From Bacilli bacterium (GTDB lineage Bacteria; Bacillota_I; Bacilli_A; JAJDGJ01), in the NCBI GenBank assembly GCA_031289255.1, contig JAITPW010000071.1:1-41168 (forward strand): a stretch of 41,168 bases of DNA, given 5' to 3'. The translations under genes and the position numbers were made by a program. Below, piece after piece: positions 1 through 41,168 of the stretch. A model generated the notes under the pieces. The model did no database searches, was not told where the DNA came from, and saw only the letters and a list, made by a program, of their open reading frames with translations. Each line of letters starts with the position of its first letter. Position 1 is the stretch's first letter.

Positions 1-1225
1 CATCCTAGACAATGCTAAAAAATTATCTTATCAAGCTTTACGAGTTTTAGCATTTGCCTATACAAAAGCCTCTACCCAAAGCGAATTAGCTTATGAAGAA
101 AATTTAATATTTATTGGAGCTGTTGGCATGATTGATCCTGAAAAGGATTCTGCCCGTATTGCAATTGCTAAAGCTAAACATGCTGGTATAAAAACAATTA
201 TGATTACTGGCGATCATCCTACAACAGCATATGCCATTGCTAAGAAATTAAATATGATTGATCTTAATCAGGATGATCATCAACAAGTTATAACAGGTAA
301 ACAACTAGAAGAAATGAGCGATGATGAATTAGAATTAAAAGTTAATAATTATTGTATTTATTCACGCGTCAGTCCTGAGCATAAAGTAAGAATTGTCAAA
401 GCCCTCCAAGCTCAAGGTCATATTGTTTCAATGACTGGTGATGGTGTTAATGATGCTCCATCCTTGAAAACAGCTCATATTGGAGTCAGCATGGGTATCA
501 CCGGAACAGATGTTGCTAAACAAGCTAGTTCCATGATCTTAATGGATGATAACTTTGCTACGATTGTTTATGCTATTGAAGAAGGGCGTAATATTTATAA
601 TAAAATAAAACAAGCTGTTCTCTTTGTTTTAGCAACTAACTTTGGTGAAGTTCTGGCCATTCTGAGTGCTGTTTTGTTAGGATTGGGAACACCATTAGGG
701 GCTGTTCATGTTTTATGGGTTAATTTAATAGTTGAAAGTCTAATCGCTATACCAATCAGTATGGATATTAATGATGCTACTGTTATGAATGAAAGACCAC
801 GTCCAAAAAGTGAAAGTATTCTTGATAAATTGATAGTCCCAATCATTATTATTGCTTTATGTACAGGGGTATCAGTCTTTGGTGGTTACTACTTATGTAA
901 GCAATTAGGTTATACTCATACCTTATCTTCAAGTGTTGCCTTTGCAATAATGGCTATAGCACCAATGCTTTATGTTCTATCAATTAGAACACCTCATCTT
1001 TCATTACTAAAATCAAAACCATGGGAAAACTCAGCATTAGTGACTGCTATCATTATTGGAACTTTATTAAATATTATTTTAATTTATTCACCACTTAATA
1101 CCTTCTTTGATTTAGAACCACTATATCATCAACCCTTATTAATTGCTATCATTGGTATTATCATGCCCAGCATTATCTATGAAATTTATAAATTAATAAA
1201 AAAATTAACATTCAAAAAAGGCTAA
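1..1225 (+). CDS. Cation-transporting P-type ATPase, Ca2+-ATPase-like (5' end outside window)
   Basis: The reading frame is already open at base 2 and runs about 407 codons, so the ATG at 128 is internal. Visible parts are the end of the nucleotide/phosphorylation domain (TGDHP, then the hinge motif TGDGVNDAP) and the C-terminal membrane bundle of about six helices. The TGDGVND motif and an M5-like ATNFGEV segment fit the P2-type Ca2+-ATPase group, which pumps cations out of the cytoplasm using an aspartyl-phosphate intermediate. In the M6-like helix the usual N-L-V-T-D-G pattern reads N-L-I-V-E-S, so ion specificity is uncertain. The catalytic DKTGT and actuator domains lie upstream of the window. 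The gene ends at a hairpin shared with the convergent bacteriocin transporter. Confidence 0.9.
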   Translation, partial: ILDNAKKLSYQALRVLAFAYTKASTQSELAYEENLIFIGAVGMIDPEKDSARIAIAKAKHAGIKTIMITGDHPTTAYAIAKKLNMIDLNQDDHQQVITGKQLEEMSDDELELKVNNYCIYSRVSPEHKVRIVKALQAQGHIVSMTGDGVNDAPSLKTAHIGVSMGITGTDVAKQASSMILMDDNFATIVYAIEEGRNIYNKIKQAVLFVLATNFGEVLAILSAVLLGLGTPLGAVHVLWVNLIVESLIAIPISMDINDATVMNERPRPKSESILDKLIVPIIIIALCTGVSVFGGYYLCKQLGYTHTLSSSVAFAIMAIAPMLYVLSIRTPHLSLLKSKPWENSALVTAIIIGTLLNIILIYSPLNTFFDLEPLYHQPLLIAIIGIIMPSIIYEIYKLIKKLTFKKG

Positions 1226-1246
1226 TCATCATCGATTAACCTTTTT
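1215..1246. terminator. Bidirectional rho-independent terminator
   Basis: AAAAAGG-C-TAATC pairs with GATTA-A-CCTTTTT around the loop ATCATC, with one C/A mismatch. A-rich and T-rich flanks let it work on both strands. It lies between the convergent ATPase (+) and bacteriocin transporter (-) genes and overlaps the ATPase stop codon. Confidence 0.75.
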
Positions 1247-1248
1247 CT

Positions 1249-1878
1249 TTACTTTAAATAATATATCTTATTACACCATCTAGCGACTTCTTCATCATGA
1301 GTTACAATTATTAAAGTTTTATTTAGTTTACTAAGATAAGCTAATAATTTTAGAATAATTTGTTTATTCTTATGATCTAATGAACCAGTAGGTTCATCTG
1401 CTAAGATAATAGCACTGTCTCTTAATAAAATACGGGCTATCGCAATTCGTTGTTGTTCGCCTCCTGATAATTGATAAATCTTATTATTTAATTTATCTTT
1501 AAGACCTACTATTTCTAAAACATTAAGAATTTGTTTCATTTTCTTATTTTTATTACTACTATCCATAATTGATAACATTAAATTATTTAAAACCGTCTCA
1601 TCTTCAATCAAAGCAAAATTTTGAAAAATATAACCAATCTTATGCCGTAATAACTTTGTTTTCTCCTTATTTGATAAATGTTTTACTTCCTTATCAAAAA
1701 GTGTATAACTACCACTATCATAATCATCTAATAAACCAATAATATTAAGAATAGTACTTTTACCTGAACCACTTTCTCCCATAAAAGCAACACAATCACC
1801 TTGTTTAATAGAAAAACTAATATTATTTAAGATATTACTATCACCATATGACTTTTTGATATTCTTAAATTCAATCAT
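1249..1878 (-). CDS. Bacteriocin-export ABC transporter ATP-binding protein (lactococcin 972 type)
   Basis: A 209-residue single-domain ABC ATPase with all motifs: Walker A GESGSGKST (residues 34-42), Q-loop IFQN, signature LSGGEQQR, Walker B ILADEPTGSLD and the H-loop THD. It resembles the MacB/LolD-type ATPases that pair with FtsX-like permeases, and in this setting the family annotated as the putative lactococcin-972 export ATPase. Its ATG overlaps the stop of the membrane-protein gene (TAATG), which implies translational coupling and a joint complex. The likely role is energising export of, or immunity to, the peptide encoded two genes upstream. The family match comes from motifs and context; the exact function is inferred. 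Confidence 0.88.
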   Translation of the reverse strand: MIEFKNIKKSYGDSNILNNISFSIKQGDCVAFMGESGSGKSTILNIIGLLDDYDSGSYTLFDKEVKHLSNKEKTKLLRHKIGYIFQNFALIEDETVLNNLMLSIMDSSNKNKKMKQILNVLEIVGLKDKLNNKIYQLSGGEQQRIAIARILLRDSAIILADEPTGSLDHKNKQIILKLLAYLSKLNKTLIIVTHDEEVARWCNKIYYLK

Positions 1879-3848
1879 TATAAATTTTCTCCTTTTAAAA
1901 TATTACTAATACTTCTATTTTCAACTCTTTTTATATTAAGCGATAGAATAACCCAAGTTAATAAATAAAACAAGGCTAAAGCTAGAAAATATTTATAATT
2001 TAAAAAGCCAATCTTAGTTATTATTAAGAATAGCGATACTAATAGACCTGATCCTAGTAAGGCTACCAGCAAATAAATTATTAAATCTAAAAATCGTTCT
2101 TTAAAAGAATAGCCTAATATTTTTCTAATAAATAATTTTTTAGCATTAATACTAAAGTAAAGATTTATAATCATAATCATAATTATGATTATGCTCGTAT
2201 AGAAAACTATACTAACTATTCCTAAAGTAATTTTAAAATCAGCAACTATTTTTAATAACTTTTGATTATCATTATACAAATTGCTTAAGTATGTATAATC
2301 TCCTGTATGAGAAACCAATGAAGCATTATTAACTTTGTTTGCTAGTTCATTAAAATTACTTCCTAAATCATTATTAGGATTAATTTTAATATGCAGATAT
2401 TGATTATTTATCGGTATCATTTTTGTTAAAAAATCATCATTATAAACTCTAATAATGGTTTTGTCATAATAAGAATCACCTTTTAAACTCGTATTAGTAT
2501 TTACATAAACATTTTGATCTTGATAAGTGATAATACGACATTTATTACTTAATTGATCTTCTAAATTCAAATCACTATAAGAACATAATTCCTTTTTATT
2601 ACTTTTATCTAATTGATATGATGCTGGTATTAATAGTACCATATCATTATTCATGAGGATATTTTCACTTAATAATTTATCAATATTTAAAACCTTTAGA
2701 TAATTATAATTAACATCAATTATCCCATAATCAGCATGAAGATAAGTACTCGTATTGATTTTATTGACTATGTCTGAATTATCTAAATATATAAGATTAT
2801 TCTTCGTAAATTTCTGATATATTTCATTAAGATAAGGAGGCATTTTGCCCGATTTAATATAAGATGGATTATTCTGGAATATGGCATAATTCTTAGATAA
2901 AGGCCAATTAGCATTGGCGGTAATTAAATCCCAATTATCATTAGATTCTCCAAACAACATATAAGTTGCATAAGTTATCATAATAAATAATAATAAAACT
3001 ATTACTTTATAAATATTTAAGACTTTTAATAAGCCCTTTTTCCCCTTTAAACTATCGATACTAATAGGATTACTTACTTTTATAAGAAAAGGCCATAATA
3101 TCATCATATAAACAATAAAAACACTTATAATATAAAACAAAACACTACTAATACTTACTTTAAAAATAATTATTAAGATCATACTTGTTATTATAGTAAA
3201 GAAACTAACTAAGATAAGATCATTACCATAAAGATATTTAATAATCGACTCCTTATGACTATAAAGCTTTAATATATTCATCTTTTTTTGATTAAGTGTA
3301 TTAGTAATAAAACAATAAAGACCTTCAGCAATCAATATGAAAGCAAGCATTATTTGAAATAATGGTATAAAATAAGTGCCATAATCAGCATTAATTTCAC
3401 TTGCTAAAATATTATTCTTTTCAAAATCAATCTTAATTTTATGTAGATCATTATCTTCTTTAGTTATAAAATAGGTTCCTATTAATTTAGAAGAATATGC
3501 TTGTGGCAATTTATGCCATTTAAACCCCTTAAAAATTGTGTTTTTAACAAGCGTATTATCATCATAATTCTTATCAAAATCATTATTACTAAGAGTACTA
3601 ACATCAAAAGTATTCTTTTGACTAACAATCATATTATGATCTTGATCATAATCAATTTTAGTAATATTAACTAGTTTATAATTAAATAAATATTGATAAT
3701 CTTGTTCATTATTAATAATTACTGCAACATATTTACCATTATTTGTTCCTATTTCATTAATTTTATCCTGATTAGTACGGTATTGATAAATGATTGCTAA
3801 AAAGGAACAAATAATAAAAATAGTGATAAAAACTATTTTATTTTTCAT
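1878..3848 (-). CDS. Bacteriocin-associated integral membrane protein (lactococcin 972 transporter subunit)
   Basis: A 656-residue membrane protein: one N-terminal helix (about 4-20), a long extracytoplasmic segment, a cluster of helices around 160-300, a second large extracytoplasmic region (about 305-545), then three C-terminal helices. This layout and size fit the large bacteriocin-associated membrane proteins found in lactococcin-972 clusters, a distant relative of the MacB/FtsX fold. It sits between the precursor gene and the ATPase gene and overlaps the latter by TAATG. The start has a GGAG site nine bases upstream. It probably forms the membrane half of the export/immunity transporter. 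Sequence in these large loops is poorly conserved in the family, so the call leans on architecture and neighbours. Confidence 0.82.
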   Translation of the reverse strand: MKNKIVFITIFIICSFLAIIYQYRTNQDKINEIGTNNGKYVAVIINNEQDYQYLFNYKLVNITKIDYDQDHNMIVSQKNTFDVSTLSNNDFDKNYDDNTLVKNTIFKGFKWHKLPQAYSSKLIGTYFITKEDNDLHKIKIDFEKNNILASEINADYGTYFIPLFQIMLAFILIAEGLYCFITNTLNQKKMNILKLYSHKESIIKYLYGNDLILVSFFTIITSMILIIIFKVSISSVLFYIISVFIVYMMILWPFLIKVSNPISIDSLKGKKGLLKVLNIYKVIVLLLFIMITYATYMLFGESNDNWDLITANANWPLSKNYAIFQNNPSYIKSGKMPPYLNEIYQKFTKNNLIYLDNSDIVNKINTSTYLHADYGIIDVNYNYLKVLNIDKLLSENILMNNDMVLLIPASYQLDKSNKKELCSYSDLNLEDQLSNKCRIITYQDQNVYVNTNTSLKGDSYYDKTIIRVYNDDFLTKMIPINNQYLHIKINPNNDLGSNFNELANKVNNASLVSHTGDYTYLSNLYNDNQKLLKIVADFKITLGIVSIVFYTSIIIIMIMIINLYFSINAKKLFIRKILGYSFKERFLDLIIYLLVALLGSGLLVSLFLIITKIGFLNYKYFLALALFYLLTWVILSLNIKRVENRSISNILKGENL

Positions 3849-3873
3849 AAAAATATTCTCCTTTAAATAATAT

Positions 3874-3901
3874 AAGAAGTTGTAAAAAATTACAACCTCT
3901 T
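3874..3901 (-). terminator. Hairpin between bacteriocin gene and transporter genes (likely attenuator)
   Basis: On the minus strand AAGAGGTTGTAA pairs with TTACAACTTCTT (12 bp, one G-U pair) around a TTTT loop. It is followed by ATATTATT rather than a clean U-run. It lies 11 bases after the bacteriocin stop and ahead of the ribosome binding site of the membrane-protein gene. A partial terminator here would give more precursor mRNA than transporter mRNA, or could protect the 3' end of the short transcript. Confidence 0.55.
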
Positions 3902-3912
3902 AAAAATTAATA

Positions 3913-4206
3913 CTAGTAAATGTAATGATAATAAGCTGGTCTATCAGTAATACTTCCATAAGCACCAGAATTAGCCCACTTTCCTTTTACTACTTTTACA
4001 ATACCGCTATTCCCAGAACCCATTGTACATGAAGCGCCATGGGTTTTAGATTGGTGATAGTAATTAGACCAACACTTGTTAGATAAGTTTAGTTGTAGTG
4101 CTGATCCGTATTCCCAAGTTCCACCACCAGTTTTTACAGTTGTAGCAAAAATCGATGTACCGATAAACAACATAATAATTACAAATACAGGAATTATCTT
4201 TTTCAT
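3913..4206 (-). CDS. Lactococcin 972 family bacteriocin precursor
   Basis: A 97-residue secreted peptide. Residues 1-21 form a Sec-type signal peptide (Lys-Lys, hydrophobic core, ending SIFA), leaving a mature peptide of about 76 residues. The mature part carries the lactococcin-972 hallmarks: GGGTWEYG near its start, SNYYHQSKTH in the middle, a G-x-WA motif (residues 75-78) and an aromatic C-terminus YYHYIY. Lactococcin 972 itself is a non-lantibiotic bacteriocin that binds lipid II and blocks septum formation. I chose the ATG at 4206 because the AGGGGAG site lies nine bases before it; the in-frame ATG at 4215 directly abuts that site. Unlike lactococcin 972 as I know it, this one has two cysteines (C45, C60) that could form a disulfide. 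The target is inferred from the family. Confidence 0.9.
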   Translation of the reverse strand: MKKIIPVFVIIMLFIGTSIFATTVKTGGGTWEYGSALQLNLSNKCWSNYYHQSKTHGASCTMGSGNSGIVKVVKGKWANSGAYGSITDRPAYYHYIY

Positions 4207-4266
4207 AATAATCATCTCCCCTCTCCAGTAAAGGCAATAATTATATTAAATTAAATATCTGCACTT

Positions 4267-4295
4267 ATAGTAACATAAATATATAGGTATATCAA
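4267..4295 (-). promoter_or_regulatory. Promoter of the bacteriocin cassette
   Basis: On the minus strand a -35 box TTGATA (4290-4295) is separated by 17 bases from the -10 box TACTAT (4267-4272), with an upstream TG making an extended -10. Predicted transcription start is near 4260, giving a leader of about 55 bases before the ATG at 4206. No operator or quorum-sensing repeat was recognised beside it. Confidence 0.6.
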
Positions 4296-4392
4296 TATTA
4301 ACTATGTGTCTAAATAGTGAACGCTTTTAACTTGTTTCATCAATGATTATTTTATTATTAATTATTTTAATGCTTTTATTTATAAAATTTGA

Positions 4393-4398
4393 TAGAAT
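4393..4398 (+). promoter_or_regulatory. Extended -10 promoter for the glycosyltransferase gene
   Basis: TAGAAT preceded by TGA gives an extended -10. The -35 region at the 17-base position is weak (TGCTTT). The start codon lies 26 bases downstream, behind a strong AGAGGAGG ribosome binding site. Confidence 0.45.
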
Positions 4399-4423
4399 AT
4401 AACTATTAAGAGGAGGTTTTACT

Positions 4424-5509
4424 ATGAATATCAGTATTGTTACCCCATATACTAATACTCCCGAATTAATGCGTAATTTTCTCAATATCACAATTCCTAT
4501 TGTTGAGAAGTACAATTATGAGTTAGTATTAGTAAAAGACGATAAATGTAGTATTGAAATGATGAATGAGATTGAAGAGCTAATCAAAGATAAACCTAAT
4601 ATTAAGAATATTACCGATAAGATTGTCCAGGGTTGTTCTATTGTAAATAATCGTGGTGTTGATAATGCATCTCATGAACTAATTCTATTCATTAATAACG
4701 ATGTTTTCTTAAAAGATGACACCGCTGAATTATTAAAAGAGAAATTATTAAGTGATAATCAGATTGGGATCGTTCAAGCTCTATTACTTTATCCTAATAC
4801 TAATTTAGTTCAATCAACAGGTCATGTCTTTGGTGAATATTTTAATACTCATGCTTTAATTAATCGTGATTATCATGATGCCATTGTTCAAGAAGAAGCA
4901 CTAAGACAAGGCCTAACTAATGCCTGTTGTATGATGAAAAAAGCAACCTTTTATCAATTTGGTGGTTACGATGAAAAATTTTACAATGCTTGGGAAGGTC
5001 TTGAATTATCAATTAGAGTTGGTGCTGACGGTTATAAATTAGTCTATTATCCTACCGCAGTCGCTTATCACATTCAAGGAAGTTCTCGGGAAAGAATCTT
5101 TAGAAACCAAAGCTATCAAGATGCCTACTTTTGGCTTAAATCTAAACCAATTCTAAAAGTCGACTTTCATTTATTAATTATGAAACAACTTATGGCTCTA
5201 AACAATTTTGATATCAATTATGATTATCATATTATTAATTGTAGTGGATATTCCTTTGATCAATGGCAACCATTGCTAGATCTCTTAAAAGGTCATAATG
5301 AACAACATATTATTACCATTTATAATAAGAACGATCGTATTAAATTAGAAGAAAAAATAGCATTAGATATCTTATATTCTTATCCACGAGTAATCTATTT
5401 AACTGATAATTATTCTCAAATTAAAGGTAACCGTTATGTCTTTTCGCAAAAGAATTCAAAAAATGATATCATTATTGATATCAGCGGTAATGTTATTCCC
5501 GTTGAATAA
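4424..5509 (+). CDS. Family 2 (GT-A fold) glycosyltransferase
   Basis: A 361-residue cytoplasmic protein with a GT2-like N-terminal domain: a start of the SIVTPYTNT type, a nucleotide-sugar-binding core, and a DxD-equivalent FINNDVF around residues 88-94. GGYDEKF followed by WEGLELSIR corresponds to the acceptor/base region (ED/DxSxR-type motif) of rhamnosyl- and other GT2 enzymes. No transmembrane helix is seen, so it would act on lipid-linked or protein substrates from the cytoplasm. Residues from about 245 onward form a C-terminal domain I do not recognise. A strong AGAGGAGG site fixes the start. It stands alone, divergent from the bacteriocin cassette and convergent with the LCP gene, so donor and acceptor cannot be assigned; cell-surface glycan synthesis is likely. 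Confidence 0.82.
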   Translation: MNISIVTPYTNTPELMRNFLNITIPIVEKYNYELVLVKDDKCSIEMMNEIEELIKDKPNIKNITDKIVQGCSIVNNRGVDNASHELILFINNDVFLKDDTAELLKEKLLSDNQIGIVQALLLYPNTNLVQSTGHVFGEYFNTHALINRDYHDAIVQEEALRQGLTNACCMMKKATFYQFGGYDEKFYNAWEGLELSIRVGADGYKLVYYPTAVAYHIQGSSRERIFRNQSYQDAYFWLKSKPILKVDFHLLIMKQLMALNNFDINYDYHIINCSGYSFDQWQPLLDLLKGHNEQHIITIYNKNDRIKLEEKIALDILYSYPRVIYLTDNYSQIKGNRYVFSQKNSKNDIIIDISGNVIPVE

Positions 5510-5513
5510 AAAT

Positions 5514-5547
5514 AAAACACTTATTTATTTTACTAAATAAGTGTTTT
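5514..5547. terminator. Bidirectional terminator between glycosyltransferase and LCP genes
   Basis: AAAACACTTATTTA pairs perfectly with TAAATAAGTGTTTT (14 bp) around the loop TTTTAC. The stem itself carries the A/T runs, so it can end transcription from both convergent genes. Confidence 0.85.
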
Positions 5548-5556
5548 TACTAAGCT

Positions 5557-6906
5557 TTAATGTAAATCATTTACGGTCTTAGTATATTTTTGAACACTTT
5601 CAGGTTCTAATTCAACATACGATACTCCCCCATACATTGTCCCATACCAATCAAACTTATAATTAGTTGTATCACCTTTAAAAATATATACTAAAGCAAT
5701 TTGCATCATTTCTTTATGTGTTAAATTTGTTTTAACCATTGTCGATGTTTTCAAATAGACATTTGGCCATTCCCAAAATGGCATTTTTTTAACTTTACTA
5801 ATAATCCCTTTAAAAACCTCCTGTTGCCTTAAACCACGAGCAATATCACTATCACTTTTACGATGTCGAGCATATGCCAATGCCATCTCTCCATCCATAT
5901 GATAAGTTTTCCCTTCTTCAAAACAAAAGGCATTCATAACACTCTTAGAATTTTGTTCACAAAAACTATGAGTTGCTTTTAAATCAATACCATCAATTGC
6001 ATTAATGATTCCAATAGTATCATCAAAATTAATCTTAACATATTTATTAGTTTCAATATTTGTTAGTTTACTAACAGATGCCGTTGTACAAGCAATGCTG
6101 CCACCTTTATCTTGCCAATACATTGCTCCATAAACATAGGCATGGGTTATTTTATCTTTACGTTCTAGACAAGGTACTTCCGTATAAGTATCCCGAGGAA
6201 TACTAGCCATAATAATTTTTTCATCTTTCGAACTAGCATTAACCATCATAATGGCATCAGCTCGCACCTCAGAATCATCTTGCCAAGACCTTTGATCAAC
6301 CCCAATAACCACAAAATTCAATACTGGAGAAGTATTCTTAATTAAGAACAAACTTCCGGCAATGGATAATAATAATAATAAGATTACCAGAATAATACCT
6401 TTAATAAAACGTCTTTTCTTCTTCTTATAAACTTTCCGATCTTTTTGTTTAGCTTCTCTTTTCATACGATACTTATTACTTCTTCCATTATTACTATGAT
6501 TATTAATATCATTATAATATTTATCATTACTATCATGAGTTTCTCGATTTGGTTTTAAAGGTTTTCTTTTTGTTTTCCTTATTATTTCATCTTGAACGTT
6601 ATTATCACACTCATCAAGAGAATCATTATTATTAAGATATAGATCATTATTTATTTTTGAATTACTTTGAGAATCCCTAATCTTTTTTTTAGCTTTAAGT
6701 ACTTCAATCTTCTCATCTAATTCCGTTACTTTCATTTTATTAAAATCGATTCCTTCTTCATAAGAACGAGGAACAGTTTTTCTTTGATTATGATTAAACT
6801 TAAAATCACGATAATCATGTTCACTTTTAATATTGTCATAATCATTTTTTGTTAAATTACCACGATAAAAATTAATATCATGACCACGCTTTTTTTTCTC
6901 ATTCAT
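5557..6906 (-). CDS. LytR-CpsA-Psr (LCP) family cell-wall glycopolymer ligase
   Basis: A 449-residue protein with a long hydrophilic, Asn/Lys/Asp-rich cytoplasmic N-terminus (about 1-165), one membrane anchor (about 167-190) and an extracellular LCP domain (about 196-372). Typical LCP elements are VVIGVDQR, RADAIM, SIPRDTY, KITHAYVYG and the arginine-rich ALAYARHRKSDSDIARGLRQQ. LCP enzymes move undecaprenyl-linked polymers such as teichoic acid or capsule onto peptidoglycan. The ATG at 6906 is preferred over one 51 bases upstream because AGGAG lies eight bases before it and a promoter overlaps the upstream region. The cytoplasmic tail is much longer than the short tails usual in the family. 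The convergent glycosyltransferase may contribute to the same polymer, but this is only positional. Confidence 0.9.
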   Translation of the reverse strand: MNEKKKRGHDINFYRGNLTKNDYDNIKSEHDYRDFKFNHNQRKTVPRSYEEGIDFNKMKVTELDEKIEVLKAKKKIRDSQSNSKINNDLYLNNNDSLDECDNNVQDEIIRKTKRKPLKPNRETHDSNDKYYNDINNHSNNGRSNKYRMKREAKQKDRKVYKKKKRRFIKGIILVILLLLLSIAGSLFLIKNTSPVLNFVVIGVDQRSWQDDSEVRADAIMMVNASSKDEKIIMASIPRDTYTEVPCLERKDKITHAYVYGAMYWQDKGGSIACTTASVSKLTNIETNKYVKINFDDTIGIINAIDGIDLKATHSFCEQNSKSVMNAFCFEEGKTYHMDGEMALAYARHRKSDSDIARGLRQQEVFKGIISKVKKMPFWEWPNVYLKTSTMVKTNLTHKEMMQIALVYIFKGDTTNYKFDWYGTMYGGVSYVELEPESVQKYTKTVNDLH

Positions 6907-6925
6907 CCTAACAACTCCTAACAGT

Positions 6926-6931
6926 ATTATA
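6926..6931 (-). promoter_or_regulatory. Extended -10 promoter for the LCP gene
   Basis: On the minus strand TATAAT is preceded by TGG, giving a TGNTATAAT extended -10. No good -35 is visible. The ATG at 6906 lies about 20 bases downstream, with the AGGAG ribosome binding site between them. Confidence 0.55.
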
Positions 6932-6973
6932 CCAAAATTATGACATAGAGAAATCATTTACCCATAATTTCCT

Positions 6974-7003
6974 TAAAAAAACACACTTTAAACAAGTGTG
7001 TTA
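6974..7003 (-). terminator. Terminator after the ribosomal superoperon and its two trailing genes
   Basis: On the minus strand AACACACTT pairs with AAGTGTGTT around GTTTA, followed by a run of Ts. It overlaps the stop codon of the DUF2752-like gene. No comparable hairpin was seen between rplQ and that gene, so transcription may run through from the ribosomal operon to here. Confidence 0.8.
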
Positions 7004-7420
7004 CTTAAAAAATATTCTCTTTATGATACTATCTTCATTTAATATTAGCTTAGCACTACCAGGTATCCAGCCATTTATTCGTAATAAATATATTACGAGC
7101 ATTATGACAATAAAACTATAAATAAGTAAATTAATAAATTTCTTATTAAGCTTATTAATAGTTGTATGATAAATGTAAATAATTAAATAAATTGGAAAAA
7201 TAAAAACAGCCGGATGATGATAATAGGCTTTACTAAAATCTAATCTCAATAAAGCTTTACAAGCACTTAAAAACCCACATCCCGGACACGGTATCCCTAA
7301 ACCATCAAAGAAAGGACAAAACCATCCAATCTTAAAATATTCACTAATTATTAAAAAAGATAAAACTAATCCAATTAATATTAGATCAGTTCTTATCTTT
7401 ATTTTAATATCGTCCATCAT
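7001..7420 (-). CDS. DUF2752-like small membrane protein
   Basis: 139 residues with about three membrane helices and the DUF2752 hallmark GIPCPGCGFLSA (C45-P-G-C48-G, then C54), followed by the family's LRLDFSKAYYHHP segment. C35 just before the motif adds a fourth cysteine. The function of DUF2752 is unknown; the CPGCG segment could bind a metal or be redox active. The ATG overlaps the 3' end of the preceding DUF4234-like gene by 17 bases, so the two are co-translated. The stop codon lies in the terminator hairpin. Confidence 0.8.
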   Translation of the reverse strand: MMDDIKIKIRTDLILIGLVLSFLIISEYFKIGWFCPFFDGLGIPCPGCGFLSACKALLRLDFSKAYYHHPAVFIFPIYLIIYIYHTTINKLNKKFINLLIYSFIVIMLVIYLLRINGWIPGSAKLILNEDSIIKRIFFK

Positions 7421-7775
7421 TATTAGTCATATCAACTAAATAATTTATTTTATTTTGCATCAAAGCATAATAAACAATGGGTGTACACAGAATTCCTAGA
7501 ACTACCATTAACACCGTATCATTATTAGGGACAAGACCTTGTTCAACGTAAATATCATCCATAACAAGACAAGTCTTATACATCCAATAATAATAATATA
7601 TCCCACATGTTATAAACCCTAAGAGAATAATAACTATACCATCATGTAATAATTCTCTTTGATATATTCTTCTTATTTGATTTTGCGTTGTTACTATCCA
7701 ATAAATACTATATATCCCACAAGTTATTAAACATAATAGAATAACTGCTAAGACACTTCTTTTCCTAATAAACAT
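7404..7775 (-). CDS. DUF4234-like small membrane protein
   Basis: 123 residues with three hydrophobic segments. Two of them share a repeated pattern, LLCLITCGIYSIYW (around residues 13-26) and LLGFITCGIYYYYW (around 51-64), which is the L-x-x-I-T-C-G-I-Y-x-x-Y-W signature of DUF4234. The repeat suggests an internal duplication. Function is unknown. It begins 12 bases after the rplQ stop and overlaps the DUF2752-like gene, so it is probably expressed as a tail of the alpha operon. The ribosome binding site (AGGA) is weak. Confidence 0.75.
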   Translation of the reverse strand: MFIRKRSVLAVILLCLITCGIYSIYWIVTTQNQIRRIYQRELLHDGIVIILLGFITCGIYYYYWMYKTCLVMDDIYVEQGLVPNNDTVLMVVLGILCTPIVYYALMQNKINYLVDMTNNDGRY

Positions 7776-7787
7776 ACAATCTAATTC

Positions 7788-8219
7788 CTATACGAACTCA
7801 ATAATCGCCATTGGGGCATTGTCTCCACGACGAGGTCCTAATTTAAGAACTCTAGTGTATCCACCATTACGATCTTGGTACTTAACAGCTACTTCTTCAA
7901 ATAGTTTTTGAACAGCTGTTTGTTTTACTTCAACAGTCTTCTTTTTAGTTGATACTACTTTACCATTTTCTCTGACATTAACATCAACCGTTTTTTCTTC
8001 AACTTTTGCGACTTTATTAATTAAATATGAAGCTACTTGACGTCGAGCATGCAAATCATTACGTTTACCTAAAGTAATCATTTTATCTGCAATACGCTTT
8101 ACTTCTTTAGCACGCATTTCTGTAGTTTCAATTCTACCATAAATAATTAAATCAGTTACTAAAGAACGAAGCATAGCTCTTCTTTTACTTGAAACTCTTC
8201 CTAATTTTCTTTTATGCAT
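7788..8219 (-). CDS. rplQ: 50S ribosomal protein L17
   Basis: Last ribosomal gene of the alpha operon, directly after rpoA. Recognised by its start ([16 protein letters not shown]), the [14 protein letters not shown] segment and the C-terminal [21 protein letters not shown]17 sits near the exit tunnel of the large subunit. At 143 residues it is about 20 longer than typical Bacillus L17; the extra residues form a Lys/Val-rich insertion around 73-100. Confidence 0.97.
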
Positions 8220-8240
8220 TAAAAAGTCTCCTTTCCATAA

Positions 8241-9191
8241 TTAATCTTCTTGTTTATATGATAAACCTAACTCAATAATTTTCTCTTTAATTTCTTTAAG
8301 CGATTTTTTACCTAAATTACGAATCTTATTCATATCGCCTTCACTACGATTAACTAATTCATCAACCGTTTGAATACTAGCACGTTTTAAACAATTATAA
8401 GATCTAACTGATAAATCTAAATCTTCAATAGGTAATTCTAAAATTTTATTAGTATTATCTACTGCTTCTTCAGCCATAACTTTCGTACTAATAGCAATAT
8501 CATTTAATTCAACAAATAAATTTAAATGTTCCACAAGAATTTTAGCTGCTAAAGCTAAAACTTCTTGACTAGTTTTTGATCCATTAGTGGTAATTTCCAT
8601 AATTAAGCGATCATATTTTTCATCTTCTCCAACTCTAGTTGGTTCAGCTAAATAAGATACTCTTTCTACTGGAGAATAATTTGAATCAGTCGGTAACATA
8701 CCAACTTTAACTAAATCACGTTTATTAACATCTCCAGTAACATAACCACGACCATTACGGGCATAAATATCTAATTCTAAGTGTCCATCATCAGCTAAAT
8801 TCGCAATAACTAAATCTTTATTAATTACTTCAACCCCAATTGGTAAAATAATATCACCTGCTAAAACAGGTCCTGGACCCTTACGATCTATTGATAATAC
8901 TACTTCTTCATCATGATCAATTTCTAATACTAAATCTTTTAAATTTAATACTATCGAAGTAACATCTTCCATTACTCCTGGAATAGTACTGAACTCATGA
9001 TGAACTCCGTCAATATATATTGCATAAACACTTGCTCCTGGTAAAGATGATAATAACACTCTTCGTAAAGCATTACCTAAAGTAGTACCAAAGCCTCGTT
9101 CTAATGGTTCAATCACAAAACGAGCATAATTGGCTTCACTATTATATTCATCAATCACAAAATCAGTACGTTCAAACTCTTTCATTGACAA
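8241..9191 (-). CDS. rpoA: DNA-directed RNA polymerase subunit alpha
   Basis: 316 residues. The N-terminal assembly domain (about 1-230) contains RFVIEPLERGFGTTLGNALRR. A linker leads to the C-terminal DNA/activator-binding domain (about 245-312) with LPIEDLDLSVRSYNCLKR and the helix-hairpin-helix segment IRNLGKKSLKEI. It dimerises to nucleate core RNA polymerase and its C-terminal domain contacts UP elements and activators. It follows rpsK by 24 bases in the standard alpha-operon order. Length and motifs are normal. Confidence 0.98.
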   Translation of the reverse strand: MSMKEFERTDFVIDEYNSEANYARFVIEPLERGFGTTLGNALRRVLLSSLPGASVYAIYIDGVHHEFSTIPGVMEDVTSIVLNLKDLVLEIDHDEEVVLSIDRKGPGPVLAGDIILPIGVEVINKDLVIANLADDGHLELDIYARNGRGYVTGDVNKRDLVKVGMLPTDSNYSPVERVSYLAEPTRVGEDEKYDRLIMEITTNGSKTSQEVLALAAKILVEHLNLFVELNDIAISTKVMAEEAVDNTNKILELPIEDLDLSVRSYNCLKRASIQTVDELVNRSEGDMNKIRNLGKKSLKEIKEKIIELGLSYKQED

Positions 9192-9215
9192 CTCCCCTTC
9201 CTAATAAATATGCTA

Positions 9216-9605
9216 TTATCCGCGAGGTCGTTTTGGTGGACGACATCCATTGTGAGGAATAGGCGTTACATCTTTAATTGCTTGAATTGTTAAACCAGCA
9301 ACTTGTAAAGAACGAACCGCAGCTTCACGACCAGGTCCTGGTCCCTTAACATTAACCTCAACTTTTTGTAGTCCATGTTCCATAGCTGCTTTAGCAGCAG
9401 CTTCTCCCACCATTTGGGCAGCATACGGAGTTGATTTACGTGACCCCTTAATTCCTAATGCTCCAGCACTTGACCAAGCAATAACATTACCATGTTCATC
9501 ACTAATAGTAACAATTGTATTATTAAATGTTGAGTGGATATGTGCCACTCCATTAGCTATATTCTTTTTTACTTTACGTTTTGTACGAACAGGTCTTTTA
9601 GCCAT
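9216..9605 (-). CDS. rpsK: 30S ribosomal protein S11
   Basis: 129 residues with the S11 core: [16 protein letters not shown] near the start, the [16 protein letters not shown] loop, and the C-terminal [16 protein letters not shown]. It lines the mRNA exit channel on the 30S platform. It lies between rpsM and rpoA as in other Firmicutes and has normal length. Confidence 0.98.
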
Positions 9606-9624
9606 ATTAAAAACCTCCTTTTAT

Positions 9625-9990
9625 TTATTTTTTCTTCCCAGCAATCGCACGTCTTGGTCCTTTACGAGTACGAGCATTTGTTTTAGATTTTTGCCCTCTT
9701 ACTGGTAAACCACGACGATGACGCATTCCACGATAACTTCCAATCTCCATTAATCTTTTAATATTTAAAGATACTTCTCTTCTTAAGTCACCTTCAACTT
9801 TATAAGAATCGATTGTTGTTCTGATTTTAGTTAATTCATCTTCAGTTAAATCCTTAACTCTAGTATCTTCACTTACTTCCGATTTCTTTAAAATCTCCTG
9901 TGCTAATGGTTTCCCAATACCATAAATATAAGTTAATGAGATTACTACTCTCTTATCATTAGGAATGTCTACTCCTGCAATACGAGCCAT
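9625..9990 (-). CDS. rpsM: 30S ribosomal protein S13
   Basis: 121 residues beginning [19 protein letters not shown], with the helix-hairpin-helix [12 protein letters not shown] and the basic tail [28 protein letters not shown] in shortened view. It forms the head-to-50S bridges and contacts P-site tRNA. It follows rpmJ by 18 bases with an AGGAGG site. Confidence 0.97.
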
Positions 9991-10008
9991 ATAGGCACCT
10001 CCTTATTT

Positions 10009-10122
10009 TTATCCTTGTCTTTGTTTGTGTTTCGGATTTTCACAAATCACCATGACACGGCCTTTTCTTTTAATAATACGACATTTGTCGCAAATTGGTT
10101 TTACTGAAGCTCTTACTTTCAT
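10009..10122 (-). CDS. rpmJ: 50S ribosomal protein L36 (zinc type)
   Basis: A 37-residue gene. Translation from the ATG at 10122 begins [18 protein letters not shown] and ends NPKHKQRQG before TAA. The C11, C14, C27 and H32 pattern is the zinc-binding (C+) form of L36. It lies between infA and rpsM in the canonical order, with an AGGAGG site upstream. Zinc dependence links this copy to zinc-replete growth; whether a zinc-free paralogue exists elsewhere cannot be seen here. Confidence 0.95.
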
Positions 10123-10140
10123 AATTAATAACCTCCTATA

Positions 10141-10359
10141 CTACTTATGTCTAAAAGTAATACGCCCACGTGTTAAATCGTAAGGCGAAATTTCCAATGT
10201 AACTTTATCGCCTGGTAAAATGCGAATGTAGTGCATACGGATTTTACCAGAAACGTGAGCATTAAGTACATGTCCATTCTCTAATTCCACCTTAAACATT
10301 GTATTAGGTAGTGCTTCTAAAATGACACCTTCTACCTCAATAACATTTTCTTTTGCCAT
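10141..10359 (-). CDS. infA: Translation initiation factor IF-1
   Basis: 72 residues, a single S1/OB-fold domain starting [19 protein letters not shown] and containing the family motif [20 protein letters not shown] followed by [14 protein letters not shown]-1 occupies the 30S A site during initiation. It is placed between map and rpmJ as in Bacillus, with a GGAGG site. Length is exactly typical. Confidence 0.98.
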
Positions 10360-10369
10360 AGTACCTCCT

Positions 10370-11119
10370 TTACAGTGTCGTCATAATTTCATAACCATCA
10401 TCTGTAATAATAATTGTATGTTCAAAATGAGCAGTATTCTTATGATCAATTGTTTTTACTGTCCATCCATCTTTCATCGTTGTAACATTTCGTTTACCCA
10501 TGTTGACCATCGGCTCGATTGCTAAACCCATACCGGCTTTCAAACGAGGTCCAAAACCAGCCTTCCCATAATTAGGAATTGAAGGATCTTCATGAAGTTG
10601 TGATCCAACTCCATGCCCGGTATATTCAATTGGAACAGAATAACCATGGGCTTCAACATATTCTTGTATCTCGTGAGATACATCAGATAAATGAACACCT
10701 GGCTTAACTAAAGCTAGCGCTCTAAATAATGATTCCTTGGTTACATCCAATAATTTTTGATCTTCTTCACTAATATCTCCTACTGGATAAGTCCAAGCAC
10801 TATCGCCGTGATAACCTTGAAAACAAGCCCCGACATCAATACTAACAATATCTCCATTAATTAAGGGTCTATCATCAGGAAATCCATGCACTAAGACATC
10901 GTTTGTTGATGCACATATTGCAGCTGGAAATCCACCATACCCTTTAAATGAAGGTGTAGCTCCATTACTGATAATAATTTTTTCAGCAATGTCATTCAAT
11001 TCATTAGTAGTAACACCAGGTTTAATACTCTCTTTCATTTTTTGATGTACTAATGCAACAATACGACCCGCTTCTTTCATTAAAGCTATTTCACGAGCCG
11101 ATTTAATATTAATAGTCAT
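10370..11119 (-). CDS. map: Type I methionine aminopeptidase
   Basis: 249 residues of the pita-bread fold. All five metal ligands are present: D95 (SIDVG), D106 (YHGDSA), H169 (TGHGVG), E202 (AIEPM) and E233 (HFEHT). It removes the initiator methionine from nascent proteins in the cytoplasm. Its ATG overlaps the adk stop (TAATG), so the two are translationally coupled. No N-terminal extension is present. Confidence 0.97.
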
Positions 11120-11769
11120 TATTTAATACCCTCAATAATATTATTAATATCAATAAATACTTTATCAACAGCTTGTAAGCCATTCACTTCATTTAATAAA
11201 CCTCTATTTAAATAATATTCAATTAGTGGTTTAGTCTCATTAGTATATGTTTCTAATCTAACGCGAGCACTTTCTTCATTATCATCACTTCTAGTATATA
11301 ATTCTCCGCCACATTTATCACAAATACCTGCTACTTGAGGAGGATTAAATTCTAAATGATAAGAAGTTCCACATACCTTACAAATACGACGTCCTGATAA
11401 TCTCTTTAATAAAACATCAAAAGGAACATCAATATTAATAACAACATCAATATCTCTATTTAATTCCTTTAACATTTTATCAAGAGCTTGAGCTTGTACA
11501 ATCGTTCGCGGAAAACCATCAAAGATAAAACCATTTTTAGTATCATCTTCTAATAATCTTTCTTTAACGATATTAATAGTCACTTCATCAGGTACTAATT
11601 TACCAGCATCCATATAAGATTTGGCTTCTAAACCTAACTTCGTTTCATTTTTGATCGCTGCTCGAAACATATCTCCTGTTGCAATATGAGGAATTTGATA
11701 TTTCTCAATAATAAAATCTGATTGTGTCCCTTTACCAGCACCTGGTGGACCCATAAAAATAATATTCAT
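11119..11769 (-). CDS. adk: Adenylate kinase (zinc-binding LID)
   Basis: 216 residues. P-loop GPPGAGKGT at 7-15, FDGFPRT at 84-90, and a long-form LID with a four-cysteine zinc site (C130, C133, C150, C153), common in Gram-positive bacteria. It catalyses ATP + AMP to 2 ADP. It lies between secY and map in the spc operon, as in Bacillus. Confidence 0.98.
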
Positions 11770-11780
11770 CTAATTACCCC

Positions 11781-13073
11781 CTATTTAATAAAGCTTGTGC
11801 TCTTTTTCGTTGTTGAAAAACTATCTATTTTCTGAACAAAATCTAAGGCAACTCCAACAATAATGATTAAACCTGTTCCCCCAAGCCCATAAGCTTGTGA
11901 ACGACTAATGTTTAAAATCATCGGTAATATTATCGGAATAGCAGCAATCACACTTAATGATGCTCCCCCTAGAAAATTCAAACGATTAACAATTTTTCTA
12001 ACAAAATTCTTAGTATCTTCACCTGGTCTAATCCCTATAATATATCCTCCAGATCTCCCTAAATTCTCTGCTAATTGTTTAACATCAACTGATTGATTAG
12101 CATAAAAATAAGTAAATCCAAATATCAATAAAATATAAATTACTAAACCATAAGGTGTTGAATAATCAAAAACTGTTTTTAAAATTGACCATATCCCAGT
12201 GGTATTACTACCGGCAAGCATTGAAAAGATCGTTGTTGGTACCATTAATAATGCTGATGCAAAGATAACTGGTATTACCCCTGCTACATTAATTCTAAAT
12301 GGTAAATAAGTTCTTTCTCCAGCTTTAGACGTATTGCTTGCATATTGAACGGGTATTTTACGCATTGCTTGTTGAGTAAAAACAGTGAAGATAACCAATC
12401 CTAAAAATAATGCAATAATTAGAATTGAGAATATCCATGCCAATACTCCCTGATTAGTTTGAAAAAATGATTTAATAATATTAATGAAGGTCATTGGAAC
12501 TTTATCGACAATACCAGCCATGATAATCATTGATGTCCCATTCCCAATTCCTTTTACACTTATTTGATCGGCTAACCAAAGAATAAACATCGCACCGGCA
12601 CACATTACTAAGGCGATACGTGCATAACCTAATGGTGTTGGATCATCAACTAAATGATACTGTGCATTAAATGCCACACTTAACATATATCCTTGGGCAA
12701 ATGAAAGAAAAATCGCAATATAACGAGTTATTTGAGACATTTTCTTACGTCCAGCATCTCCTCCATTTTTTAAATCAGTAAAGTAAGGAACAATATCATA
12801 TGACATCAACTGAATAACAATTGAAGCCGTAATATAAGGTCCGACCCCTAAAGCAAAAATAGAATAGTTCTTTAAGGCATCTCCACCTAATAAATTCATC
12901 ATTTCAAAGATACCAGCATTACCACCAGCCATAGCATCTTTTAAACTTGTAATATCAACACCAGGAATACTAATATGTACTCCTAATCTAAATATCAACA
13001 AAATAAATAAAGTAAATAATACTTTATTACGCAACTCAGGGTTATGAAAAATTGCAATAACTCTTTTTTTCAT
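11781..13073 (-). CDS. secY: Protein translocase subunit SecY
   Basis: 430 residues with ten predicted membrane helices. Family segments are IPGVDI near the first helix, the plug-region SIFALGVGPYITASI, the NGTSMIIMAGI loop, and the C-terminal GGTGLIIIVGVALDF. It forms the protein-conducting channel with SecE/SecG and is driven by SecA, encoded in this window at 33063-35396. Its ATG overlaps the rplO stop (TAATG). Confidence 0.98.
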   Translation of the reverse strand: MKKRVIAIFHNPELRNKVLFTLFILLIFRLGVHISIPGVDITSLKDAMAGGNAGIFEMMNLLGGDALKNYSIFALGVGPYITASIVIQLMSYDIVPYFTDLKNGGDAGRKKMSQITRYIAIFLSFAQGYMLSVAFNAQYHLVDDPTPLGYARIALVMCAGAMFILWLADQISVKGIGNGTSMIIMAGIVDKVPMTFINIIKSFFQTNQGVLAWIFSILIIALFLGLVIFTVFTQQAMRKIPVQYASNTSKAGERTYLPFRINVAGVIPVIFASALLMVPTTIFSMLAGSNTTGIWSILKTVFDYSTPYGLVIYILLIFGFTYFYANQSVDVKQLAENLGRSGGYIIGIRPGEDTKNFVRKIVNRLNFLGGASLSVIAAIPIILPMILNISRSQAYGLGGTGLIIIVGVALDFVQKIDSFSTTKKSTSFIK

Positions 13074-13513
13074 TAAAGAATTGTAATACTGCCCCCAGCT
13101 TTTTCAATCGCTTCTTGAGCAGATTTAGAAAATTTATGTGCTGTGACATTCAACTTTCTTTCTAGAGTACCTACACCTAGAATTTTAATTCCTTCTTTAA
13201 CTTGTTTTGCAAGCCCTGATTGCATTAATAATTCTGGATTAACTTCGCTTCCATCATCAAAACGATTTAAAGCATCTAAGTTAATAATCGTATATTCTTT
13301 ACGTGTGTGATTAGTGAATCCACGTTTCGGTAAACGTCTGAATATTGGTGTTTGACCTCCTTCAAATCCTGGTCTAACACCACCACCAGAACGAGAGTTT
13401 TGTCCCTTTGTTCCACGTCCAGCTGTTTTACCAGTTCCTGAGCCAGTCCCACGTCCAATACGTTTTTTGGTATGACGAGCACCTTCTACATAAGTTAATT
13501 CATGTAACTTCAT
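13073..13513 (-). CDS. rplO: 50S ribosomal protein L15
   Basis: 146 residues with the glycine/arginine-rich N-terminal extension ([22 protein letters not shown]) and the globular C-terminal half containing [14 protein letters not shown]. The long N-terminus threads into 23S rRNA. It lies between rpmD and secY and overlaps the secY start by one base. Confidence 0.97.
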
Positions 13514-13525
13514 TAATTACACCTC

Positions 13526-13702
13526 CTATTTAACTTCTTTTACTTCGACTAAATGAGCAACCTTAGTAATCATACCTTGGATGGCTGCATTATTTTCATG
13601 TTGCACTGTTTGATTAATTTTACTTAATCCTAATGCTTGTGCCGTAGCTTTTTGATTTTTCTTAGCTTTAATTAAGCTTCTTTTTAAAGTTATTTGTAAC
13701 AT
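13526..13702 (-). CDS. rpmD: 50S ribosomal protein L30
   Basis: A 58-residue gene lying between rpsE and rplO. It reads [17 protein letters not shown] at the start, and the core [11 protein letters not shown] followed by [12 protein letters not shown] matches L30. The ATG at 13702 and TAG at 13526-13528 give normal length. L30 is missing from many reduced genomes, so its presence argues against an extremely reduced lineage. Confidence 0.95.
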
Positions 13703-13703
13703 C

Positions 13704-14219
13704 TTAATAACCTCTTATTTCTTCAACAGTTTTACCACGTAAAGCAGCATAAGATTCCGCTGTCTTTAATTCGGTTAATCCTTGAACAGTAGCTCTAACC
13801 ATATTGATTGGCGTACTTGATCCGATTGATTTTGATAAAATATCTTTTACGCCAGCTAATTCTAATACCGCACGAACTGGCCCTCCAGCAATTACTCCTG
13901 TCCCTTGCGCAGCTGGTTTCAAAAAGACACGACCTGCTCCGTATACACCAGTAATTTCATGAGGAATAGTTGATTCATTAATAATTGGTACAGTAATAAG
14001 ATTATTTTTAGCTGCTTCAATAGCCTTTTTAATTGCATCTGGAACTTCATTAGCTTTCCCTGTTCCAAAACCAACATGACCTTCACGATCTCCAACTACT
14101 ACTAAGGCAGCAAATCTAAAACGACGTCCACCCTTAACAACTTTTGTTACACGATTAATGGTAACAACACGTTCTTCGAAACGATCGTCTTTCTTTTCTC
14201 TTCTTGGTTTACGATCCAT
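13704..14219 (-). CDS. rpsE: 30S ribosomal protein S5
   Basis: 171 residues: double-stranded RNA-binding N-terminal domain ([23 protein letters not shown] in part) and a C-terminal domain with [17 protein letters not shown]. It helps keep decoding accurate and lines mRNA entry. The gene ends two bases before rpmD begins, implying coupling. Confidence 0.97.
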
Positions 14220-14233
14220 AGTAAGACCTCCTT

Positions 14234-14590
14234 TTAGAATTCTAATCCTGCTTCACGAGCAGCATCAGCTAATGCTTTGACTCTTCCGTGATATAAATAT
14301 CCACCACGATCAAAGACAACTTTTTTAATATCAGCTTCAATTGCTTTTTTAGCAATCTCATTTCCGACTTGTTTAGCAGCTTCAATACTACTTCCTGAAG
14401 CTAATTTTAATTGTAATGAAGAAGCACTAACTAAAGTTGTACTAGCAACATCATCAATAATTTGAACACTTATATGTTTATTTGAACGAAAGACATTTAA
14501 ACGTGGGCACTGTGCAGTACCTGAAACTTTTGAACGAACACGAGCATGTCTTTTTTGACGATTATCGTTACGTGATTGTTTCTTTGCCAT
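14234..14590 (-). CDS. rplR: 50S ribosomal protein L18
   Basis: 118 residues starting [19 protein letters not shown]; it contains [20 protein letters not shown] and ends with [12 protein letters not shown]18 binds 5S rRNA with L5. A GTG 12 bases upstream is in frame, but it abuts the AAAGGAT site; the ATG at 14590 matches the usual family start, so I chose it. Confidence 0.96.
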
Positions 14591-14623
14591 ATATCTTTGC
14601 ACATCCTTTCTTTATTGATAAGA

Positions 14624-15166
14624 TTACTTACCAGCTTTCTTACCTTCTTTTCGCTTAACAATTTCATTTTTGTAGCGAATCCCTTTACCTTTATAAGGTT
14701 CTGGTTTTCTAGTAGCTCTAATGTTTGCAGCAAATTCACCAACTAAACATTTATCAATACCACTAACAACAATCTCTGTTTGAGTAGGAACTTCAATATT
14801 AATTCCTTCGATTACATCAAACTCTACTGGATGAGAATATCCAACATTTAAAACAAGTTTCTTTCCTTGTAATGCAGCACGATATCCAAGACCAATGATT
14901 GATAATTCAATCTTGTACCCTTCATTAACACCATTAACCATATTAGCAAGTAAAGCTCTTGTTGTCCCATGTAACTGCTTATGATGTTTTGCATCACTAG
15001 GACGTTTCACTCGTAGTTGATTGTCTTCTAATTCTATATTCATTTCCGCATTGAATGTGTCTTCTAAAGTTCCCTTAGCTCCTTTAACCACAACATGATT
15101 ATTATCATTAATAGTAACTTCCACACCAGTTGGAATATTTATAACTTGATTCCCGATACGAGACAT
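14624..15166 (-). CDS. rplF: 50S ribosomal protein L6
   Basis: 180 residues starting [19 protein letters not shown], with the two-fold repeated L6 domain and the C-terminal signature [15 protein letters not shown]. It lies near the sarcin-ricin loop and the factor-binding site. It is placed between rpsH and rplR with normal length. Confidence 0.98.
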
Positions 15167-15191
15167 TTAATTACACCTCCTAGATATATTC

Positions 15192-15587
15192 TTACCAAAC
15201 GTAAGCTATTACTTCTCCACCTACATTTTCCTTACGAGCTTGCTTTTCACTCATTACTCCCTTAGGAGTTGAGATAATCGCAAGACCTAAGCCATTTAAA
15301 ACACGTGGTAAATCTTCACACTTAGCATATACTCTTAAACCTGGTTTTGAAACACGTTTAATTCCTGAGATAACTCTTTCATTTGATTTACCATATTTTA
15401 ACTCAATAACTAAGTTTTTCTTAGTATCACCTTCTGTTTTATACCCCTTTATAAATCCTTCATCTTTAAGAATCTTACAAATTTCAACTTTTAATTTTGA
15501 ATGAGGTAAAGTAACACTTTCATGACGCATTTGATTTGCATTACGAATTCTTGTCAGCAAATCTGCTATAGGATCTGTCATCACCAT
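15192..15587 (-). CDS. rpsH: 30S ribosomal protein S8
   Basis: 131 residues beginning with [20 protein letters not shown] after a two-residue lead; the C-terminal signature [20 protein letters not shown] is present. S8 organises the 16S central domain and, in E. coli, represses spc-operon translation. A more internal ATG two codons downstream could also serve as the start. Confidence 0.97.
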
Positions 15588-15618
15588 TGAGTTGTCCTCC
15601 TTTCACTACACTTATATA

Positions 15619-15804
15619 TTACCAACTAGATTTTTTAACTCCTGGAATTTCTCCCTTATTTGCTAGTTCTCTAAAGCAAATACGACATAATTTAAATTTA
15701 CGAATTACGGCATGTGGACGTCCACATCTTTCGCAACGAGTATATTCTCTTACTTTAAATTTCTGTGGTCGTGCCTGCTTAACTTTCATTGATGTTTTAG
15801 CCAT
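15619..15804 (-). CDS. rpsN: 30S ribosomal protein S14, type Z (zinc)
   Basis: 61 residues with the two CxxC pairs of the short zinc-binding S14 form: CERC followed by CRIC, in a basic protein starting [16 protein letters not shown]. This matches the Gram-positive spc-operon version (also named rpsZ). It lies between rplE and rpsH. Confidence 0.97.
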
Positions 15805-15819
15805 AAGTCACTGCCCCCT

Positions 15820-16359
15820 TTACTTTTTAAATGGCATTCCTAATAGAGAAAGCAACTCTCTTGCTTCTTCATCAGTATTGGCACTTGTAACAATCGAAAT
15901 ATCCATTCCTCTTGTTTTATTTACTTTATCATAATTAATTTCAGGAAATATTAATTGTTCTTTTATCCCTAAAGTATAATTACCTCTTCCATCAAACGAG
16001 TCAGTCGATACTCCTCTAAAATCACGAACACGTGGTAATGAAATTGAAACAAGTTTATCTAAAAAGTCATACATTTTTTCACCACGAAGTGTTACTTTAG
16101 TACCGATTGGCATTTGTTCACGTAACTTAAAGCCAGCAATTGATTTCTTTGCTTTTGTAACTATTGGTTTTTGACCAGTGATAGTTTCTAACTCAACTAC
16201 CGATTCTTCTAATAGTTTAGCATTACTAACTGCATCACCAACCCCAATATTAACAACAATTTTTTCAATTTTAGGAACTTCCATTACTGATTTATAATTA
16301 AATTTAGTTGCTAAATCTTTTTTGACTTGTGTTTCGTATTTTTCTTTTAAACGATTCAT
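15820..16359 (-). CDS. rplE: 50S ribosomal protein L5
   Basis: 179 residues with the L5 segments [36 protein letters not shown] and [19 protein letters not shown], ending with [11 protein letters not shown]. It binds 5S rRNA and contacts P-site tRNA. Standard order rplX-rplE-rpsN. Confidence 0.98.
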
Positions 16360-16382
16360 ATCTTATGACCTCCCTTCACTTT

Positions 16383-16697
16383 TTAGTCTAATACGCTACC
16401 TGATTTTTTAGTAACACGAACTTTTTTTCCATCTTTAATTTCAACACCAACACGTGTTGGTTTTTTAGTTTTTGGATCAACAAGCATAACATTTGAGATA
16501 TGAATACTACCTTCAATTGTTTGTGTTCCGCCATCAGGATTAGATTGTGATGGACGTAAATGTTTTGTAATCATATTTACTCCTTCAACAACAACGCGAT
16601 TTTTATCTTTTAATACTTTTAGTACTTTACCTTGTTGTCCTTTGTTGGTTTTCTTACCAGCAATTACTTCAACAAGATCTCCTGTTTTAATTCGCAT
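16383..16697 (-). CDS. rplX: 50S ribosomal protein L24
   Basis: 104 residues starting [20 protein letters not shown], a KOW motif, followed by [16 protein letters not shown] and the typical C-terminal extension. L24 nucleates early 50S assembly at the exit-tunnel side. It follows rplN. Confidence 0.97.
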
Positions 16698-16721
16698 TAG
16701 TTATCCTCCTTATTTTGATTC

Positions 16722-17090
16722 CTACAGTACTTCTGGAGCTAATGATACAATTTTCATGAAGTTTTTATCTCTTAACTCACGAGCCACAGGACCAAATATA
16801 CGAGTCCCACGTGGTGTGTTATCATCTTTTAAGATAACAGCAGCATTTTCATCAAACTTAATATAAGAACCATCGGCACGACGTGCTCCTGTTTTTGTTC
16901 TTACGACAACAGCCTTAACAACTTCACCTTTTTTTACCATACCACCAGGTGACGCATGCTTAATTGTCCCTACAAAAACATCACCAATATTTGAATATTT
17001 TTTTACTGATCCACCTAGATTTCTAATAACTAGAATCTCTTTTGCACCAGTATTATCAGCTACTTTTAATCTTGATTCATTTTGAACCAT
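16722..17090 (-). CDS. rplN: 50S ribosomal protein L14
   Basis: 122 residues: [19 protein letters not shown] at the start, the [19 protein letters not shown] core and the ending [14 protein letters not shown]14 sits at the subunit interface. Exact family length. Confidence 0.98.
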
Positions 17091-17124
17091 CCCGGCTCCT
17101 CCTTCCAGTATTATTTGATATTAA

Positions 17125-17385
17125 TTAAATAATATCGGTTTTTTTATTAACTTTAACTAAACGAAAGTTTTTAGTTGCTGATAATGGACGTGTTGCCATT
17201 ATTGTAACTGTATCTCCCATTTTAGCTTCATTATTTTCATCATGTGCTTTATATTTCTTAGAATACTTAACACGTTTAGAATATAGAGGATGCTTTTTAT
17301 ATGTTTCAACTTGTACCGTAATTGTTTTTTCCATTTTATCTGATACGACACGACCAGTTAATGTTCTACGACTATTTCTTTCCAT
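17125..17385 (-). CDS. rpsQ: 30S ribosomal protein S17
   Basis: 86 residues, OB fold: [20 protein letters not shown] at the start and the family motif [21 protein letters not shown] primary 16S rRNA binder of the 5' domain. It lies between rpmC and rplN. Confidence 0.97.
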
Positions 17386-17398
17386 AATTCAAATCCTC

Positions 17399-17593
17399 CT
17401 ATTCCATCATTTCTTTTTCAGTAATAACTGTTTTTATTCGAGCAATTGTTTTCTTAATTGCTTTTAATTGTCCATGTTGTTCTAATTGACCAGTAGCTTG
17501 TTGGAATCTTAATTCGAATAATTCTTTTTTCAGTTCAATTACTTTGTCGTTTAATTCAGCAATTGACTTTTCTCTAATTTCTTCAATTCTCAT
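17399..17593 (-). CDS. rpmC: 50S ribosomal protein L29
   Basis: 64 residues, a two-helix protein with [19 protein letters not shown], the L29 signature. It lies at the exit tunnel, where SRP (encoded at 26755-28116) docks. Its ATG follows the rplP stop almost directly. Confidence 0.97.
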
Positions 17594-17594
17594 T

Positions 17595-18008
17595 CTATTC
17601 CACTCCTCTTATTACAAACTTCGTTTTAACAGGTAACTTATGTGAAGCTAATCTTAAGGCTTCACGTGCTACTTCTTCACTTACTCCATCAATTTCAAAC
17701 ATGATTTTACCTTTTTTAACAACAGCAACCCATCCTTCAGGTGCTCCCTTACCAGAACCCATACGTACTTCTAATGGTTTTGCGGTTTTTGCAAGATGTG
17801 GGAAAATTCTTATCCAAACTTTACCAAATCGTTTCATATGACGAGTCATAGCGATACGAGCTGCTTCTATTTGGCGATTGGTAATCCAAGCTCCTTCTTG
17901 AGCTTGTAAACCATATTTACCAAAGGCGATTGTTGTTCCACCTTTTGCCTTACCTTCGTAACTAACACGGTGAGGTCGACGATATTTTGTTCTTTTTGGC
18001 ATCAACAT
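17595..18008 (-). CDS. rplP: 50S ribosomal protein L16
   Basis: 137 residues starting [19 protein letters not shown], with [19 protein letters not shown] and a C-terminal [18 protein letters not shown]. It helps position A-site tRNA. It starts two bases after the rpsC stop, so translational coupling is expected. Confidence 0.98.
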
Positions 18009-18010
18009 GA

Positions 18011-18718
18011 TTATTTACTCTCCCCTTGTTTTTTAGGTTTACGACTACCACGATGTGGTTGAACCTTTTCATCTAAATTTACAGTCTTTTTCCCTAAAAC
18101 TTCACCTTTATAAACCCAAACTTTAACTCCTAATAATCCATAAGTAGTTAATGCTTCAGCTGTTGCATAATCGATATCAGCTCTTAATGTATGAAGTGGT
18201 ACATTACCTTCTGAATATCCTTCATCACGTGCCATATCAGCTCCGCCTAAACGTCCTGATACTAGCGTTTTTACTCCTTTAGCTCCTGAACGCATCGCTC
18301 TTTGAATAGCTCTTTTTTGTACAGTTCTAAATGAAGCACGATTCTCTAATTGATCAGCAATTGATTGTGCTAATAATTGAGCATCTAAATCTGGTTGTTT
18401 TACTTCAACAACATTAATTTGAATTTTTTTACCTTTAAATAATCTTGCTAATTTTTTCTTTAAGGCATCGATTCCTTCGCCACCTTTTCCGATGACAACA
18501 CCTGGTTTAGCAGTATGTATAAATAAATCAATTCTATCTTTAATACGTTCTATTTCAATTTTTGAAAGTCCCGCATCTTTAAGCTCTTTTCTTAAAAAGT
18601 CACGAATCTTGATATCTTCATTTAAGAAATCAGCATATTCTTTATCAGCATACCATTTAGAATCCCAATCACGAATAATACCAACACGTAACCCAATAGG
18701 ATTTACTTTTTGTCCCAT
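18011..18718 (-). CDS. rpsC: 30S ribosomal protein S3
   Basis: 235 residues: KH domain with [19 protein letters not shown], then the C-terminal domain [18 protein letters not shown] and [10 protein letters not shown]. It forms part of the mRNA entry helicase site. The end is a basic tail ([14 protein letters not shown]), making it a little longer than the Bacillus protein. Confidence 0.98.
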
Positions 18719-18736
18719 ACTCTGACCTCCTTTAAC

Positions 18737-19126
18737 TTATTCAGTAACTTCTTCTTCATTTTCTTCAATTTCATCTACTTCTTCCGTATTTGAAACCTTA
18801 TCACCAATTACAATACTAATATGACTAGTTCTTTTTAAAACTGGTGCCGCAATTCCTTTTGCTTTAGGACGAAATCTCTTTAGAGTTGGTCCTTCATTAA
18901 TCATAATCTCTTTAACGAATAATGTTTCTTCATCCATCATATGATTATTAATAGCATTAGCCACTGCTGATTTTAATACTTTATCAACTAATGGGCTTGC
19001 TGCCTTGTTTGTATTTGCTAATATTACCATTGCTTCTACAGCACTCTTACCTCTGACTAAATCAGCTACTAAGCGAACCTTACGAGGAGCAATACGTAAA
19101 TTTTTAGCAATTGCTTTTGCTTCCAT
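18737..19126 (-). CDS. rplV: 50S ribosomal protein L22
   Basis: 129 residues. The core reads [21 protein letters not shown] at the start, and the long hairpin that reaches the exit tunnel ends in [20 protein letters not shown]. After the normal end there is an acidic tail of about 18 residues ([18 protein letters not shown]) that standard L22 (about 113 residues) lacks. Confidence 0.97.
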
Positions 19127-19146
19127 TGAATAATCCTCCTTATCGC

Positions 19147-19428
19147 TTATTTCTTTTTAGCTTTCTTTTCGTCATAATCATGACCTTTATAAGTTCTTGT
19201 AGGAGCAAATTCACCTAATTTATGACCTACCATGTCTTCAGTAACATATACTGGGACATGAACTCTTCCATTATATACTGCAAAAGTATGTTCAATAAAT
19301 TCTGGGAATATTGTTGAGCGTCTTGACCATGTTTTAATTACAGTCTTTTTTCCACTAGCTTCTACTTCAGCCACTTTTTTAAGTAAGTAACTATCAACAA
19401 ATGGTCCCTTTTTTATACTACGAGCCAT
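19147..19428 (-). CDS. rpsS: 30S ribosomal protein S19
   Basis: 93 residues starting [19 protein letters not shown], with [22 protein letters not shown] and [16 protein letters not shown]. Located in the 30S head near S13. Canonical order rplB-rpsS-rplV. Confidence 0.98.
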
Positions 19429-19449
19429 TAACTTTTCCTCCTTTAGATC

Positions 19450-20286
19450 CTATTTTTGTTTTTTACGTCTAACGATTAATTTGCTTGAAGCTTTTTTACG
19501 ATTTCTTGTTTTTAATCCAAGAGCCGGTTTACCCCAAGGTGTAACTGGTGCTTTACGTCCAATTGGTGCACGACCTTCTCCACCACCATGTGGATGATCA
19601 TTTGGATTCATTACTGAACCACGAACAGTAGGTTTAACACCTAACCAGCGCGTACGTCCTGCTTTACCAATATTAACTAATGAATGGTCACTATTACCAA
19701 CTTCACCAATTGTCGCACGACAAGTATTTAAGACTTTTCGTACTTCTCCAGAACTTAATCTTAAAGTAGTATATTTATCATCTTCATTACCTAATACTTG
19801 AACACTTGTTCCTGCTGAACGAGCCATTTGGCCACCTTTACCTGGTTGTAATTCAATATTATGAATTAATGTCCCATCAGGGATGTTTTTAAGTTCTAAA
19901 GCATTACCTACTTTAATATCAACTACTGATCCTGATTCAATCACCATACCAACTTTTAAGCCTTTTGGTGCAATAATATATCTTTTTTCACCATCGGCAT
20001 AGTTAATCAAAGCAATATTAGCTGAACGATTTGGATCATATTCGATAGTTGCTACATTTCCTAATACTCCATCTTTATTTCTTCTAAAGTCAATAATACG
20101 ATATTGTCTTTTATGTCCTCCACCACGATGGCGAACGGTGATTTTACCTGAGTTGTTACGTCCACCTTTTTTATTTAGTGGAGCCAACAGCGATCTCTCT
20201 GGCTTAGTAGTAGTAATTTCATCAAATACTAATACTGACATTCCACGACGACCATTGGTGGTTGACTTGTACTTCTTTATTGCCAT
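19450..20286 (-). CDS. rplB: 50S ribosomal protein L2
   Basis: 278 residues, the usual length. Diagnostic parts are [20 protein letters not shown], the SH3-like core, and the C-terminal [20 protein letters not shown] with the conserved histidine. L2 is needed for subunit joining and peptidyl transfer. Confidence 0.99.
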
Positions 20287-20305
20287 TCTCGCTTACCTCC
20301 TTATC

Positions 20306-20614
20306 TTATTCAACTTCCATATTATAAATATTTACATTTGAATCTTTACTTAATTTAATGATAGCACGTTTTTTCTTACCAATTTTTCCAATAAAACGGC
20401 CACGTCTTTTTAATTTTGGTTTACTTACGATAATGTTTACTTTCTCAACTTTTGAACCTGGAAAAGCAATTTCAAATGCTCTTTTAACTTCATCACGAGA
20501 AGCCTTAACATCAACTTCGATAGTTACTTTATTATGTTCTTGATACATTTTTAAAGTATTTTCTGTAAGTATTGGTTTTTTTAATATTTCATAATGTTTA
20601 ATTTGTTCAGCCAT
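20306..20614 (-). CDS. rplW: 50S ribosomal protein L23
   Basis: 102 residues: ILKKPILTENTLKMYQEHNK at the start, then KVEKVNIIVSKPKLKRRGRF. L23 lies at the tunnel exit and is the docking site for trigger factor and SRP. The ATG overlaps the rplD stop region. Confidence 0.97.
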   Translation of the reverse strand: MAEQIKHYEILKKPILTENTLKMYQEHNKVTIEVDVKASRDEVKRAFEIAFPGSKVEKVNIIVSKPKLKRRGRFIGKIGKKKRAIIKLSKDSNVNIYNMEVE

Positions 20615-21246
20615 TATGCCAACACCTCCTCAACCTTTAGTATTGCATCTTTTGTCATTAAGACATTATCATAATGTAATAAATCTTCAACGTTAATGGT
20701 ATTGCATACCGCAACTTTTACTTTAGAAATATTACGTCCTGATAAGAAGATGTTTTGAGCATCATTATCAGTTGCAACAACAACAAGGGTTTTTCCTTCT
20801 ACTTCAAATGCTTTCATAAAATTAATAAAATCTTTTGTTTTAGGAGCTTCAAAGTTTAAACTTTCTAAAGCAAAGAATTTCTTATCTCTTAAAACAACAC
20901 TATATGCTGAACGCATTGCTAGTTTTCTTACTTTACGATTCATTTTAAGCTTGTAATTTTTTTCAGTAGTTGGTCCAAAAACCACACCTCCACCACGCCA
21001 TTGTGGTGATCTAATTGAACCTTGACGAGCACGTCCAGTTCCTTTTTGACGCCATGGTTTTCTTCCTCCACCGCGTACATCAGAACGATTCTTAACTGAA
21101 TGAGTTCCTTGTCTTAATGAAGCACGATAAACTAAGATTGCATCAAACATTGCTTGTTGATTAGGTTCAATCGCAAATATTTCATCTTTAAGATCAATAT
21201 TTCCAACTACTTGACCATCTTGACTATATAATTCAACGTTAGCCAT
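20614..21246 (-). CDS. rplD: 50S ribosomal protein L4
   Basis: 210 residues with the extended tunnel loop (RSDVRGGGRKPWRQKGTGRA, RQGSIRSPQWRGGGVVFGP) and the globular domain. In some bacteria L4 represses its own S10 operon by acting on the leader RNA; a structured leader is present here upstream of rpsJ. Confidence 0.98.
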   Translation of the reverse strand: MANVELYSQDGQVVGNIDLKDEIFAIEPNQQAMFDAILVYRASLRQGTHSVKNRSDVRGGGRKPWRQKGTGRARQGSIRSPQWRGGGVVFGPTTEKNYKLKMNRKVRKLAMRSAYSVVLRDKKFFALESLNFEAPKTKDFINFMKAFEVEGKTLVVVATDNDAQNIFLSGRNISKVKVAVCNTINVEDLLHYDNVLMTKDAILKVEEVLA

Positions 21247-21248
21247 GA

Positions 21249-22013
21249 TTAAACCTCCTTCATTTCAGTTGTTTCTTCTACAACTGCTTCTTCTTCAGTA
21301 ACTACAGTTTCTTCAACAACTGGTGCAACTGGTAATAAATCAACTAAATCAAATGAAGGTTTATTCTTGTTCACTGCTTTAATTCCTTCTTTTACCATAA
21401 CCATTCCCTTTTTAGGTCCTGGAATGTTTCCTTTGATTAATAGTAAATTGTTTTCAGTATCAACTTCAACAATAACTAAGTTTTGAACTGTCGTTCTTTT
21501 TACACCCATGTGCCCTGGTAATTTTTTACCTGGGAAAACACGATTTGCTGTAATAGCACCCATTGAACCAGGACGACGGTGGTAACGTGACCCATGAGCC
21601 ATTGGCCCACGAGATTGTCCATGACGCTTAATAGCCCCTTGGAATCCCTTACCTTTACTTGTTCCTGTTACATCTACGATATCTCCAGCTGTAAAGATAT
21701 CAACACTAATCTCTGTTCCTACTTCATAAGTCGACATCTCTTCAGACTTGAATTCTCTTACGAAGCGCTTAGGGTTTGTGTTTGCTTTGTCAAAATGACC
21801 TTTTTCTGGTTTGTTATAACCATTTCCGTGTTTAGGATTACGCAATTTCTTATCTTCAAATCCAACTTGAGTAGCAACATAACCATCATTTTCTAATGTC
21901 TTTTGTTGTGTTATTACATTTGGACTACATTCAACTACTGTTACCGGAACTAATGTTCCATCAGTTGTGAATACTTGCGTCATACCTAATTTACGACCTA
22001 AGATTCCTTTCAC
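21249..22013 (-). CDS. rplC: 50S ribosomal protein L3
   Basis: 254 residues. It starts [15 protein letters not shown] and contains the L3 loop around [20 protein letters not shown] and [10 protein letters not shown]. The normal family end is near residue 210-215; here a tail of about 35-40 residues follows, ending in a Glu/Val/Thr-rich acidic stretch from about 230 to 254. The core is intact, so the protein should be functional. Confidence 0.97.
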
Positions 22014-22033
22014 TCTTGTTTCCTCCTACTTAA

Positions 22034-22342
22034 TTAAAGTTTAATTTCAATGTCAACACCACTAGGTAAATCTAATCTTGTTAAAACTTCAGTAGTTTTA
22101 GCAGTTGGGTTAACAATATCAATTAATCTTTTATGCGTTCTCATTTCGAACTGTTCACGACTATCTTTGTACTTATGAACCGCTCTAATGACTGTGTATA
22201 CTTGTCTTTCAGTTGGTAGTGGAACAGGTCCGACTACTTTAGCTCCTGATTTTTTAGCAGCATCCACAATTTTTTGCACTGATGCATCAAGAATGTGATG
22301 ATCATATGCTTTCAGTTTAATTCTGATTTTTTGTTGAGCCAT
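22034..22342 (-). CDS. rpsJ: 30S ribosomal protein S10
   Basis: 102 residues: [19 protein letters not shown] at the start, [20 protein letters not shown] and [17 protein letters not shown]. First gene of the S10-spc-alpha superoperon; S10 also pairs with NusB in antitermination. A strong GAAGGAGG site precedes the ATG and a hairpin lies just upstream of that site. Confidence 0.98.
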
Positions 22343-22446
22343 TTGGCATCCTCCTTCGTTAATATCTGGTATTAACTAGCTCCGCACGAATTACTTGACA
22401 ACGTCTATTGGCGTTCCAACAACCTCGCACATCAATGCTCGTTACC
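22343..22446 (-). ncRNA. Structured 5' leader of the S10 operon (candidate autoregulatory RNA)
   Basis: About 100 bases of GC-richer DNA separate the promoter from rpsJ. On the minus strand TTGGAACG pairs with CGTTGTCAA (one bulge) around CCAATAGA. A second stem pairs GTTAATA with TATTAAC (22358-22376) directly before the GGAGG site. Leaders of S10 operons commonly bind a ribosomal protein (L4 in E. coli) to control the operon; which protein would act here cannot be read from the sequence. Confidence 0.5.
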
Positions 22447-22451
22447 GATAC

Positions 22452-22481
22452 ATTATAACAAATTATCTATGAATTAAGCAA
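22452..22481 (-). promoter_or_regulatory. Promoter of the S10-spc-alpha operon
   Basis: On the minus strand a -35 box TTGCTT (22476-22481) and a perfect -10 TATAAT (22452-22457) are separated by 18 bases. Transcription would begin near 22445. No other comparably strong promoter was noted inside the ribosomal cluster. Confidence 0.7.
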
Positions 22482-22516
22482 GTGATAATGTTATATTTTT
22501 TTATAAAAAACATAAT

Positions 22517-22543
22517 AAAAGGACTAACTAAAATTAGTAGTCC
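22517..22543 (-). terminator. Terminator after the DUF71 gene
   Basis: On the minus strand GGACTA-CTAA pairs with TTAG-TAGTCC (one bulged base), followed by TTTTATTATGTTTTTT. It overlaps the stop codon of the PP-loop gene and isolates the ffh operon from the S10 promoter. Confidence 0.75.
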
Positions 22544-23234
22544 GCTTATTAATTCTCTTTTTATATAATTGGGGATAGATTTTTAATGAAAAACAATTCT
22601 CACTTTCTATTATCTCATCAACCTGATAATCTAACGGTTCTAAAAATAAAGGTCCATCATAAACAAGAGTATGGTATTCACCATTTTCTCCACAAACATC
22701 AATACCCAATACTTTGAATTCTTCAATCATATCTAAATCTAGCGTTCTCTTTAAGAATGATTGATCTAAATAATTTTTATTAACTCTTTTAAGTAAAGCT
22801 TTATACCCTTTATTAATAAACTCTCTTACTAATAATTCCCGATCTTCTTGCCATAATGGAAATAGCGCTTTTACTCCAACCATTTGGCATCGTGCTTCAC
22901 ACCACATACGATGTTCAATAATATCAATATCTCCAAAAACAACTGCTTCAAAAGCTAAATCACTTTTCATATCACTAAGATAAGTTTCAAACATATCATT
23001 ATAATAAGCTTGTCTAATGCGAGCGTGTAGAATATTCATACCTAATTTTTTAGCAAGATCATTTAATAAGGCAATATCAACATCATGAAACCATGAACCA
23101 TGATCATCATTAGTACTTACCAATAAGCCTAGACAATGATGTCCTTGGGCAATCATCCGATCTAAAGCCAGCATACTATCTTTATCACCTGAAAAACTGG
23201 TAATAAACTTAATCGGTTTCATCATACAGAGCAT
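22524..23234 (-). CDS. DUF71 / diphthine-ammonia-ligase-like PP-loop ATPase
   Basis: 236 residues of the adenine-nucleotide alpha-hydrolase fold. The N-terminal PP-loop reads SFSGDKDSMLAL (residues 13-24) and the C-terminal signature is GENGEYHTLVYDGPLF, both diagnostic of the DUF71/Dph6 family. In eukaryotes and archaea this family amidates diphthine on EF-2. Bacteria lack that modification, so this member must ATP-activate a different, unknown substrate. It overlaps the 3' end of the ABC-F gene by 26 bases, implying coupling. The start is uncertain: ATGs at 23234, 23225 and 23222 are all possible and none has a good ribosome binding site. Confidence 0.82.
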   Translation of the reverse strand: MLCMMKPIKFITSFSGDKDSMLALDRMIAQGHHCLGLLVSTNDDHGSWFHDVDIALLNDLAKKLGMNILHARIRQAYYNDMFETYLSDMKSDLAFEAVVFGDIDIIEHRMWCEARCQMVGVKALFPLWQEDRELLVREFINKGYKALLKRVNKNYLDQSFLKRTLDLDMIEEFKVLGIDVCGENGEYHTLVYDGPLFLEPLDYQVDEIIESENCFSLKIYPQLYKKRINKRTTNFS

Positions 23235-24837
23235 CGATTCGTTTTTGAATCATTTCATTATCTAAAAACTCTTCAAATGTCCCTTCATAAACTAGACAGC
23301 CATGAGGAGTAACTTCGATTATCTTATTCGCAAGACTATCGATAAAAGCAAAATCATGACTTGAAAATAATAAAGAACCTTTAAAACTCTTTAAACCATC
23401 ATTTACCGATGATATTGATTCTAAATCTAAATGGTTAGTTGGTTGGTCTAAAATAATGGTATTAGCTTCTTGTAACATCAGTCTTGCGAACATTAAACGC
23501 ATTTTCTCCCCACCTGATAAAACACTAACTTTCTTTAATGGTTCATCATGAGAAAATAACACTTTACCTAAATAACTTCGACAAAAAGCTTCTCCTTGTT
23601 CTTCTCCTGAAAATTGTCTTAACCAATCAACTAAATTAATATTCTTAGTTTTAAAATATTCACTGTTATCTTTAGGAAAATAAGCTGGTTCAACTGTAAT
23701 ACCCCATTTAATTGTTCCTTCACTAGCTTGTTTATCATTATTTAAAACTTGAAATAAACTAGTGATGATCGCATCATCACGAGAAAAGAAATAAACCTTA
23801 TCGCTACCATAAATATTAAAATTAACATTTTCAAAAATAACTTGATTATCTTCAACATATTTTAAATCATTAACTTCCAGAACATCATCACCTAAATTAC
23901 GAGCCGTATTTAAACCAATGAAGGGATAACGACGACTAGATGGTCTAATATCATCAAGGGTAATTTTATCAAGTAGTTTTTTACGAGATGTCGCTTGTTT
24001 TGATTTAGAAGCATTGGCACTAAAACGAGCAATAAACTCTTGTAATTCTTTAATTTTTTCTTCTTTTCTTTTATTGGTATCTTGCATCATGCGACTAGCT
24101 AGTTGACTAGATTCTTTCCAAAAATCATAATTACCAACATATAATGTGGCTTTTTGAAAATCAATATCTACTATATGGGTACAAACATTATTAATAAAAT
24201 GACGATCATGGGATACAACAATAATGGTTTTATCATAATTATCAATAAATTCTTCTAACCATTTAATCGCATAGAAATCTAAATGGTTAGTTGGTTCATC
24301 TAATAAAAGAATATCGGGATTACCAAACAGAGCTTGAGCTAATAATATTTTAACTTTATCTTCTCCTGTAATATCTTTCATCAGCTTGGTATAATCATTT
24401 TCTTTTAATCGTAAGCCATTTAACAATATTTCGGCATTACTTTCGGCTTCCCAACCATTTAACATCGCAAATTTCTCTTCTAATTCAGCCGCTTTGAAAC
24501 CATCTTCTTCATTAAAATCAGCTTTCATATAAAGATTATTTTTTTCCATCATAATATCATATAATTCTTTATGACCCATGATAATAGTATCTAAAATACT
24601 ATATTCATCATATTTAAACTGATCTTGTTGTAAGTAAGATATTCTTTGATTCTTATCATAAAAAACATCTCCTTTTGAAGGATCTAAGTCTTGGGATAGT
24701 ATTCTTAAAAAAGTTGATTTTCCTGCCCCATTAGCTCCAATAATTCCATAACAATTACCATCAGTGAATTTCATTGTTACATTTTCAAATAATTTATCTT
24801 CTCCAAAATTTAATGTTAAGTTTGAAACCTCAATCAT
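23209..24837 (-). CDS. ABC-F family ATPase (YkpA/YbiT-like)
   Basis: 542 residues, two ABC domains joined by a charged helical linker (about 240-300) and no membrane helices, as in ABC-F ribosome-associated proteins. Domain 1 has an intact Walker A (GANGAGKST, 34-42) and LLLDEPTNHLD (E181), but its signature reads ITGED (156-160). Domain 2 has a normal signature LSGGEK (440-445), but its Walker A position is SRDDAIITS with no lysine, and the catalytic glutamate is Q465 (LDQPTNHLD). The composite site from Walker A1 + signature 2 is therefore complete and the other is degenerate. The start has good context 10 bases after the CYTH/PLP gene. A translation-related role is inferred from the family. 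Confidence 0.9.
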   Translation of the reverse strand: MIEVSNLTLNFGEDKLFENVTMKFTDGNCYGIIGANGAGKSTFLRILSQDLDPSKGDVFYDKNQRISYLQQDQFKYDEYSILDTIIMGHKELYDIMMEKNNLYMKADFNEEDGFKAAELEEKFAMLNGWEAESNAEILLNGLRLKENDYTKLMKDITGEDKVKILLAQALFGNPDILLLDEPTNHLDFYAIKWLEEFIDNYDKTIIVVSHDRHFINNVCTHIVDIDFQKATLYVGNYDFWKESSQLASRMMQDTNKRKEEKIKELQEFIARFSANASKSKQATSRKKLLDKITLDDIRPSSRRYPFIGLNTARNLGDDVLEVNDLKYVEDNQVIFENVNFNIYGSDKVYFFSRDDAIITSLFQVLNNDKQASEGTIKWGITVEPAYFPKDNSEYFKTKNINLVDWLRQFSGEEQGEAFCRSYLGKVLFSHDEPLKKVSVLSGGEKMRLMFARLMLQEANTIILDQPTNHLDLESISSVNDGLKSFKGSLLFSSHDFAFIDSLANKIIEVTPHGCLVYEGTFEEFLDNEMIQKRIDALYDETD

Positions 24838-24847
24838 TTTATCACTC

Positions 24848-26737
24848 CTATATTTCGCTATTTATTACGATATCATTTATTATTTTTAAACATTCATCAA
24901 TATCTTGATAAGTTGTTTGATAATTAGTTACACTAATTCTCATGACATCCTCACCATGCCATTTATTACAATTAACATATAATACTTTAGTATCATTTAT
25001 CCTTTTAACTAATTGGGCACTACCGGCCTTATCTTCATAAAAACAAAGAATCTGATTAAAAAAGATTTCATTAATAATAGTAAATCCAATATTACTTAAA
25101 CCTATCGCAAAGTACTTACTTAGAGCATGTAATTGTAAAACCAATTCCCCTAAACCAGTCACTCCTAATGATTTAATACTAGCCCATATTTCAATACTCT
25201 GTGATCGCTTGGACATATCATTAGTAAAATCCATACTATTTCTAAGATCATCATCATCCATAATATTATTTAATGAATTAAGATAAGCTTTTTTATCTTT
25301 ACATAAAATCATCCCACAATCATAAGGAGTATTAAGTGTTTTATGACCATCACATACCCAAGAATGAGCTTTATTTAAATCTTTAGTAAGATATCGTAAT
25401 GATGGACATGCTTGGACATATAAGCCAAAAGCACCATCAATATGAATCCAAGCTTTCGTAGTTTTCGTTTTAGCATATACTTTACTAAAATCATCATAAC
25501 TACCCGTTAAAAGATTACCAGCTTGCAATATAATAATAGTATGATCATCGACATTAGTAATATCATCTACTTTGATACGACCTTGATCATCAGTATCAAT
25601 AATGGTAAGTTGTGATGTTTTTAGACCTAAGATATTAAAAATTTTATTAAAAGTGAAATGAGCTTGATTACTAATAATAATCTTAGCCTGTTCTCTATTT
25701 TCTCCTACTAAGCTTATTAAAGCTGCATTAATCGCAAGAAGATTACCACCAGCACTCCCTCTAACTAATCCTAAACTTGTTTCACTGGGTAAATCAAAAA
25801 GTTTAATAAACCATTTTTCTAAGATTACTTCTAATTGATTACTAAGAAAAGACATATCATAAACAGCACTGTTTTGATCCCAAATAGTACTTATTAACTT
25901 CGCATATAGACCACTTGGTAATATGCCGCCTACAACATAACCAAAGTATTTTGGTGAGTTAGTATTGACGATATTATTTTCATAACTCATTAACTCTTTA
26001 AGAATACTCGTACTCGAACATGGTAATTCATTAAGCTGATCATCGATATTAGTTAATTCACTCATGATGGGTTTTTGTTTAACTTCTGAGGCATATTTTT
26101 TAATATATTGGGCAATATCATCAATATTATCGTTAAAAACTTCCTTATTTATATTAGCAATAATATTACTTTTAAATAAATTATTATTCATATAAGCTTC
26201 ATAATAACGAGCTATTTTACTAAGTTGATTAGCTTGATAATTAATATGATAAGTACTTAGAAAGGCTTTTAAATATTCTTCATTATCATAATCATTAGCT
26301 TCAAATTCTATTTCATAATCAATTTTATTAAAATAATGAGATAAATCTAGACAAATAAGTCCTTGTTCAACTTTCACTTCCAACCGTTCCGTATGTAATG
26401 AACCAAGGTATTGTAATGATAAATTCATATTATTAAAATAAGTATTTAAACATTGGGGATTATCAATGATTTTAAGAAAATCATTTTTATTAATCATGAT
26501 ATTCTTTTCTAAAACATCATCTTTTCGTTTAGTCTTTAAACATATCTCATAAGTATTATTTTTTTCTCTAATCCGTAAGGCTTGTTCTTTATTCTTAAGT
26601 TCATCATGTATATCATTAAAATAATGATTTATTTGATGGTATTGAGTAAAAGAAAAATTATTAATAAGATCTTTTCTTATTAATAAATATTCCTTCCTAT
26701 TCAATAAATGTTTATATTCTATTTCAATATTTTGCAA
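24848..26737 (-). CDS. CYTH-domain / group II PLP-dependent decarboxylase fusion
   Basis: 629 residues with two domains. Residues 1-182 form a CYTH (triphosphate tunnel) domain: EIEYKHLL at 4-11, ALRIREK, TYEICLKTKR, TERLEV, DYEIEFE and the final KIARYYEAY. Residues about 200-629 form a fold type I PLP decarboxylase of the glutamate/aromatic amino-acid group: RGSAGGNLLA, H360, IHIDGAFG (D434) and the PLP lysine in DGHKTLN (K466). CYTH domains usually cleave triphosphates such as thiamine triphosphate or polyphosphate. The start is TTG with AAAGG upstream. M183 lies at the junction but has no ribosome binding site, so a single fused product is likely. Substrates of both halves are unknown. It sits 17 bases after ffh. 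Confidence 0.85.
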   Translation of the reverse strand: MQNIEIEYKHLLNRKEYLLIRKDLINNFSFTQYHQINHYFNDIHDELKNKEQALRIREKNNTYEICLKTKRKDDVLEKNIMINKNDFLKIIDNPQCLNTYFNNMNLSLQYLGSLHTERLEVKVEQGLICLDLSHYFNKIDYEIEFEANDYDNEEYLKAFLSTYHINYQANQLSKIARYYEAYMNNNLFKSNIIANINKEVFNDNIDDIAQYIKKYASEVKQKPIMSELTNIDDQLNELPCSSTSILKELMSYENNIVNTNSPKYFGYVVGGILPSGLYAKLISTIWDQNSAVYDMSFLSNQLEVILEKWFIKLFDLPSETSLGLVRGSAGGNLLAINAALISLVGENREQAKIIISNQAHFTFNKIFNILGLKTSQLTIIDTDDQGRIKVDDITNVDDHTIIILQAGNLLTGSYDDFSKVYAKTKTTKAWIHIDGAFGLYVQACPSLRYLTKDLNKAHSWVCDGHKTLNTPYDCGMILCKDKKAYLNSLNNIMDDDDLRNSMDFTNDMSKRSQSIEIWASIKSLGVTGLGELVLQLHALSKYFAIGLSNIGFTIINEIFFNQILCFYEDKAGSAQLVKRINDTKVLYVNCNKWHGEDVMRISVTNYQTTYQDIDECLKIINDIVINSEI

Positions 26738-26754
26738 AGTATCATAACCTTTAC

Positions 26755-28116
26755 TTAAAATTTCTTATTCTTCAACATTCCCATCATATCTTTCATGTTA
26801 GTAGGCATCTTACCACTACTCATCATGCCCCCAACTTGCTTCATCATCTTTTTCATACTTTCATATTCTCTTAGTACTTTATTGATTTCCACATTATTAA
26901 GACCACATCCTCTAGCGATACGTTCTTTACGTTTAGCTTTAATTAATTGAGGATTTCTTCGTTCTTTAGGTGTCATCGATTGAATAATAACCTTGGTCTT
27001 CTTTAGTTTATCACTAGCTTTAGCTTCTTCTTCATCACTTAATTTAGGCATTCCTGGTAACATTTTAGCAATTGAACCCAAAGATCCTAATTTATTAACT
27101 TGTTCCATCTGCTCAAGCATATCTTCTAAATCAAAATGCCCACTCATCATACGATCAGCTAATTTACCAGCCTTTTTCTCATCAATGACATTAGTAGCTT
27201 TTTCAATTAGCGAAATAACATCACCCATCCCCAACATACGTGAAACCATACGCTCCGGATAAAACAAATCTATTTGATCAAGTTTTTCTCCAGTACCGAT
27301 AAATTTAATAGGTACCCCAGTGATATGTTTAATTGATAAGGCCGCTCCCCCTCGTGAATCACCATCTAATTTAGTAAGAATGGCCCCTGTAATACCTAGT
27401 TGTTCATGATAAGATTGAGCCACATTAATAGCATCTTGACCAGTTAATGAATCAACAACTAACATAATTTCATCAGGATTAACTAAGTTCTTAATATCAA
27501 TTAATTCTTGCATTAATTCAGTATCTAAATGTAAACGTCCAGCTGTATCGATGATAATTAAATCATTATCATTATCATTAGCATAATTAAGACCATTTTC
27601 TACAATAAGTCGGGGATTATTTTTCCCTTGTTCAAAGACTGGAATATTAAGTTGTTTTCCAATCGTAATTAACTGATCAATAGCTGCTGGTCGATAAATA
27701 TCAGCTGCTATTAACAATGGTTTTTTATGATAATTTTTAGCCAATAAATTAGCAAGTTTTCCACTGGTCGTTGTTTTACCAGCTCCCTGTAAACCAACCA
27801 TCATAATAATTGTAGGTTTATTATTATTAAATTTTATTTCATTTAAAGAATCTCCAAAGAGATGAACTAGTTCATCATTAACAATTTTTACAACCATTTG
27901 TCCTGGATTTAATTGATTAATAACATCTTGTCCTAAAGCTTGTTCTTTAATATTCGCAATAAATTCTTTTACAACCAGGTAATTAACATCAGCTTCTAAT
28001 AATGCTAATCGTATTTCTTTAAACATCACATCCATATTTTCAGATGTTAGAGTGTGTTGTCCTTTTATTTTTTTTATACTAGCTTGTAAACGTTCCCCTA
28101 AATTTTCAAATGCCAT
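26755..28116 (-). CDS. ffh: Signal recognition particle protein Ffh
   Basis: 453 residues: N domain (1-90), GTPase G domain with P-loop GLQGAGKTT (108-116), DTAGR and TKLDGDSRGG, and a methionine-rich M domain (about 300-453) with GMPKLSDEEE and the RNA-binding RIARGCG. It binds signal sequences at the ribosome and targets them to SecYEG through FtsY. The ATG at 28116 is chosen over an upstream in-frame ATG because AGGTGAG lies just before it and the promoter overlaps the upstream one. It heads the operon ffh-CYTH/PLP-abcF-DUF71. Common ffh neighbours ylxM and rpsP are absent. Confidence 0.98.
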   Translation of the reverse strand: MAFENLGERLQASIKKIKGQHTLTSENMDVMFKEIRLALLEADVNYLVVKEFIANIKEQALGQDVINQLNPGQMVVKIVNDELVHLFGDSLNEIKFNNNKPTIIMMVGLQGAGKTTTSGKLANLLAKNYHKKPLLIAADIYRPAAIDQLITIGKQLNIPVFEQGKNNPRLIVENGLNYANDNDNDLIIIDTAGRLHLDTELMQELIDIKNLVNPDEIMLVVDSLTGQDAINVAQSYHEQLGITGAILTKLDGDSRGGAALSIKHITGVPIKFIGTGEKLDQIDLFYPERMVSRMLGMGDVISLIEKATNVIDEKKAGKLADRMMSGHFDLEDMLEQMEQVNKLGSLGSIAKMLPGMPKLSDEEEAKASDKLKKTKVIIQSMTPKERRNPQLIKAKRKERIARGCGLNNVEINKVLREYESMKKMMKQVGGMMSSGKMPTNMKDMMGMLKNKKF

Positions 28117-28135
28117 ATTCTCACCTCGTTGCATT

Positions 28136-28164
28136 ATTATATCATTTTTAGACATTCTAAACAA
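28136..28164 (-). promoter_or_regulatory. Promoter of the ffh operon
   Basis: On the minus strand TTGTTT (28159-28164), a 17-base spacer ending in TGA, then TATAAT (28136-28141): a -35 plus extended -10. The predicted transcript starts about a dozen bases before the ribosome binding site of ffh. Confidence 0.75.
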
Positions 28165-28212
28165 TGAACATTCTTTGACTAATATTCATAACGATGTAAT
28201 GACTTCATTATT

Positions 28213-28235
28213 AAAAAAACCAGTATTGCTACTAG
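28213..28235 (-). terminator. Terminator after the 68-residue membrane-protein gene
   Basis: On the minus strand CTAGTA pairs with TACTGG (one G-U) around a GCAA tetraloop, followed by seven Ts. It lies 20 bases after the small gene and upstream of the ffh promoter, supporting the small gene as a separate transcript. Confidence 0.7.
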
Positions 28236-28256
28236 ACTATAATTAAGTTGCTATCT

Positions 28257-28463
28257 TTATTTAATAATATCATCTATTAAATGACTAATCATCGAGATGG
28301 CAAACATTATTCCTATGGAAGTTAAAAAAATTCGCTTTACCTCATCAAAACCCTCTTCGACTTCACTTTCACTATCCTTAAAAACAAGTATAAATATACC
28401 TATAACAATAAGTGTTTTTATACCAAAACTAATATAAAAATTACTGATATTTTCAGCTAGCAA
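28257..28463 (-). CDS. Small two-helix membrane protein of unknown function
   Basis: 68 codons from a TTG start. The product has a hydrophobic helix (about 14-28), an acidic loop (DSESEVEEGFDEV), and a second hydrophobic helix (about 45-60). I recognise no family. No clear ribosome binding site precedes the TTG and no in-frame ATG exists near the N-terminus, so the start is weak. In its favour are the alternation of hydrophobic and charged segments and the terminator directly downstream. It could be part of an older, longer gene. Confidence 0.5.
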   Translation of the reverse strand: MLAENISNFYISFGIKTLIVIGIFILVFKDSESEVEEGFDEVKRIFLTSIGIMFAISMISHLIDDIIK

Positions 28464-28839
28464 CCTAGCAATACCTAGAATAATGCTTTGAGAATAATAC
28501 TAAAATTAAATTTTTTTCATCATCATAAATACCCAAGAAAATATCTATTAAAAAAATGGTTGAATAATCTTACTAAGAATATCTTAACATCATTTATCTT
28601 GATTATAATTAAATTCTCCATATTTTAATTTAGATATCTTTCTATCTTTCTCATAAATTTCTCTAATGTCTATACAAACACTACCATTAATATTATAAAA
28701 GACATTAAATTATTAATCAATAATAACCTTAAAATACAATAACATAATATTAATACTAATAATTATGAATCTATCTTATCTAGAGATCACTTAGTAGTTA
28801 TAAATGATTAAATATCCATATTTAATCATTGCTCTTTAT
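28464..28839. other. AT-rich intergenic stretch with no recognised gene
   Basis: About 375 bases of very AT-rich DNA. There is a perfect 13-bp inverted repeat at 28803-28830 (AATGATTAAATAT / ATATTTAATCATT). A 39-codon open stretch on the minus strand (28590-28709) contains CIDIREIYEKDRK but has no start codon. These could be decayed gene fragments, but no function can be assigned and neither is called as a gene. Confidence 0.6.
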
Positions 28840-28868
28840 TTGCATATTTTCTAATATTAATTTATAAT
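28840..28868 (+). promoter_or_regulatory. Promoter of the orphan SAM riboswitch
   Basis: TTGCAT (28840-28845), a 17-base spacer, then a perfect TATAAT (28863-28868). The predicted start near 28875 coincides with the 5' strand of the riboswitch P1 helix, so the RNA would consist almost only of aptamer and terminator. Confidence 0.7.
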
Positions 28869-28873
28869 AGCAA

Positions 28874-28971
28874 TGACATCAAGAAAGACTGAGGGACAGG
28901 CCCGATGAAGTCTTAGCAGCCTGCATTATGCAAGGTGCTAAATCCTGCAGATTAATTTCTGGAAGATGCTA
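28874..28971 (+). ncRNA. SAM-I (S-box) riboswitch aptamer
   Basis: The conserved S-box core is present in order: AAGA, the P2 strand AAGACT, GAGGGACAGGCCCGATGA with the kink-turn/pseudoknot elements, the P2 return strand AGTCTT, AGCAGCC, the P3 hairpin TGCATTATGCA, AGGTGCTAAATCCTGCAG and GGAAGATGC. P1 is formed by TGACATC (28874-28880) and GATGCTA (28965-28971) with one mismatch. P4 pairs CAGA with TCTG. S-box RNAs bind S-adenosylmethionine and end transcription of methionine or cysteine genes. Here the next plus-strand sequence after the terminator holds no gene; the neighbour is convergent. It may be a trans-acting RNA or a relic. Confidence 0.92.
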
Positions 28972-28984
28972 TAAATAAAATTTT

Positions 28985-29012
28985 ATGCATTCTTTCTAAG
29001 AATGCATTTTTT
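28985..29012 (+). terminator. Expression-platform terminator of the SAM riboswitch
   Basis: ATGCATTCTT pairs with AAGAATGCAT (10 bp) around TCT, followed by five Ts. GAAGATGC in the 3' strand of P1 can alternatively pair with GCATTCTT of the terminator (with wobbles), which is the usual antiterminator arrangement. The switch therefore looks mechanically intact. Confidence 0.85.
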
Positions 29013-29038
29013 ATTTGATGTCAAACTTTTATACTAAC

Positions 29039-29068
29039 ACTAAAAAAGGGATTAATCCCTTTTTTAGT
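29039..29068. terminator. Perfectly palindromic terminator after the M23 peptidase gene
   Basis: A 30-base perfect palindrome, ACTAAAAAAGGG-ATTAAT-CCCTTTTTTAGT, whose own A and T runs serve both strands. It ends the secA-to-M23 operon and acts as a second stop for any read-through from the riboswitch. Confidence 0.85.
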
Positions 29069-29081
29069 ATACTGATATTTA

Positions 29082-30347
29082 TTAATATGATTGACCATAA
29101 CGTAATCCTAAAAACTCATGTGGTTTTAAACGACAAACATTGGAACATGAACCAATACTTGTATAACCTAAACCAAAATAAACATCACCAGTACTGCGAT
29201 ATTGATCAATAACACTTCTAAGTGATTGTCCCGTATGACGATATACTTCAAAGTGAAGATGAGGTCCCGTTGAATTACCCGTACTACCCATATAAGCAAT
29301 AACTTGGCCTTGTTTGATTGTGGAACCAAAGCTGGCATAACCATTAAGATGACCATAAAGAAAAGTCCAGGTCGTGTTACCAACTTGATGAGCCGTAAGC
29401 ATATAGTTACCATAACCCATACCATTACCAGTAGCTAAGACAACGCCATTAGCAGGGGCATGAATTGGGGTTCCATAGTTATTCGCTAAATCGACTCCTG
29501 GATGCCACCCTCCACCAAAATCGGCTGGATAATACCAAGCAGCAGCTGTCACAACCGCATGAGCTACCGGATTGACAAACCCTTTAGACTCTTTACCACC
29601 AGTAACATCATTAATATTAATGTTATTAAGTTTACTATTATAAACAGCATTATTTTTCTGTTCAGCTTGTAATTTAGTAAAAAGTTCGGCTTCTTTAGAA
29701 TAGTAATCTTTTAACATTGTTTTTTGTTCGTTTTGTGATTCTTCTAATTCTTTTTTACTATTTTGCAGTTCAACTTGTTTCTTTTTTAATTGAACTTTTA
29801 TATCATCTAAATCATGAATAACTTGATTATTAGCATCATTAATGGCATTAATACCATCCATTTTAGTAAGAAAATCATCAAGATTATTAGAACTCATCAA
29901 AAAATCTACCACAAAATTTTCCGTATTCATTTCTTGCATCATCGTTAAGCGTTCTAATACTTCATTTTCTAAAGCTTTAATTTCTTTTTCTTTAGCTTGA
30001 ATATTATTTTTAGTCGCAATAATTTGTTTTTTCTTTTCTTCAATAATAACACTATTTTTCTTAATCAAATCTAATAATTTAGAAATATCACCTTTAGTAT
30101 TTTCAATTTCTTCTTTTAAATTAAGCTGTGATTGTTTACTATTAGCCGCTTGATTTTTTAGATAACGCTCATAACCTTGACATACTGTTTTATTGGCATT
30201 ATAACTAGATCTTTTATTACATAGCTTTTGATAATAAGCTTCATTAGCTCCATAATTAATTTCACCCTTGATACTTAAAGAACAAATAATCAATAATACC
30301 ATCAAAATACTGAAGCCAATACTAATAATACTTATTTGTTTTTTCAT
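29082..30347 (-). CDS. Coiled-coil M23 peptidase, probable FtsEX-controlled wall hydrolase
   Basis: 421 residues: a membrane anchor or signal sequence (about 5-25), a long coiled coil (about 60-235, EKEIKALENEV and similar), then an M23/LytM domain (about 255-375). The zinc-site pattern is complete: HPGVDLANNYG supplies the first His and Asp, and HLHFEVY the catalytic HxH. The C-terminus adds about 30 residues with two cysteines (GSCSNVC). The architecture matches EnvC, PcsB and CwlO, the amidase activators or endopeptidases gated by FtsEX, and ftsE-ftsX lie directly upstream. The ATG at 30347 fits the GGAGG site (seven bases); one at 30353 is too close. Confidence 0.9.
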   Translation of the reverse strand: MKKQISIISIGFSILMVLLIICSLSIKGEINYGANEAYYQKLCNKRSSYNANKTVCQGYERYLKNQAANSKQSQLNLKEEIENTKGDISKLLDLIKKNSVIIEEKKKQIIATKNNIQAKEKEIKALENEVLERLTMMQEMNTENFVVDFLMSSNNLDDFLTKMDGINAINDANNQVIHDLDDIKVQLKKKQVELQNSKKELEESQNEQKTMLKDYYSKEAELFTKLQAEQKNNAVYNSKLNNININDVTGGKESKGFVNPVAHAVVTAAAWYYPADFGGGWHPGVDLANNYGTPIHAPANGVVLATGNGMGYGNYMLTAHQVGNTTWTFLYGHLNGYASFGSTIKQGQVIAYMGSTGNSTGPHLHFEVYRHTGQSLRSVIDQYRSTGDVYFGLGYTSIGSCSNVCRLKPHEFLGLRYGQSY

Positions 30348-30364
30348 TGACATCCCTCCTTTAG

Positions 30365-31282
30365 TTAGGATTTCAAATACCTACTGACTGATAAAATACT
30401 ACCTAACATCCCTACTAAACCACCAATCACAAATAAAGCTAAAGCCACGATTTGAATATCATGCATTGATACTAATTGTAATGATGAAGTAATAAAGAAC
30501 CCATTACTATAGGTTGCTAGGATTTTACCATATAATAATAATACTAAGACGGTTGGAACTACTGCTCCTAGTATTCCAATAAAAATCCCTTCAAGAATAA
30601 ATGGTGATCTAATATAACCATTACTTGCTCCTACTAAACGCATAATTTGAATCTCGGTTTTCCGGTTATAGATTGTTAATTTTATAGTATTAGAAATTAA
30701 GAATATTGCCAATAGAATTAAAGCAACCATAAAGAAAATCAAAACATTACTCACTTGATTAAATAAGGCGATTAACTTATGAATACCACCGGTTCCGTAA
30801 TTGACATCTTTAATCCCATCCATTTTTTTAATTTCTTTACTAACCTTTTCATAATCATTGTTTCCTTCTTTTAAGGTAACCTTATAAACATTTAACATCG
30901 GATTTTTATTCTTAAATCTTTCATATAAAGAATTATCTTCTCCTGTTAATTTGACATATTTTTTAAATTCTTCATCCTTACTAACAAATTCGACCTTTTC
31001 AATTCCAGAAATTGATCTAATACGATCACCAAGCGGATCTTTTTTAGTTTTAGGATCATAAATTTGTTTAGTATCATAAGCATTATCGACCATAACTCTT
31101 ATCGAGATATTTTGTTCAATTGAACCCATAAAACTTTTAACATTTAGTGATAAAATACTAAAGATTGCAACCAATAATAAGGTAACAGCTACAGCCGTTA
31201 CTGAAGAGAAAGACATCCAGAAATTTCTAAAGATACCCGTTAAAGCTGATTTAATATGCTTACCAAGTCTGTAGATTATCAT
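30365..31282 (-). CDS. ftsX: Cell division protein FtsX
   Basis: 305 residues: N-terminal cytoplasmic part and first helix, a large extracytoplasmic domain (about 50-170), then three helices with the FtsX-type segment IYNRKTEIQIMRLVGASNGY. It forms the membrane half of FtsEX and transmits ATP-driven movement to the wall hydrolase outside; the M23 protein encoded next is the obvious partner. The ATG at 31282 has GGAGG eight bases upstream and overlaps the 3' end of ftsE by 23 bases. Confidence 0.95.
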   Translation of the reverse strand: MIIYRLGKHIKSALTGIFRNFWMSFSSVTAVAVTLLLVAIFSILSLNVKSFMGSIEQNISIRVMVDNAYDTKQIYDPKTKKDPLGDRIRSISGIEKVEFVSKDEEFKKYVKLTGEDNSLYERFKNKNPMLNVYKVTLKEGNNDYEKVSKEIKKMDGIKDVNYGTGGIHKLIALFNQVSNVLIFFMVALILLAIFLISNTIKLTIYNRKTEIQIMRLVGASNGYIRSPFILEGIFIGILGAVVPTVLVLLLYGKILATYSNGFFITSSLQLVSMHDIQIVALALFVIGGLVGMLGSILSVSRYLKS

Positions 31283-31958
31283 TGTATCCGCCTCCCATCG
31301 TATCATTACTTACATATCCACTTTCAATTGTTATCGTTCGATGTTTAAAAGTATTAACCATTTGACGATCATGAGTAACCATAATCATCGTCGTTCCTCT
31401 TTTTGATATCTCTTCTAAAAGGTTCATAATTTCCTTACTAGATTCAGGATCTAGATTCCCTGTAGGTTCATCAGCAATAACAACTGAAGGGTTATTGATA
31501 ATCGCACGAGCAATCGCAACTCGTTGTTGTTGACCTCCACTTAATTCATGAGGAAAGGCTTTAGCTTTATCATCTAAACCTACTAATTGTAAGATACTAA
31601 GAACTTGTTTTCTAATCAAACGAGGATGTTTACCAATAACTTCTAAAGTAAAGGCAATATTTTCATAAACTGTTTTTTTAGGTAATAATTTAAAATCCTG
31701 AAAGATTACCCCTATTTGTCGTCGATAGAAAGGAACCCTACTATTTCTAATTTTATTAACTTGAATACCATTAACTTCAACAATACCTGAAGTAGCTTTT
31801 TCTTCACGATATAAAAGTTTAATAAAGGTTGATTTTCCTGCTCCTGTTGGGCCTATCACATATACAAATTCACCCTTTCCAATAAATAATGAAACATTAT
31901 TTAAAGCATGAACTCTTCCTTTACGATACATCTTCGTTACATTTGTGAATTTTATCAT
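31260..31958 (-). CDS. ftsE: Cell division ATP-binding protein FtsE
   Basis: 232 residues, single ABC ATPase: Walker A GPTGAGKST, IFQDFKLLP (Q-loop), signature LSGGQQQR, Walker B VIADEPTGNLD and the THD switch. The ATG at 31958 gives the usual FtsE start MIKFTNVTKMY and has AAAGGTGAT before it; a longer in-frame extension reaching into prfB lacks support. It is four bases after the prfB stop. Confidence 0.97.
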   Translation of the reverse strand: MIKFTNVTKMYRKGRVHALNNVSLFIGKGEFVYVIGPTGAGKSTFIKLLYREEKATSGIVEVNGIQVNKIRNSRVPFYRRQIGVIFQDFKLLPKKTVYENIAFTLEVIGKHPRLIRKQVLSILQLVGLDDKAKAFPHELSGGQQQRVAIARAIINNPSVVIADEPTGNLDPESSKEIMNLLEEISKRGTTMIMVTHDRQMVNTFKHRTITIESGYVSNDTMGGGYNDNLQTW

Positions 31959-31962
31959 TTTA

Positions 31963-33063
31963 TCACCTTTCTTTACTATATTGTAGTACCGAAGCAATAA
32001 CATCATCAAGATTACCTGATAATAATGCTTCTGGATTACTATTTTCATATTTTGAACGATGATCTTTAACCATCTGATAGGGATGAAAAATATAACTTCT
32101 TATCTGTGAACCAAAGTTAATATCGACAACATCACCTTTTAAACTTCTTTTTAACTCATTTTGTTTATCAATCTCAAGCTGGAGAAGTTTACTTTCTAAA
32201 ACACTTAATGCTTCTTTTTTATTTAAAAGCTGCGAACGTTCATTTTGACATGTTACCACAATTCCACTAGGAACATGTGTTATTCTTATTGCTGAATCAG
32301 TGGTATTAACCGATTGACCCCCGGCCCCACTTGAACGATAAGTATCAATTACTAAATCTTTTTCATCAATGCTTATTTTATCAATTTGTTCAAGAATAGG
32401 ACTGATGCTAACTAAAGCAAAAGTTGTATGCCTTCTTTTATTACTATCAAAAGGTGATATCCTTATTAAGCGATGGACCCCTCGTTCATTTTTAAGTAAA
32501 CCATAAGCATAACTTCCTTGTATTTTTAAAACAATACTCTTAATACCAACATCATTAGCATAGGAAGCATCAAGAACACTAATCTTAAATGATTTCTTTT
32601 TAGCATAATTAAGATACATTTTATAAAGCATTTCAACCCAATCTTGTGATTCCGTTCCGCCCGCTCCACTATGTATTTCAAGCAAAGCATCATTACTATC
32701 ATATTCATCATTTAACAACATGAGAATCTTTAACTGTTGATAATCTTCATTTAATTGTTGATATTCATTAATAATGTCTTCTTCCATTTCAACAATATCA
32801 TTATAATCCATACTCAATAATTCATTTAAATCTAAAACTTCTTTATTAGTCTTATCTACTAAGTTCAACAATTCATTTAATTGTCTTAATTCGCTAGTAA
32901 CTTGTCGTACATTATCTTTATTACTATAGAAATTATTCTGCATGGTCGCTTCTTCTAAAGACCTTTTTTTAATAACTAACTCTTCTTTAGTAGTAAGGCT
33001 AATAAAATTATGCAATTCATTTTGAATAACTTGTAAAGCTTTCTTTATTTCAAATAAATCCAT
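31963..33063 (-). CDS. prfB: Peptide chain release factor 2
   Basis: 366 residues. The RF2 stop-codon reader motif SPF (203-205) and the catalytic GGQ (248-250) are present, preceded by GAGGTESQDWV. It terminates translation at UGA and UAA. The reading frame is continuous: around residues 20-27 (FISLTTKE), where many bacteria have the CUU-UGA programmed +1 frameshift, there is none, so the usual autoregulation is missing. Its ATG overlaps the secA stop (TAATG). Its presence indicates UGA is a stop codon in this organism. Confidence 0.97.
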   Translation of the reverse strand: MDLFEIKKALQVIQNELHNFISLTTKEELVIKKRSLEEATMQNNFYSNKDNVRQVTSELRQLNELLNLVDKTNKEVLDLNELLSMDYNDIVEMEEDIINEYQQLNEDYQQLKILMLLNDEYDSNDALLEIHSGAGGTESQDWVEMLYKMYLNYAKKKSFKISVLDASYANDVGIKSIVLKIQGSYAYGLLKNERGVHRLIRISPFDSNKRRHTTFALVSISPILEQIDKISIDEKDLVIDTYRSSGAGGQSVNTTDSAIRITHVPSGIVVTCQNERSQLLNKKEALSVLESKLLQLEIDKQNELKRSLKGDVVDINFGSQIRSYIFHPYQMVKDHRSKYENSNPEALLSGNLDDVIASVLQYSKER

Positions 33064-35396
33064 TAATTTTCCCGATAAGCAAGATTCATGACTGAATAAG
33101 CAACATCTCTCATGATAGCTGGGAAGATCTCTTCAAATAACTTATTACCTTCTTCACGATACTCTTGGATAGGTTGTTTTTGGGCATATGAACGAAGTTG
33201 AACAGCATCTCTTAATTTAGTCATTGTATCAATATGTAACATCCAATAATGGTCTATTACCGAGATAAGAATTAATTTCTCTAGTTCTTTGACATTTGCG
33301 GAATCTTTTTGTCGAACAGCCAGATAATCATTTAAACAAATGTTATGGAAATGAGCTTGAACTTCATTAATACTTTTATTTTCAATTTCACTAGCTTTAA
33401 TGCTTCCTGTTTTAATCATTCGCCCTTCCAGTGATTCGATTAAATCATTAACTGCTAGTTCACCATCATCATTAATAAAATTATTTACATGAATATTAAT
33501 AGTATCTTCAATCGTACTTAAGATTGTTTCTTTCATAGACTCGGCATTAAGTACTTTATCTCTTTCACTATACATTTGATTTCTTTGCGTACTATTAATA
33601 TTATCATATTCTAATAAATGTTTACGGCTGTCAAAGTTATAACCTTCACCTGTTTTTTGAGCAGATTCAATTGCTTTAGCAAGCATCCCACTACTAAGAG
33701 CTTCTTCACCTTGTACTTCGCCTATCTTTTGAATCATCCAACTATTCTTTCCAAATCGTTGCAATAATTCATCTTCAAATGATAAATAGAAGACTGAACT
33801 ACCTGGATCACCTTGTCGTCCTGAACGACCACGTAACTGATTATCAATACGTCTTGATTCATGCCGTTCACTACCAATAACCGCTAAACCACCTAGAGCT
33901 CTGGTTTCATCACTTAGTTTAATATCCGTTCCACGACCAGCCATATTAGTCGCTAGGGTAACAGCTTGATATTGACCAGCTTTAGCAATAATTTCTGCTT
34001 CTCGTTCATGGTTTTTAGCATTTAATATTTCATGATTAATTTTATATTTTTTAAGATATTTGGAAATCTCTTCGGAAGTCTCAACGGCAACTGTCCCAAT
34101 CAGAACTGGTCGTCCCGTATCATAATGGTCTTTAACTTCTTTAGCGAGAGCTTCAAATTTACTTTTTTTATCAACAAAAATTTGGTCAGGATTATCAATT
34201 CTAATAACTGGTTCATTGGTTGGCACTTCAATAACATACATATTATAAGTAGTTGAAAATTCTTCTTCTTCTGTTTTAGCAGTACCAGTCATACCTGATA
34301 GTTTCTTATATAATCTAAAGAAATTTTGATAAGTAATTGTCGCCATAGTGCGGGTTTCTTCATTAATCTTAACCCCTTCTTTAGCTTCGATAGCTTGATG
34401 TAAACCATCTGAATATTGACGTCCTTCCATTACTCGTCCTGTAAAGGGATCAATCAACATTACTTCACCATTACGAATTAAGTATTCAACATCATTAGCC
34501 ATCGTAAAATTAGCTTTTAAAGCATTATTAATATGATGTACTAAAGCATTATGCTCTAATTGGTAAATATTTTTTATTTTAAACATTTTTTCAGCTTTTA
34601 AAATACCGCTAGCGCTTAAGAAAATTCCTTTTGTTTTTTTATCAATTAAATAATCTTCTTCTTTTAAGGTTTTCGCAAAAGTATTAGCACTAATATATAA
34701 TTTACGCGATTGCATATTTCCACCTGAAATAATCAATGGTGTTCGTGATTCATCAATTAGAATTGAGTCACACTCATCGACAATCGCATAGTTTAAACCA
34801 CGTAAAACTCGTTGATCTAAACTTTGAACCATATTATCACGTAAGTAATCAAAACCTAGTTCTGAATTAGTCGTATAAGTAATATCGGCCGCATACGCTT
34901 CTCTTTTTAAACCAGCTGACATATTAGCCCGATTAAGTCCTACTTCTAAACCAAGCCATTTAAAGATAACACCCATTTCTTCACTATCACGTTTAGCAAG
35001 ATATTCATTGACAGTAACAATATGAACACCTTCACCTGATAAAGCATTTAAATAAGCTGTCATTACTGAAGTAAGCGTTTTCCCTTCTCCCGTTTTCATT
35101 TCAGCAATATCACCAAAATGTAAGACAGCAGCCCCCACAATTTGAACAAAGAAAGGGTATAAACCGATCGCTCGATAACAAGCTTCTCTTGACACCGCGA
35201 AAGCTTCAACTAATAAGTCATCTAAAGTTTCACCATTTTGATAACGCTTTTTAAATTCAATGGTCTTTTCTTTTAATAAATCATCACTCAAAGCTTCCAT
35301 TTCTTCCTTTAATTGGTCAACTTGTATTGCTAGTTTTTCTACTTTCTGATATTGTTTAGCATCAGTACTAAACATTTTTTTGAAGATTGAAAACAT
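33063..35396 (-). CDS. secA: Preprotein translocase ATPase SecA
   Basis: 777 residues: Walker A KTGEGKT (101-107), DECD box, preprotein-binding domain, second helicase domain with ATNMAGRGTDIKL and QLRGRSGRQGDPGSS, and the helical scaffold/wing regions. It drives proteins through SecYEG. The ATG at 35396 fits the AAGGAG site (eight bases); the in-frame GTG at 35405 abuts it. The protein ends shortly after the helical domain (VMNLAYREN) and lacks the C-terminal linker and CxCxSGxxxxxCH zinc tail of typical Bacillus SecA. Confidence 0.97.
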   Translation of the reverse strand: MFSIFKKMFSTDAKQYQKVEKLAIQVDQLKEEMEALSDDLLKEKTIEFKKRYQNGETLDDLLVEAFAVSREACYRAIGLYPFFVQIVGAAVLHFGDIAEMKTGEGKTLTSVMTAYLNALSGEGVHIVTVNEYLAKRDSEEMGVIFKWLGLEVGLNRANMSAGLKREAYAADITYTTNSELGFDYLRDNMVQSLDQRVLRGLNYAIVDECDSILIDESRTPLIISGGNMQSRKLYISANTFAKTLKEEDYLIDKKTKGIFLSASGILKAEKMFKIKNIYQLEHNALVHHINNALKANFTMANDVEYLIRNGEVMLIDPFTGRVMEGRQYSDGLHQAIEAKEGVKINEETRTMATITYQNFFRLYKKLSGMTGTAKTEEEEFSTTYNMYVIEVPTNEPVIRIDNPDQIFVDKKSKFEALAKEVKDHYDTGRPVLIGTVAVETSEEISKYLKKYKINHEILNAKNHEREAEIIAKAGQYQAVTLATNMAGRGTDIKLSDETRALGGLAVIGSERHESRRIDNQLRGRSGRQGDPGSSVFYLSFEDELLQRFGKNSWMIQKIGEVQGEEALSSGMLAKAIESAQKTGEGYNFDSRKHLLEYDNINSTQRNQMYSERDKVLNAESMKETILSTIEDTINIHVNNFINDDGELAVNDLIESLEGRMIKTGSIKASEIENKSINEVQAHFHNICLNDYLAVRQKDSANVKELEKLILISVIDHYWMLHIDTMTKLRDAVQLRSYAQKQPIQEYREEGNKLFEEIFPAIMRDVAYSVMNLAYREN

Positions 35397-35419
35397 TTCA
35401 TCCACTCCTTAGCTAGATT

Positions 35420-35425
35420 ATTATA
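35420..35425 (-). promoter_or_regulatory. Extended -10 promoter for the secA operon
   Basis: On the minus strand TATAAT is preceded by TGT (TGNTATAAT). The -35 region is poor. Transcription would start about 10 bases before the AAGGAG site of secA. Confidence 0.55.
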
Positions 35426-35467
35426 ACATTAATATTATCTGATCCTGTTACTATTTTGTGTATAATA

Positions 35468-35851
35468 TTAAAAAATTTCATATAAGATAATAATCTTAGT
35501 ATTTTTTTGATTTAATAGTTTGATGTGTTTTATGATGATAGGCAATTCTTCTCTTTTAAAGAAAATAGTATTTTTATAATGAGTTACTATTTCCTTAAGG
35601 GAAGTATTATCTTTGATTTGTTTAGTCTTCCTAAGATAATTTATTAATATATCATCGCTTATTTCTTTTTGATAAAACTTTATTACTTCATAATAAGCAA
35701 AATAAAATACACAAATTCTATTCTTACCTAGTTTAACATGTTTTTTATGATAAATATATAATTCTTGGCATTTGTTACATATTTGTTGAAACGTTATCGC
35801 TGAAAGAAGACTATTTTCATTAAATTCATCATTACATATTAAGCATTTCAT
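35468..35851 (-). CDS. Short ComFC-like protein (zinc finger without recognisable phosphoribosyltransferase domain)
   Basis: 127 residues starting MKCLICNDEF, with two CxxC pairs (C3/C6 and C25/C28) as in the N-terminal zinc finger of ComFC. Full ComFC is about 190-240 residues and continues into a phosphoribosyltransferase domain; here the remainder is helical and Lys-rich, and I see no PRPP-binding loop. The ATG at 35851 has GAGG six bases before it and overlaps comFA by 20 bases. Position after comFA and before secA supports the ComFC assignment. It may be a reduced or decaying partner. Confidence 0.6.
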   Translation of the reverse strand: MKCLICNDEFNENSLLSAITFQQICNKCQELYIYHKKHVKLGKNRICVFYFAYYEVIKFYQKEISDDILINYLRKTKQIKDNTSLKEIVTHYKNTIFFKREELPIIIKHIKLLNQKNTKIIILYEIF

Positions 35852-36827
35852 TGTAACCCTCAATTCTTTTGGTACAAGCAATCATACTTTGAGTAATTTT
35901 ATGGGCAAACATAATGATATGACCTTGGTGATATTGATAATCGCGACCAACTCGCCCCGCAATTTGTAGAAGGGTTGCTTCATCAAACAAGGCATTATCA
36001 GCTTCAATAATTAACACATTGATATTTTTAAAAGTATAACCTCTTTCTAATACGGTTGTACTTATTAATATTTGATACTCTTTGTTTCTAAATTGGTTTA
36101 TTATTGCTTGGGAAATATTTTTACTATAGACAAACTTTACCTTAAAACCAAAAATCCTAAGTAACCTTTCATACTTATAACCCTTTTTAAGTGATGATAC
36201 AAATAATATTATTTGTTGGTTAGTATTTTTAAAGCAATATTTAATAATACTAATTACCAATCCTCTCGTTTTAATAATTTTTGGTACAGGCATCTTTTGT
36301 TGATGGAAACGAGTATAATTACTAACTAATTTAAGCTTATCTCGCTTAATTAAATCATAGTATTTAAAAGGAACACTAGCACTTAAGAAAATGAATTGTT
36401 TCCCTTTTTGAAGAGCGGCTTGTTCTAAGTTAAAATTGTTATAAAAAGGAAAAGCATCTATTTCATCAATAATTAATAAATCAAATATCTTATTACAGTT
36501 AACTAATTGATGCGTTGTTAAAAAAATAAAATTACTATTAATATTTTTCTTGACATCACCACATATCAAACCAAAATCACTATTATTAAAATATGCACTT
36601 ACCCGCCGATATAAATCTTTAAGCAATTCTTTACGAGGACATGCTAAGCCAACCAAGAGATTTTTATTTAAAGCATTGTTGATTGTTTTTAAAAGCATTT
36701 CCGTTTTCCCAGCACCACAAACAGCATCCAATAAAATATGCTCTTTTTTATTAAAATACTCATTTAATAAATTAGAACAGTCTTGTTGGTTTTCATTTAA
36801 TACAAAATCAATTTTATAATTAAACAT
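35832..36827 (-). CDS. comFA: ComFA-like DNA-uptake helicase
   Basis: 331 residues, a superfamily 2 helicase: Walker A CGAGKTE (37-43), DEAD-type IIDEIDAFPF, motif III LSASVP, and the C-terminal half with STTVLERGYTF and the arginine-finger motif QIAGRVGRD. These are characteristic of ComFA, which powers import of single-stranded DNA through the ComEC channel. Bacillus ComFA is about 100 residues longer and has an N-terminal four-cysteine zinc finger; this protein starts almost directly at the helicase core. The GAGG site nine bases upstream supports the start. It overlaps the ComFC-like gene. Confidence 0.85.
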   Translation of the reverse strand: MFNYKIDFVLNENQQDCSNLLNEYFNKKEHILLDAVCGAGKTEMLLKTINNALNKNLLVGLACPRKELLKDLYRRVSAYFNNSDFGLICGDVKKNINSNFIFLTTHQLVNCNKIFDLLIIDEIDAFPFYNNFNLEQAALQKGKQFIFLSASVPFKYYDLIKRDKLKLVSNYTRFHQQKMPVPKIIKTRGLVISIIKYCFKNTNQQIILFVSSLKKGYKYERLLRIFGFKVKFVYSKNISQAIINQFRNKEYQILISTTVLERGYTFKNINVLIIEADNALFDEATLLQIAGRVGRDYQYHQGHIIMFAHKITQSMIACTKRIEGYNEMLNM

Positions 36828-36894
36828 CTTATCAACCTCTTTACCTATGTTTACTTATATTAACCTCAATTAAATGATAATCCTATCTTAAATA

Positions 36895-36947
36895 AAAACT
36901 AACTAATAATCATTGCTAATAAATAGAGTTGATTATTGATTAGTTTT
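36895..36947 (-). terminator. Terminator after the tgt-mnmE gene group
   Basis: On the minus strand AAAACTAATCAATAATCA pairs with TGATTATTAGTTAGTTTT (two internal mismatches) around an 17-base loop, followed by T-rich DNA. It lies 12 bases after the pyridoxamine-oxidase-like gene and upstream of comFA. Confidence 0.7.
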
Positions 36948-36959
36948 ATCAAATATTAC

Positions 36960-37433
36960 TTAAATATTACTTTTACCAGTAATGTTACTAATACTAATTT
37001 TAATAACACAAGTTCGATCTAAAGGTGCCAATGCTTCATCAAAAAATTCCATATAATCAGGTAAATATTTATTACATAATAAGCGTAAAGCTTCAATTTT
37101 TTCGGTTCTATCATTGATTATTACCGCTTTACCTTCAACCATTGCACTAGCATATTTAGTAGTGAAATCTAGTTCATCTTCGATAAAAGTTGGTTTATCC
37201 TCAATAACAACAACCATACTAACCAAATCATTAGCTTTAAGATAATCTATTTTACGCCCCTCTAAAGCACAATGGACATAAATTTTATCATCATTTAAAA
37301 CATAGGAAAGAGGAACCCCATATGGGACATTATCGAAAGCTGTACATAAAACACCATGCAGTCCTTCTTCAAGTATTTTAATTGCTTGATCTTGTGAAAT
37401 CTCACTTTTATTTCTTCTCATCTTATAAGCCAT
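36960..37433 (-). CDS. Pyridoxamine 5'-phosphate oxidase-like (FMN-binding) protein
   Basis: 157 residues of the split-barrel flavin fold. It starts MAYKMRRNKSEISQDQA and shows the small NimA/PNPOx-like pattern: GVLCTAFDNVPYGVPLSYVL, IYVHCALEGRKIDYL (flavin-binding region) and VSMVV. Such proteins reduce or bind small molecules using FMN, F420 or haem, and the substrate here cannot be told. The ATG at 37433 has AGGAGG eight bases upstream; an in-frame extension to 37466 lacks one. It follows mnmE by 43 bases. Confidence 0.82.
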   Translation of the reverse strand: MAYKMRRNKSEISQDQAIKILEEGLHGVLCTAFDNVPYGVPLSYVLNDDKIYVHCALEGRKIDYLKANDLVSMVVVIEDKPTFIEDELDFTTKYASAMVEGKAVIINDRTEKIEALRLLCNKYLPDYMEFFDEALAPLDRTCVIKISISNITGKSNI

Positions 37434-37476
37434 TATTAACACCTCCTCTATTATAAATTGATTCATTTTAAGACAT

Positions 37477-38811
37477 CTATTTACCTAAACAAAATCTTGA
37501 AAATAAGTCATCTAAAAGATCATGATTACTATTACCTAAAATTTCTTCTAAATGGTAATAAGCTCTTTCTAAATCTTCAATCACAATATCATTAGTCATA
37601 TTATTTCTTAAAGATTCCAGAGCATTATCAATATTACTGTTAATAATTTTTAATAAACTAATATGTCTTTCATTTGATAAAAATAAAGCTTCATTATCGA
37701 TATTAATATCTAAATCTAGTTTCTTGATAATAGCCTCTTTCACTAATTCAACATCATTGTTTAAAGCACTTATCTTTATCCCATCTACTTTTATTTTATT
37801 TTCTAAATCACTTTTATTTATTACCACTAATACCTTATCTTGATATTCATTCATAATCTTAATTTCATCATCATTAATATTTTCATTAGTATTATCAAGG
37901 ACTAATAAAATTAAATCAGCTTTAATGATGGCTTCATATGACTTCTCGATACCCATTTTCTCAACAATGTCATCACTTATTCTCAGACCAGCTGTATCAA
38001 GAAAAGTAACATTAATATCATTAAGATAATAATCAGCTTCCACAATATCTCTTGTCGTACCCGCAATATCAGTTACTATCGCTTTATTTTCGTTTAAAAA
38101 AGCATTTAATAAACTAGATTTACCGACATTAGGACGTCCTACAATCGCAATTTGAAGGCCGTTTTTAATAATTTTTCCTGATTTACTATTATCAATAATA
38201 CTCATAATCTTGTCTTTAAAACTATTTAATATTTTTAAAAATTCACTTGCCTCAATATCATCAATATCATCATATTCAGGATAATCTATCTTAGCTTCAA
38301 CTTGAGCGATAATTTGAATTAAATCTTCTTTTAAATCATTAATCAATCCCGTTGTTTTTTTAGAAAGTCCTAACATTGCTAAAGACGATGCTTTATCATT
38401 ATGAGCATCAATCATATCGGCAATCGCTTCAACTTCTAATAAATCAATACGACCATTAAGATAAGCTCTTTGTGAAAACTCACCTGGCATTGCTAAAACA
38501 GCACCATGGGCCAATAATAAATTCATAATTTTACGAGCAATAATAATACCACCATGAATATTTATTTCAATAATATCTTCTCTTGTAAATGATTTAGGAG
38601 CTCTAAAAACGCTTACTAAGACTTCATCTAATTTATTATTATTTTCATCATTGATAAAACCATAATTAATGGTATTAGCTGCTACTTTTTCTAAATCACC
38701 ACTAAAAAATCTATTTACTATCTTGATACTATCTTTCCCACTTAATCTAATAATCGCTATGGCTGATTTCGTATTAGGTGTTGCCAAAGCAACAATTGTA
38801 TCATTAATCAT
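37477..38811 (-). CDS. mnmE: tRNA modification GTPase MnmE
   Basis: 444 residues: N-terminal folate-binding domain (about 1-115), helical domain, inserted G domain with GRPNVGKSS, the G2/G3 segments DIAGTTRD and DTAGLR, and NKSD, ending in the conserved FCLGK with its cysteine. With MnmG it makes the 5-(carboxymethyl)aminomethyl modification at U34 of tRNAs. It is 16 bases after the HAD-like membrane gene and close to tgt, grouping two tRNA wobble-base enzymes. Confidence 0.98.
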   Translation of the reverse strand: MINDTIVALATPNTKSAIAIIRLSGKDSIKIVNRFFSGDLEKVAANTINYGFINDENNNKLDEVLVSVFRAPKSFTREDIIEINIHGGIIIARKIMNLLLAHGAVLAMPGEFSQRAYLNGRIDLLEVEAIADMIDAHNDKASSLAMLGLSKKTTGLINDLKEDLIQIIAQVEAKIDYPEYDDIDDIEASEFLKILNSFKDKIMSIIDNSKSGKIIKNGLQIAIVGRPNVGKSSLLNAFLNENKAIVTDIAGTTRDIVEADYYLNDINVTFLDTAGLRISDDIVEKMGIEKSYEAIIKADLILLVLDNTNENINDDEIKIMNEYQDKVLVVINKSDLENKIKVDGIKISALNNDVELVKEAIIKKLDLDINIDNEALFLSNERHISLLKIINSNIDNALESLRNNMTNDIVIEDLERAYYHLEEILGNSNHDLLDDLFSRFCLGK

Positions 38812-38827
38812 TCACATCACAACCTTA

Positions 38828-39781
38828 CTAATCAAAAGGATAAAATTTTACAAAAAATATTAATAAGAAATACGATAATATTCCAGCAATAGGAATATTA
38901 ACCACCGTATAAAATCCTAACAGCACTTGAAATAGTAATACCCAAAATAATTGAAATAAAAAACAAGGCGTTATTGAAATTAAAAACGGTACAATATATT
39001 TAGAAGTAAACCTTTTCTCATTAATTATTCTAGTAGCCATCAAATAAGTTAAGATCATCCAAATAATAAAAGAATATGCCCAAGCTAATATAGGATTCCC
39101 AAATGATGTTAAACCTAAAGCAATAAAAGAAGTAATAATACCAATTAAAAAGGCAAAGGCATAAAAAGTAATAATTTTACGATTAAGAATATTATACATA
39201 ATACGATCAAAAATATTACTTTCATACTTTCTTAATTCAATCAATTGATGATCACGATAAATAAAAGTATATTCTGAAATATTCATAATATCGGTTTCTT
39301 TAAAAGAATAAATAAACAATTGATTGATATAAGACACACCAATATGTTTAATGACATTCAAACGATTAGAAGTTAACCAATCTTCTCTTAAAACTTTTCT
39401 TGTTCTAACATCAAACTCTGTACATAGTACTTGATATTCTGTTCGATTAATAAAAAAATCAACGATAAAAGAAGGTTCTAAAGAAATAATCAAATCATCT
39501 TTACAATTAGGTTTTAAACCAAATCCTTCTAAATCAACTTTATGAATATTGTTCACTTTAAAATGCATTAGTTCACTTACCGTAATATTATCAAGGACAA
39601 TTGAATAAAAATGACTATACAACTGAACAGTACTAATACGACCAAATGCATACAAAAATAAATCAGGAATAATATCAAAAAAAGCAAAGATACGACTATA
39701 TTTTTGTTTAATTAAAAAGAGAAACAAATCAACACTTGGATAACCATCATAAATAACCTTACTAAATGTTATAACTCTCAT
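38828..39781 (-). CDS. HAD-fold pseudo-phosphatase fused to a four-helix membrane domain
   Basis: 317 residues. Residues 1-190 follow the HAD-IB (phosphoserine-phosphatase-like) layout: motif I region VITFSKVIYDG, motif II DLIISLEPSF (S100 kept), EFDVRTRKV, and a motif IV region IYSFKETD. The nucleophile/acid pair D-x-D-x-T reads T5-F-S7-K-V9 and the first metal aspartate of motif IV reads F160, so catalysis should be lost. Residues about 203-312 form four membrane helices. The family resemblance is my own alignment by eye and moderate in strength. Gene lies between tgt and mnmE, 14 and 16 bases from each. A regulatory or scaffolding role is possible. Confidence 0.6.
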   Translation of the reverse strand: MRVITFSKVIYDGYPSVDLFLFLIKQKYSRIFAFFDIIPDLFLYAFGRISTVQLYSHFYSIVLDNITVSELMHFKVNNIHKVDLEGFGLKPNCKDDLIISLEPSFIVDFFINRTEYQVLCTEFDVRTRKVLREDWLTSNRLNVIKHIGVSYINQLFIYSFKETDIMNISEYTFIYRDHQLIELRKYESNIFDRIMYNILNRKIITFYAFAFLIGIITSFIALGLTSFGNPILAWAYSFIIWMILTYLMATRIINEKRFTSKYIVPFLISITPCFLFQLFWVLLFQVLLGFYTVVNIPIAGILSYFLLIFFVKFYPFD

Positions 39782-39795
39782 TCTAACATACCTTT

Positions 39796-40932
<1,137 letters not shown>

Positions 40933-40956
40933 TTAATCACCATTCCAATAAGAATA

Positions 40957-40962
40957 ATTATA
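40957..40962 (-). promoter_or_regulatory. Probable -10 box of the tgt operon
   Basis: On the minus strand a TATAAT stands 24 bases before the tgt ATG; the -35 region (TGGAAT) is poor. It lies in the gap after the terminator of the upstream gene, where a promoter is needed. Confidence 0.4.
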
Positions 40963-41050
40963 CATTAATAGCTAATCTTATTCCAGTATGTCCATATTTT
41001 AAACCCTTTATAATTAATATTTATTTTGTAATTTAACATATAGTTGTTCA

Positions 41051-41087
41051 AAATAAAAAAACTAACTCAATAATATGAGTTAGTTTT
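41051..41087 (-). terminator. Terminator of the gene at the right edge
   Basis: On the minus strand AAAACTAACTC pairs with GAGTTAGTTTT (11 bp) around ATATTATT, followed by seven Ts. It lies 17 bases after the stop codon of the partial gene and ahead of the tgt promoter. Confidence 0.85.
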
Positions 41088-41104
41088 AATTATATCTAAT
41101 TATT

Positions 41105-41168
41105 TTATTTATTCTTTTTTGACACTGCTCTAACACCTAGACCAATTGCACAAATGACAACTACAACG
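41105..41168 (-). CDS. C-terminal end of an unidentified gene
   Basis: The last 20 codons of a minus-strand gene entering from the right edge. The visible product is hydrophobic (VVVVICAIGLGVRAV) and ends in a basic tail SKKNK before TAA, suggesting a membrane helix at the C-terminus. The terminator just downstream supports a real gene end. Too little is visible to name it. Confidence 0.55.
   Translation of the reverse strand, partial: VVVVICAIGLGVRAVSKKNK

Follow-up and report, generated by a model that had tools for sequence, protein, structure and literature searches.

Riboswitches are usually regarded as cis-acting elements; those few known to work in trans have been found singly, mostly in pathogens. 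What does a riboswitch do when no gene follows it? The window, that is, the whole stretch of 41,168 nucleotides analyzed here (contig C12 of genome G000), raises this question. A first-pass annotation described an S-box aptamer with its own promoter and terminator and offered two explanations: a trans-acting small RNA, on the precedent of SreA/SreB in Listeria, or a relic of a lost methionine gene. We conclude that the orphan is probably the sensing part of a trans-acting sRNA that is gated by this riboswitch and controls metK, the SAM synthetase gene, most likely by stabilizing metK mRNA.

The SAM-I unit and its neighborhood

A covariance search confirmed that the S-box aptamer is complete. 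The match to RF00162 (SAM-I), at 28873-28972 (+), spans the full length of the model (1-108) and scores 81.1 bits (E 1e-17), where the curated cut-off is 44.4 bits. It is the one riboswitch match in the window, in which no cobalamin aptamer was found, and the sole SAM-I of the genome (1.2 Mb, 91 contigs). The pairing was said to be intact in every helix; all helices are indeed present, but P1 contains an A-C mismatch. Binding of SAM is predicted from the sequence and structure match to RF00162. The TATAAT promoter recognized in the first pass, from which transcription is predicted to start at G28875, keeps its spacing and its position relative to the aptamer in two relatives, G003 and G002, where the corresponding elements are TTGCAC-17-TATTAT and TTGCAT-17-TATCAT. 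The spacer length is common to all three genomes, and 6-7 nt separate the -10 element (TATNAT) from GACATC in each. A promoter pattern scan was not above chance (6 promoter-like sites versus 9 expected).

Table 1. Positions in the window of the elements of the SAM-I unit and of the flanking genes
Feature	Positions	Strand	Remarks
ffh (SRP54)	26755..28164	-	Other flank, divergent; Pfam PF00448/PF02978; L006 1705-3063 at 79% identity (BLAST)
sRNA promoter	28840..28868	+	-35 TTGCAT 28840-28845, 17-nt spacer, -10 TATAAT 28863-28868
P0 5' arm UGACAUCAA	28874..28882	+	At predicted RNA 5' end; overlaps P1 5' strand; pairs with 29015-29023
SAM-I (S-box) aptamer	28873..28972	+	RF00162 match; 84-85% identical aptamers at same locus in G003 (L006) and G002 (L009)
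Antiterminator	28961..28996	+	P1 3' strand region pairs with 5' half of T1; -11.0 kcal/mol
Terminator T1 (predicted SAM-dependent)	28985..29012	+	10-bp stem and U-run; terminator scan, fold; -10.2 kcal/mol
P0 3' arm UUGAUGUCA	29015..29023	+	In read-through RNA only; would capture P1 5' strand and sequester sRNA 5' end
Seed ACUUUUAUACUAAC	29025..29038	+	Between T1 and T2; antisense to predicted first 14 nt of metK mRNA
Terminator T2, bidirectional palindrome CTAAAAAAGGGATTAATCCCTTTTTTAG	29040..29067	.	Would end read-through sRNA (+) and M23 peptidase transcript (-)
M23 peptidase (PcsB/EnvC-like)	29082..30353	-	Convergent neighbor; Pfam PF01551, PF24568; stop codon at 29082

The annotation was also right that the next gene lies on the opposite strand and that nothing on the plus strand is left to control. 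No sizeable plus-strand ORF follows the riboswitch, and the M23 peptidase gene (m23) approaches from the other side. We considered and rejected a hidden plus-strand gene: the sRNA holds neither a conserved small ORF with a Shine-Dalgarno sequence nor a sizeable one. On the other flank, the ∼670 bases that separate ffh from the sRNA promoter (28165-28838) are AT-rich and lack a Pfam-recognizable gene; a 68-amino-acid minus-strand ORF in this stretch (28257-28463) matches nothing in Pfam or in the compared loci of relatives. A near-perfect inverted repeat, ATGATTAAATAT-CC-ATATTTAATCAT (28803-28830), ends ∼10 bases before the -35 element of the sRNA; possibly an operator or a terminator, it is not evident upstream of the sRNA in G003. 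Farther away, a 629-amino-acid minus-strand ORF (24848-26737) has a CYTH domain at its N terminus followed by a pyridoxal-dependent decarboxylase domain (PF01928 and PF00282), an unusual combination and a putative fusion.

To place the gene-less state, we compared four genomes of the order (G000, G001, G002, and G003), all of them fragmented and G003 62% complete. G001 belongs to the genus of G000, and G003 and G002 belong to a sister genus of the same family. Both sister-genus genomes have a gene-less riboswitch beside m23 and pointing at it, with the promoter, antiterminator, T1, T2, P0, and seed conserved and with M23 peptidases 65-66% identical to that of the window. The entire m23-riboswitch-ffh interval is seen in G003 (L006), and the m23 side, up to the contig end, in G002 (L009). 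A search for further family members in viral contigs gave no match. Elsewhere in the Bacilli, all 87 SAM-I loci examined (27 plus 60 sampled from the class) have a gene downstream; five class loci that looked gene-less at first have either a metK with a long leader or small ORFs preceded by a Shine-Dalgarno sequence. Because all 87 other class loci have a gene and two relatives share the orphan, the gene-less state is, in the sequences compared, specific to this locus and conserved there.

Some of the class loci are unusual in other ways. At L182, L215, L223, and L183, SAM-I precedes short Shine-Dalgarno-led ORFs of ∼50-100 amino acids, function unassigned, instead of known methionine genes. 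The 1.1-Mb genome G011 has five SAM-I copies, many for that size, with 1.7 kb between two of them on contig C58, and its L016 locus has a 406-amino-acid ORF unlike metK or a methionine transporter.

Alternative folds and the predicted read-through RNA

The plausible antiterminator and strong terminator reported earlier hold up. The two folds are mutually exclusive in three genomes, with energies for antiterminator versus T1 of -11.0 versus -10.2 (G000), -13.8 versus -8.5 (G003), and -13.7 versus -10.9 kcal/mol (G002). A terminator scan found two candidates where 0.2 was expected, and both are strands of the T1 hairpin (28985-29007, followed by the U-run). The unit does not end at this first terminator, a point missed in the first pass: T2 and a conserved inter-terminator stretch lie beyond it, and they are the key to the unit. 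Hairpins equivalent to T2 are found in L006 and L009, and an m23 terminator is also present in L031. T2 serves as the m23 terminator, and we infer that it also forms the 3' end of the sRNA.

The first element of the inter-terminator stretch is complementary to the start of the RNA itself, UUGAUGUCA being the exact 9-nt complement of UGACAUCAA. The P0 arms in G003 and G002 are AGACAUCAA/UUGAUGUCU, both bases of the outer pair having changed (U-A in G000 versus A-U), and the six inner pairs have a pairing probability of 1.0 in full-length folds of all three genomes. P0 was judged on the sequences themselves; a full-length MAFFT alignment misplaces it in G000. Since P0 uses the P1 5' strand, it would be confined to the read-through RNA and would exclude the SAM-bound fold.

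The seed and the metK leader

The second element, the seed, points to a target. A search for complementary mRNAs, suggested in the first pass, singled out the metK leader: the site GUUAGUAUAAAAGU (G000:C67:718-731, outside the window) is a perfect 14-nt complement of the seed and precedes the metK coding sequence at C67:761-1930. The site begins 7 nt past an extended -10 element, TGCTATAAT, and an extended -10 (TGN TATAMT) stands 7 nt before the target site in all three metK promoters (G000, G002, and G003), suggesting that metK mRNA begins at the GUUAGUAU site.

The match is close to unique. A search of the 1.2-Mb G000 genome for the 14-mer, tolerating as many as two mismatches, gave two exact copies (0.06 expected), one in the sRNA and one in the metK leader. 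A one-mismatch match on C26 was rejected as another target because no gene start is evident around it. The metK leader also ranks best for the window seed among 20,158 tiles of G000 DNA. Exact copies of the G002 14-mer are likewise two, in the sRNA and the metK leader; G003 has two extra exact copies, both inside ORFs and rejected as targets.

Seed and target have changed together. G003 and G002 have AUCUUCAAAUUAAC between the terminators and a metK leader that opens with GUUAAUUUGAAGGU, the spacing to TATACT being unchanged. Between the genera, differences affect 5 of 14 positions in the seed and 4 of 14 in the target, and every one of the 14 pairs is preserved: four changes are two-sided and compensatory, one turns C-G into U-G, and no pair is broken. 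The distinct seed states are two, one of them shared by G003 and G002. Cognate duplexes have energies of -17.5 (G000), -19.1, and -16.7 kcal/mol, and cross-genus duplexes have -7.8 and -4.5 kcal/mol. Among 20,000 dinucleotide shuffles of the tail, 3-6 reached its complement lengths of 14, 12, and 12 nt. A shuffle test that used energies and long tails was of moderate significance only (1, 20, and 29 per 1,000) and was superseded by complement length and the cross-genus duplexes. In full-length folds, the seed is predicted to be unpaired (0.92-1.0) in G000, mostly open in G002, and half paired with the T2 region in G003; the metK site is partly paired in single-RNA folds of G003 and G002. At the level of sequence, complementarity and coevolution support pairing between this RNA and the leader of a distant mRNA.

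The distribution of SAM-I among the four genomes bears on the same link. G000, G002, and G003 each have one SAM-I, the orphan, and in all three metK has lost cis control, with no SAM-I of its own. Conversely, G001 has a cis SAM-I before metK (L018) and no orphan; G001 is the genome of L031 (metK 100% identical, same contig place). Its m23-ffh interval contains an ABC-transporter cluster and no riboswitch, and the G003/G002 target motif has no exact match in G001. The metK neighborhood of G001 resembles those of G003 and G002 in having a divergent gene for a 151-161-amino-acid membrane protein. Since these surroundings are alike, metK itself kept its position there while cis and proposed trans control were exchanged. 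G001 may have regained the cis form, or an ancestor may have had both; the two histories are compatible with the four genomes. G002 also has a second metK (L120 1402-2565; G002:C1:77907-79046), 41% identical to that of G001. It immediately follows the gene for the small subunit of a phage terminase and appears to encode a SAM synthetase carried by a prophage.

A model for metK control, its rivals, and its precedents

We propose the following model. With ample SAM, the aptamer would hold P1 and T1 would form, releasing an RNA of ∼138 nt that lacks the seed. At low SAM, the antiterminator would form, and RNA polymerase would read through T1 to T2, giving an RNA of ∼193 nt. In its read-through part, UUGAUGUC would capture the RNA's own 5' end (P0), dismantling P1 and closing the RNA. 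The exposed, single-stranded 14-nt seed could then pair with nucleotides +1 to about +14 of metK mRNA, and the 5'-end duplex would most likely shield this mRNA from 5' entry of RNase J, which is encoded in all four genomes (TIGR00649 above cut-off). MetK would thereby be raised when SAM is scarce. Since the seed lies beyond T1, the active species would be the ∼193-nt low-SAM RNA. The proposal of a trans-acting small RNA most likely stands for the orphan SAM-I, but the ∼140-nt terminated RNA that was to play this role is probably the inactive form. We tried Shine-Dalgarno unmasking as another route to activation and rejected it: blocking +1 to +14 gives no consistent change in accessibility over the three genomes, and for this reason 5'-end protection is preferred. 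Such activation at low SAM would agree in sign with the cis SAM-I on metK in G001. The fuller picture is that of a split riboswitch, in which a detached sensor gates an antisense seed that activates distant metK by 5'-end pairing, trans control having replaced cis control and seed and target coevolving within the order; we regard this as likely.

The same sRNA and target could also work with the opposite sign, the duplex repressing metK through RNase III cleavage or a block to initiation, so that metK would fall at low SAM or methionine. Most known sRNA-leader duplexes do repress, and in G003 blocking of +1 to +14 lowers the predicted accessibility of the Shine-Dalgarno sequence. However, that effect is not consistent over the three genomes, and the site is at the very 5' end of the mRNA, some 15-20 nt before the Shine-Dalgarno sequence. 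Repression would moreover invert the usual logic, as metK is under a cis, OFF-type SAM-I in G001 and at many class loci. We therefore think it improbable that the duplex represses metK.

The sharing of one 14-mer by the two loci would also be expected of a DNA operator for a single transcription factor, with the parallel changes tracking the specificity of the factor; a protein coevolving with its sites would likewise predict matched changes at two sites. Yet the motif is not palindromic, lies between the two terminators of the sRNA gene and not at its promoter, runs antisense to sRNA transcription, and begins at the predicted +1 of metK. Exact copies are only two in G000 and in G002, and within G003 and G002 the sRNA copy and the metK copy differ by exactly the change that yields the G-U pair. 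These features make an operator unlikely, and we give it little credence.

Two other accounts fare worse still. It is very hard to credit a relic, in which a methionine gene once behind the riboswitch was lost: the missing downstream gene and the AT-rich, gene-poor DNA upstream agree with it, but two relatives in another genus carry the riboswitch at the same place, not before a methionine gene but gene-less like that of the window, and the promoter, antiterminator, T1, P0, and seed are all conserved in them. We know of no link between SAM and an M23 peptidase, such as would be expected if the unit made a cis-antisense RNA against the convergent ftsE-ftsX-m23 operon. The unit is aimed at the 3' end of m23, as in the ubiG operon of Clostridium acetobutylicum, with its S-box-controlled antisense RNA (PMC8383071, PMC2940859), but the strong bidirectional T2 intervenes before m23 in all three genomes and the metK match would be left unexplained, so that this account is highly improbable too.

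The preferred reading, a SAM-I-gated sRNA acting on metK, combines features of several known systems. SreA and SreB of Listeria monocytogenes are SAM riboswitches whose targets in trans include the prfA mRNA (PMC8383071, PMC4691137), and, as in the window, a SAM-I aptamer is there joined to trans base pairing (here predicted) with a distant mRNA 5' UTR. This precedent, invoked in the first-pass annotation, fits the likely action in trans but has the opposite logic: the effector of SreA is the terminated, high-SAM RNA, whereas the pairing element of the window sRNA lies beyond the terminator and is predicted to be made at low SAM. SreA is also the leader of an ordinary gene and pairs via the riboswitch itself, whereas the window sRNA has no cis gene and its proposed target is not prfA but a gene of SAM synthesis. 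The B12-riboswitch-gated sRNAs Rli55 and EutX of Listeria and Enterococcus (PMC8383071) are similar in that a riboswitch decides production of the active part of a dedicated sRNA; their aptamer binds cobalamin and their active part sequesters the protein EutV, unlike the SAM-I aptamer and mRNA target proposed here. In the ubiG system, SAM-I gates read-through into antisense RNA at low SAM, as predicted here, but that RNA acts in cis on the adjacent convergent operon and the window sRNA would act in trans on metK by short pairing. A convergent gene, m23, lies beside the window unit, with T2 in between. Pairing at the extreme 5' end of an mRNA, as proposed for metK, has precedents in RoxS-yflS of B. 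subtilis, where it blocks RNase J1 and raises expression (PMC5419742), and in 5'-end protection by FasX of ska in S. pyogenes (PMC4691137); RoxS and FasX lack the riboswitch that the window sRNA has. Finally, the cis SAM-I of metK in G001 and many Bacilli shares sensor, ligand, regulated gene, and proposed sign with the window unit and differs in adjoining metK, whereas the window sensor is unlinked from metK and would be joined to it by base pairing. In the open-licence papers searched, we found no SAM-I whose read-through product is a dedicated trans seed for SAM synthetase mRNA. As a sensor, the window unit belongs to SAM-I; as a system, it would be a new variety of trans-acting riboswitch.

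Here, a gene-less riboswitch has been tied to a distant target by comparative sequence alone, with intermolecular compensatory changes. The same signature gives a recipe for finding others: a gene-less riboswitch followed by a second terminator, the inter-terminator tail being a match for the 5' end of an mRNA in the same pathway. Together with the cis form in G001, a relative in the same genus, the orphan and its metK match show a route by which a cis switch would become a trans regulator.
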